A stretch of 52,729 nucleotides of DNA from positions 1 through 52,729 of the forward strand of contig NZ_JAALFH010000049.1 in assembly GCF_011058255.1 (NCBI RefSeq), written 5' to 3'. Made by a program: the position numbers and the translations under genes. The stretch comes from Thioalkalivibrio sp. XN8. GTDB lineage: Bacteria; Pseudomonadota; Gammaproteobacteria; Steroidobacterales; XN24. Positions 1 to 52,729 of this stretch are shown one piece after another; position 1 is the first letter of the stretch; each line of letters starts with the position of its first letter. The notes beneath the pieces were generated by a model, which searched no databases, had not been told where the DNA came from, and saw nothing but the letters and a program-made list of their open reading frames with translations.

Positions 1-419
1 GCTGCGGCCTCGGGCGCCGGCAGGAAGACCGGCGGATCCAGCAGCACCGTGTACTCGCGCAGGATGCGGCCGCCGCTCCAGCTGGCCTCGAGCAGGAAGG
101 TCATGAAAGGCTCGACGATCGCGCTGGCGGAGGTGATGCGAATCACCGCGCCGCCGGGGCCGTTGCGCACCACCTGGAACTGCAGCTCGTCGAAATAGGC
201 CGGCCGCGCCAGCCCGTAGCGGCTGAAGGCATCGGCGGAAGCGAGCTCGACCTCGAGGCTCTCGAGTTCGCCGGGGCCAGCCACGCTCAGGCCGATCTCG
301 GCGTCGAAGGGCTGGTTGAGGTAAGAGTTGAGCCGAATCTCGCCAAGGCCGAGCGACAAGGCCGCGCCCGGTGCAAGGATCAGAGAAAGCACCCCAATAA
401 AAATCAGCTTGCGCGACAT
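1..419 (-). CDS. fimV: FimV N-terminal fragment, pilus-assembly/polar hub protein (truncated by window edge)
   Basis: The 139 codons visible begin at ATG (complement of 417-419) with a signal peptide (MSRKLIFIGVLSLILAPGAA). The mature start reads LGLGEIRLNSYLNQPFDAEI, the hallmark N-terminal block of FimV, followed by the small beta-domain ending near RILREYTVLLDPPVFLP. FimV is an inner-membrane, peptidoglycan-binding polar organiser for type IV pilus assembly and twitching. The LysM and C-terminal TPR regions lie outside the window. The gene sits 102 bp downstream of asd on the same strand, as in many gammaproteobacteria. The intervening 420-521 carries an AT-richer stretch near 500-520 that may hold its own promoter. 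Confidence 0.9.
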   Translation of the reverse strand, partial: MSRKLIFIGVLSLILAPGAALSLGLGEIRLNSYLNQPFDAEIGLSVAGPGELESLEVELASADAFSRYGLARPAYFDELQFQVVRNGPGGAVIRITSASAIVEPFMTFLLEASWSGGRILREYTVLLDPPVFLPAPEAA

Positions 420-521
420 TGTCACTCCCTGGCTGCGACCCTGCGCAGGCGCGCCACGACCGAGGCCCGGCCGCCGTGCGCCATCAACAAAACCGTTTCA
501 CATAATTTGCGGAATATAGAC

Positions 522-1550
522 TTACAGCTGGTTTTTTACAAAAGTTTCAGCAATCTGCACGCTGTTCAAAGCGGCGCCCTTGCGGATGTTGTCCGCCACG
601 ATCCACATGCTCAGGCCGCGGGGATGCGAGATATCCTCCCGGATACGCCCGACGAAAACCGGGTCGGCCCCGCTCGCATCGGTGGCCGCCGTCGGGTAGC
701 CGCCGGGCTGCCGGCGGTCCAGAACCTGGATCCCAGGCGACTTCCTTAACAGGCTGCGCGCCTGCCGCGCCGTGATCTTGTCCACGGTTTCGAAGTGTAC
801 CGCCTCCGAGTGGCCGAAGAACACCGGGATGCGGACGGCGGTCGCGTTCACGCCGATGGCCGGATCGTCGAAGATCTTGCGCGTCTCCCAGCACATCTTC
901 ATCTCTTCCCGGGTGTAGCCGTTGTCCTCGAAGACATCGATCTGGGGCAGCGCATTGAAAGCCAGCTGGCGGGGGGTGAGCATCTCGCCCAGCGGCCGGC
1001 CGTTCATCAGCTGCGCGGTCTGGCGCGCGAGCTCCTCGAGCATGCTGCGGCCGGCGCCGGACACCGACTGGTAGGTGGCCACGTTGATGCGCGTAATGCC
1101 GACGGCGTCGTAGATCGGTTTCAGGGCCACCACCATCTGGATGGTGGAGCAATTCGGGTTGGCGATGATGTTGCGCTGGCGCGCCCCCTCGAGCGCCTCG
1201 GGATTGACCTCCGGCACGACCAGCGGCACGTCGTCGTCGTACCGGAAGCAGGAGGTGTTGTCGATCACCATGGCGCCGGCCGCCGCCGCCCGGGGCGCGT
1301 GCTCGCGCGAGACCGAGCCGCCGGCCGAGAACAGGGCCAGGTCCACGCCCGCGAAATCGAACGTCGCGAGATCCCCGACCAGCTGCGAGCGGCCCGCGAA
1401 CCCGAGCCGCGTGCCGGCCGAGCGCTCGCTGGCGAGGAGGTGCAGCTCCCGGACCGGGAACTTGCGCTCCTCGAGACAGGCCAGCATGGCCTCGCCGACC
1501 AGCCCGGTCGCGCCCACCACCGCCACCGAAAAGCCCTGTTTACTGCTCAT
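522..1550 (-). CDS. asd: Aspartate-semialdehyde dehydrogenase
   Basis: A 342-residue Asd. It reduces aspartyl-4-phosphate to aspartate semialdehyde with NADPH, feeding lysine, diaminopimelate, threonine and methionine synthesis. The Rossmann motif GATGLVGE is at residues 13-20. The catalytic cysteine is Cys134 in ANPNCST, and the active-site blocks SVSGAGRSM and HSEAVHFE are present. Length is normal for the family. The ATG overlaps the stop of the upstream MFS gene (ATGA at 1547-1550), so translation is probably coupled. fimV follows downstream. Confidence 0.97.
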   Translation of the reverse strand: MSSKQGFSVAVVGATGLVGEAMLACLEERKFPVRELHLLASERSAGTRLGFAGRSQLVGDLATFDFAGVDLALFSAGGSVSREHAPRAAAAGAMVIDNTSCFRYDDDVPLVVPEVNPEALEGARQRNIIANPNCSTIQMVVALKPIYDAVGITRINVATYQSVSGAGRSMLEELARQTAQLMNGRPLGEMLTPRQLAFNALPQIDVFEDNGYTREEMKMCWETRKIFDDPAIGVNATAVRIPVFFGHSEAVHFETVDKITARQARSLLRKSPGIQVLDRRQPGGYPTAATDASGADPVFVGRIREDISHPRGLSMWIVADNIRKGAALNSVQIAETFVKNQL

Positions 1551-2788
1551 CGCTCACCCGTATGCCCGTCGTCGCTGCCCGTCGCCCCGGCCGGCGCCGC
1601 CGCCGCGCCCTCGTAGCCGGCGAGTCCGCGCCAGGCAACCAGCGCGGCGATGCCGGCCAGCGCGGCGGCTCCCGTCCAGGTCAGCGCCGGCCCGCCCGCC
1701 GACCACGCGTAGCCGCTGGCGAGGCTGCCGAGCGCGCCGCCGACCCCGAATCCCACCGCACTGTACAACGCCTGCCCCCTGCCTTGCAGCCTGCCCGGGA
1801 AGGCCCGGTGGATCAGCAGCACGGCCACGGCGTGGAACAGGCCGAAGGCCGCCATGTGCAGGGTCTGGGCGAACACCAGGACCGGCAGCCAGGCGGCGCC
1901 CCAGGCGGTAAGCAGCCAGCGCAGCGAACTCGCCGCCAGCGCGAAGACCAGCAGCGGGCGCGAGCCGAAGCGCTCGATCAGCCAGGGCGTGGCCAGGAAC
2001 ACCAGCACCTCGGCGGCGACCCCCCAGGCCCAGAACAGCCCGGCGACCGCGGTGCTGTAGCCCAGGCGATCGAGGTAGATGGTGAAGAACACGTAGTAGG
2101 GCCCGAACGCGGCCTGCTGCAACGCGCAGACCACCAGGAGGGCCAGCACCCACGGCCGCCGCAGCGCCGGGCCGAGGCGGAAGGACGAGCTCGCGCCGGC
2201 GGTTGCGGGCGCCGGCGGCACCAGCCAGATCGTGATCATGGTCGCGGCCACGATCAGCAGGAGCCCCAGCGGCACCAGGCCGACCCGCGCGCCGGCGAAC
2301 ACCAGCCCGCCCAGGATCACCGCCACGATGAAGCCCACCGAGCCCCACAGCCGCACCAGGCCGTAGCGATGCGGCCGGGTTCCGAGGTGGTTCAGCGTGG
2401 TGGCTTCGAACTGCGGCAGCAGGCCGGTCCACGGCAGGGCGAAGGCGGCGAGTCCTATGGCCGTGGCGAGGAAGCCCGACGCGCCCCACAACAGCGCCGC
2501 GCCGCCGGTGGCCAGCAGCGCCCCGACGCGCAGGGTCAGGTCGCGCCGCCCGCTGCGGTCCGCGGCCCAGCCCCAGAAGCCCGGCGCCAGGATGCGCATC
2601 GCCATCGGGATGGCCATCAGCTGGCCGATGGCGACGGCGCTGAAACCCTGGTGCTGGAGATAGAAAGCGAAGTACGGCACGATCACGCCGATCGCGCCGA
2701 AGTAGCACAGGTAGAAGGCAGACAGCCGCGGATACAGGCCCGCCGGCACCTCCTGGGCCGGGGCGTTGCCGGCCTCAGGCAGGGGCAT
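1547..2788 (-). CDS. MFS transporter, HcaT/MFS_1-like family
   Basis: A predicted 413-residue inner-membrane transporter with about 12 hydrophobic segments. The N-terminal half has [20 protein letters not shown], the loop [11 protein letters not shown] and the block [15 protein letters not shown], which is characteristic of the 3-phenylpropionate transporter (HcaT/YfhS-like) subfamily. The substrate cannot be inferred. I place the start at the ATG at 2788, which overlaps the end of aroC by 14 bp. An ATG at 2818 would add ten Arg/Cys-rich residues not expected at an MFS N terminus. The stop overlaps the asd start (ATGA). Placement between aroC and asd suggests co-transcription with amino-acid genes but does not define the substrate. 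Confidence 0.85.
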
Positions 2789-3875
2789 CGGGCAGCGCCG
2801 GCGCGCCCGGCACGACACCCGCGTTCTGGCCCCGATGACGCAAGAGGTGATCCATCAGCACCAGCGCCAGCATCGCCTCGGCGATCGGGGTGGCGCGCAG
2901 CCCGACGCAGGGATCGTGCCGGCCCGTGGTCACGACCTCGGCCGCTTCGCCGCGCACGTTCACCGTGCGTCCCGGCAGGCGCAGGCTGGAAGTGGGCTTG
3001 ATCGCCATGCTGACGCGGATCGCCTGGCCGGAGGAAATGCCCCCCAGCGTGCCGCCCGCATGGTTGGACAGGAAGCCGCCGGGCGTGATCTCGTCGCGGT
3101 GCTCGGTGCCCTGCTGCTCGACCACGGCAAAGCCGTCGCCGATCTCGACGCCCTTGACGGCGTTGATGCCCATCATGGCGTGCGCGATGTCGGCGTCGAG
3201 CTTGTCGAACACCGGCTCGCCGAGACCCGGCGGCACGCCGGTGGCGATGACGTTCACCCGCGCGCCGATGGAGTCGCCCGACTTGCGCAGCCGGTCCATG
3301 TACGCTTCGAGCTCGGGCACCCGGGCGGGGTCCGGGCAGAAGAAGGGATTGTCGTCGACCGTGTCGAGGGCGACCGGCTCGAGCCGGATCGGCCCGAGCT
3401 GGGCCAGCCAGCCGCGGATGTCGACGCCCAGCCGGGTCGCGAGGTATTTCCGCGCCACGGCCCCGGCCGCCACGCGCATCACCGTCTCGCGCGCGCTCGA
3501 GCGGCCGCCGCCGCGGTAATCCCGGAAGCCGTACTTGTAGGCCCAGGTGTAGTCGGCGTGGCCCGGCCGGAAGAGCTCGGCGATTTTCGCGTAGTCCTTC
3601 GGCTTGGCGTCCACGTTCTCCACCACCAGGCCGATCGGCGCGCCCGTGGTGCGACCCTCGTACACGCCCGACATGATGCGGACGCGATCGGGCTCGCGGC
3701 GCTGGCTGACGTGGCGCGACTTGCCGCTGCGGCGGCGCTCGATGTCGCGCTGGAGGTCTTCCTCGTCCAGCTCCAGCCCCGGCGGGCAGCCGTCGATGAT
3801 GCAGCCGAGGCCGGGGCCGTGGCTCTCGCCGAAAGTGGTGACGGTGAAACTGCGGCCGAAAGTATTGCCCGACAT
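2775..3875 (-). CDS. aroC: Chorismate synthase
   Basis: A 366-residue AroC. It makes chorismate from 5-enolpyruvylshikimate-3-phosphate using reduced FMN, the last shared step of aromatic amino-acid synthesis. The start [20 protein letters not shown] is diagnostic. Also present are [10 protein letters not shown], the [11 protein letters not shown] signature, and the C-terminal block [18 protein letters not shown]. The ATG at 3873-3875 overlaps the prmB stop (TGATG), a conserved prmB-aroC pairing in gammaproteobacteria. The last codons overlap the MFS gene start. Confidence 0.97.
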
Positions 3876-4771
3876 CAGACCAGTTCCTCCGCGGTCAGGA
3901 GGAACACGCCGCTGCCGCCGCGCTCGAATTCCAGCCAGGTGAACGGCAGGTCCGGCCAGGCGTCCATGACCGCGGCGGCGGAATTGCCGACTTCGACCAC
4001 CAGCACGCCTTCTTCGGCGAGGTGATCGCGCGCCCCCTCGAGGATGCGGCGCACGATCGCCAGCCCGTCCTCCGCCGCGCGCAGGGCGAGGTCGGGCTCG
4101 TGGCGGTATTCCGGCGGCAGCCCGGCCATCTCGGTGTCGCCCACGTAGGGCGGGTTGCTGACGATGAGCTCGTAGCGCCGGCCCTCCACCGGCGCCCACA
4201 GGTCGCCCTCCAGCACCTGGACCTGGTCCTCCAGCCCGTGGCGCGCCACGTTGCGGCGCGCGACCTCGAGGGCCCCGGGCGACAGCTCTACGGCATCGAC
4301 CTCCGCCGCGGGGAACGCCATGGCGCAGGCGACGGCGATGCAGCCGCTGCCGGTGCACAGGTCCAGCACCCGGGTCACGCCGTCCTCGCGCACCCAGGGC
4401 TGGAAGCCCTGCGCCGCCAGCTCGGCGAAGGGCGAGCGGGGAATCAGCACGCGCGGGTCGACATGGAACGGCAGCCCGGCGAACCAGGCCTCGCCGACGA
4501 GGTAAGGCGCCGGCACCCGCTCCTCGACGCGGCGTTCGAGCAGGGCCGCCACCGCCTTGCGCTCGGGCTTCGTCAGGCGGGCGCCGTACAACTCGCGCGG
4601 CAGGTCGTGGCCGAGATGCAGGGCATGGCGCACCAGCACCAGCGCCTCGTCCACCGGGTTGTCGGTGCCGTGGCCGTAATGCAGGCCGGCCGCGGCGAAG
4701 CGGCTGGCGCCCCGGCGCACGAAGTCGGCAATGGTCTTCAGCCCCTGGTAGGGATGGTCGTTGGAACTCAC
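3875..4771 (-). CDS. prmB: Ribosomal protein L3 N5-glutamine methyltransferase
   Basis: A 298-residue HemK-family SAM methyltransferase. The SAM site reads [18 protein letters not shown], followed by [16 protein letters not shown], and the glutamine-binding motif is NPPY in [10 protein letters not shown]. The block [20 protein letters not shown] separates PrmB from the release-factor methylase PrmC. PrmB methylates a glutamine on ribosomal protein L3. I choose the GTG at 4769-4771 ([20 protein letters not shown]) because family homology starts just after it and upstream codons lack homology. It overlaps aroC by one base. Confidence 0.94.
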
Positions 4772-4857
4772 GGCGGCACTTTGTCCCGGGGCCCCCCGCG
4801 GGCCAGGACGCTCATCATAACCGAGCCCCGCGCAGTGGCGGTCGCGCCGCCAGGCTG

Positions 4858-4866
4858 TGAGATAAT
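4858..4866 (+). promoter_or_regulatory. Candidate extended -10 promoter for the SCO gene
   Basis: TGAGATAAT at 4858-4866 matches an extended -10 (TGN plus GATAAT). No good -35 is visible about 17 bp upstream, as expected for an extended -10. Transcription would start around 4873, right at the second ATG (4874). This argues that the first ATG (4865, inside the -10) is not used and that the message may be almost leaderless. Confidence 0.35.
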
Positions 4867-4873
4867 GCCCGGC

Positions 4874-5494
4874 ATGCCCAGGAACACCTTTCTCGCCATC
4901 GCCATCGTGCTGGCCATCGCAGCGGCCGTCGCCGGCGCCTGGCTCGCGGCCAATCTCGGCGCGCCGCAGCCGCCCGAACAGGCCCGCGTACTCACCACCC
5001 CGCGGCCGGTGCCCGCCGTGCCGGCGATCGACCAGGCCGGGCAGCCGTTCGGCCCCGAGGCGCTCCGCGGCCGCTGGACCATGGTGTTCTTCGGCTTCAC
5101 CCACTGCCCGGACATCTGTCCCGCCACCCTCCAGGTGCTGGCCGGCGCGCGCCAGCTGCTCGACGACCTGCCGCCCGAGGAGATGCCGGCGGTGGTGATG
5201 ATCTCGGTCGACCCGGGCCGCGACACGCCGGAGCGCCTGGCCGAGTACGTGCCGTTCTTCCACCCGGAGTTCCGCGGCGTGCATGTGCCGGCGGCGAACC
5301 TGGCCGAGCTCACGCGCGTCTTCGGCGCCGCCTATGCCTACTCGCCGGCCGGCGACGACAGCTACACCGTCGACCACACGGCGTCGCTGTTCCTGGTCGA
5401 CCCGCAGGCGCGGGTGGCGGCCGTATTCCCGACCCCCCACACCGCGGCCGGCGTCGCCAGCGACCTGCGCCGCATCATCGAACTGGAGAAGTGA
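4874..5494 (+). CDS. SCO1/SenC/PrrC-family copper chaperone
   Basis: A 206-residue membrane-anchored thioredoxin-fold protein. It has one N-terminal transmembrane segment (NTFLAIAIVLAIAAAVAGAW), then FGFTHCPDICPATL with the CxxxC copper-binding cysteines, and the conserved ligand histidine in YTVDHTASLFL. SCO proteins deliver copper to the CuA site of cytochrome c oxidase from the periplasmic face. I choose ATG 4874; ATG 4865 in the same frame would add three residues but lies inside a probable -10 box. The stop is three bases before the next gene, a second copper chaperone, and the two are expected to act together. Confidence 0.93.
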   Translation: MPRNTFLAIAIVLAIAAAVAGAWLAANLGAPQPPEQARVLTTPRPVPAVPAIDQAGQPFGPEALRGRWTMVFFGFTHCPDICPATLQVLAGARQLLDDLPPEEMPAVVMISVDPGRDTPERLAEYVPFFHPEFRGVHVPAANLAELTRVFGAAYAYSPAGDDSYTVDHTASLFLVDPQARVAAVFPTPHTAAGVASDLRRIIELEK

Positions 5495-5496
5495 CG

Positions 5497-5973
5497 ATGA
5501 GACTGATCGTTCTCGCCGCCGCAGCGTTGCTGGCGGCCTGCGCCCCTGACCAGGATGCCCCGCCGGCCGCGACTTCCGCCGCTCCGGCCGCCTCGAGCGC
5601 CGCCGCAGCGCCGGCCGTCACCGGCGCCTGGGTGCGCCAGGTGCCGCCGGCCGCGCGGATGACCGCCGGCTATCTGCAAATCACCAACCCGGGCAGCGAG
5701 CCGCTGGTGATCGTCGGCGCCGAGAGCCCGCTGTTCAACGCCGTCGAGGTGCATGGCACCGAGATGGTGGACGGCATGGCGCGCATGCGCCTCCAGGACA
5801 GCGTCACCGTGGCGCCGGGAGACACCGTCAGCTTCGAGCCGGGCGGCCTGCACCTGATGCTGATGCAGGCCGTCGAGACCATCCCGAGCGAGGGCGAAAT
5901 CCCGCTCGCGCTGCTGCTGGCCGACGGCAGCCGGATCGACTTCACGGCGCCGGTGGGGCAGCCGGCCCAATAA
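5497..5973 (+). CDS. PCuA(C) periplasmic copper chaperone, lipoprotein
   Basis: A 158-residue protein of the PCuAC (DUF461) family. The start MRLIVLAAAALLAAC carries a lipobox (LLAAC), predicting an outer-face lipoprotein, followed by an Ala/Pro/Ser-rich linker. The copper site is visible as the His/Met array: VEVHGTEMVDGMARM, then FEPGGLHLMLM, matching the H(M)x10Mx21HxM pattern. These proteins pass Cu(I) to SCO and the oxidase. The start is ATG 5497 behind GGAGAA at 5484-5489; GTG 5491 would overlap the SCO stop. The TAA overlaps the psd ATG (TAATG). Confidence 0.9.
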   Translation: MRLIVLAAAALLAACAPDQDAPPAATSAAPAASSAAAAPAVTGAWVRQVPPAARMTAGYLQITNPGSEPLVIVGAESPLFNAVEVHGTEMVDGMARMRLQDSVTVAPGDTVSFEPGGLHLMLMQAVETIPSEGEIPLALLLADGSRIDFTAPVGQPAQ

Positions 5974-6824
5974 TGACGGCGCGCCTGTTCGCCTGGTTCC
6001 AGTACCTGCTGCCGCAACATGCGCTGTCGCGGCTGGTGGGGTGGCTGGGACGGCTCGAGCAGCCGTGGGCGCGGACCGCGCTGGTGCGGGGCTTCCTCGC
6101 GCTGTTCCGGCAGGTGGACCTGGAGGAGGCGGCCGAGCCCGACCCCCTGGCCTACGCCAGCTTCAATGCATTCTTCACCCGCGCGCTGGCGCCCGGCACC
6201 CGGCCCATGCCCGCCGATCCGCAGGCGCTGGCCTGCCCGGTCGACGGGCGGGTCAGCCAGTGCGCCGGCCTGGTGGACGGCACGCTGCTGCAGGCCAAGG
6301 GCTTCCGCTACCGGCTCGACCGGCTGCTCGGCGCTCCGGCACCGCCCGCACTGGCGGGCGGCAGCTTCGCCACCATGTACCTGGCGCCGTACGACTACCA
6401 TCGCATTCACGCGCCGGCCGATTGCCGCCTGGTGGAAATGCGCTACCTGCCGGGCGCGCTGTTCAGCGTCAACGGCGCCACCGTCAGCGCCGTGCCCCGG
6501 CTGTTCGCCCGCAACGAGCGCGTGGTGTGCCTGTTCGAGACGGCCTTCGGCCCGATGGCCATGGTGCTGGTCGGCGCGCTCAATGTCGGCTCGATCGCCA
6601 CCACCTGGGCCGGCGAGGTGGCGCCCGGCGCCGACCGCCAGGCCCACGCCTGGCGCTACCCGGAGAGCGGGCCCGGCGCGGTGCGCCTGGCGCGCGGCGA
6701 GGAACTCGGGCGCTTCAATTTTGGCTCGACGGTGATCGTGGTCCTGCCGGAAGGCGGGCCGCGGTTCGCTGACACCATCCGCGCCGAGCGCCGGGTGCGG
6801 CTGGGCGAGACGCTCGCCGCCTGA
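5973..6824 (+). CDS. psd: Phosphatidylserine decarboxylase proenzyme
   Basis: A 283-residue Psd, which makes phosphatidylethanolamine at the inner membrane. The self-cleavage motif is FNFGSTVIVV: cleavage between Gly251 and Ser252 would generate the pyruvoyl group. The usual residue before GST is Leu, here Phe, a conservative change. Other family blocks are SFNAFFTRAL near residue 63, CPVDGRVSQ, and YLAPYDYHRIHAP with the catalytic His. The ATG overlaps the stop of the copper chaperone gene, so it is probably translated from the same message. The link to copper delivery may just be operon packing. Confidence 0.96.
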   Translation: MTARLFAWFQYLLPQHALSRLVGWLGRLEQPWARTALVRGFLALFRQVDLEEAAEPDPLAYASFNAFFTRALAPGTRPMPADPQALACPVDGRVSQCAGLVDGTLLQAKGFRYRLDRLLGAPAPPALAGGSFATMYLAPYDYHRIHAPADCRLVEMRYLPGALFSVNGATVSAVPRLFARNERVVCLFETAFGPMAMVLVGALNVGSIATTWAGEVAPGADRQAHAWRYPESGPGAVRLARGEELGRFNFGSTVIVVLPEGGPRFADTIRAERRVRLGETLAA

Positions 6825-6836
6825 CCCGGCCGCCGG

Positions 6837-7316
6837 CTACCACGCCAGCGCTGCGGCCAGCGTCTCGAGCCCGGCCGCGTCGGCGGCATCGAAGCGCGCC
6901 GGCTCCGGGCTGTCGATATCCAGCACGCCGATGATCGCGCCGGTCCCGTCCCGCAGCGGCACCACCACCTCCGAGCGGGAGGCTGCGTCGCAGGCGATAT
7001 GGCCGGGGAAGGCATGGACGTCGTCGACGCGCTGGCTGCGCCGCTCGGCCACCGCGGCGCCGCAGACGCCCCGGCCGACCGGGATGCGCACGCAGGCCGG
7101 CTTGCCCTGGAACGGGCCCAGCACCAGCTCGTCGCCCTGCAGGAAGTAGAAGCCGGCCCAGTTGATGCGCGGCAGCGCCTGGAACACCAGCGCGGCGACG
7201 TTCGCCGCGTTCGCCACGCGGTCGGGCTCGCCCGCGGTCAGGGCGCGGGCCTGGGCGGTGAGCTCGCGGTAGAAAGCCGGCTTGTCGGCGTAATCGGGCG
7301 CGCTGGTCTCGTGCAT
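6837..7316 (-). CDS. msrC: Free methionine-(R)-sulfoxide reductase, GAF type
   Basis: A 159-residue GAF-domain protein. The three catalytic/resolving cysteines fall at Cys75 (GKPACVRIP), Cys85 (GRGVCGAA) and Cys109 (GHIACDAAS). Their spacing of 10 and 24 equals that of E. coli fRMsr (YebR/MsrC). The family reduces free Met-R-SO using thioredoxin, repairing oxidised methionine. NWAGFYFLQGDELVLGPFQG is also typical. The ATG is at 7314-7316. The gene lies 38 bp downstream of epmA on the same strand and converges on psd with a 12-bp gap. Confidence 0.93.
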   Translation of the reverse strand: MHETSAPDYADKPAFYRELTAQARALTAGEPDRVANAANVAALVFQALPRINWAGFYFLQGDELVLGPFQGKPACVRIPVGRGVCGAAVAERRSQRVDDVHAFPGHIACDAASRSEVVVPLRDGTGAIIGVLDIDSPEPARFDAADAAGLETLAAALAW

Positions 7317-7354
7317 CGTTGAATCCTCAGTCGTGGTGCCGCGCGACGGCCGGC

Positions 7355-8350
7355 TCAGGCATCGCCCCAGCCGAACGCCAGCACGGTGCGGATATCATCG
7401 GCCCCGGCCAGCAGCATGACCAGCCGGTCGAAACCCAGCGCCACGCCGGCGCAGGCCGGCAGGCCGTGCTCCAGGGCCGCCAGGAGCCGCCCGTCCACCG
7501 GCGGCGCCGCCAGCCCGCGGGCGGTGCGCGCGGCCAGGTCGGCGCTGAAGCGGGACCGTTGCTCGGCGGCGTCGGTGAGCTCGTGGAAGCCGTTGGCCAG
7601 CTCCATCCCGCCCAGGAACAGCTCGAAGCGCTCCGCCACCGGCGGGTCGCCGGGACGAACCCGGGCCAGGGCGGCGTGGCTGGCCGGGAACTCGTGAATG
7701 AAGGTGGGCCGCGCCGGATCCAGCGCCGGCTCGACCAACAGCGCCAGCGCCAGGTCGAGGCCCGCGGCGAGGTCGTCCTCGAGCTCTGCCGGCGCGGCGA
7801 CCCCGGCCGCCCGCAAGGCCGTCGCGACCCCGGCGGCGTCGACCGCAAAAGGATCGAAGCCGGCGTGCGCGCGGAAGGCCTCACGGTAGGTCAGGCGCGC
7901 GGTGGGCCCGAGCGGGCGCCGGCCCGCGGCAAGGGCCCGGAGGAAGCCGTCGACCTCGTCCATCAGCCGGGCGGCGTCCCAGCCCACCCGGTACCACTCC
8001 AGCAGGCTGAACTCCGGGTTGTGCCGCCGGCCCTGCTCGCCGCCGCGGAACACCCGGGCCAGCTGCCAGCAGTCGCCCACGCCTGCGGCCAGCAGGCGCT
8101 TCATCGGAAACTCCGGCGAGGTGTGGAGCCAGCCCTCGAGGCCGCCGCCCGGGGCCCGGACCTGCAGGCTCTCGAGGTGCAGGTCGGTGGCCGCCGCGGC
8201 CGAGAGCTGCGGCGTCTCCACCTCGAGCAGCCCGCGCGCCGCAAAGAAGGCGCGGCATTCCGCCAGCAGCGAGGCGCGCAGCCGCAGCGCCGCGAGCGAC
8301 GCCGTCGGCTGCCAGGGCGGGGAATTACTTGACGCGGGAGACGTAGGCAC
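7355..8350 (-). CDS. epmA: EF-P (R)-beta-lysine ligase EpmA (PoxA/GenX)
   Basis: A 331-residue class II lysyl-tRNA-synthetase paralogue lacking the anticodon-binding domain. Class II motifs are visible: [11 protein letters not shown], then [50 protein letters not shown], and the C-terminal [11 protein letters not shown]. EpmA activates (R)-beta-lysine and attaches it to Lys34 of EF-P. The start is the GTG at 8350, the only start codon ahead of the conserved PWQPTAS block; it overlaps efp by 26 bp. With efp adjacent and epmB divergent, the whole modification pathway is encoded here. Confidence 0.94.
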
Positions 8351-8891
8351 CGGTGCGGGTGTCGACGCGGATCACCTCGCCTTCCTCGATGAACAGCGGC
8401 ACGCGCACCACGGCGCCGGTCTCGAGCTTGGCCGGCTTCTGGCCGCCGGTGGCCGTGTCGCCGCGCACGCCGGGGTCGGTCTCGACGATCTTCAGCTCGA
8501 CGAAGTTGGGCGGCGCGACCAGCAGCGGCTGGCCGTTCCACAGCGTCACCTGGCAGAGATCCTGTTCCTTCAGCCAGTCCTTCGCCTCGCCCACCACCTT
8601 CTCGTCGGCGGCATGCTGCTCGAAGGTGTCGGGCACCATGAAGTGCCAGAACTCGCCGTCGTAGTAGAGGTACTGCATGTCGGTGTCGACGACGTCGGCG
8701 CCCTCGACGGATTCGCCCGACTTGAAGGTCTTCTCGTTGACGCGGCCGGTCTTGAGGTTACGGAGCTTCACCCGGTTGAACGCCTGGCCCTTGCCGGGCT
8801 TGACGAACTCGTTCTCGAGGATGACGCAGGGGTCGCCGTCGAGCAGCAGCTTCAGGCCGGAACGGAACTCGTTGGTACTATAGGTCGCCAT
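8325..8891 (-). CDS. efp: Elongation factor P
   Basis: A 188-residue EF-P with three beta-barrel domains. It binds ribosomes stalled at polyproline stretches and promotes peptide bond formation. The modified residue is Lys34, in the loop [10 protein letters not shown], the EpmA-type lysine. The C terminus [13 protein letters not shown] is typical. The ATG at 8889-8891 faces epmB, with only 64 bp between the two starts, so the divergent promoters must lie in 8892-8955. No strong -35/-10 pair could be picked there. efp and epmA overlap and are probably co-transcribed. Confidence 0.97.
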
Positions 8892-8955
8892 GGATTTACC
8901 CGCGGGTGGGCCGGTGTCGGGCCGAAATGGGGAAAGTGGTTTGCGTAAGCAGGCA

Positions 8956-9972
8956 ATGATAACGCCCGGGACGGCGGCGCGTCACTTGGAGCCCTGGCGG
9001 CGCGAACTGGCCGCCGCGGTGACCGACCCCGCCGAGCTGCTGGAGCTGCTCGGGCTGGATCCGGGCCTGCTGCCGGGCGCGCGCGCGGCGACGGCGCACT
9101 TCGGCCTCAAGGTTCCGCGCAGCTTCATCACCCGCATGCGGCCCGGCGATCCGCACGACCCGCTGCTGCGCCAGGTGCTGCCGCTGGGCGCCGAGACCCT
9201 GGAGACGCCGGGCTACGGCGCCGACCCGGTCGGCGATCTCGCGGCCCTGCGGGCGCCGGGCGTCCTGGCCAAGTACCGCGGCCGGGCGCTGCTGATGACC
9301 ACGGGCGGTTGCGCCGTCAACTGCCGCTACTGCTTCCGCCGCGAGTTTCCCTACGACAGCGGCGCCCTGACGCCCACGCGCCTGTCGGCCGCGGTGGCGG
9401 AACTGGCGGCCCTCCCCGGGCTCGACGAGGTGATCCTCTCCGGGGGCGACCCGCTGGCGCTGCCGACGGCGCGCCTGGCGCGGATCACCGCGGCGCTGGC
9501 CGGCCTGCCCGGCTTGCGGCGGCTGCGGCTTCACACGCGCACGCCGGTGGTGTTGCCCGCCCGCGTCGACGAGCTGCTGCTCGGCTGGCTGCGGGGGCTG
9601 CCGTGGCCGGTCGCGATGGTGGTGCACGTCAATCATCCGCGCGAGCTGTCGCCGGAGCTGCGCGCCGCCCTGGCGGCCCTGGCGGGCACCGGCGCCCGCC
9701 TGCTGAACCAGGCCGTGCTGCTGCGCGGGGTCAACGACGACGCCGAAGTCCTGGCCGAGCTCTCGGCCGCACTGTTCGACGCCGGCGTGCTGCCGTATTA
9801 CCTGCACCTGCTGGACCGCGCCCGCGGCACCGCCCACTTCGAGGTGCCGGCAGCCGAGGCCGTGGCATTGCATGGGGAGCTGGCGGCGCGGCTGCCCGGC
9901 TACCTCGTGCCGCGGCTGGTGCAGGAGGTCGAAGGCGCGCCGGCGAAGCTGCCCGTCACCGGCCTTGGGTGA
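8956..9972 (+). CDS. epmB: EF-P-specific L-lysine 2,3-aminomutase EpmB
   Basis: A 338-residue radical-SAM enzyme. The [4Fe-4S] triad is Cys119, Cys123 and Cys126 in [13 protein letters not shown], followed by the LAM-family blocks [11 protein letters not shown] and [14 protein letters not shown]. EpmB isomerises L-alpha-lysine to (R)-beta-lysine, the substrate of EpmA. The protein ends soon after PRLVQEVEG and lacks the longer C-terminal tail of catabolic lysine aminomutases, consistent with EpmB. I choose ATG 8956, since an ATG at 8890 would overlap the efp start codon and add 22 non-conserved residues. Confidence 0.94.
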
Positions 9973-9992
9973 CCGGTTTGCGGTGCTAGAAT
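9965..9992 (+). promoter_or_regulatory. Candidate sigma70-type promoter for the FimX-like gene
   Basis: TTGGGT at 9965-9970, a 16-bp spacer, and TAGAAT at 9987-9992, preceded by TGC to give an extended -10. Transcription would begin near 9999, leaving a short leader with the Shine-Dalgarno GGGAGAGG at 10004-10011. The -35 lies inside the last codons of epmB. Confidence 0.45.
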
Positions 9993-10019
9993 GGCGCGCC
10001 TGCGGGAGAGGAACCAGAC

Positions 10020-12077
10020 TTGAGCGAAACCACTGCGGTCCCGGTCGTCGTGCTGAGCCGGCACGAAGAAAACGCCGAAGCTATCAACCAGGCGCTGCGC
10101 AACAGCGGCCGCGCGGCCCATGTGCTGCGCCTCGATGACGCCGGCGACCTGGCCGACCACCTGGCGCCGGACCAGTGCGAATTGCTGGTAGTTTTCGCCG
10201 ACGAGAGCGAGAACCTGCTGCTCACGGCCGCCGCCGTGCTGGAAGCGGTCGGCGCGGAAGTCCCGCTGATCAGCTGCCGGGAGGCGCTCGACGAGACCGT
10301 CATCGCCGACGACATCGCCAACGGGGCCGAGGACGCCGTGACCCTGCAGCGCAAGGACCGCACCGCGGCGGTATTCGAGCGGGCACTGCGCACGGAAAAA
10401 CTCAATCGCGCGCTCAAGAGCGCCATTCACAGCGCCTCCAGCTACCGGGAGCAGCTGCACAAGGTCGTCGCCAGCACGGGCGACGCCATTGCCCACGTCG
10501 GCGAGGGCGTGGTGCTGGACGCCAACCGGGCCTGGGCCGACCTGTTCGGCTTCGACGACGAGAACGAGCTGCCCGGCCTGACCTTCATGGACCTCTTCGC
10601 CGCCCAGCACCAGCCGGCGATCAAGGGCGCCCTCGTGGCCTGCATGCAGGGGCGCTGGCCGCCGCAGGGCCTCAAGGCCAACGGCGTCAATCGCAAGGAC
10701 CAGCCGTTCAGCCTGGTGCTGGAGCTGGAGCCGGCCCGCTTCGACGACGAGGACTGCGTGCGCGTCCGGGTCCCGGCGCGGCCGCAGGAAGACGAGGAGC
10801 AACTGGCCGCGCGGCTGCAACAGGCGCTGCGGCTGGACCAGAGCACCGGGCTGTACACGCGGCGCCACCTGCTGGAGACCATCGGCGCGCGGCTGCGCGA
10901 GGAACTGCCGGCCGGCATCCTGGCGCTGGTGGTTTTCCGGGTCGACGACCTGGCCGGGCTGCAGCGCCAGGTGGGCGCCAGCGGCCTGGAGCTGGTGATG
11001 GCCGGCGTCGGCGACCTGCTGCGCGACAGCATGCAGTCGCGCGATCTCTACGGCCGCTTCGCCACCAGCGAGTTCGGCGCGCTGGTCGCCCGCGGCACGC
11101 GGCGCGACCTCAAGGCCTGGGCCGCCAGCGTGATCGCCCGGGTCGGCCGCACGCTGTTCGAGGCGGGCGGCAAGTCCGTGTCGCTGTCGCTCAGCGCCGG
11201 CGTCTCCATCGTCGACCAGGCCGGCATGAGCGTCGACGAGCTGCATGCCGATGCCAGCGACTCGCTGCACCGCGCGGCCGAGACCGCGGCGGGCCAGGTC
11301 GGCATGAGCCGGCGGGCGGAGGACTCGACCCGCATCGAGGAGCAGGACCGGCTCTGGGTCAAGCGCATCCGGCGCGCCCTGCTGGAAAACCGCTTCCGCC
11401 TGGCCCACCAGCCGATCGCGAGCCTGACCGGCGAAGAACGCGACCTGCACGACCTGTTCGTCCGCATGATCGACGAGCAGGGCGACGAGGTGATGCCGTC
11501 GCAGTTCATGAGCGCCGCCGCGCGCAACGACGTGGTCAAGAACATCGACCGCTGGGTGATCGGCGCGGCGATCATGTTCTGCAAGGAGCACCCCGGGGCC
11601 ACCGCCATGGTGCGGCTGTCGCGGGACACGCTGCTGGACAACATGCTGCCGGCCTGGCTGGAAACCTGTCGCAAGAACAGCCACCTGCCCGAGGGCGCGA
11701 TCGTGTTCCAGGTCACCGAGGAAGTGGCGTCCGGCCAGCTGAAGCAGACCCTGGACATGATCCAGCGGCTGAAGAAGATCGGCTTCGGCTTCGCGCTGGA
11801 GGCGTTCACCGCCAGCCATGCGTCCGCCCAGCTGCTCGGCCACCTGCCGATCGACTTCCTCAAGATCGACGGCTCGCTGATGCAGGGCCTGGCCGGCGAC
11901 GAGCCGCTGCAGGAACGCGTGAAGAGCATCGTGCAGCAAGCCAAGGACCGCGACATCAAGACCATCGCCGAGCGCGTCGAGGACGCCAACACCATGGCCG
12001 TGCTGTGGCAGCTCGGGGTCGAGTACATCCAGGGCTACCAGATCAGCGAGCCCGAGGTCGTGCTCGCCGTCGAGTAG
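10020..12077 (+). CDS. FimX-like signalling protein with degenerate GGDEF and EAL domains
   Basis: A 685-residue protein. The N-terminal ~125 residues look like a receiver-type domain (PVVVLSRHEENAEAINQAL). A PAS domain spans about 145-250 (GDAIAHVGEGVVLDANRAW), a GGDEF-fold domain about 270-430 and an EAL-fold domain about 445-680. The GGDEF signature is replaced by ATSEF (348-352), EAL by DLF (478-480), and the DDFG metal motif by LEAFTASHAS. The DFLKID block is kept. This layout matches FimX, which binds c-di-GMP without making or cleaving it and controls type IV pili. TTG start 10020 has a strong Shine-Dalgarno 8 bases upstream. fimV lies in the same window. Confidence 0.82.
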   Translation: MSETTAVPVVVLSRHEENAEAINQALRNSGRAAHVLRLDDAGDLADHLAPDQCELLVVFADESENLLLTAAAVLEAVGAEVPLISCREALDETVIADDIANGAEDAVTLQRKDRTAAVFERALRTEKLNRALKSAIHSASSYREQLHKVVASTGDAIAHVGEGVVLDANRAWADLFGFDDENELPGLTFMDLFAAQHQPAIKGALVACMQGRWPPQGLKANGVNRKDQPFSLVLELEPARFDDEDCVRVRVPARPQEDEEQLAARLQQALRLDQSTGLYTRRHLLETIGARLREELPAGILALVVFRVDDLAGLQRQVGASGLELVMAGVGDLLRDSMQSRDLYGRFATSEFGALVARGTRRDLKAWAASVIARVGRTLFEAGGKSVSLSLSAGVSIVDQAGMSVDELHADASDSLHRAAETAAGQVGMSRRAEDSTRIEEQDRLWVKRIRRALLENRFRLAHQPIASLTGEERDLHDLFVRMIDEQGDEVMPSQFMSAAARNDVVKNIDRWVIGAAIMFCKEHPGATAMVRLSRDTLLDNMLPAWLETCRKNSHLPEGAIVFQVTEEVASGQLKQTLDMIQRLKKIGFGFALEAFTASHASAQLLGHLPIDFLKIDGSLMQGLAGDEPLQERVKSIVQQAKDRDIKTIAERVEDANTMAVLWQLGVEYIQGYQISEPEVVLAVE

Positions 12078-12087
12078 CCCCGGATCG

Positions 12088-16292
<4,205 letters not shown>

Positions 16293-16304
16293 TTAGAACG
16301 GACG

Positions 16305-16340
16305 AAAAAACGCGGCGGCCCCCCAGCGGGCGCCGCCGCG
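16305..16340 (-). terminator. Rho-independent terminator after the rubrerythrin operon
   Basis: Read on the minus strand, a perfect 9-bp stem (CGCGGCGGC / GCCGCCGCG; plus-strand arms 16311-16319 and 16332-16340) is followed directly by six T residues (A run at 16305-16310). It sits 32 bp past the DUF3501 stop, and separates that operon from parE. This is the clearest intrinsic terminator in the window. Confidence 0.85.
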
Positions 16341-16372
16341 TATCTCGCTCCGGGCGCGATGGCCTCGGGCGT

Positions 16373-16954
16373 TCAGTTCAGGTCGTTGACCAGGCTGGCG
16401 CGGGTGCTGTCGGGCACCGTGACGGCAACTTTCAGGTTGTCGTGGTCCACGCCCATGGCCAGGCCCACGCCGCCCTTGAGCGCCGCGGCCATCTCGTCGC
16501 TCAGCTCGAAGCGCATGAAGTGCACGGAGGAGGTCTTCTCCTCGGTGTCCCGCTCCAGGTCCTCGTCGGCGATCGCATAGACCTTGTCGTGGCCGTCCAC
16601 CTGCACCCAGACCTTGTCCTCGACGCCGATCAGCCGGGCCAGCTCAAGCTTGCGTACGTCCACGTCCGGGTACTCGAGCATGAAGGTGGCCTTCCAGTTG
16701 CGGCCGTCCGGGATCAGCGGGTTGTAGGCGGAGAGCTCGTCCTCGATGCCCTCGGCCTCGAAAATGCGCTCGATGCGCAGCATCTCCTGCACCTGGTACT
16801 GGATGGTCAGCTCGTCCTCGAAATACAGGGTCGCGTTGGGGCCCAGGGCCACCTGGCGGTGCTTCTTGTGTTCCAGGACCTTGGCCCGGAAAGCAGGGCG
16901 CTCGCGCGCGTACTGCTCGAGGCTCATCAGGTCGCTTGCTGTCAGCTGGGTCAT
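16373..16954 (-). CDS. DUF3501 family protein
   Basis: A 193-residue soluble protein of the DUF3501 family: YARERPAFRAKVLEHKKHRQ near residues 15-34, LGPNATLYFEDELTIQYQVQ, and a C-terminal half with FMRFELSDEMAAALKGG. No catalytic motif, cysteine cluster or membrane segment is visible, and its biochemical function is unknown. It is the last gene of a rubrerythrin / Fe-S oxidoreductase / DUF3501 set, a grouping seen repeatedly in proteobacteria, which suggests a role in peroxide detoxification or its electron supply. The start is ATG 16954; a terminator follows. Confidence 0.85.
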   Translation of the reverse strand: MTQLTASDLMSLEQYARERPAFRAKVLEHKKHRQVALGPNATLYFEDELTIQYQVQEMLRIERIFEAEGIEDELSAYNPLIPDGRNWKATFMLEYPDVDVRKLELARLIGVEDKVWVQVDGHDKVYAIADEDLERDTEEKTSSVHFMRFELSDEMAAALKGGVGLAMGVDHDNLKVAVTVPDSTRASLVNDLN

Positions 16955-17016
16955 GGCAATCTCTCCGTCGATCTGTTGGCTGGGTCCCCGGGCGACTTCC
17001 CCCGTCGCTACCCGCG

Positions 17017-18357
17017 TCAGAGCCCGTAGGCCATCCTGAGCAGCGTCATCGGGTGCTTCGCATGCGTGCCGTCCTGCAGGCCGTGGGCGATCTGGTCGCC
17101 GGCCATCGGGCAATCGCTGACGAAATGGTCCGGCGCAGCGCCCTTCACCTTGTTCACCACGGGACGCGCGATCTTGATCGAGGTCTCGTGGAATTCCTTC
17201 TTCACCGCGTAGGTGCCGTCGTGGCCCGAGCAGCGCTCGATGGCTTCGACCTTGGTATCGGGCACGAGCGACAGGATGTCGCGCGTCTTGAGGCCGATGT
17301 TCTGCACGCGCAGGTGGCACGGCACCTGGTAGCTGACCTTGCCGAGCGGCTGGGCGAACTCGGTCTTGAGCTTGCCGCCCTTGTGGCGCAGCGCCAGGTA
17401 CTCGAAGGGGTCGAACATGGCCGCCGCAACCTTCTTCACGTCTTCGCGCTCGGGGAACAGCAGCGGCAGCTCCTGCTTGAACATCAGCGCGCAGGAGGGC
17501 ACCGGCGCGACCAGGTCCCAGCCCTCGTCCACGGCCCTGGCCAGGGCGGGAATGTTCGCTTCCATCGACCGTTCCACGGCCTCCAGGTCGCCGAGTTCCA
17601 TCTTGGGCATGCCGCAGCACTGCTCTTTCTCGACCAGCTTCACGGGGATCCCGTTGTGCTCGAAGACCTTGACCAGGTCCTCGCCGACTTCGGGCACGTT
17701 GCGGTTGCCGTAGCAGGTGGCGAACAGCGCCACGCGGCCCTGCGTGCCCGCCACGGGCTCGCCCGCGCGCGCCGTGGGCTGGTTCTTCAGGCGGCTGCGC
17801 ATGCTGCGCGAGTGGTACTTCGGCAGCGGCGCGTCACGGTGCACGCCGAGCACGCTCTCCAGCAGCTTGCGCCCGCCGGAGCTCGCATTCACGGCGTTGA
17901 CCACTTCGGCCACCACCGGGATGCCGGCCAGCTTCCCGACCGCGTCGGTGGAAGTCAGGATGCGGTCGCGGCGGCTGGCGCCGTCCTTCCTGAAGCGCAC
18001 CGCCTTGGCGCGCAGCATCAGGTGCGGGAAATCGACGTTCCACTCGTGCGGCGGCACGTAGGGACACTTCGACATGTAGCACATGTCGCAGAGGTAGCAG
18101 TGGTCGACGACCTGCCAGTACACCTCGCGGCCGATCCCGTCCACTTCGCCGGTGTCCGACTCGTCGACCGCGTCGAACAGCAGCGGGAAGGAGTTGCACA
18201 GGCTGAAGCAGCGCCGGCACCCGTGACAGATGTCGAACACGCGCTCCATCTCGGCGAAGAGCTTCTCTTCGTCCCAGAAATCGGTGGATTTCCACGCGAC
18301 CGGATGCCGCGTCGGCGCCTCGAGGCTGCCTTCACGACGGGGGGTATCGAGCGACAT
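17017..18357 (-). CDS. Fe-S oxidoreductase, heterodisulfide-reductase-related/GlpC-like
   Basis: A 446-residue protein with two [4Fe-4S] ferredoxin-type clusters: Cys44/47/50/54 ([11 protein letters not shown]) and Cys87/90/93/98 ([13 protein letters not shown]). Two downstream CCG-like cysteine regions follow, including [13 protein letters not shown] and VPCHLRVQN plus SDCPMAGDQ. This is the GlpC/HdrD-type architecture of membrane-associated electron-transfer subunits. No transmembrane helix is visible, so it probably docks to a partner. The ATG has a strong AAGGAG ribosome site. Placed between rubrerythrin and DUF3501, it may carry electrons to rubrerythrin; this is inference. Confidence 0.85.
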
Positions 18358-18441
18358 GTGGCGAACTCCTTAGATCTGTCCGGGCAGATGCCGGGCCCGG
18401 AACCGGAACATGCGCGGGCGCCCGCCCGCGACGACGGCGGA

Positions 18442-18466
18442 GCGCCGCCGGCCGGGCCGGCGGCGC
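18442..18466 (-). promoter_or_regulatory. Strong intercistronic hairpin between rubrerythrin and Fe-S oxidoreductase genes
   Basis: A perfect 11-bp stem (GCGCCGCCGGC at 18442-18452 with its complement at 18456-18466) and a 3-base loop lies 18 bp past the rubrerythrin stop. No U-tract follows, so it is more likely an mRNA 3'-end stabiliser or partial attenuator than a full terminator. It would allow more rubrerythrin than oxidoreductase from one promoter. Confidence 0.5.
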
Positions 18467-18484
18467 CCCCCTGCACCAGGGTGC

Positions 18485-18907
18485 TCAGCCGTCGAGGTTG
18501 TCGAGGGCCTTCTGGAAGCGGTTGGCGTGGCTGCGCTCAGCCTTCGCCAGCGTCTCGAACCAGTCGGCGATCTCGTCGAAGCCCTCGTCGCGCGCGGTCT
18601 TGGCCATGCCCGGGTACATGTCGGTGTACTCGTGGGTCTCGCCCGCAATCGCGGCCTTCAGGTTGTCCGAGGTGCCGCCGATCGGCAGGCCGGTGGCCGG
18701 ATCACCCACGGCCTCGAGGTACTCGAGGTGGCCGTGCGCGTGGCCGGTCTCGCCCTCGGCGGTCGAACGGAACACGGTCGCGACATCGTTGTAGCCTTCC
18801 ACGTCGGCCTTGGACGCGAAATACAGATAACGACGGTTAGCCTGGGACTCGCCCGAGAAGGCCTCCTTGAGGTTGTTCTCGGTCTTGCTGCCCTTCAGTT
18901 CTGCCAT
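18485..18907 (-). CDS. Rubrerythrin (single-domain, no rubredoxin tail)
   Basis: A 140-residue ferritin-like diiron protein. The ligand set is visible: Glu20 ([11 protein letters not shown]), Glu53 and His56 ([10 protein letters not shown]), Glu90/Glu93 (GETHEY), and Glu124/His127 ([10 protein letters not shown]). Rubrerythrins reduce hydrogen peroxide in the cytoplasm. The usual C-terminal rubredoxin domain with its Fe(Cys)4 site is absent, so electrons must come from another protein. The adjacent Fe-S oxidoreductase is the obvious candidate. The ATG at 18907 has AGGAGGAAAAG just upstream. A perfect 19-bp palindrome lies 116 bp upstream. Confidence 0.93.
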
Positions 18908-19022
18908 GGGTCTTTTCCTCCTGAGGTGATTCCCATTCCGGCCGGGCGGCCGGACAATTTCGGCTCCAGCCGCCGTCGGACCGGACCCAGGGGATACAGC
19001 CCGCTAATGCGACTTGGACTCA

Positions 19023-19041
19023 ATTTAGACTTAGTCTAAAT
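19023..19041. promoter_or_regulatory. Perfect 9-1-9 palindrome, candidate Fur/PerR-type operator
   Basis: ATTTAGACTTAGTCTAAAT is a perfect inverted repeat with one central base. Its core TTAGACT-T-AGTCTAA has the 7-1-7 form of Fur-family (Fur/PerR/Zur) boxes. It is an AT-rich island in very GC-rich DNA, upstream of the rubrerythrin gene and divergent from xseB (start 19174). A peroxide- or iron-responsive regulator would fit the operon, but the regulator itself is not in this window. Which gene it controls is inferred. Confidence 0.6.
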
Positions 19042-19173
19042 GACCACGGAAAGGTTAGTCCTGGCACCTCCGGCTGTCAACCGGACGCGGCGCCGCGCGA
19101 CCGTTGCGGATTGATTCCGCGGCCGCCGCGCCGGTATCGTAGCCGCCTCTTTTATCATCCCGTGATCACGCCG

Positions 19174-19440
19174 ATGCCCAAGCAGAAAACCGACGCTCCG
19201 CCGCCGCCGGCCGAGGCGGACACGCTGGACTTCGAGCAGGCCCTGGCCGCGCTCGAGCTGCTCGTGGCCGAGCTCGAGTCCGGCAACCAGCCGCTGGAAC
19301 AGGCGCTGGCGTCCTTCGAGCGCGGGGTCGCGCTCACCCGCCGCTGCCAGGCGGCACTCCGGGCCGCGGAGCAGAAAGTCGAGATCCTGTCGCGCGACAC
19401 CGACGAGGCCGGGCTCGAGCCGTTCGAGCCCGGCGAATGA
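19174..19440 (+). CDS. xseB: Exodeoxyribonuclease VII small subunit
   Basis: An 88-residue XseB. The core LDFEQALAALELLVAELESG followed by PLEQALASFERGVALTRRCQ is the family signature, forming the helical hairpin that binds the large subunit XseA. The complex degrades single-stranded DNA from both ends in repair. ATG 19174 is chosen; an in-frame GTG at 19162 would add four residues. The stop overlaps the ispA start (ATGA), the classic xseB-ispA-dxs order. Confidence 0.93.
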   Translation: MPKQKTDAPPPPAEADTLDFEQALAALELLVAELESGNQPLEQALASFERGVALTRRCQAALRAAEQKVEILSRDTDEAGLEPFEPGE

Positions 19441-20327
19441 GCTGGGCCGAAGAACTGTCGGCCTGCGGCGCGCGCGTCGAGGCCGTGCTGGAGCGTTGGT
19501 TGCCGCCATCCGGCCGGAAACCCTGCCGGCTGCATGAGGCGATGCGCTATGCGGCGCTCGGCGGCGGCAAGCGGGTCCGCCCCGCGCTGGTGTACTTCAC
19601 CGGGCGCGCGCTCGGCGTGGCGCCGGAGCGACTCGACGGCCCGGCCGCCGCGGTAGAGCTGATTCACGCCTACTCCCTGGTGCACGACGACCTGCCGGCC
19701 ATGGACGACGACGACCTGCGCCGCGGCCGGCCCACCTGCCACCGGGCCTTCGACGAGGCAACGGCGATCCTGGCCGGCGACGCGCTCCAGGTGCTGGCCT
19801 TCGAGATCCTGGCCGACGATCCCGCCATGACGCCGGCAACCGCCGGGCGGCTGGAAATCATCCGCCTGCTGGCGCGGGCTGCCGGCACCGCCGGCATGGC
19901 GGGCGGCCAGGCGATCGACCTCGAGGCCGCGGGCCAGGTGCCGTCCGTGGCCGAACTGGAACACATGCACCGCCTCAAGACCGGCGCGCTGATCCACGCC
20001 AGCGTGCTGATGGCCGCCGCCAGCGCGGACACGCTGCCGCCTGGCGCGGCGGCGGGGCTCGACCACTACGGCCGGGCGCTGGGCCTCGCCTTCCAGGTCC
20101 AGGACGACATCCTCGACGTAGAAGGCGAGACCGCGGTGCTCGGCAAGCGGGCGCACGCGGACGCCGCCCTCGACAAGCCCAATTACCCCGCCGTGGCCGG
20201 GCTGGAGGCCGCCAAGAAGCGCCTGCGCGAACTGCACGACGAGGCCGTCGGGGCGCTGGCGCCGCTGGGCGAGGCGGCTGCGCCCCTGCGCTGGCTGTCC
20301 GGCTGGCTCACCGAGCGCCGGCACTGA
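19437..20327 (+). CDS. ispA: Farnesyl diphosphate synthase (polyprenyl synthetase family)
   Basis: A 296-residue short-chain prenyltransferase. The first aspartate-rich motif DDLPAMDDDDLRRG starts at Asp84, and the second, QVQDDILDVEG, is near residue 220. LGGGKRVRPALVYF near residue 42 holds the diphosphate-binding Lys/Arg. It condenses IPP with DMAPP/GPP to give FPP for quinones and undecaprenyl carriers. The ATG overlaps the xseB stop, so it is probably translationally coupled. dxs begins 88 bp downstream behind a likely separate promoter. Confidence 0.95.
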   Translation: MSWAEELSACGARVEAVLERWLPPSGRKPCRLHEAMRYAALGGGKRVRPALVYFTGRALGVAPERLDGPAAAVELIHAYSLVHDDLPAMDDDDLRRGRPTCHRAFDEATAILAGDALQVLAFEILADDPAMTPATAGRLEIIRLLARAAGTAGMAGGQAIDLEAAGQVPSVAELEHMHRLKTGALIHASVLMAAASADTLPPGAAAGLDHYGRALGLAFQVQDDILDVEGETAVLGKRAHADAALDKPNYPAVAGLEAAKKRLRELHDEAVGALAPLGEAAAPLRWLSGWLTERRH

Positions 20328-20344
20328 CGGGCGGCCGGCCCGCC

Positions 20345-20374
20345 TTGGACAGGGCGCGCCGTCTGGCGGATAAT
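20345..20374 (+). promoter_or_regulatory. Candidate sigma70 promoter for dxs
   Basis: TTGGAC at 20345-20350, an 18-bp spacer and GATAAT at 20369-20374 make a good sigma70-like pair in the ispA-dxs gap. Transcription would start near 20381, giving dxs expression independent of ispA. Confidence 0.5.
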
Positions 20375-20415
20375 CGGGAGCTTGTTTCCAGCAGGACGGC
20401 GCAACCGGCAAGGAC

Positions 20416-22305
20416 ATGAATCCCGAGGAGAAATATCCCCTGCTGTTCAGCATCCAGGCGCCGGCCGACCTGCGGGCGTTGCCGGAGGAGGCCCTGGAAG
20501 CCGTCACCCATGAACTGCGCGGTTACCTGGTCGAGACGATGGCCCGGACGGGCGGGCATTTCGCCGCCAACCTGGGCACCGTGGAGCTGGCCACGCTGCT
20601 GCACTACGTGTTCGACACGCCGCACGACCGGCTGGTATGGGACGTGGGTCACCAGGCCTACCCGCACAAGATTCTCACCGGGCGGCGGGACCGGCTGGCC
20701 AGCATTCGCCAGCAAGGCGGCCTGGCGCCCTTCCCGACCCGCTTCGAGAGCGAGTACGACACCTTCGGCGTCGGCCATTCGAGCACCTCGGTCAGCGCCG
20801 CCCTGGGCATGGCGATCGCGGCCAAGCAGAAGGGCGAGCGACGCCGCGTCGCCGCGATCATCGGCGACGGCGCCCTGACGGCGGGCCTGGCCTACGAGGC
20901 CCTGTGCCATGCGGGCAGCCTCGACGTCGATCTGCTGGTGATCCTGAACGACAACGACATGTCGATTTCCGAGAACGTCGGCGCCATGTCGAACTACCTG
21001 GCCCGGGTGCTCTCCGGCAAGCTCTATTCGCAGATGCGCGAAGGCAGCAAGAAGCTGATCCGCCGCATGCCGACGGTATGGGAGCTGGCCCGCCGCTCCG
21101 AGGAGCACATGAAGGGCATGGTGCTGCCGGGCACGCTGTTCGAGGAGCTCGGGCTGAACTACATCGGCCCGGTGGACGGCCACGACGTGGACGTGCTGCT
21201 GAAGACCCTGCGCAACGTGCGCGACCTCCCCGGCCCGCAGTTCCTGCACGTGGTGACGCGCAAGGGCAAGGGCTACGCGCCGGCCGAGGCCGACCCGATC
21301 CTGTGGCACGGCCCGGGCCCCTTCGACCCGGGCAAGGGCGAGATCCACAAGGCGCCCGCCAAGGGCAAGACCTATTCGGCCATCTTCGGCGACTGGCTGT
21401 GCGACATGGCGGCGGCGGACGAGCGCGTGATCGGCATCACGCCGGCGATGCGCGAAGGCTCCGGCATGGTCGAGTACTCGCGCCGCTTTCCGGAGCGCTA
21501 CTTCGATGTCGGCATCTGCGAACAGCATGCCGTGACCCTGGGCGCGGGCCTTGCCTGCGAGGGTGCGCGGCCGGTGGTGGCCATCTATTCGAGTTTCCTG
21601 CAGCGCGCCTACGACCAGCTGATCCACGACGTGGCGCTGCAGAACCTGCCGGTGGTGTTCGCCCTCGACCGCGGCGGCCTGGTCGGCAACGACGGGCCGA
21701 CGCACCACGGCGCCTACGACCTGTCCTTCCTGCGCTGCATTCCGAACATGACGGTGATGGCGCCGGCGGACGAGAACGAGTGCCGCCAGATGCTGTACAC
21801 GGGCATCACCCTGGACGGGCCGAGCGCCGTGCGCTATCCGCGCGGCACCGGGCCCGGCGCGCCCATCGAGACGGGCATGACGGCGCTGCCGCTCGGCAAG
21901 GCGGAAGTGCGCCGGCGCGGCAAGGGCGTGGCCCTGCTGGCCTTCGGGGCCATGGTGCCGGTGGCCGAGCAGGCGGGCGAGGCGCTGGACGCCACGGTGG
22001 TGAACATGCGTTTCGTCAAGCCGCTGGACGAAGAACTGGTGCTGGCGCTGGCGAAGAGCCACTCCGCGCTGGTGACGCTCGAGGACAACGCGGTGATGGG
22101 CGGCGCCGGCAGTGCCGTGGGCGAATGCCTCGCGGCGCATCGCGTGCTGGTGCCGATGCTGAATATCGGCATTCCCGACCACTTCATCGAGCACGGCTCG
22201 CGCGGCGAGTGCCTGGCGGCAGCCGGGCTCGACGCCGGCTCGGTGCTCGAGGCGGTGCGCGCCTGGCGGCGCGCGCCGGACCTCCGTACCGTGGGAGAAT
22301 CCTGA
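20416..22305 (+). CDS. dxs: 1-deoxy-D-xylulose-5-phosphate synthase
   Basis: A 629-residue thiamine-diphosphate enzyme. It condenses pyruvate and glyceraldehyde-3-phosphate, the first step of the MEP isoprenoid pathway. His48 ([10 protein letters not shown]), the TPP-Mg site GDGALTAG (150-157) with NDNDMSIS (178-185), and the catalytic-Glu block [15 protein letters not shown] are all present. The three transketolase-like domains and the length are standard. The upstream neighbour ispA uses the pathway's products. Confidence 0.97.
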
Positions 22306-22382
22306 ACCCGTCGCGCGGGGTGAATCCCGCCGCGGCGATGCAACGAAAACCCGGGCAATCAGCCTAAACCGGGACCAGTGAC

Positions 22383-23219
22383 ATGAAAGACGTGAGCGAG
22401 GCCGGAGCCATCAACATCGACCCCATAGCCGACGTCCAGGGCAGCGCCGACCTGCGCAACATCCCGATCAACAAGGTCGGGATCAAGGACATCTATCACC
22501 CCGTGCGCATCAAGGAGCGCAGCGGCGGGGAGCAGCACACGGTCGCCAATTTCAACATGTACGTGGACCTGCCCCACAACTTCAAGGGCACCCACATGTC
22601 GCGCTTCGTGGAGATCCTGAACAACCACGAACGCGAGATCTCGGTGAAGTCTTTCCGCGACATGATGAGCGAACTCACCGAGCGCCTCGACGCCGAGTCC
22701 GGGCATATCGAGATGACCTTCCCCTACTTCGTCAACAAGGCCGCCCCGGTCTCCGGCGTGCAGAGCCTGATGGACTACCAGGCCAGCCTGATCGGCGAGC
22801 GGCGCAACGGCGAGAGCATCATCTGGGTCAAGGTGGTGGTCCCCGTGACCAGCCTGTGTCCCTGCTCGAAGAAGATCTCCGACTACGGCGCCCACAACCA
22901 GCGCTCCCATGTCACCATCTCCGCCAAGGTGGACGGGCTGGTCTGGCTGGAGGAACTGATCGAGCTGGCCGAGCAGGAGGCTTCCTGCGAGCTGTTCGGC
23001 ATTCTCAAGCGCCCGGACGAGAAGTGGGTGACCGAGCGCGCCTACGACAACCCCAAGTTCGTCGAGGACCTGGTGCGCGACATCGCCGGGCGGCTGAATG
23101 CCGACGAGCGGATCCGTGCCTACACGGTGGCGTCGGAGAACTTCGAGTCCATCCACAACCACTCGGCCTACGCGCTGATCGAGCGGGACAAGGACCGGGA
23201 CGGGCCGCTGCCGGGCTGA
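22383..23219 (+). CDS. folE2: GTP cyclohydrolase FolE2 (type IB)
   Basis: A 278-residue FolE2. It makes 7,8-dihydroneopterin triphosphate from GTP for folate. Family blocks are [20 protein letters not shown], the active-site cysteine in [19 protein letters not shown], and [20 protein letters not shown]. FolE2 does not require zinc strictly and often replaces or backs up FolE under zinc shortage. The 77-bp upstream region (22306-22382) has a small hairpin (CCCGG 22350-22354 / CCGGG 22369-22373) close to a weak ribosome site, but no Zur-box was seen. Downstream is the palindrome-rich gap. Confidence 0.96.
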
Positions 23220-23255
23220 CGGCCGATCCGGGGCTTGCCCGCCGCTGCGCGCTGC

Positions 23256-23347
23256 GCGGCAGGCCCCTGCGGGGACGCTGTGAATACATCCCTGTACGCT
23301 CGCTCGCGCACGTCCCTGTGCGCGAGCGCCCCGCATCGGCCTGCCGC
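23256..23347 (+). repeat. Nested palindromic element, copy 1
   Basis: Outer arms 23256-23274 and 23329-23347 are complementary at 17 of 19 positions. Between them is a conserved core starting TGTGAATACATCCCTGTA, and an inner perfect 11-bp hairpin (CGCTCGCGCAC at 23301-23311 with its complement at 23318-23328, loop GTCCCT). The core is about 92 percent identical to the reverse complement of copy 2, while the outer arms differ in sequence. It resembles a REP/BIME or small MITE-like element. No transposase is nearby. Confidence 0.7.
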
Positions 23348-23506
23348 ACATCACGCAGCTACCCCCAAGCCCCAGACACCCCAAGCCCTGCCAGCCCGGG
23401 CGCACGCTGGTCCGGCCGCCCGAACGACGCCAGGCACGATCCTCCGCGGGCGCCACCAGGAACGGACCAAAGCGCGTGTCGACCGGGTGCGCGGCCTGGG
23501 CTGCCC

Positions 23507-23609
23507 GGCGGTATGTGCCCCCTTTCCGGGGCGCTCGCGCACAGGACGTGCGCGAGCGAGCCTACAGGGACGTATTCACGGCGGCCCCGGAAAGGGGGCG
23601 CGTGCCGCC
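23507..23609 (-). repeat. Nested palindromic element, copy 2 (inverted relative to copy 1)
   Basis: Outer 26-nt arms 23507-23532 and 23584-23609 are complementary at 23 of 26 positions, and the three exceptions are T/G, so all would pair as G-U in a plus-strand RNA. The inner hairpin has perfect 11-bp arms (23532-23542 and 23548-23558) with loop AGGAC. The core matches copy 1 in reverse complement. Arm sequence (CCCCCTTTCCGGGGC) is unrelated to the copy 1 arms. Confidence 0.7.
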
Positions 23610-23628
23610 GGGCATTCCAACCACGAAC

Positions 23629-24129
23629 TCACGCCTGACGCGACCTTGTGCGCGGCGTCACCCACATGGTGATGTCCGCCGCCGCAACCTCGACGCCCTC
23701 CCGGTCCCGGACGCTGACCGCGATCACCAGGTTGTAGGGCTCTGGTGAAGACTCGGGCTTGACGCGGGGCCGGGCCGTGGCCGTGATCGTGCCGCGCGCC
23801 TTCGCCAGGTAGCGCACGTCCATGCCCTTGGGAATCCAGCGCATGTCGGCGGGAATGCTGACGTCGGTGACCAGGCCGGCGCAGAGTTCCGCCAGGTTGC
23901 ACAGCGCGATGGCGTGCACGGTGCCGATGTGGTTCTGCACGCGGCGGCGCTGGCGCAGCTGCGCCTGGCACCGGCCGGGCTCCAGCGCCAGCAGCAGCGG
24001 CCTGATCGAGCCGAAGTACGGCGCCTTGAAACATACGATGCGGGAGAACAGCCAGCGGCCCGCCGGGCGGCCGCCGAGCCGCCGCCACAGCCGCAGCGCC
24101 AGCACTTCCGGGGCGCCGCCGGCCGCCAA
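23629..24129 (-). CDS. DUF4442 hotdog-fold protein (thioesterase-like)
   Basis: A protein of up to 166 residues in the DUF4442 / hotdog family. The core blocks are FSRIVCFKAPYFGSIRPLLL, QNHIGTVHAIALCNLAELCA and IPKGMDVRYLAKARG. Members of this superfamily often hydrolyse acyl-CoA or acyl carrier thioesters, but the substrate is unknown here. The start is uncertain: TTG at 24129 lies three bases after the kinase stop, whereas GTG at 24105 (V-LALRLWRRLGG) matches the usual family N terminus. It is the last gene of the long minus-strand string. Confidence 0.75.
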   Translation of the reverse strand: MAAGGAPEVLALRLWRRLGGRPAGRWLFSRIVCFKAPYFGSIRPLLLALEPGRCQAQLRQRRRVQNHIGTVHAIALCNLAELCAGLVTDVSIPADMRWIPKGMDVRYLAKARGTITATARPRVKPESSPEPYNLVIAVSVRDREGVEVAAADITMWVTPRTRSRQA

Positions 24130-24132
24130 CCG

Positions 24133-25407
24133 CTAGCCCTGCAGGCGCGCGATCAGCGCCTTGAGGAACATCCGGTTGAACCGCAGCTGGCAGGCCGCGG
24201 ACAGGGTCTCGAGCAGCGTCGAGCTCACCTGCAGCACGACCACGGGGCCCAGGGCCCGGATGGTCGCCTGCCGCCGGGCGTTCGGCATCACGCTGCTCTC
24301 GCCGAAACAATCGCCGGCGCCGAGGCGCCCGAGCTGGGCGCCGTTCGCCTCCACCGCGACGTCGCCGCTGACGATCACGTAGAAACGATCGTCCATGTCG
24401 CCCTGGCGCACGATGTCCTGGCCCTCGCTGTACTCCCGCCACTCGGCCGCCTTGATCAGCTCGCGGATCTCGTTGTGGGAGAAATCATGGAAGAAGCGCA
24501 GGCCGCGCAGGTTGGCCACGCGCTCGCGCGCGTCGATGACGTTGCGCGCGCTCCGCAGCGACTGGTGCACGCTGGTGAGCGCGGCGGCGAATTCCAGGCC
24601 GCTGGAGAAGCGGTCGGCGGGCTTCTTGCGCATGGCACGCCAGACCACCTCCTCGAGGTCCTCCGGCACGTCCGCACGCAGCCGGTGAATCGGCTGCGGC
24701 GTGGCGAACACGATTTCGTGCAGGAGCTTGGCGAGATTCGGGGCCTTGAACGGCCGGGCACCCGTCAGCAGCTCGTACATGACCGCCCCGAGGGCATACA
24801 GGTCCGAGCGCGGGGTGATTTCTTCGGCGCGGACCTGCTCCGGCGACATGTAGCTCGGCGAACCGGCCACGCCGCGGATGCCCGACACCTCGCCGTCGGT
24901 CCACTGGGCGATGCCGAAATCGATCACCCGCACCTCGTTGTCGATGGTGAGCATGATGTTGCTCGGCTTGATGTCGCGATGGACGATGCCGCGGGTGTGG
25001 GCATAGTGCAGCGCGCGCACCGCGCTGAACATGATGCGCACGACCTCCGGGATCGGCAGCAGGTTGCCCTGGTGACAATAGGCCGTGAGCGTGCGCGCGC
25101 CCTGTACGTGCTCCATCACCACGTAGCGCCGCCCATTCTCCTCGCCGGCGTCGTAGACGGGGAGGATGTTGGGGTGCTGCATGCGCCCCACCAGCCGCGC
25201 CTCGTTGAAAAACATCTTGCGGGCGGCTTCCTGCTCGCGGGCATCCTGCGTGCCGACGTCGGTGTACAGCTTGATGGCGACGTCGCGCCCGTAGAACGGG
25301 TCATGCGACAAGTACACCATGCCGGAGCTGCCCCGCCCGACTTCCCGGACGATGCGGTATTTCCCGATCTTCTCCGGCAACGTCGACTGTTCGCGCCTTA
25401 CGGCCAT
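24133..25407 (-). CDS. Ser/Thr protein kinase with C-terminal cyclic-nucleotide-binding domain
   Basis: A 424-residue Hanks-type kinase (about 17-280) joined to a CRP-like cNMP-binding domain (about 306-415). Kinase motifs are intact: GRGSSGMVY, catalytic Lys46 (VAIKLY), HRDIKPSN (143-150), DFG (163-165) and SPE (188-190). In the second domain, GDCFGESSVM and NARRQATIRA keep the Glu370 and Arg379 positions that contact cyclic nucleotide. There is no transmembrane helix, so it is cytoplasmic. It resembles cNMP-regulated kinases such as PKG in layout but with the domain order reversed. It lies 10 bp after pgpA. Ligand and substrates are unknown. Confidence 0.88.
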   Translation of the reverse strand: MAVRREQSTLPEKIGKYRIVREVGRGSSGMVYLSHDPFYGRDVAIKLYTDVGTQDAREQEAARKMFFNEARLVGRMQHPNILPVYDAGEENGRRYVVMEHVQGARTLTAYCHQGNLLPIPEVVRIMFSAVRALHYAHTRGIVHRDIKPSNIMLTIDNEVRVIDFGIAQWTDGEVSGIRGVAGSPSYMSPEQVRAEEITPRSDLYALGAVMYELLTGARPFKAPNLAKLLHEIVFATPQPIHRLRADVPEDLEEVVWRAMRKKPADRFSSGLEFAAALTSVHQSLRSARNVIDARERVANLRGLRFFHDFSHNEIRELIKAAEWREYSEGQDIVRQGDMDDRFYVIVSGDVAVEANGAQLGRLGAGDCFGESSVMPNARRQATIRALGPVVVLQVSSTLLETLSAACQLRFNRMFLKALIARLQG

Positions 25408-25417
25408 GCCAATCCCT

Positions 25418-25900
25418 TCAGTAATGTCCGGCGGCGGCCAGCGCCGCCGCGATCAGCAGCGCGCCCCAGGCCGCTGCCACCAGGTCGTCGAGCATAATGC
25501 CCAGACCGCCCGGCACAGCGTGATCCAGTTGGCGAATCGGCCAGGGCTTCCAGATGTCGAACAGCCGGAAGACGGCGAAGCCGGCGAGCGCCCAGGGCCA
25601 GCCGGCCGGGACCACGAGCATCAGCGCCAGGTAACCGGCGATCTCGTCCCAGACGATGGCGGGATGGTCGTGGACCCCGAGCCGCCGTGCGCTCTCCCCG
25701 CAGATCCACACGCCCGCCAGGGCGATGGCCGCGACGATGACGACCCGCAGCTCGAAACCCAGCAGCCGCAGCAGGGGGTCGAGCAGCACGCCGACCAGGG
25801 TGCCGGCAGTCCCCGGCGCAACCGGTACCAGGCCGGCGCCGAATCCCAGCGCCAGGAAATGGACCGGATCGCGCAGCAGCCCGGCCGACACGCGGGTCAC
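25418..25900 (-). CDS. pgpA: Phosphatidylglycerophosphatase A
   Basis: A 160-residue inner-membrane phosphatase with several hydrophobic segments. It removes phosphate from phosphatidylglycerophosphate to give phosphatidylglycerol. Family motifs are VAPGTAGTLVGV near the N terminus, IVWDEIAGYLALM, FRLFDIWKPWPIRQLD and GLGIMLDDLVAAAWG. The GTG at 25900 overlaps the thiL stop (GTGA). The nusB-thiL-pgpA order is conserved in gammaproteobacteria; here DUF2889 is inserted between nusB and thiL. Confidence 0.95.
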   Translation of the reverse strand: MTRVSAGLLRDPVHFLALGFGAGLVPVAPGTAGTLVGVLLDPLLRLLGFELRVVIVAAIALAGVWICGESARRLGVHDHPAIVWDEIAGYLALMLVVPAGWPWALAGFAVFRLFDIWKPWPIRQLDHAVPGGLGIMLDDLVAAAWGALLIAAALAAAGHY

Positions 25901-26841
25901 GGCCCCGCGCCCCGGAAGTGATCCCAGCCGGCCGGCGGCAGCGGGACGGGCTCGCCGTCCCGGCGCAGCTCGATGCCCGGCTCGGCCCGCACCCGGCCGA
26001 TACAGACCGGCGCCCCGGTCCAGTCCGCCGCCGCCGCCAGCAGCGCATCGCGTTTTTCGGGCGGCATGGTGAAACACAGCTGGTAGTCGTCGCCGCCGCC
26101 GAGCGCCATGGCGACCGGGTCCGCGCCGACCGCCGCCGGATGGACGGGCAGCCGCTCCAGCTCGAGCACCGCGCCCGCGCCGCTGGCCTCCAGCACGTGT
26201 CCCAGGTCCTGCAGCAGCCCGTCGGACACGTCGATGGCCGCGCTGGCGAGGCCGCGCAGCCCGCGCCCGGCAACCAGGCAGGGCTCCGGCCGCAGGAATG
26301 CCCGCGCCCGCGCCCGGTCGCCGCGTTGCCAGGCCGCCAGGCCGCCCGCGCCGCCGCCCAGCGGGCCGGTCACCCAGATCTCGTCCCCGGCGCGGGCGCC
26401 GCTGCGCCGCAGCGCTGCGCCGGCCGGGACGAAACCCGTCAGCGCGAAACTCACCGCCAGCGGGCCGCGCACCATGTCGCCGCCGACCAGGTCCAGCCCC
26501 GCCTCGGAGGCGAGCGCCGCCACCCCGCGCGCGAAGCCGTCCAGCCAGCGCTCATCGGCCTCCGGCAGGGCGAGGGACAACAGGCCCCAGGCCGGCTCGG
26601 CACCCATCGCCGCAAGATCCGAGAGATTGACCGCGAGCGCGCGCCAGCCGAGATCCGCCGGGTCGAGCCCCGCCGGAAAATGGACGCCCTCGAGGCAGGT
26701 ATCGATGGTCTGCACCAGGTCCATGCCGGGCGGCGGGCGCAGCACCGCGGCGTCGTCGCCGGGACCCAGCACCACATCCGGCCGACGGCAGGGCACGGCT
26801 CGCGTGAGCCGCCGGATCAGCTCGAACTCGCCCGCGCTCAC
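25897..26841 (-). CDS. thiL: Thiamine-monophosphate kinase
   Basis: A 314-residue ThiL, which phosphorylates thiamine phosphate to thiamine diphosphate. It begins V-SAGEFELIRRLTRAV, followed by LGPGDDAAVL, the metal-binding NLSDLAAMGAEP and GGDMVRGPLAVSFALTGF, and later AIDVSDGLLQDLGHVL and ALGGGDDYQLCFT. GTG 26841 overlaps the DUF2889 stop (GTGA), and its own stop overlaps the pgpA start. Its product is the cofactor of Dxs encoded nearby, though the link is metabolic only. Confidence 0.95.
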   Translation of the reverse strand: MSAGEFELIRRLTRAVPCRRPDVVLGPGDDAAVLRPPPGMDLVQTIDTCLEGVHFPAGLDPADLGWRALAVNLSDLAAMGAEPAWGLLSLALPEADERWLDGFARGVAALASEAGLDLVGGDMVRGPLAVSFALTGFVPAGAALRRSGARAGDEIWVTGPLGGGAGGLAAWQRGDRARARAFLRPEPCLVAGRGLRGLASAAIDVSDGLLQDLGHVLEASGAGAVLELERLPVHPAAVGADPVAMALGGGDDYQLCFTMPPEKRDALLAAAADWTGAPVCIGRVRAEPGIELRRDGEPVPLPPAGWDHFRGAGP

Positions 26842-27392
26842 TGCTCCCCGCGGTACCAGCGCGGCGCGATCTCGCGCACGATGGGGCCGTCGGTGGCCAG
26901 GGCATGGCAGCCGTCGAGATGGGGCGGCTTCTTCGCCATGCCCTCGGTGACCGCCTCGTCGCGGCTCTTCAGCGGCATGATGGTCTGCAGCGCCACCACC
27001 GCCAGTTCCTGGACGAGCCGCGTCTGGTGGGTGCAGCCGGCGACGCCGCCGAGCCGCTGCATCACCAGCTTGGTCCAGCCGGGCCGCAGGCGGGTGCCCA
27101 CCAGCGTCTGGTAGGCAGACTCGATCTCGGCGCAGTTGGGAAAGGGATGGGCGTCGGAGACGACCTCGATGGCCTTGATCTCCAGCTGGTCGTCGAGGGT
27201 GATGCGCAGCCACATGTCGTGCACCGGGGTGCCCGGCTCGACGCGCCCGCGGTAGCGGCTGTCGAAGCCGTATTCCTTGGTGTCGGTCATGCGGCCCTCG
27301 ATGTCCCACAGCCCGTCGCCGCGGCGGAAGCCGCGGCACTCGATCTGGCGCAGGTGGATGGCCTCGCGGGCTACCGGCTCGGACAGGGGCAT
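26838..27392 (-). CDS. DUF2889 family protein
   Basis: A 184-residue soluble protein. The family blocks are HLRQIECRGFRRGDGLWDIE, MTDTKEYGFDSRYRGRVEPG, and VHDMWLRITLDDQLEIKAIE, with a conserved cysteine in HPFPNCAEIESAYQ. Function is unknown; no catalytic signature is recognised. ATG 27392 follows a strong AGGAGG (27400-27405 complement), giving a secure start. It sits between nusB and thiL, an insertion into an otherwise conserved gene order, and overlaps thiL by 4 bp. Confidence 0.83.
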   Translation of the reverse strand: MPLSEPVAREAIHLRQIECRGFRRGDGLWDIEGRMTDTKEYGFDSRYRGRVEPGTPVHDMWLRITLDDQLEIKAIEVVSDAHPFPNCAEIESAYQTLVGTRLRPGWTKLVMQRLGGVAGCTHQTRLVQELAVVALQTIMPLKSRDEAVTEGMAKKPPHLDGCHALATDGPIVREIAPRWYRGEQ

Positions 27393-27402
27393 GCGGGACC
27401 TC

Positions 27403-27858
27403 CTAGGCCTGGCCCACGGCCCCGGTCTCGAGGGCGCGGTGGCGCTGGGCCGCCCGGTCGAGCAGCGCATTGACGAAGCGGTGGCCGTCGGTGCCGCCGT
27501 AGCGCCGGCACAGGTCGACGGCCTCGTTGATCACCACCCGCCACGGGATCTCGGGGCGGTGCAGCAGTTCGTACATGCCGATCAGCAGCACGGCATGCTC
27601 CACGGGATCGAGCTGGTTCACGGGCCGGTCGGAGAACTCCGCCAGCTCGGCGTCCAGCGCGGCGGCGCGCTCGGTCGCCTGCAGCACCAGCTCCTTGAAG
27701 AATTCCACGTCGGCGCCCGCCGGCATGCGCTCGGCCAGGAACTCCAGCAGCACGTCCTTGCCGAGCTGGCCGCCGAGCTGCCACTGGTAGAGCGCCTGCA
27801 GGGCGAGCTCGCGGGACGCGCTGCGGCCGCGGCGGCGACTGTGGCCTCCGCCGGCCAC
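27403..27858 (-). CDS. nusB: Transcription antitermination factor NusB
   Basis: A 151-residue all-helical RNA-binding protein. It starts at GTG 27858 ([21 protein letters not shown]), where the Arg-rich N terminus and ALQALYQWQLGG are typical, and ends near RFVNALLDRAAQRHR. With NusE it binds boxA and supports rRNA antitermination. ribH ends one base before its start, so the two are tightly packed. ribH-nusB is a conserved pair. Confidence 0.95.
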   Translation of the reverse strand: MAGGGHSRRRGRSASRELALQALYQWQLGGQLGKDVLLEFLAERMPAGADVEFFKELVLQATERAAALDAELAEFSDRPVNQLDPVEHAVLLIGMYELLHRPEIPWRVVINEAVDLCRRYGGTDGHRFVNALLDRAAQRHRALETGAVGQA

Positions 27859-27859
27859 G

Positions 27860-28336
27860 TCAGCCCTCCAGCCGCGCCGCGAGGCGGGCCATCTCGATGG
27901 CGGAGATGGCCGCATCCGCGCCCTTGTTCCCCGCCTTCGTGCCGGCGCGTTCCAGCGCCTGCTCGATGGTGTCGGTGGTCAATACGCCGAAGGCCACCGG
28001 GGTGTCCGCCGCCAGCCCGGCCTGCGCGATGCCCTTGGCGCACTCGCCGGCGACGTAGTCGAAATGGGGCGTGGCGCCGCGGATCACCGCGCCCAGCGCG
28101 ATGATGGCGTCGTAGCGACGGCTGGCCGCCATCTTCTTCACCGCCCAGGGCATCTCCCAAGCGCCCGGCACGCGCACCAGCGTGAGGTCCGTCTCGCTGG
28201 CGCCGTGGCGCAGCAGCGCGTCCACCGCGCCGCGCACCAGGCTGTCTACGATCAGCTCGTTGAAGCGCGCCGCCACGATGCCGATGCGCAGGTCCCGCGC
28301 CGTCAGCTCGCCCTCGATCTTCCTCAGCTTGTCCAT
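27860..28336 (-). CDS. ribH: 6,7-dimethyl-8-ribityllumazine synthase
   Basis: A 158-residue lumazine synthase, the penultimate step of riboflavin synthesis. [55 protein letters not shown] (with the catalytic His) and [20 protein letters not shown] are all recognisable. I choose ATG 28336 behind GAGGA; a GTG at 28354 would add six non-conserved residues. It lies 25 bp past the RibB-type gene. Confidence 0.96.
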
Positions 28337-28361
28337 GTTCCCGTCCTCGCCCACGCGCGGC

Positions 28362-29507
28362 TCAATGGTTCACGTAATCGACGACTTCCAGGCCGAAGCC
28401 CGAGAGGCCGAGCATCTGCTTCGGCGCCGACAGCACCCGCATCTTGCGCACGCCCAGCGCCCGCAGGATCTGCGCGCCGATGCCGTAGGTCCGCAGCACG
28501 CGGGACTCCTGGCCGTCGCGGTGGTCGGCCGGCGCCACCGGCCGGCCGGACAGCAGCGCCACCGAATCCACCAGCTCGCGCGGCAGCTCGTGGCGGCGCA
28601 GCAGCACCACGATGCCCTGCTCCTCCTGGGCGATCCGGCGCATGGCGTCGCGCAGCGGCCAGCCCAGCTGGGCCGAGGTGACGCCGACCAGGTCGCGCAG
28701 GGTATCGGTGAGCTGCACGCGCACCAGCGGCACGGCGCCGGGCCCGATGTCGCCCCGCACCAGCGCCAGGTGCACGTCCTGGTGGACGTGATCCTCGAAG
28801 CAGACCATGCGGAAGGCGCCGTACTCGGTCTCGACCCGGTCCTCCGAGATCTGCTCGACCGATTCTTCCTTCTCGAGGCGGTAACGGATCAGCTGGGCGA
28901 TGGTGCACATCTTCAGCCCGTGGCTGCGCGCGAAGTGGACCAGGTCCGGCCGCCGCGCCATGGTCCCGTCCTCGTTGAGGATCTCCACGATCACCGCCGC
29001 CGGTTCGAGGCCGGCGAGGCGCATGAGGTCGCAGCCCGCCTCGGTGTGGCCGGCGCGCGTGAGCACGCCGCCGGGCTGGCCCATCAGGGGGAAGATGTGG
29101 CCCGGCTGGCGCAGGTCCTCCGGCCGCGCGTCGGGCGCCACCGCCGCCTGGATGGTGTGAGCCCGGTCGTGCGCGGAAATGCCGGTGGTGACGCCTTCCG
29201 CCGCCTCGATCGACACCGTGAAGTTGGTGCTGCGGGCGCGGTCGGTGCCGGTGACCATCAGCGGCAGGCGCAGCTGCTGGCAGCGCTCCGGCGTCAGCGT
29301 CAGGCAGATCAGGCCGCGCCCGTAGCGCGCCATGAAATTGATGTCCTCGGCGCGGACCTTGCCCGCGGCCATCACCAGGTCGCCCTCGTTCTCCCGGTCC
29401 TCGTCGTCCATCACCACGACCATGCGCCCCGCGCGCAGGTCCGCCAGGACGTCGTCGATGGGATCGAGGCGCAGGCCCTCGTCCTTCAGTTCACTGACCT
29501 TTGCCAA
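28362..29507 (-). CDS. ribB: 3,4-dihydroxy-2-butanone-4-phosphate synthase with degenerate GTP cyclohydrolase II domain (RibBX type)
   Basis: A 381-residue fusion. Residues 1 to ~205 are a complete DHBP synthase: [11 protein letters not shown] (34-44), [35 protein letters not shown]. The C-terminal ~175 residues align with GTP cyclohydrolase II ([26 protein letters not shown]), but the zinc ligands of the CDCG region and the RQEGRGIG motif are gone ([20 protein letters not shown] instead). So only the RibB reaction is expected, and a true RibA must be elsewhere. Such RibBX hybrids are known in proteobacteria. It overlaps ribE by 17 bp. Confidence 0.92.
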
Positions 29508-30135
29508 ACCCGTATTCCTCCAGGCGCTCCCGGCTCAGGCCGCCGGCCTCGCCGACCAGCCGCTCCAGGTAGCGCGCCACGATATCCACTTCCAGGTTGA
29601 CCCGGGCGCCGGTCCGGTAGCTGCCGAACACGGTCGCCTCGAGGGTGTGCGGCACGATGTTCACCCCGAACTCCGCCCCGTCGACCTCGTTCACCGTCAG
29701 GCTGACGCCGTCGACGCAAATCGAGCCCTTGCGCGCCAGGTAGCGCGACAGCGCCTGCGGGGCCCGGATGCGAAAGCGCACCGAGCGCCCGTCATCGGCC
29801 CGGCCTGCCACGCGGCCGACGCCGTCGACGTGGCCGGTGACGAGGTGGCCGCCCAGCGGCTTCGCCAGCGTCAGGGCGCGCTCGAGGTTCACCCTGCTGC
29901 CGCGCTCCAGGTCCCCCAGCGTCGTCAGGCCCAGGCTCTCGCGGGAGACGTCGGCGGCAAAACCGTCCGCCCCGAGTTCGACCGCCGTGAGGCAGCAGCC
30001 GTTGACCGCGATGCTGTCCCCGATCGCGGCGGCCGACAGGTCCAGGCCGCCGGCGTGCACGCGCAGGCGCACGTCGCCCCCGCGCGGCTCCAGGGCGCTG
30101 ATGCTGCCGACGGCCTCGATGATGCCGGTGAACAT
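29491..30135 (-). CDS. ribE: Riboflavin synthase, alpha subunit
   Basis: A 214-residue protein with two lumazine-binding repeats. It starts with the diagnostic MFTGIIEAVG, contains NGCCLTAVE in repeat 1 and ARKGSICVDGVSLTVNEV in repeat 2, and PLGGHLVTGHVDGVG between them. It dismutates two lumazines into riboflavin. ATG 30135 lies 31 bp after ribD, and its end overlaps the RibBX start. Also called ribC in some species. Confidence 0.95.
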   Translation of the reverse strand: MFTGIIEAVGSISALEPRGGDVRLRVHAGGLDLSAAAIGDSIAVNGCCLTAVELGADGFAADVSRESLGLTTLGDLERGSRVNLERALTLAKPLGGHLVTGHVDGVGRVAGRADDGRSVRFRIRAPQALSRYLARKGSICVDGVSLTVNEVDGAEFGVNIVPHTLEATVFGSYRTGARVNLEVDIVARYLERLVGEAGGLSRERLEEYGFGKGQ

Positions 30136-30166
30136 GCGGGCGGGACTCTCCTGCTGCCGAGCGGCG

Positions 30167-31275
30167 TCAGCCCGGCACCGCGGTGATCCTGAGATCGTCG
30201 CCGACCGGGCTGACGTCGGTAAAACGCCATTGTAACCGGTCCGCCAGCCCGGTCAGTCCCGGCAGGTGGAACATCCCCCGGGCCTCGCTGCCGAGCAGGG
30301 ACGGCGCCAGGTAGACCACCAGCCGGTCGACCAGCCCGGCAGCAAGGAACGCGCCGGCCAGGCGGGCGCCGGTCTCCACCAGCACCTCGTTGCACTCGCG
30401 CGCGCCCAGCAGCGCCAGCAGCGCCTCGAGGTCCAGGCCCTTGGCCGCCCGCGGCAGCTGCGCCACCTCGGCCCCCGCGGCCCGCAGCGCGGCGGCGCCG
30501 GCCGCCGTGGCGTCGGGCACGCAGACCAGGGCCCGGCCCGGCGAAGCCAGGATTCGCGCCCCCGGCGGCGTCTGGAGCCGGCTGTCGACGATCACCCGCA
30601 GCGGCTGCCGGCCGCGCGTCAGGGCTTCGTCCAGCCGCAGGTCCAGCCGCGGGTCGTCCATCCGCACCGTGCCGCTGCCAGTCACGATGGCGCAGCTCTC
30701 CCCGCGCAGCCGCTGCACGTCGGCGCGCGCCTCGGGGCCGGTGATCCACTGGCTCTCCCCCGACGCCATGGCGGTGCGCCCGTCCAGGCTGGCCGCCATC
30801 TTCAGCGTCACGCGCGGCCGGCCCCGGGTCATCCGGCTGACAAAGCCCGCGTTCAGCGCGGCCGCTTCGGCCGCCAGCACCCCGCTGGCCGTCTCGATAC
30901 CGGCGGCGCGCAGCACGGCGAAGCCGCGCCCGGCCACCTGCGGGTTGGGGTCCGCCATGGCCGCCACCACGCGGGCCACGCCGGCGGCGACCAGGGCCTC
31001 GGCGCAGGGCGGCGTGCGGCCGTGGTGGCTGCAGGGCTCGAGATTGAGGTAGGCGGTGGCGCCCTGCGCCGCCTCGCCCGCGGCGGCCAGCGCCTCGATC
31101 TCGGCATGCGGGCCGCCCGTGCGGGCGTGGAAACCCTCGCCGAGCAGCGTGTCGCCGCGGGCGATCACGCAGCCCACGCGCGGGTTGGGCGCGGCGCTGT
31201 ACAGGCCGTGCCGGGCCAGCTCCAGGGCGCGGGCCATCCAGCGGCGGTCGGGCTCGGACCCGCCGGGCGACCCGC

Positions 31276-31279
<4 letters not shown>
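30167..31279 (-). CDS. ribD: Bifunctional pyrimidine deaminase/reductase RibD
   Basis: A 370-residue fusion for steps two and three of riboflavin synthesis. The deaminase domain (1-145) has the zinc site His58-Ala-Glu60 ([10 protein letters not shown]) with Cys83 and Cys92 ([12 protein letters not shown]). The reductase domain (from ~150) begins [20 protein letters not shown] with [10 protein letters not shown] and [14 protein letters not shown] 31279 overlaps the nrdR stop (GTGA). No FMN riboswitch fits, as nrdR abuts it. Confidence 0.95.
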
Positions 31280-31779
<500 letters not shown>

Positions 31780-31814
31780 GCTCGCTCCAGGCGGGGCTCA
31801 GCCCGGCAGCCGGC

Positions 31815-33068
31815 TCAGCCGTAGACCGGGAAGCGGCCGCACAGCTCGACCACCTGGTCGCGCACGCGGCGGATGGTGCCCTCGCGCTCGATGTCGTCGA
31901 GCACGTCGGCAATCCAGCCGGCCAGGGTGCGGCACTCCGCCTCGCCGAAACCGCGGGTGGTGATGGCCGGGGTGCCCATCCGCAGGCCGCTGGTGACGAA
32001 GGGCGAGCGCGGGTCGTTGGGCACGGTGTTCTTGTTCACCGTGATGTTGGCGCGCCCGAGCGCCGCGTCCGCGTCCTTGCCGGTGATGTCCTTGTCGATC
32101 AAATCGACCAGGAACAGGTGGTTGTCGGTGCCGCCCGAGACGATGCGGTAGCCGCGCTCGATCAGCGTGGCGGCCATGGCGCGGGCGTTGGTCACGACCT
32201 GCTGCTGGTAGGTCTTGAACTCTGGCTGCAGCGCCTCCTTGAAGGCCACGGCCTTGGCCGCGATGACGTGCATCAGCGGCCCGCCCTGGGTGCCGGGGAA
32301 GACCAGCGAGTTCAGTTTCTTCTCCAGGGCCTCGTTCTGCTTCGCCAGGATGATGCCGCCGCGCGGCCCCCGCAGGGTCTTGTGGGTGGTCGAGGTGACG
32401 ACGTCCGCGTGGGGCACCGGGCTCGGGTAGACGCCCGCGGCGACCAGCCCGGCGATATGGGCCATGTCCGCCATGAGCCAGGCGCCGACCCGGTCGGCGA
32501 TCGCCCGGAAGCGCGCCCAGTCGACGACCCGCGAATAGGCGGAGAAGCCGGCGATGATGAGCTTCGGCTGGTGTTCCAGCGCCAGCGCCTCGACCTGGGC
32601 GTAGTCGATCTCGTTGCCGTCGGCGTCCAGGCCGTACTGGATGGCATGATAGACCCGGCCGGAGAAGTTGACCTTGGCGCCGTGGGTCAGGTGACCACCG
32701 TGGGCGAGGCTCATGCCGAGGATGGTGTCGCCCGGCTCCAGCATGGCCATGAAGGCGGCCACGTTCGCCTGCGAGCCCGAATGCGGCTGGACGTTGGCGT
32801 AGTCGGCCCCGAACAGCGCCTTGGCGCGCTCGATGGCCAGTTCCTCGGCCTGGTCGACGTACTCGCAGCCGCCGTAGTAGCGGCGGCCCGGATAGCCCTC
32901 GGCGTACTTGTTGGTGAGCACCGAGCCCTGGGCCTCGAGCACCCGCGGGCTGGCGTAGTTCTCGGAGGCGATCAGCTCGACATGCTCTTCCTGGCGGCGC
33001 AGCTCGGCATCGAGCGCGGCCTGGAGTTCGTCATCGAAACCAGCGATTTTCATGTCGGGGCTGAACAT
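31815..33068 (-). CDS. glyA: Serine hydroxymethyltransferase
   Basis: A 417-residue PLP enzyme. It converts serine to glycine and charges tetrahydrofolate with one-carbon units. [27 protein letters not shown] and the PLP lysine Lys230 in [14 protein letters not shown] are present, and the length is normal. ATG 33068 is chosen because GGAG lies 7 bases upstream; MKIAG at 33053 is an alternative. It begins the conserved glyA-nrdR-rib string, with an HDAC-like gene 40 bp upstream on the same strand. Confidence 0.97.
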
Positions 33069-33108
33069 GGAGCATCTCCAGGGGGCGGGGCCAGGCCGAC
33101 ATTTTACC

Positions 33109-34116
33109 TCACACGCTGTCGGCAAACTCCTTCACCACCCGGCTCCATGCGCTGGCCACGTTGCGCCGGTTGTAGCCGCCGCCCCCGAGGGCGAGCACCC
33201 GGCCCTGGGCATGCCGGTCGGCCAGCCGGCAGATTGCGCGCGTCGCGCCGCCGTGCGCCTCCTCGCTGAACTGCAGGTGGGTCAGCGGGTCGCCGGCGAT
33301 GCTGTCGGCGCCGGCGACGAGAATGTAGAACTCCGGCTTCGCATCCTCGAGAAAGGCCTCGATTTCGCGCCACGCCTCGACGAATTCCTCGTCGTCCGCA
33401 CCCGGATGGAGCGGAATGTTCAGCTTGGCGCCCTCACCCGGCCCGATCCCGGTCTCGCTGCGATCGCCGGTACCCGGGAACAGGAAGCGGCCGTCCTCGT
33501 GGATATCGGCGAAGATCAGGTCGGGATCCGAGGCGAAGCCATAGAACACGCCGTCGCCGTGATGGGCGTCGATATCGACATAGGCGATGCGCCGGATGCC
33601 GTGCTGCTGCCGCAGGTTCTCGATCAGCACGCCGATGTCGTTGAACACGCAGAACCCGGAGGTCTTGTCCCGCGCCGCATGATGCAGGCCCGCGATCGGC
33701 ACGAACACGCGCCTGGCCTCGCCCGTGGCCAGCAGCTCCCCGGCCTGCAGCGTGGCGCCGACCACGTTGGCGGCGGTGTGATAGACGCCGGGAAAGGCCG
33801 GGGTGTCACCCTCGTCCAGAAAGCCGATGCCTTCCTGCGACATGCGCTCGATGAAGCTGACGTGCCGCGGGGTATGGAACAGCTCGAGCTCGGCGCGGCT
33901 GGCCGGCCGTTCCGGGTCCTCGATCCAGACCCGCGACTCGAGATCGTGCTCCCGCAGCCCGCGCAGGAACACGTCGTGCCGGTCCTGGCCGAAAGGATGC
34001 CCGTTGCCGAAACCGTACTCGGCGATGGACTCTCCGGCGAGGACCCGGACGTCGGCTTTTTTCCTGCGCTTGAGAAACACCCAGGTGCTCCGTTGGGGAC
34101 GGTTTTTTTCGAGCAT
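33109..34116 (-). CDS. Histone-deacetylase superfamily protein (AcuC/acetylpolyamine amidohydrolase-like)
   Basis: A 335-residue arginase/deacetylase-fold enzyme. The zinc/catalytic motifs are [47 protein letters not shown] and [13 protein letters not shown] (with the active-site Tyr). Bacterial members deacetylate acetyl-CoA synthetase (AcuC), polyamines or other substrates; which applies here is not decidable. ATG 34116 ([20 protein letters not shown]) is preferred over in-frame upstream ATGs that would run into the divergent ettA. It may be co-transcribed with glyA, 40 bp downstream. Confidence 0.88.
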
Positions 34117-34173
34117 AAACCACCGCCCGGCAAAGTGACATGGCTCCGGGCCGCCCGGGAACCCGCCGGTGGA

Positions 34174-34203
34174 TTTCACGGCGGGGCCCTGCTGGCGCAT
34201 AAT
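34174..34203 (+). promoter_or_regulatory. Candidate promoter for ettA
   Basis: TTTCAC at 34174-34179, an 18-bp spacer and CATAAT at 34198-34203 lie in the 124-bp divergent gap between the HDAC-like gene and ettA. The -10 is good and the -35 is moderate. Transcription would start near 34210. Confidence 0.35.
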
Positions 34204-34240
34204 GCCGCCCCCATTCGCAGCAACACGCCCCACGAGAACC

Positions 34241-35905
<1,665 letters not shown>

Positions 35906-35921
35906 GCCCGGCGACGGGCCT
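35906..35921. terminator. Short hairpin with GNRA-type loop between convergent ettA and fpr
   Basis: GGCCCG (35906-35911), loop GCGA, CGGGCC (35916-35921): a perfect 6-bp stem with a GNRA tetraloop immediately after the ettA stop, and ending on the last base of the fpr stop. It has no U-tract, so it may block convergent transcripts or mark 3' ends rather than act as a full terminator. Confidence 0.4.
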
Positions 35922-36661
35922 CAGCCCGCCGGCCGCGCCGACAGGTACTTCTCGCGCCGCAGCTGCTTGAGGGTGAAGCCCATGGCCTTCAGGATCTCGA
36001 CCGACTCGTCGATCATGGCCGGGTTGCCGCACAGGTAGACGAGATCCCGCTCGGGATCCAGCCCGAGCTGGCTGAAGCGCGTCTGCACGTAGCCGGACTG
36101 CTCCCAGGGCTCGGGGCCGGCCGGGAACTCACGGCTGTAGCAGGCGCCGAACTCGACCGCCTCGTGGGCGTCGGCAAAGGCGCGGAAGTCGTCGCCGAAC
36201 AGCAGTTCCTCCCGGCGCCAGACGCCGAGCAGGATCTGGACGCGGAAGCCGGCCGCCAGCCGTTCCTGCAGCTGCGGCAGCATGGCCCGGTAGGGCGTGA
36301 TGCCGGTGCCGGTGCCGACCAGCACGTAGCGGCAGGGCGCCTCGTCGCGCAGCACGAAACGACCGTAAGGGCCGCTGGCCTCGATCACGTCCCCCGGCTG
36401 CAGCGCCGCCAGGGCCAGGCTCGCCAGCCCGCCCGGGACGGGCGACATGGCGATCTCCAGCAGTCCGTCCGGGCCAGGCGGGTTGGCGATGCTGTAGCTG
36501 CGGTGGGTGCCGCCGGCCTCGGTCGCAAAATGAAGGTTCAGGAACTGCCCGGGCACGAACGGCAGCGCGGTGCCGTCGGCGCGCCGGAACGCGAGGTGCA
36601 GCACGTGCGGCGTCACATGGCGCCGCCACGCGAGCTCGACGGGGAATGTATCGATAGCCAT
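35921..36661 (-). CDS. fpr: Ferredoxin--NADP(+) reductase
   Basis: A 246-residue FAD-dependent oxidoreductase. The FAD motif THRSYSIANPPG, the NADP(H)-binding block VLVGTGTGITPYRAMLPQL and the C-terminal YLCGNPAMIDESVEILK are all present. It exchanges electrons between NADPH and ferredoxin or flavodoxin, often in oxidative stress or Fe-S repair. I choose ATG 36661 (MAIDTFPVELAWRRHVTPHV); an upstream ATG at 36697 would add 12 polar residues. It is divergent from an exported methyltransferase-like gene. Confidence 0.92.
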   Translation of the reverse strand: MAIDTFPVELAWRRHVTPHVLHLAFRRADGTALPFVPGQFLNLHFATEAGGTHRSYSIANPPGPDGLLEIAMSPVPGGLASLALAALQPGDVIEASGPYGRFVLRDEAPCRYVLVGTGTGITPYRAMLPQLQERLAAGFRVQILLGVWRREELLFGDDFRAFADAHEAVEFGACYSREFPAGPEPWEQSGYVQTRFSQLGLDPERDLVYLCGNPAMIDESVEILKAMGFTLKQLRREKYLSARPAG

Positions 36662-36728
36662 GGGGCGCGAATCTTCCCGATTACGCCGGCCGAACACAAG
36701 CCCGAAAGCCCGGAGCGGGCGCCGGCCT

Positions 36729-36737
36729 TGCTATAGT
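36729..36737 (+). promoter_or_regulatory. Extended -10 promoter upstream of the exported methyltransferase-like gene
   Basis: TGCTATAGT at 36729-36737 is an extended -10 (TGN plus TATAGT) about 40 bp before ATG 36778, with GGAG near 36766 as ribosome site. No clear -35 is visible. Confidence 0.45.
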
Positions 36738-36777
36738 TCGCTCCTCGACTCGCCCCCGTCATCCTGGAGACCTAACG

Positions 36778-37602
36778 ATGAAAGCAGGCATTGTTTCGAC
36801 TGTCGCGACCCTCGCCTTCACGCTCGCGGCGGCGCTGGCCGGCGCTCCCGCCGCCGCGCACGATCACGACGCGCTCGCCAAGGCCGTGGCCGGCGAGCAC
36901 CGCACGCCCGAGTACGCGGCCCGCGACGCGGCGCGCAACCCGGCGGCGACGCTGGAGTTCCTCGGCTTCGACCAGAACCTGGTGATCGTCGAGGTGTCCC
37001 CGGGCGGGGGCTGGTACACCGAGATCCTGGCGCCCGCGGTACGCGGCCACGGCAAGCTGGTCGCCGCCCATTTCCCCGCGGATGCGACGTCCGAGTACAT
37101 GCAGCGCGTCCGGGGCGAGTTCCTGGCCAAGCTGGCGGCGAACCCCGCCGTCTACGACCAGGTCGAGGTGATCGGCTACCAGGCCGGCACCGACAACGCG
37201 CTCGGCGCGACCGGCAGCGCCGACCTGGTCCTCACCTTCCGCAACATCCACGGCATGATCCGCGGCGGCACGCTCGATGCCTTCCTCGCCGACGCCTACG
37301 CGGTGCTGAAGAGCGGCGGCCGGCTCGGCATCGTGCAGCACCGGGCACCCGCCGGCGCCGACCCCGCGGCCGCGGGGGAGTCCGGCTACGTGCCGCAGGC
37401 CTGGCTGATCGAACAGGTCGAGGCCGCCGGCTTCAAGCTCGAGGCCGCCTCCGAGGTGAACGCCAACCCGAAGGACACGGCCGACCACCCCGGCGGGGTG
37501 TGGGCCCTGCCGCCGCGCCTGCGGCACGGCGAAGAGAACCGGGACAAGTATCTCGCCATCGGCGAGAGCGACCGGATGACCTTGCGCTTCATCAAGCCCT
37601 GA
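36778..37602 (+). CDS. Exported class I SAM-methyltransferase-like protein (COG4798 type)
   Basis: A 274-residue protein with a clear Sec signal peptide (MKAGIVSTVATLAFTLAAAL, cleavage likely after GAPAAA). The body resembles a class I methyltransferase: VIVEVSPGGGWYTEILAPAV is the glycine-rich motif I, then ADLVLTFRNIHGMIRGG and AYAVLKSGGRLGIVQHRAP. SAM is not known in the periplasm, so a methyltransferase fold there is odd. The family is annotated only as a predicted methyltransferase. It may bind another ligand or act before export. A hairpin terminator follows the gene. Confidence 0.8.
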   Translation: MKAGIVSTVATLAFTLAAALAGAPAAAHDHDALAKAVAGEHRTPEYAARDAARNPAATLEFLGFDQNLVIVEVSPGGGWYTEILAPAVRGHGKLVAAHFPADATSEYMQRVRGEFLAKLAANPAVYDQVEVIGYQAGTDNALGATGSADLVLTFRNIHGMIRGGTLDAFLADAYAVLKSGGRLGIVQHRAPAGADPAAAGESGYVPQAWLIEQVEAAGFKLEAASEVNANPKDTADHPGGVWALPPRLRHGEENRDKYLAIGESDRMTLRFIKP

Positions 37603-37637
37603 GAGCACCGCTCCCAGGGCGTGAAGGGAATCGGCCC

Positions 37638-37668
37638 GGGCGCGGAGCCTGCCTGAGGTTCCGCGCCC
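37638..37668 (+). terminator. Hairpin terminator candidate after the exported methyltransferase-like gene
   Basis: A 12-bp stem (37638-37649 with 37657-37668, one G-T pair) and a 7-base loop TGCCTGA lie 36 bp past the stop. A T-rich stretch (GATTTTAC) follows about 9 bases later, not immediately, so termination may be partial. Confidence 0.5.
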
Positions 37669-37701
37669 AAGGTATTGATTTTACATAACGAGCAGGTTGG
37701 C

Positions 37702-37727
37702 GTAGCCCGAGAACATTCGGCTACACT
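37702..37727 (+). promoter_or_regulatory. Imperfect inverted repeat and -10-like box upstream of the DUF4145 gene
   Basis: GTAGCCCGA and TCGGCTAC (37702-37710 and 37717-37724) form an inverted repeat with a one-base bulge. It overlaps TACACT (37722-37727), a -10-like hexamer with TTGGCG at 37697-37702 as a poor -35 (19-bp spacer). This could be an operator over a promoter; evidence is weak. Confidence 0.25.
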
Positions 37728-37774
37728 CGAGGCCGTCAACGGCTTTTTGACGCGGCGCTCCGGGGGGCGGGCGA

Positions 37775-38494
37775 ATGCCCATCTACGTCAACAGGGAAGG
37801 TGGGTTACACCACGATCATGGTCAGCATTTCGCGCTGACCTGCCCTGCTTGCGGCGTGTTCTCCCACATGAGCCCGACGGCCGTGCCCGCCTTCGAGGAG
37901 CTGTCGCGCCACAAGCCGCCGGAGACCGGGCTGGTCTTCCGCTGCGACAACTGCAATGCCCCGGTCTTCCTGCGTTTCCCGGTCAAGGCCTACACCGAGG
38001 ACCACGTCGAGCTGTCGAGCAACTTCGCCGAGGTGGAGCGGCCGAAGGAACACTTCGACTTCACCTACCTGCCGGAAGAGCTCGAGGCGCTGTTTCGCGA
38101 GGCGCTGGAGTGCTACAGCATGAACGCGCTCAACGCTTTCGCCTCGATGTGCCGGCGCACCGCCCAGTTCGTGTTCCGGGATCTCGGCGAGACCGGCAAG
38201 ATCCGGATCTTCGAGCAATGCAACGAAATCCGCATCCTGGCGGAAGTCGAGGGCACGACGTTCAACACCGTGCGGCGCGTGCTGTTCGACACCGACGCAG
38301 TGAAGGAAGGCATGCCCGCGGTCACCCCCGTCGAGGCCGGCGTGCTGCTCGAGTTCATGCGGGACATCCTCTACGAGAGTTATGTCCGCAAGGGCCGGCT
38401 GCAGCAGGCGATGATGATGCGCCGCTACGTGGCCGAGCAGGCGGACCCGCCCGGCTCGACCGACTGCCTGCGCCGCAACGGCTCGGACGGCTAG
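37775..38494 (+). CDS. DUF4145 domain protein with N-terminal zinc ribbon
   Basis: A 239-residue soluble protein. Two CxxC pairs (FALTCPACGVF and VFRCDNCNAPVF) suggest a zinc ribbon at about 22-61. A helical DUF4145 domain follows (YLPEELEALFREALECYSMN, MCRRTAQFVFRDLGETGKI, AGVLLEFMRDILYESYVRK). DUF4145 occurs alone and fused to restriction or defence-type proteins, but no such partner is visible here. Function is unknown. The ATG at 37775 is preceded by a G-rich stretch. It converges on pepQ with an 18-bp gap. Confidence 0.75.
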   Translation: MPIYVNREGGLHHDHGQHFALTCPACGVFSHMSPTAVPAFEELSRHKPPETGLVFRCDNCNAPVFLRFPVKAYTEDHVELSSNFAEVERPKEHFDFTYLPEELEALFREALECYSMNALNAFASMCRRTAQFVFRDLGETGKIRIFEQCNEIRILAEVEGTTFNTVRRVLFDTDAVKEGMPAVTPVEAGVLLEFMRDILYESYVRKGRLQQAMMMRRYVAEQADPPGSTDCLRRNGSDG

Positions 38495-38512
38495 CCGGAC
38501 GCCCCGCGCGCC

Positions 38513-39847
38513 TCAGCGGCTGAGATTGTCCGGCCCCTCGGGCCCCATCCAGACGTCGTCCTCGATGCGGACCCCGCCGTAGGGACGCAGCACGTCCACC
38601 AGCTCCCAATCGACATTGGCGCCCAGCGGCGAGCCGCGCAGGTGATCCAGCAGCGAGTCGATGAAATAGATGCCCGGCTCGATGGTGAAGACGTTGTCCT
38701 CCTCCACCGGCCGCAGGTTGCGCAGGAAGGGCCAGGCCTCCGGCTGCGGCAGGAGGGTGCCGTCGGGGCTCGCCAGCTTGCCGCCGGGGTCGTGCACCTG
38801 CAGGCCGAGATGGTGGCCGACGCCGTGGGGCAGGAAGACGTTGCTGACCCCCGTGGCGACCATGTCGTCCGGCGCCATGTTCACGATACCGAAGTCCTCG
38901 AGGATCACCGCCACCGCCAGCTGGGCGTTCTCGTGCACGTCCACGTAGGAGCGGCCGCAGCGCAAGCTTTCGACCAGGTCCTGCTGGGCGTGGTCGAGCG
39001 CCTCCACCAGGGCGGCGAACTCGCCGCGCGGCCCGGCCGGCCAGGTTCGCGTGATGTCTGCAGCATAACCGCGGCAGCGCGCGCCCGCGTCGATCAGGAA
39101 ACTGCGCGGCTCGGCGGGCGGGTCCCGGTCCAGGCGGCCGTAGTGCAGGGTCGCGCCGTGCTCGTTCAGGGCGACGATGTTGGCGTACGGCAGCTCCGCC
39201 TCCGCGTGCCCGGTTGCCTCCAGGTAGGCCAGGTGGATGCCGAACTCGCTGGCCCCGTCGAGGAAGGCCGCACGCGCCGCCTCATGGCCCCGCCGGGCGA
39301 TGGTGTTGGCCGCCCGCATGCACTCGACCTCGTAGCGCGTCTTGTACAGCCGCGCGAACTCCAGCCCGTGCAGCAGCTGCGGCGGGTTGACGGCAGCCCA
39401 GCCCCAGTCGGCCACGGCAGCGTCGCTGTCGCCGACCAGCGCGCACGACGACAGGTCCCCGGGAAGCGCCGCGCGCACGCCGGCGGCATCGTCGACCACC
39501 GCGATCTCGAAGGCTGCCGCCCAGCCGCCGGTGGGCGGCTCGGGTACCGAGTGCCAGTAGTCGCGTGGCATCTGCAGCACCAGCAGCGGCCGGCGTCCCG
39601 GGCGGAACAGCAGCACCGCGCCGGCATGGTCGTCCGCCGGCACCCACTGCTGGTAGAACGCGCCGGCGCGAAAGGGCCAGCTCTGGTCATCGCGGAAGCG
39701 GTACCGGGGGCTGCCGGCATAAACCGCGACGGCCGCAAACGGCGTATTCTCCAGCAAGCGGCCGTAGCGGGCACACAGCGCCTCGTGGTGGGCGGGGTAC
39801 AGCGCGTCGAGCGGGTCTGCTGCGGTGGCCTTGGCACTGGCTGGCAT
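38513..39847 (-). CDS. pepQ: Xaa-Pro dipeptidase (prolidase)
   Basis: A 444-residue M24 metallopeptidase that splits Xaa-Pro dipeptides, close to E. coli PepQ in length. The dinuclear metal ligands are visible: FLIDAGARCRGYAADITRTW (two Asp), LPHGVGHHLGLQVHD (His), VFTIEPGIYFI (Glu) and VRIEDDVWM (Glu). The N-terminal domain has YRFRDDQSWPFRAGAFYQQW, typical of PepQ. ATG 39847 is followed by an Ala-rich leader, so the true start may be slightly later. It is divergent from the B12-binding protein gene. Confidence 0.94.
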   Translation of the reverse strand: MPASAKATAADPLDALYPAHHEALCARYGRLLENTPFAAVAVYAGSPRYRFRDDQSWPFRAGAFYQQWVPADDHAGAVLLFRPGRRPLLVLQMPRDYWHSVPEPPTGGWAAAFEIAVVDDAAGVRAALPGDLSSCALVGDSDAAVADWGWAAVNPPQLLHGLEFARLYKTRYEVECMRAANTIARRGHEAARAAFLDGASEFGIHLAYLEATGHAEAELPYANIVALNEHGATLHYGRLDRDPPAEPRSFLIDAGARCRGYAADITRTWPAGPRGEFAALVEALDHAQQDLVESLRCGRSYVDVHENAQLAVAVILEDFGIVNMAPDDMVATGVSNVFLPHGVGHHLGLQVHDPGGKLASPDGTLLPQPEAWPFLRNLRPVEEDNVFTIEPGIYFIDSLLDHLRGSPLGANVDWELVDVLRPYGGVRIEDDVWMGPEGPDNLSR

Positions 39848-39907
39848 CGGGCGGCTCCGTGGTTGCGGTCCGGCGGCGCCCGTCCGGCAGGCGCCCTGAG
39901 GCCTGCA

Positions 39908-39914
39908 TTATAAT
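39908..39914. promoter_or_regulatory. ATTATAAT -10-like box in the pepQ / B12-protein divergent gap
   Basis: TATAAT (39909-39914 plus, 39908-39913 minus) is a consensus -10 readable on both strands in an otherwise GC-rich gap (39848-39980). No matching -35 was found for either direction, so its use is uncertain. Confidence 0.3.
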
Positions 39915-39980
39915 CCCCCGAATCCGCGGCCGGAGGATCGCGCGAACACGCAGCACAAGCTGTCATTAGCGGAACAACGC

Positions 39981-41039
39981 ATGAGCGAAGCAGACAAGTT
40001 CACCGCCAACCTGCTGGAGGTCAGCGCCTCCGGCTACGCGGCGCTGGCTGCCGACCGGTTGCTGGCGGCGCATCCGGAAGTCGCGGCGCGGTTCGGCGCC
40101 GAGGCCACCGGCGCGTGGAAGGCGGCGCTCGCCCAGCGCATCGTGGAACTGGCCACCGCGCTGCGTCTCGGGGAACCCGAGCTGTTCCAGGCCCGGGTCG
40201 CCTGGGCGCGCCGGGCCTTCGGCGCGCGCGCCGTGCCCGAGGAGGACCTGCGCCACAGCCTGGAGGCGCTGCAGGCAGTGCTCGACGAAGAGCTGCCCCC
40301 GGGGGCCGCCGCCGCACCGGCCGAGCTGCTGCGCGCCGCCGCCGCCCGGCTGGAGGCGCCCGTCGCAGTCGCCGATGCCCATATCGACCCCGGCACCCGC
40401 CCGGGGCAGCTGGCGCTCGCTTATCTCGCCGCGGTGCTGGAAGGCGACAGCCGCAAGGGGATGGAGCGGGTGCTCGATGCCGTCACGGCCGGGATGCCCG
40501 TACCGGAGGCCTACCTCGACGTCCTGGTTCCCGCCCAGCGCGAGATCGGGCGCCTGTGGCATGCCGGCGAACTCGGCATCGTCGAGGAACACGTGGTCAC
40601 TTACACCACGGAGCGGCTCATGACCCTGCTCGCCCACCGGGCCGAGCGGGCCGCGCCGAACGGCAAGACGGTGGTCTGCGCCGCCGTGGCCGGCAATGCG
40701 CACGATATCGCAGTGCGCGTGCTGGCGGATTTCTTCGACATGGCGGGCTGGCGCGCGGTGCATCTCGGCGCCAGCGTCCCGGCCGGCGAGATGGCCTCCG
40801 CCGTGCAGTACTTCGACGCCGACCTGGTCGTGATCTCGGCGGCGCTCAGCGTCCAGCTCCCCAAGGTCGCCGACGCCGTGACCGCCCTGCGCCGCATCGA
40901 GGACCGGCGCGTGCGCGTCATGGTGGGCGGGCTGGCCTTCAGCGAAACCCCCGACATCTGGCGCAAGCTTGGCGCCGACGGTTTCGCCGCCGACGCCCCC
41001 GGGGCGGTCGAGTTCGGCGCGCGCCTCGTCGGCGCCTAG
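39981..41039 (+). CDS. Cobalamin-binding sensor protein, CarH-like but without recognisable DNA-binding domain
   Basis: A 352-residue protein. The N-terminal ~105 residues are helical and not recognised (no MerR helix-turn-helix). Residues ~140-220 match the four-helix B12 cap, with Trp193 and Glu203-His204 in the Wx9EH pattern (LWHAGELGIVEEH) that defines CarH-type adenosylcobalamin photoreceptors. Residues ~228-350 form the Rossmann B12 domain, with lower-ligand His241 in GNAHDIAVRVLADFF and VMVGGLAF. So it may sense light or cobalamin and act through protein contacts. The start is ATG 39981. It converges on an NmrA-like gene with a 9-bp gap. Confidence 0.82.
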   Translation: MSEADKFTANLLEVSASGYAALAADRLLAAHPEVAARFGAEATGAWKAALAQRIVELATALRLGEPELFQARVAWARRAFGARAVPEEDLRHSLEALQAVLDEELPPGAAAAPAELLRAAAARLEAPVAVADAHIDPGTRPGQLALAYLAAVLEGDSRKGMERVLDAVTAGMPVPEAYLDVLVPAQREIGRLWHAGELGIVEEHVVTYTTERLMTLLAHRAERAAPNGKTVVCAAVAGNAHDIAVRVLADFFDMAGWRAVHLGASVPAGEMASAVQYFDADLVVISAALSVQLPKVADAVTALRRIEDRRVRVMVGGLAFSETPDIWRKLGADGFAADAPGAVEFGARLVGA

Positions 41040-41048
41040 GACCGGACC

Positions 41049-41930
41049 TCAGGCCCCGGCACGCAGTCTCCGCTCGAGCCAGGCACGCAGCGGGGTGAGC
41101 TCGAGGCCGAAGCGCTCGGCGACGTCCTCCATCGGCACGGCATTGCCGCGCGCATAGGCCAGCATCAGGGCCGCGAGGCTGCGCTCCTGGGGGCTTGCTC
41201 CCCGCTTCACCCGGTCCTCGAGGTCCGCCGCAGCCACGTGCTCGATTGCCAGCTCGCGACCCGTCAGCGCCGCACACAAGGCCACGACCTCGAGCGGCGC
41301 CAGGGCCTCAGGCCCGCCGATCTCGAGCGTCGCGTTGCGGGCTTCCTCGCTGTCGACAGCCGCGGCGGCGAAATCCGCCACGTCGTCGCGCGCCACCCAG
41401 CTGATCGGGGCGCGCCCGTCGCCGTAGATCCGCACGCGGCCGGCCGCGAGGTCGAACCCCAGCGCCGGTGCCAGCCAGGACTCCATGAAATAGGACGGCC
41501 GCAACACGGTCCAGCTCATGCCGCTGTGCTTCAGGGTCCGTTCCACGGCGCGCTTGGCCAGCGTCAGGGGGTCGTCCTTGCCGATGGCGCCCGAGTAGGA
41601 GACATAGACGAAGCGCTCCACGCCCTCCTCCGCCGCCGCGGCCACCAGCGCCAGGTGCCCGTCCCGGTCGACGGCGTCGATGCTCTCGGCCGGGCGCCCC
41701 ATGGCCGTCATGCCGGATACCACGGTATCGCAGCCGCTGCAGGCTTCGCGCAGGGACTCCGGCTCGGCGAGATCCGCCTCGACCGGCCTGACCCCGATGG
41801 CCTCGAGCTCGGCGACCGCCTCGGGTGCGGACGTCGGCCGCACCATCCCGTAGACCGTTCCGCCTCTCTGCGTGAGCCGATGGCAGATCGCCCGCCCCAG
41901 CTCGCCCGTCGCCCCCGCGACCAGGATCAT
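41049..41930 (-). CDS. NmrA-like NAD(P)-binding oxidoreductase
   Basis: A 293-residue atypical SDR. The nucleotide motif MILVAGATGELGRAICHRL has the GATGELG variant of the GxxGxxG loop. VYVSYSGAIGK, TVLRPSYFMESWLAP and ISWVARDDVADFAAAAV are typical of the NmrA/HSCARG-like group, and the catalytic Tyr-x-x-x-Lys is not conserved. It could be a redox sensor or a quinone/ketone reductase; the substrate is unknown. ATG 41930 follows AAGGAG. A TTGACG-N17-TGAGAT promoter lies upstream. Confidence 0.83.
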   Translation of the reverse strand: MILVAGATGELGRAICHRLTQRGGTVYGMVRPTSAPEAVAELEAIGVRPVEADLAEPESLREACSGCDTVVSGMTAMGRPAESIDAVDRDGHLALVAAAAEEGVERFVYVSYSGAIGKDDPLTLAKRAVERTLKHSGMSWTVLRPSYFMESWLAPALGFDLAAGRVRIYGDGRAPISWVARDDVADFAAAAVDSEEARNATLEIGGPEALAPLEVVALCAALTGRELAIEHVAAADLEDRVKRGASPQERSLAALMLAYARGNAVPMEDVAERFGLELTPLRAWLERRLRAGA

Positions 41931-41988
41931 GGTACCTGCTCCTTCGTGACCAGCCCGTGCCGGCGCCATGCGGCGCCTGCAGCGCTGA

Positions 41989-42017
41989 ATCTCACGACTC
42001 CGGAGGCGCCGCGTCAA
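41989..42017 (-). promoter_or_regulatory. Sigma70-like promoter for the NmrA-like gene
   Basis: On the minus strand, TTGACG (42017-42012), a 17-bp spacer and TGAGAT (41994-41989) give a good -35 and a fair -10. Transcription would start near 41982 with a leader of about 50 nt, ending in AAGGAG before ATG 41930. It lies in the 118-bp gap after purL. Confidence 0.5.
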
Positions 42018-42048
42018 GTCCCGCGCGGCGCAGCAGGCAGCGGCAGGG

Positions 42049-45000
42049 TCAGCCGACCCAGGCGCGGGCGTTGCGGAACAGGCGCATCCAGGGGCTGTCC
42101 TCGCCCCACTCCTCGGGTCGCCAGGAATGCTGCACGGCGCGGAACACGCGCTCCGGATGCGGCATGGCGATGGTGACGCGGCCATCGGCGGAGACGAGGC
42201 CGGCGATGCCCGCCGGGGAGCCGTTCGGGTTGGCCGGGTAGGTCGTCGCCACGCGATCGTAGTTGTCCACGTAACGCAGCCAGACCAGCCCGGCCTCCTC
42301 GCAGGCCTCCTGGTGCTGCTCGTTGCGGAACTCGGCCCGGCCTTCGCCGTGGGAGACCACGATCGGCGTGACGCTCCCGGCCATCCCCGGTGTGAACACG
42401 CCGGCGGCGGGCTCGACCCGCACCAGCCCGAACCGCGCCTCGAACTGCTCCGAGCGGTTGCGCACGAAGCGCGGCCACAGGGCGGCGCCGGGGATGATCT
42501 CCTTCAGCGCCGCCATCATCTGGCAACCGTTGCAGATGCCGAGCGCGAAGGTGTCGCTGCGGGCGAAAAAGGCCTCGAACTGCTGGCGGGCGCGCGCGTT
42601 GAACAGGATGCTCTTGGCCCAGCCCTCGCCGGCGCCCAGCACGTCGCCGTAGGAGAAGCCGCCGCAGGCCACCAGGCCGCGGAACTCCGCCAGGCCGCGC
42701 CGCCCGCTGATCAGGTCGCTCATGTGGACATCGACGGCCTCGAAGCCGGCGCGGTGGAAGGCCGCGGCCATCTCCACCTGGCTGTTCACGCCCTGCTCGC
42801 GCAGGATTGCCACCCGCGGCCGCGCGCCGGCGGCAAAAAACGGCGCGGCAATGTCCTCTGCCGGGTCGAAGGTGAGCGCGGACCGCAGGCCCGGGTCCTC
42901 GTCGTCGAGGCGGGCCAGGTGCTCCTCGCGCGCGCATTCCGGGTGGTCCCGCAAGGCCTGCATGCGCCAGGTCACCTGGGACCAGGCGTCGCGCAGCTCG
43001 CGCCGCGATGCCTCCAGCAGCGCCTCCCCGCCGCGCCGGAAGCGGAGGCGTCCGTCCGTCGTCGGCCGGCCCAGGCGGTGGACGCACGCGCGCAGCCCGG
43101 CCACGGCGAAAACATCCAGCACCTCGGGGCTCGCGAACGCCGGCACCTGCAGCACGGCGCCGAGTTCCTCGTTGAACAGCACTGCCAGCGGTTCGCCGGC
43201 CAGCGGCGCCAGGTCGATATCGAGCCCGCAGTGGCCGGCGAAAGCCATCTCGGCCAGGGTGGCGAACAGGCCGCCGTCGGAACGGTCGTGGTAGGCGAGG
43301 ATTTCACCGCGCGCATTGAGGTCCTGGATCACCGCGAAGAAGGCGGCGAGGCGCGAGGGGTCGTCGAGATCGGGCGGCTCCTGCCCGATACAGCCGTACA
43401 CCTGCGCCAGCACGGCGCCGCCGAGCCGGTTGCGGCCGGCCCCCAGGTCGACCAGCAACAGCTCGGTCTCGCCGCGATCGAGCCGCAGCTGCGGGGTGAG
43501 CGTGCGGCGCGCGTCCTCCACCGGCGCGAAGGCCGACACGATCAGCGACAGCGGCGCCACGACGGCCCGCTCGCCGGCCGGCGTCTCCCAGCGGGTTCGC
43601 ATCGACAGCGAGTCCTTGCCGACGGGAATGGCGATCCCCAGCGCCGGGCACAGTGCCTCGCCGACCGCGCGCACGGTGTCGAACAGCGCGGCATCCTCGC
43701 CCGGCTCGCCGCAGGCCGCCATCCAGTTGGCCGACAGGCGCACATGGCCCAGCGAGGGGACGGCCGCCGCGGCGATGTTGGTAATGGCCTCGCCGACGGC
43801 CATGCGCCCCGACGCGGGTCCGTCCAGCAGCGCCAGCGGCGTCCGCTCGCCCATCGCCATGGCCTCGCCCGTCGTGCCGCGGTAGCCGGTAGTGGTCACG
43901 GCCACGTCGGCCACCGGCACCTGCCAGGGCCCGACCATCTGGTCGCGCGCCGTCAGCCCGCCGACGCTGCGGTCGCCGATGGTGACGAGGAAGGTCTTGT
44001 CCGCCACGGCCGGGAACCGCAGCACCCGCCGGGCCGCCTCGGCCAGCTCGATGTCCGCCGGCAGCGCGTCGCCGCGGCGGGCCACGCGCACCGCCTCGCG
44101 GGTCATGCGGGGCGGCTTGCCCAGCAGCACTTCCACCGGCATGTCGACCGGCGTGTTGCCGAACAGGCGGTCGCTGACCAAAAGCTGCCGCGCCGCCGTG
44201 GTCTCGCCCACATCGGCCCAGGGGCAGCGCTCCCGCGCGCAGATGGCGGCGAAAGCCTCCAGGCGTTCGGGCGCGACCGCGAGCACGTAGCGCTCCTGGG
44301 CCTCGTTGCACCAGATCGCCATGGGCGACATGCCCGGCTCGTCGTTCGGCACCTCGCGCAGCTCGATGCGGCCGCCGAGCTTGCTGTGGTCGATCACCTC
44401 CGGCAGGGCGTTGGACAGCCCGCCCGCACCGACGTCGTGGATCAGCATGATCGGGTTGTCGGCGCCCAGCGCCCAGCAGCGGTCGATCACTTCCTGGGCG
44501 CGACGCTGGATCTCCGGGTTGCCGCGCTGGACCGACGCGAAATCGAGGTCCTCGCTGCTCTCCCCGCTCGACATGGAAGACGCGGCGCCGCCGCCGAGGC
44601 CGATCAGCATCGCCGGGCCGCCGAGCACGATCAGGCGCGCGCCCGGGGTGACTTCGCCCTTGTCGACGTGCCCGGGCCGGACGTTGCCGAGCCCGCCGGC
44701 GATCATGATGGGCTTGTGATAGCCGCGCACCACGCCGTCCACGGTGAGCTCGCAGGTGCGGAAGTAGCCTGCCAGGTTGGGCCGGCCGAACTCGTTGTTG
44801 AAGGCCGCGGCGCCGATGGGCCCGTCGCGCATGATCTCCAGCGGCGTGGCGATACGGCCGGGGAACCCGGGCCCGCCCTGTTCCCAGGGCTGCTCGTGGC
44901 CGGGGATCCGCAGGTGCGAGACGGAGAAGCCGGCCAGCCCGGCCTTGGGCTTCGCCCCCAGCCCGGTCGCCCCCTCGTCGCGAATCTCGCCGCCGGAACC

Positions 45001-45930
45001 GGTCGCCGCGCCGGGGAACGGCGAGATCGCGGTCGGATGATTGTGGGTCTCCACCTTCATCAGGATGTGGACCGGCTCGGCCACGTAGTCGTAACGGCCG
45101 TCGGCCGGCGCCGGGAAGAAGCGCTCGCCAGGCCAGCCCGCCATCACCGCGGCGTTGTCGCGATAGGCCGACAGCACCCCGCCGGGGGACTTCTCGTGGG
45201 TGTTGCGGATCATCCCGAACAACGACTTCGGCTGCTGCTCGCCGTCGACGGTCCAGTCGGCGTTGAAGATCTTGTGCCGGCAGTGCTCGCTGTTGGCCTG
45301 GGCGAACATCATCAGCTCGGCGTCGGTGGGGTTGCGGGCGGTCTCGAGGTAGTGCGCCGCGAGGTAGTCGATCTCGTCCTCCGACAGCGCCAGGCCCAGC
45401 TCGCCGTTGGCCCGGGCCAGCGCCTCGCGACCACCGCCCAGCAGGTCGACAGACCCGAGCGGGGCCGGTTCGTGGCGCTCGAACAGGCGCGCCGCCTCAT
45501 CCATCCGCCGCACCACCGACTCGGTCATGCGGTCGTGGAGCACGGCCGCCACGGCCTCGATGTCCTCCTCGCCGAGCGGCCGCCGGGCGGCGACGTGCCA
45601 GGCGACGCCGCGCTCCAGGCGCCGCACCACGTCGAGGCCGCAGTTGCGGGCGATGTCGGTGGCCTTGCTGGACCAGGGCGAGATCGTGCCGAAGCGGGGG
45701 ACGACCAGCAGCACCTCGCCCTCCGGGAACGTGACGGCCCGGCTGGGCCCGTAACTCAGCAGGCGCTTGAGGAGCCGCAGTTCGCCGGGTTCCAGCTCGC
45801 GCTCGACGGCGGCGAAATGGACGTGCCGGGCCGCCACCTCGGTGACCGCGGGGCACACCGCGCGCAGGTCCTCCAGGAACTTGTCGAGCCGGAACTGCGA
45901 GTAGGCCGGCGCACCGGGCAGTGTCAGCAT
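42049..45930 (-). CDS. purL: Phosphoribosylformylglycinamidine synthase (large PurL)
   Basis: A 1293-residue single-chain FGAM synthase, the fourth step of purine synthesis. The N-terminal PurS-like region precedes the synthetase halves ([56 protein letters not shown]). The C-terminal class I glutaminase has the nucleophile Cys in [14 protein letters not shown] and [12 protein letters not shown]. Large PurL is the gammaproteobacterial form. ATG 45930 follows AGGAAACC. It lies 103 bp past the MBL-fold gene. Confidence 0.97.
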
Positions 45931-46033
45931 GGTTTCCTGGGGACGGCGGGGCTGGATGGCCGCCAGAATTCTACTGCAGACATCGCCGCCTGCCCACCCG
46001 AACGGCGCGCTGCCGGGCCGTTGCCGGGCCGCT

Positions 46034-46792
46034 TCAGAGGGAGCGCCAGTCCAGCCCGTGGTGCTGGCGCGCCACCGCGATCTCTTCGGGCGGGCAGTCC
46101 AGCACCGTCGCCAGCGCCCTCTGTGCCAGCAGGGGCCGGTTGTTGTGGTCCGAGAGATGCAGCGCCACCAGGTGCCGCAGGCGGGCGATGTCGAGCTGCG
46201 CGAGCAGCTCCGCCGCCTGGGCATTGGAAAGGTGGCCCAGATCGCCGCCGACCCGCCGCTTCAGGGCCTCCGGGTACGGCCCCCGGGCGAGCATGCCCGC
46301 GTCGTGGTTGCACTCCAGCGCCAGCGCGTCGCAGCCCTGCAGGCTGGCGACCACGTGCGGCGTGACGCGGCCCAGGTCGGTGACGATGCCCAGCTTCACC
46401 GCGCCGTCGCCGAACAGGAACTGGCAGGGCTCGCGGGCATCGTGCGGCACCGGCACCGGCGTCACCTCGAAGGGACCGAGCGCCAGCGGCTCGTGGGCGT
46501 TGATCAGCTCCAGTCGCGGCGGCGGCGTCAGGCGAAAGCCCCGGGCCGTGCCGGCCGTCGCCAGCACCCGGATACCGTGGCGGGCCGCCAGGCGGGCGAC
46601 GCCGCCGATGTGGTCGGCATGCTCGTGGGTGACGAAAATCGCCTCGATGTCCTCCGGCGCCCGCCCGAGCTGGGCCAGCCTCGACCGGGCCGCTTTCAGC
46701 CCGAGCCCGCAGTCGATCATGACGCAGCAGCCGTCGGCCTCGACCAGCGCGGCATTGCCGCGGCTGCCACTGGCCAGCCAGGCGAAACGCAC
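46034..46792 (-). CDS. MBL-fold metallohydrolase (YycJ/WalJ-like)
   Basis: A 252-residue metallo-beta-lactamase-fold protein. The zinc motif HEHADH is at 56-61 ([11 protein letters not shown]). It starts [20 protein letters not shown], the typical YycJ-group N terminus, and has [19 protein letters not shown] and [15 protein letters not shown] near the C terminus. Members are probably nucleases or phosphodiesterases; the exact substrate is unknown. It lies 9 bp after DUF1820 and 103 bp before purL on the same strand. Confidence 0.87.
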
Positions 46793-46801
46793 CGGCGCGG
46801 C

Positions 46802-47143
46802 CTACTTGCCCGCCGAGGAATCGCCGCCCGGGGCATAGACCGGCAGCGGGAACTGGGCGACGTTGCTCCCCTCCACCGCGCTGATCTTGCTGATCCCCTG
46901 CTGCTCCACCTCGTCCACCCGCAGCACGGAATGAAGCGGGATGTAACTGCGCCGGACGCCCGCAAATTCGGACCGGATCCGTTCCTCCGCGGGGTCGACC
47001 ACGACCGAGCTGCGCTCGCCGAAGACGAGCTCCTCGACCGCGAGAAAGCCGAACAGCTCGCCCTGGGACACGGACCGGGCATAGATCTCGTAGACCTTGC
47101 CCTGGTTGAGAAACAGCACCTTGAAGATTCGCTTGCTGGTCAT
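46802..47143 (-). CDS. DUF1820 family protein
   Basis: A 113-residue small protein with the family opening MTSKRIFKVLFLNQGKVYEI and ARSVSQGELFGFLAVEELVF, ending in IPLHSVLRVDEVEQQG. No catalytic residues are apparent and the function is unknown. ATG 47143 is selected because the family motif starts there; upstream codons are not conserved. It is divergent from the FHA gene with a 143-bp gap, and probably co-transcribed with the MBL-fold gene. Confidence 0.87.
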   Translation of the reverse strand: MTSKRIFKVLFLNQGKVYEIYARSVSQGELFGFLAVEELVFGERSSVVVDPAEERIRSEFAGVRRSYIPLHSVLRVDEVEQQGISKISAVEGSNVAQFPLPVYAPGGDSSAGK

Positions 47144-47286
47144 CGCGCTCACTGTCGGGGAGTAGATTCGGGGCCGAATACCCGGCGTTTCGTGATGCAG
47201 TTCACATAATGCAGCATTGTGGCCCGGCCGGAGTTCAACTATTTTTGCCCCATGGGTCCGCAAGTCAATGTTTCGCCGGATGGAAT

Positions 47287-48528
47287 ATGCCGCTTACGCT
47301 GAAGATCACCAGCAAGCAGAAGCACATCCTGGGTTCGGACAGCGTGCGGGTATTCACTGTGCATGGCGGCTCCATCGGGCGGGCCCCGGACAACGACTGG
47401 GTGCTGCCCGATCCTGACCGGTTCATCTCGGGCCATCATGCCAGCATAGATTATCGCGACGGCGCGTATTTCCTGCGCGACACCAGCACCAACGGCGTCT
47501 ACGTCAACCACTCCGAGCAGCCGGTAGGCCGGGGCACCCCGATCCGGCTCTACGACGGCGACGAGCTGCGCATGGGCGACTACCAGTTCCGCGCCAGCAT
47601 CATCGAGATCAGCCAGGACGAAGAGGAAGCGCGCGGCCCGCGGTTGCGGCGCAAGGAAGAAGACCCGGCCAAGCTGTCCGTGAAGCTGCTGAGCGAGCAC
47701 GCCGGCGACCAGGAGGACGAGATGGTGGCGACCGTCCGCTTCGCGGACGCCGGGCTCGACACCCAGACCGAGGTCGACCGCGACAAGGTCGCCGCTCTGA
47801 AGCAGGCCGAGTCCGCGCTCCTCTCGACCGGCGATGCGCTGGAACTCGACGCCGGCACGGCGGGGGGCGCGCCGGCACCGGCCGGGACCGGCCGCCGCGA
47901 TTTCACCGAGGCCGTCCGGCTGTTGCTCGAGCACGCGGGGCTGGAAGCCAGCAGCGTGTCGCGCGCGGACGAAGAGGAAATCATCGCCACGGCCGGGCGC
48001 ATGCTGAACGCCGCGGCCGAAGGCCTGCGGGCCCTGTTGCAGCAGCGGGGCTTCACCAAGAGCCAGTTCCGGATCAGCCAGACCGGATTCCAGGAGGCCG
48101 GCAACAATCCGCTCAAGCTCGCCCCGACGAGCCGGGAAGCGCTGGAGCAGATGTTCAACCTGCGGGAGGAGAGCGATCCCGGCGCCTACCTCGGCCCGCT
48201 GGAAGCGGTCGACAATGCCGTCCGCGACCTGCGCATCCACCAGTCGGCTACGCTCAAGGCCATGCAGGTCGCGGTCCGCGACCTCCTCGACCGCCTGGAC
48301 CCGGAAACGCTCGAGGAGCGGTTCAAGCAGGGCGCCAAGCCCGCCGGGCTGCTGGGCGGCTCGCCGAAAGCCCGCTACTGGGACCTGTACCAGGACGCCT
48401 ATCGGTCCATCGCCGGCTTCGCCGACGAGAACTTCGCGTCGGTGATCGGGGCGCGGTTCGCCGACGCCTACGATCGCGAGGTCCAGCTGGCCGCTACGCG
48501 CGAAGGGCGCAACCGGAAGCGGAGCTAG
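47287..48528 (+). CDS. tagH: FHA-domain protein of type VI secretion TagH/ImpI family
   Basis: A 413-residue protein. The N-terminal FHA domain (about 1-105) has the phosphothreonine-binding residues in GSIGRAPDNDW, FISGHHASIDY and DTSTNGVYVN. The C-terminal region (~265-310) reads GLRALLQQRGFTKSQFRISQ and NNPLKLAPTSREALEQMF, the TagH/ImpI signature. In T6SS, such proteins take part in threonine-phosphorylation control with PpkA. No other T6SS gene is in the window, so this looks like an orphan. ATG 47287 is used. The stop shares a palindromic CTAG with the convergent SDR gene. Confidence 0.85.
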   Translation: MPLTLKITSKQKHILGSDSVRVFTVHGGSIGRAPDNDWVLPDPDRFISGHHASIDYRDGAYFLRDTSTNGVYVNHSEQPVGRGTPIRLYDGDELRMGDYQFRASIIEISQDEEEARGPRLRRKEEDPAKLSVKLLSEHAGDQEDEMVATVRFADAGLDTQTEVDRDKVAALKQAESALLSTGDALELDAGTAGGAPAPAGTGRRDFTEAVRLLLEHAGLEASSVSRADEEEIIATAGRMLNAAAEGLRALLQQRGFTKSQFRISQTGFQEAGNNPLKLAPTSREALEQMFNLREESDPGAYLGPLEAVDNAVRDLRIHQSATLKAMQVAVRDLLDRLDPETLEERFKQGAKPAGLLGGSPKARYWDLYQDAYRSIAGFADENFASVIGARFADAYDREVQLAATREGRNRKRS

Positions 48529-49991
48529 TTCTCGCCGGCCAGGAGCCCGGGCGCCGCGCCCCCGTTTTCCGCGCGGCGCGCGATGGCCGTCGTCATCCGC
48601 TTGAAGATGAGCCCGTGGAAGGGCTCCAGCGGGTACCAGTACAGCAGGCCCCAGGCGCCCTTGGGATGCCAGTAGGCGGTCGCCGTGATGCGGGTGCCCC
48701 GGCCCTCGGGCTCCAGCTCGAACTCCAGGATGCCCGCGCCCGGCGCCTTCATGCCGAACAAGAGCGTGAGACGGCGTTCCGGCTCCAGCCCGATGACATG
48801 CCACGAGTCCACGGTGTCGCCGACCCGCAGCTCGGCCGCATTGCGCCGGCCGCGGCTCGTGCCCGGGCCGCCGATGAACCAGTCGGCCAGTTCCCGCAGC
48901 GTCCACAGCAGGTCCAGGGCGTAATAGCGGTTCTTCCCGCCGATGGCCGTCACCACGCGCCAGACCTCGGCCGGCGTCGCCGTCGTCACCGCGCTGCCGG
49001 AACTGCGCTTGGCATAGTAGGCGTAGTCCTGCCGGTAGTTGCGGTACATCAGCGCGCCCTCGGTCCAGCGGGACGCGACGGCGTTCTGCCGCTCCGCCTC
49101 CAGCGCCGCGCTCACCGCCTCGCGGTAGTCCAGCAGGCGTTGCGGCACCAGCCGCCGCAGCGGCTCCGGGTCGGCCGGGATCTCGTGGGCGAGCCCGCCG
49201 ATGAGCGCCCGCGCCACCGGTGTCGGCACTGCGGTGACCAGCCCCAGCCAGTAAGACGACAGCGTGGGCGACAGCACCGGCACCGGCACGATGAAGGGCC
49301 GCCGCCCGACCAGTTCGCCGTAGCTGCGCATCAGCTCCTCGTAGGACAGCATCTCGGGCCCGGCGGCGTCGTAGATCCGGCCGGCGCTCTCCTCGTGCTC
49401 CGGGATGCGGACCAGGTATTCCAGCAGGTTGTCGAGCGCGATCGGCGGCGTGCGCGCCCGCACCCAGCGCGGCGTGACCATCCCGGGCAGGGCGTTGACC
49501 AGGTCGCGGATCACCTCGAAGGCCGCCGAGCCGGGACCGACGATGATGCCGGCGCGGATCTCCGTGACGGGCACGCTGCCGTGGCGCAGCCGGTCGCCCG
49601 TCTCCTGGCGGGAGACGAGGTGCTCGGATTTCGCGCCCTCCGGGATCAGGCCGCCGAGATAGACGATACGGCGCACGCCGGCGCGCTCGGCCGCCGCCGC
49701 GAAATTGCCGGCGCACTCCAGGTCGATCCGGCCGAAATCCTCGCCGGCCGCCATGGAATGCACCAGGTAATAGGCGGTATCGACCCCCTGCAGCACGGGC
49801 TCGAGACTGTCCGGCTCGAGCGCGTCGGCGGACCTGCGCTCGACCGCCTCCCAGCCCGGGCGATCCAGCGCCGCGACGTCGCGGGAGACGGCGCGGACCT
49901 TGCGGCCGGCTTCGAGCAGCCGCGGCACCAGGTGCCCCCCGATATAGCCGCTGGCGCCGAACACCAGGTTGAGGGGCTGGCGGCGGGCCAT
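48525..49991 (-). CDS. SDR-family protein fused to DUF2867
   Basis: A 488-residue fusion. The N-terminal ~300 residues are an atypical SDR with GASGYIGGHLVPRLLEAG, AYYLVHSMAAGEDF, RIVYLGGLIPEG and EIRAGIIVGPGSAAF. The C-terminal ~150 residues are a DUF2867 / SRPBCC-like domain (GGKNRYYALDLLWTLREL, RVGDTVDSWHVIGLEPERR, YWHPKGAWGLLYWYPLEP). SDR-DUF2867 proteins are common but their reaction is unknown. The ATG overlaps the stop of the NDUFA9-like gene (TGATG). Confidence 0.86.
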   Translation of the reverse strand: MARRQPLNLVFGASGYIGGHLVPRLLEAGRKVRAVSRDVAALDRPGWEAVERRSADALEPDSLEPVLQGVDTAYYLVHSMAAGEDFGRIDLECAGNFAAAAERAGVRRIVYLGGLIPEGAKSEHLVSRQETGDRLRHGSVPVTEIRAGIIVGPGSAAFEVIRDLVNALPGMVTPRWVRARTPPIALDNLLEYLVRIPEHEESAGRIYDAAGPEMLSYEELMRSYGELVGRRPFIVPVPVLSPTLSSYWLGLVTAVPTPVARALIGGLAHEIPADPEPLRRLVPQRLLDYREAVSAALEAERQNAVASRWTEGALMYRNYRQDYAYYAKRSSGSAVTTATPAEVWRVVTAIGGKNRYYALDLLWTLRELADWFIGGPGTSRGRRNAAELRVGDTVDSWHVIGLEPERRLTLLFGMKAPGAGILEFELEPEGRGTRITATAYWHPKGAWGLLYWYPLEPFHGLIFKRMTTAIARRAENGGAAPGLLAGEN

Positions 49992-50920
49992 CAGGCGGCT
50001 TCTTTCACGTAGGAGAGATTGCCCGGCTCGAAGCGCTGCGGCCCGATGCCGAACAGCTGCCAGGCCTCGCTGCCGTCACAGGCGTTGCCTTCCAGCAGCA
50101 TGGTGAGCTGGGCCCGCGTCACCGGGAACCAGGCGAAGCGGTCGAACAGGGCTGCCGCGGCGCGAGTCAGGGCCACCGGCGTCGGCACCTTGAACTTCCG
50201 CTTCCCGGCCGCGGCGGCGATGATGTCCAGGATCTCGCGCCATTCCGGCGCCTGCGGCCCGCCGAGAGGGAAGATGCGACCGACGCTGGCCGGCGTCTCG
50301 AGCGCGCGAACGAACGCTTCGGCCACGTTCTCCACCGCGACCGGCGACATGCGGAAGCGGCCCGCGTCCGTGGGCAGCAGCCCCTCGTGGAACAGCGGGG
50401 CCGGGATCGGCGGCGCCAGCATCTGCGCGTACAGCATGCTGCAGAACTCCTCGCGACCGCGCGGCTCGCCGAACACGACCGAGGGCCGGAACACCGTCCA
50501 GTCGAGGCCGCTCGCGGCGAGGTACTGCTCGGCGCGCCACTTCGTGGACTGGTAACCCGTGCCGTCGGGCTTGACGCCGTTGGCGCTCATCAGGATGAAC
50601 CGCTGCACGCCGGCGCGCGACGCCGCGTCCATGGCTCGCACCGCGCCCTCGTAATGCATTTTTTCCCAGGTGATGCCCTGGCGGGGGAACTCGCGGATCA
50701 GGCCGATGTTGTAGATCGCGGCGTCGGCGCCGGCCAGGCACTCCGCCACGGCGCCGGCATCCTCGATCTCGCCGGGCACGATCTCGCAGCGCTCCGTCTG
50801 CACCACCCTGGACTCGCTGCCGGGCCGCACCAGCAGCCGTGGCGTGTGGCCGTGGGCTACCAGCGTGTCGACGAGATAGCTGCCGACGAAGCCCGTGCCG
50901 CCGAACAGGGCGACTTTCAT
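49991..50920 (-). CDS. NDUFA9-like NAD(P)H-binding protein
   Basis: A 309-residue atypical SDR resembling the complex I accessory subunit NDUFA9. It starts MKVALFGGTGFVGSYLVDTL and has FILMSANGVKPDGTGYQSTK, WTVFRPSVVFGEPRG, and GRIFPLGGPQAPEWREILDI. Bacterial members are often annotated as complex I NDUFA9 family, but their role is not established. It overlaps the DCC gene (ATGA) upstream and the SDR-DUF2867 gene downstream. The three are likely translated as one operon. Confidence 0.87.
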   Translation of the reverse strand: MKVALFGGTGFVGSYLVDTLVAHGHTPRLLVRPGSESRVVQTERCEIVPGEIEDAGAVAECLAGADAAIYNIGLIREFPRQGITWEKMHYEGAVRAMDAASRAGVQRFILMSANGVKPDGTGYQSTKWRAEQYLAASGLDWTVFRPSVVFGEPRGREEFCSMLYAQMLAPPIPAPLFHEGLLPTDAGRFRMSPVAVENVAEAFVRALETPASVGRIFPLGGPQAPEWREILDIIAAAAGKRKFKVPTPVALTRAAAALFDRFAWFPVTRAQLTMLLEGNACDGSEAWQLFGIGPQRFEPGNLSYVKEAA

Positions 50921-51303
50921 GCCTTGCTCCCTGCGCCCGGCACCGGGCACGTCCCGCTGCTGCAGCGCTTTTCGAACCTGCCCCGACTGTGCCAGCGATA
51001 GGCCCGGTCGAACAAGCGCCGCAGTCCCGCAGCCCGCACCAGCCGCGACACCCAGCGCCAGCCCGGCAGCTGGTCCCACAGCAGCAGGAAGGCGTCGCCG
51101 CCTGCCACCAGCCGGCCCGAGCGGTCGCGCACGTGCAGGGTTTCCATCGCCGCCGCGAAGCTCACGCCCTCGGGCGCCAGGGCCTCGGGCTGTTCCATGA
51201 GGTCCACCCACTCGGTGCGCCGCGCCCAGTCCCGGCCCCGCCAGTGGGCCGCGCCGGCGGCGCACACCGGGCAGCCGCTGTCGAAGTAAACGATCGTTTT
51301 CAT
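50917..51303 (-). CDS. DCC-family thiol-disulfide oxidoreductase-like protein (DUF393)
   Basis: A 128-residue protein with the family motif DSGCPVC (Cys11, Cys14) in a thioredoxin-like context (KTIVYFDSGCPVCAAGAAHW), followed by FLLLWDQLPGWRW. DCC proteins are small predicted oxidoreductases. It is the first gene of the trio, with an ATG at 51303, and its stop overlaps the NDUFA9-like start (ATGA). It is divergent from ubiE with a 100-bp gap. Confidence 0.85.
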   Translation of the reverse strand: MKTIVYFDSGCPVCAAGAAHWRGRDWARRTEWVDLMEQPEALAPEGVSFAAAMETLHVRDRSGRLVAGGDAFLLLWDQLPGWRWVSRLVRAAGLRRLFDRAYRWHSRGRFEKRCSSGTCPVPGAGSKA

Positions 51304-51345
51304 GGCCGTGCTTTCGTGCCGGAAGGGGTGGCCGGATTCGGGTTC

Positions 51346-51373
51346 TTGCCGCCCGCCGGGCCCTGCCTTAAGG
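51346..51373 (+). promoter_or_regulatory. Possible promoter for ubiE
   Basis: TTGCCG at 51346-51351, a 16-bp spacer and TTAAGG at 51368-51373 are a weak sigma70-like pair in the divergent gap. The predicted start near 51380 would leave a short leader with AGGGG at 51391-51395 before the GTG start. Confidence 0.3.
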
Positions 51374-51403
51374 TACCCCGGCCAACAGCCAGGGGCGCGC
51401 AGC

Positions 51404-52126
51404 GTGTCAGACCTTTCCCGTACCTTCGGCAGCCAGGAAGTCGATCCGCGCGAGCGCGAGCAGCTCGTGCGCGACGTGTTCCGGCGCGTGGCGCGGCGCT
51501 ACGACCTGATGAACGACCTGATGAGTTGCGGCATCCACCGGCTGTGGAAACGCTCCATGGCCTGGGCAGTGAACCCGGGGCCCGGCCAGTGCATCGTGGA
51601 CCTCGCCGGCGGCACCGGCGACATCGCGCACCGCCTCGCCGGCGTGGATCGCCAGGTGATCGTGGTGGATCCGAGTTACGAGATGATGGCCGCCGGGCGC
51701 GACAGCCGGCACCACGCCCTGCGCTGGGTCGCCGGCACGGCCGAGCAGATGCCCTTGCCGGACGCCAGCGTCGACGCCGTCACCATCGCCTTCGGCATCC
51801 GCAACGTCACCCGCATCGAGGACGCACTGGCCGAGATCCTGCGCGTGCTCAAGCCCGGCGGCCGGCTGCTGTGCCTCGAGTTCTCCCGCGTGCAGGGGCC
51901 CCTGCGGGTGCCCTACGAGTTCTACAACCGCTGGGCCATCCCCGCCATCGGCACCATGGTGGCCGGCGATACCTCCGCCTATCGTTACCTGGTGGAATCC
52001 ATCCGCCGCTTCCCGGACCAGCAGGCCTTCTGCGGCATCCTGCGCGAAGCCGGGTTCACCGACGTCTGGTATCGCAACTACAGCATGGGGATCGCGGCGC
52101 TGCACGTCGGCTCCCGGCCGGCATGA
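51404..52126 (+). CDS. ubiE: Ubiquinone/menaquinone C-methyltransferase UbiE/MenG
   Basis: A 240-residue class I methyltransferase. Motifs YDLMNDLMSCGIHRLWKR, VDLAGGTGDIAHRLAG, ITIAFGIRNVT, RVLKPGGRLLCLEFSR and DTSAYRYLVESIRRFPDQQ match UbiE/MenG closely. It methylates 2-polyprenyl-benzoquinol or demethylmenaquinol at the membrane. GTG 51404 (V-SDLSRTFGSQEVDPRER) is preferred. It overlaps the next gene (ATGA), a MenE-like ligase, which favours a menaquinone role. Ubiquinone genes such as ubiJ/ubiB, which often follow ubiE, are not next to it. Confidence 0.93.
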   Translation: MSDLSRTFGSQEVDPREREQLVRDVFRRVARRYDLMNDLMSCGIHRLWKRSMAWAVNPGPGQCIVDLAGGTGDIAHRLAGVDRQVIVVDPSYEMMAAGRDSRHHALRWVAGTAEQMPLPDASVDAVTIAFGIRNVTRIEDALAEILRVLKPGGRLLCLEFSRVQGPLRVPYEFYNRWAIPAIGTMVAGDTSAYRYLVESIRRFPDQQAFCGILREAGFTDVWYRNYSMGIAALHVGSRPA

Positions 52127-52729
52127 CCACTCTCCCCGCCCCGCTCGCCGCACTGGCGCGGCGACCCGCGGCGGATCCCGTCCTGAGCTGGCCCGGCGGC
52201 GTACTGGGCGCCGGCGAGCTGCGGGCGCGCATCGCCGCGCGCGCAGAGGCACTGCGAAGTTCGGCGAAGGCCGCCGGCCCGGTGCCCGTAGCAGCGCAGG
52301 ACCCGGTCGAATGCATCATCGAGGTGCTGGCCGGATTGTCACTGGGCCAGCCAGTTGCAGTCCTGGACCCGGGCCGTCCCGGACTGGCCGCCGCCCTGCA
52401 GGACCTTGCCCCCGGCGCCGAGGCCGGGCCGGCGCTGTGGGTGCCGACCAGCGGCACCACCGGCGCGGCGCGCACCGCCATGCTCCCGGCCGCCGCCCTG
52501 GACGCCCATGTCGCGGCCAGTGCGCAGGTGCTGCCGGCCCTCGGTCCCGGCGACCGCTGGCTGCTCTGCCTGCCGCCGCACACCATTGGCGCCCTGGCCG
52601 CGCTGTGGCGGGCGCTCGTGGCCGGCGCCGCGCTGGCCTTGCTGCCCCGTTTCGACCCGGCCGCGGCGCGGGTCCTGATGGCCGCAGGCGCCAGCCACGT
52701 CTCGGTGGTGCCGGCCATGCTGGCGCCGT
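52123..52729 (+). CDS. menE: AMP-forming acyl-CoA ligase, MenE-like (truncated by window edge)
   Basis: The first 202 codons are visible. The ATP-binding loop WVPTSGTTGAARTAM near residue 120 is the acyl-adenylate signature (STGTTG/SGTTG). SWPGGVLGAGELRARIA and GDRWLLCLPPHTIGALAALW fit the short MenE (o-succinylbenzoate-CoA ligase) group, but the substrate-specific C-terminal part is missing. ATG 52123 overlaps the ubiE stop (ATGA). An alternative is another small acyl-CoA synthetase. Confidence 0.7.
   Translation, partial: MTTLPAPLAALARRPAADPVLSWPGGVLGAGELRARIAARAEALRSSAKAAGPVPVAAQDPVECIIEVLAGLSLGQPVAVLDPGRPGLAAALQDLAPGAEAGPALWVPTSGTTGAARTAMLPAAALDAHVAASAQVLPALGPGDRWLLCLPPHTIGALAALWRALVAGAALALLPRFDPAAARVLMAAGASHVSVVPAMLAP

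Follow-up and report, generated by a model that had tools for sequence, protein, structure and literature searches.

In gammaproteobacteria, CsrA/RsmA governs carbon storage, motility, biofilms and virulence; a few dedicated small RNAs (sRNAs) are believed to be the main determinant of how much of the protein is free. The sRNAs that sequester it are encoded by one or a few genes per genome and bear several sites each. In integron attC sites, the paired arms are free in sequence, the unpaired marks are fixed, and one strand is favoured. The CsrA consensus obtained by SELEX and given in the text of PMC7652899 is RUACARGGAUGU, in which ACA and GGA are invariant; the selected RNAs mostly have 6-nt hairpin loops with AC paired with GU, and a CsrA dimer bridges sites 10–63 nt apart, with an optimum above 18 nt (PMC7652899). 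According to the NMR work described in the text of PMC4005645, the site is ANGGAX on a C-G-closed stem, and N is dispensable, being missing in the RsmZ SL3 and SL4 pentaloops. An Alcanivorax sRNA study names, in its text, two CsrA-related sRNAs (PMC9788540).

Dispersed palindromes form the other group of described systems. As presented in the text of PMC3733652, GTAG/CGTC repeats are short palindrome families, many of them oppositely oriented and many in Proteobacteria, which is also how the elements described below appear; however, each of these families has its own stem and a GTAG or CGTC tag at one terminus, whereas our elements have a free stem and a variable base after GTA. Neither CATCC nor GGATG occurs in that text, figures lying outside the scope of this comparison. 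Bacterial MITEs are known to yield sRNAs, and CsrA is unmentioned in the text of the paper that reports it (PMC5896051).

We analysed a stretch of 52,729 nucleotides from Thioalkalivibrio sp. XN8 (hereafter, the window), in which two inverted nested palindromes occupy the gap where folE2 and a DUF4442 gene converge. Genomes and loci are denoted by G and L numbers where they have to be told apart, and Thioalkalivibrio sp. XN8 is G000. The features of the region are as follows; R1 is a model of the element whose construction is given below.

22383–23219, plus strand: folE2 (GTP cyclohydrolase), flanking gene (PF02649, E 1.4e-98)
23227–23376: copy 1 (repeat scan, fold); the plus strand is the conserved GTGAATAC strand and the minus strand the predicted functional RNA strand
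23250–23353, plus strand: R1 model match of copy 1 (76.4 bits, E 1.7e-17)
23280–23296, plus strand: hairpin C of copy 1, GTGAATACATCCCTGTA; the minus strand reads UAC-AGGGAU-GUA, with G before it and the bulge UUCAC
23311–23318, minus strand: hairpin B loop of copy 1, C-AGGGAC-G, an ANGGAX hexaloop (sequence, predicted fold)
23497–23619: copy 2, inverted (repeat scan, fold); the minus strand is the conserved GTGAATAC strand and the plus strand the predicted functional RNA strand
23507–23609, minus strand: R1 model match of copy 2 (78.0 bits, E 6.4e-18)
23507–23532: left arm of the copy 2 outer stem, pairing with 23584–23609 over 26 bp including three U-G on the plus strand
23542–23548, plus strand: hairpin B loop of copy 2, C-AGGAC-G, a pentaloop without N (sequence, predicted fold)
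23565–23572, plus strand: hairpin C loop of copy 2, C-AGGGAC-G (sequence, predicted fold)
23584–23609: right arm of the copy 2 outer stem, pairing with 23507–23532
23629–24129, minus strand: DUF4442 protein gene, convergent flank (PF14539, E 2.5e-53)

The original prediction, made from the sequence alone, had described two inverted nested palindromes in a convergent 3' gap. Both are real: a repeat scan recovered the outer arms of each copy (one inverted repeat per copy, of 48 nt with 77% complementarity and of 36 nt with 86%) as well as the copy-to-copy match (46 nt at 91% and 19 nt at 100%), and the two genes listed converge on the gap. Its ends, however, had been drawn too short, and the picture of a hairpin inside a hairpin is too simple: each copy is one long stem bearing two small hairpins side by side. 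The core is as well conserved as had been stated (92% identity across 64 nt), and the non-Watson-Crick outer pairs of copy 2 are indeed all G-U on the plus strand, within continuous pairing. As RNA, copy 1 folds with z-scores of −8.3 and −9.6 for the two strands and copy 2 with −11.0 and −9.5, values that none of 200 dinucleotide shuffles reached in either case. A 17-mer of the core, allowed up to three mismatches, occurs twice in the window against 0.03 expected. No sigma-70-like promoter was seen in the gap, and a scan of it found no intrinsic terminator. The gene adjoining the DUF4442 gene (24133–25407, minus strand) encodes a protein kinase domain fused to a cyclic-nucleotide-binding domain.

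The two copies belong to a repeat family, as had been proposed. A 64-nt core query found nine strong copies in this genome, arranged as four '+ then −' pairs, whose starts lie 181–275 bp apart, and one extra copy beside one pair. With the core 17-mer as a pattern, allowing up to two mismatches, 1,259 matches were obtained over 20 genomes, ranging from 1 to about 600 per genome (11 in G000, 11 in G001, 3 in G002, 87 in G025, 118 in G295 and 600 in G305), against 0–3 per genome for the reversed pattern. This count misses variants, as in G124, which has 1 pattern match versus 14 model matches. A core 17-mer scan of named genomes yielded at least 120 loci. Within Gammaproteobacteria, R1 matched 54 of 274 genomes, representing 48 of 222 genera; a sample of 299 genomes from the phylum gave 17 with matches, every one of them gammaproteobacterial (this genome is included in both surveys); 14 or 13 candidates were scored per genome, so that the copy numbers from these surveys are lower bounds. 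Among the loci listed by the 17-mer scan, 79 of 80 titles name the class or taxa that we take to be gammaproteobacterial, and one says only Proteobacteria. A 62-nt consensus had no match at E 0.01 in E. coli, plasmid and phage records, which is weak evidence given that the element is short and variable. Rfam covariance models gave no match up to E 1 across window positions 22000–25000 and, at gathering scores, none on the elements of 12 loci, the lone hit (Alpha_RBS in L111) lying off the element. No such repeat family was found described among the papers listed by searches of the open full-text literature, a scope that leaves aside subscription papers, supplements and figures, and CATCC is absent from the main text of the two REP surveys compared. 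The palindromes thus belong to a large and apparently undescribed family of hairpin repeats in gammaproteobacteria.

Read in the orientation of the core, the element consists of arm A, AC(A)C-GCC-GTGAA-TAC-RTCCCT-GTA-GGC-TCG, arm B, C-RTCCNT-G, arm B', ACGG and arm A'. We examined 74 of 115 sites that share one geometry, chosen with a regular expression on the B loop irrespective of arm pairing. At the inner 22 positions of the A stem, Watson-Crick pairs were present in 45–64 of the 74 sites, compared with 14–25 outside the stem, and all four pair types occurred at 19 of these positions. A pairing filter was passed by 47 of the 74 sites, of which 42 were aligned to give alignment A1 and model R1. 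In this alignment, 92.8% of the cells pair, a percentage inflated because the sites had been prefiltered for pairing; none of 500 shuffles reached it, and slid structures gave at most 41%. The pairing of the arms beyond chance, which the original prediction had made a test of its ideas, was borne out in these 42 pairing-filtered copies by a covariation score of 0.837 versus 0.185 for shuffled alignments (0/500 reaching it). Changes on both sides were found at 36 of 40 pairs (reached by 2/500 shuffles), and the number of pair types was reached by 82/500. By eye, the lower stem of hairpin C covaries too (GCC/GGC, GTC/GAC, GGC/GCC and GAC/GTC).

The best functional clue is given by the conserved loops, which the earlier description had missed. 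The constant part of the element is that the strand opposite GTGAATAC, hereafter the GGA strand, forms two hairpins, spaced by about 23 nt, whose loops read C-ANGGAX-G. On this strand hairpin C is UAC-AGGGAY-GUA. At loci found by the hairpin C 17-mer alone, GGA was located in the loop of 96 of 104 hairpins B, the other eight lacking it, as against 47 of 835 control hairpins of the same loci; this test started from 121 sites, 17 of which have no 5-bp hairpin and were left uncounted, although several of these still have CATCCNTG on shorter stems. For loop and mismatch statistics, 273 R1 matches were reduced to 132 ungapped 102-mers and then to 117 non-redundant copies. In both loops the letters A, G, G and A are almost invariant (each in 110–116 of 116 copies); N and X are variable. 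A C-G pair closes the two loops in 110 and 109 of 116 copies, respectively. Pentaloops (n = 15, copies not de-duplicated) lack N in 12 cases and X in three. The stem of hairpin C varies under the kept loop, with TAC/GTA in 93, TCC/GGA in 6, CCC/GGG in 6 and CAC/GTG in 3 of 116 copies.

These features agree with the sites of CsrB/CsrC and RsmX/Y/Z as described in the texts of PMC4005645 and PMC7652899: GGA lies in C-G-closed ANGGAX loops, several sites occur per RNA, and N may be missing. An ANGGAX or AGGAX loop on a C-G-closed hairpin is present in the elements, including both window copies, and hairpin C of copy 1, read on the minus strand, matches the SELEX consensus exactly. The distance from GGA to GGA is 23 nt in the consensus and 24 nt in both window copies, which is inside the range bridged by a dimer. 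The elements differ from the CsrB and RsmZ sRNAs in being a dispersed repeat with two sites each and 1 to about 600 pattern matches per genome, and in their long stem of free sequence.

Hairpins of the form xxxC-ANGGAX-Gxxx numbered 124 in 800 kb of G305, versus 1, 2, 4, 8, 5, 5 and 24 for seven altered cores. Doublets of GGA-loop hairpins on the same strand proved an unspecific measure in this genome: there were 67 (equal for the complement TCC), 2–28 for twelve other triplets and 71 for GCA. In 15 of 90 G305 sites, a downstream segment of the core strand holds GGATGGC, and by eye this segment forms CCATGGATGG and TTTTGCAGGAGCAAAA hairpins, placing GGA loops on the other strand too. At L338, L340, L344 and other G305 loci, a composite insert lies in or replaces hairpin B and consists of an CCATGGATGG hairpin, a TGAATG spacer and a stem around GCAGGAGC, with its GGA-loop hairpins on the strand opposite that of the main module. 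Another G305 repeat, ATTCCGCCATGGACTGGCGGAATCCAGTGCCATGGATGGCA (L332:8916 and L333:9436-9459), likewise has two GGA-loop hairpins.

The strand that carries GGA is also distinguished by its mismatches. In the A stem of the 117 copies, mismatches read on the GGA strand comprise 88 G-U versus 40 A-C (p 2.7e-5); in the 105 well-paired copies there are 59 G-U, 41 G-A, 19 A-C and 15 G-G (G-U versus A-C, p 6e-6). In the B stem the same tendency is less marked (19 G-U versus 8 A-C, p 0.05). Since R1 was built on the opposite strand, its own G-U preference works against the bias observed. A folded GGA strand, as RNA or as single-stranded DNA, explains it. Covariation and strand-biased mismatches support the earlier suggestion of a structured RNA, the transcript itself being predicted.

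Gene context was counted for 150 single copies with a simple home-made ORF caller, omitting 41 copies at locus edges, three inside genes and the arrays L224–L226. The flanking genes were oriented ++ in 54, −− in 43, convergent in 37 and divergent in 16 cases, compared with 177, 136, 68 and 99 of 480 background gaps of at least 100 bp. Copies thus favour gene ends, avoid divergent promoters and prefer neither strand; in G305, divergent gaps were not avoided (23 of 89 single copies). Gene orientation had been considered as a proof of the RNA strand, and among the 150 copies no preference was detected, with our home-made ORF callers, for the strand that would place GGA in a neighbouring mRNA. Of all results, this missing preference speaks most strongly against a role confined to the local mRNA, and it fits titration, for which any transcript counts, or a role at the DNA level.

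The enrichment in convergent gaps (37/150 versus 68/480), the depletion in divergent ones (16/150 versus 99/480) and the very stable stems are what a bidirectional terminator or 3'-end stabilizer for convergent genes would show, the loops then being incidental. At least five T within 9 nt after the stem were found on the core strand in 12 of 117 copies (10%, versus 3.9% at random), but the T-run is absent from the other 105, and from 115 of 117 on the GGA strand. Terminators have no need of fixed loops, and the scan of the window gap was negative. We therefore do not assign the elements to intrinsic terminators and regard this explanation as very improbable.

CsrA itself is encoded in the same genome: csrA of G000 has the canonical sequence, including the VHR segment, the arginine of which we take to be R44. 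In a search of 80 genomes out of 107 first listed, csrA was present in 55 of 59 carriers and also in 17 of 21 element-free genomes, so that co-occurrence alone is not informative. It was not found in the carriers G066, G126 and G157, which are 67–88% complete, or in G252, which is 98% complete and has 10 copies; in G252 a protein query, run without a positive control, was negative as well, and this genome is either a real exception or has an assembly gap. The 4.8-Mb genome G439, with at least 13 elements, has nine csrA homologues.

Regarding mobility, the window pair is missing in two relatives. The aligned pieces of folE2 and its neighbour are just 5 nt apart in G001; in G002 the two genes have about 100 nt between them, including a small hairpin. 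The copies in the window are thus not essential. Neither arm is seen at the empty site of G001, which leaves unsupported the idea that arms are copied from the target at each insertion; an insertion boundary or target duplication was not readable at the empty sites of G001 and G002, where the window site is too diverged, or at the orthologous empty sites described below. A copy in G000 (C15:108846-108882; L010, L324), which retains only hairpin B, and one in G001 (C6:43401-43463; L031) are apparently orthologous and have similar arms by eye.

In other genomes, a carrier can be recognized. In G092, the module lies inside a 209-bp element with terminal repeats of about 22 bp (six copies, by eye), and in G305, a regular expression found both TATACC/GGTATA ends at 28 of 90 sites, mostly about 160 bp apart; the remaining sites fall by flanking motif into four further groups and eight unsorted sites. 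These backbones differ, so the module is carried by several different small elements, and it also occurs without a visible carrier, as in the window, where no terminal inverted repeats were seen. The earlier proposal of a MITE fits the carriers of some genomes, no carrier being visible at the window site. The G092 and G305 copies resemble bacterial MITEs (Coxiella QMITE1/2, Neisseria Correia, ERIC) in lying inside small terminal-inverted-repeat elements; unlike MITEs, the module occurs in several repeat backbones.

A REP/BIME element had also been proposed. Like REP, BIME and REPIN sequences, the elements are extragenic palindromes, often in inverted doublets and enriched in convergent gaps. 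Unlike them, they conserve the loops rather than the stem sequence. A Y1 (RAYT) transposase was found in G000 (two), G002 (two) and G058 (one) among seven genomes searched, and was absent from the carriers G001, G025, G038 and G049. REP/BIME in the strict RAYT sense is rejected because four carriers, one of them with 87 pattern matches, have no Y1 transposase and the stems are not conserved. The GTAG tag with a conserved stem expected of REP/RAYT was likewise not recovered: GTA is followed by G in 41 of 74 copies, by C in 24, by A in 6 and by T in 3, and the stem is free.

The same data bear on a broader DNA-level explanation, in which the GGA strand folds as single-stranded DNA and is cut or moved by a recombinase or an HUH transposase, the loops being recognition marks, after the models of integron attC sites, IS200/IS605 ends and REPINs. 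One strand is favoured and copies are many, and of the neighbouring copies up to 500 bp apart, 27 are '+-', 1 '-+', 12 '++' and 6 '--', so that the inverted ones nearly all have one arrangement, as in a REPIN doublet. Fixed unpaired marks on variable paired arms recall attC, whereas our copies are scattered and their pairs mostly inverted. However, the four Y1-less carriers are unexpected, even though G000 has two such genes; the G092 and G305 copies lie in elements with terminal repeats of their own and could be moved by another transposase; and the tolerance at N and X together with the loss of N fits CsrA and is not predicted by the recombinase reading. We consider this explanation unlikely. 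Tandem direct arrays were also noted, namely L224 (G510:C1, about 94.4–95.6 kb) with six model matches at a period of about 227 bp and L226 (G532) with four at about 273 bp.

The evolution of the stems could be followed at one orthologous site, which we take to lie between two genes of an atu-like operon, the gene names being read from translations. All 61 genomes examined from one genus matched the query region, some of them solely through the element itself. Among 30 loci fetched, 16 have the element, four a variant, three a hairpin without the core (L262, L263 and L270) and seven only a 32-nt spacer. In the variant (L264 and L266–L268), the two CATCCNTG (CANGGATG) loops are kept, and a linker ACGCTCC...CACATCCNTGTG... 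replaces GTGAATAC. Across the 16 elements, two-sided change affects 29 of 40 pairs, and pairing is present in 95.8% of the cells (0/500 shuffles for either), with a covariation score of 0.557 versus 0.156 when shuffled (0/500). Counting both stems, A and B, the cells that depart from Watson-Crick pairing comprise 11 G-A and 7 G-U; A-C is absent. In L256, the stem of hairpin C has turned into CCC/GGG under an unchanged loop. That the core was inserted into pre-existing palindromes had been considered because the G491 copies have a common core and differing arms; this series shows arms changing in place by descent, and the three core-less hairpins may be precursors or deletion products.

Between near relatives, two-sided and one-sided changes number 5 and 0 in L244/L245, 2 and 0 in L245/L251 and 3 and 0 in L257/L271, and several two-sided changes are, by eye, adjacent transversions without a paired intermediate. 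Contrary pairs are L246/L247, with 0 and 3, and L249/L250, with 1 and 1. Since arm pairs mostly change on both sides at once, DNA-level correction may contribute, and the series suggests that one arm serves as the template for correcting the other. Taken to its end, this becomes an account without any RNA function, in which an old palindrome family spread by MITEs is kept perfect by template-switch (quasipalindrome) correction during replication. The mostly two-sided changes in near relatives, the core-less hairpins and empty sites (3/30 and 7/30) and the missing gene-strand preference are in its favour, but it is at odds with the contrary pairs and fails on the fixed loops atop changing stems, the A-N-G-G-A-X tolerance in two loops and the strand-biased mismatches; we judge it improbable. 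Loop constancy and strand-biased mismatches separately support selection for the folded strand. The original statement that pairing without conserved sequence means selected structure holds only in part, since the two-sided changes leave room for templated correction.

Taken together, these sequence data indicate that the element is probably an RNA module binding CsrA/RsmA bivalently, dispersed in the manner of REPs and, in some genomes, carried by MITEs. From the family, the fold, the strand bias of the mismatches, the constancy of the loops and csrA in the same genome, all of which were observed, we infer that the elements are transcribed, bind CsrA and titrate or tether it. When transcribed, the strand opposite GTGAATAC would fold into one long stem of about 25–30 bp carrying two small hairpins. 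Any self-complementary sequence would suffice for the long stem, which would serve only to present the loops, so that its sequence is free. Hairpin C would be UAC-AGGGAY-GUA with a UUCAC bulge, and hairpin B a variable stem with a C-ANGGAX-G loop. With two GGA loops about 23 nt apart that have the sequence, size and closing pair of high-affinity sites, the element would be suited to one CsrA dimer, engaging both faces. In large numbers, the elements would act like the sRNAs CsrB and RsmZ and titrate CsrA; alternatively, CsrA may be tethered to the 3' ends of element-carrying transcripts. The arms seem to be renewed together, probably through templated arm-to-arm correction plus selection.

A wider version of this reading, which we offer tentatively and hold to be rather less than an even bet, is a class-wide mobile CsrA sponge. 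The two-site aptamer would travel as cargo of various unrelated miniature transposons and also in the form of free palindromes, in up to hundreds of copies per genome, its stems rewritten arm to arm and its docking loops fixed; some Methylotuvimicrobium copies would bear a second, differently built GGA-hairpin module on the other strand. With GGA modules on both strands, either direction of transcription would give a decoy, and if the module spread as selfish DNA, the free level of a global regulator would be set by selfish DNA.

Even without CsrA, the two-sided evolution of the arms provides a natural setting in which to test templated mutation of palindromes. If the CsrA reading is true, a concrete function would be given to a family of intergenic palindromes, a question long open for REP-like DNA, and the elements would be ready-made bivalent aptamers. 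Docking sites for CsrA may then be scattered by the tens to hundreds through the genomes of some bacteria, and if the repeats hold CsrA, their copy number, for which the 20 genomes gave between 1 and about 600 pattern matches, would be a heritable setting of the network; models of the Csr regulon in carrier species would need revising.
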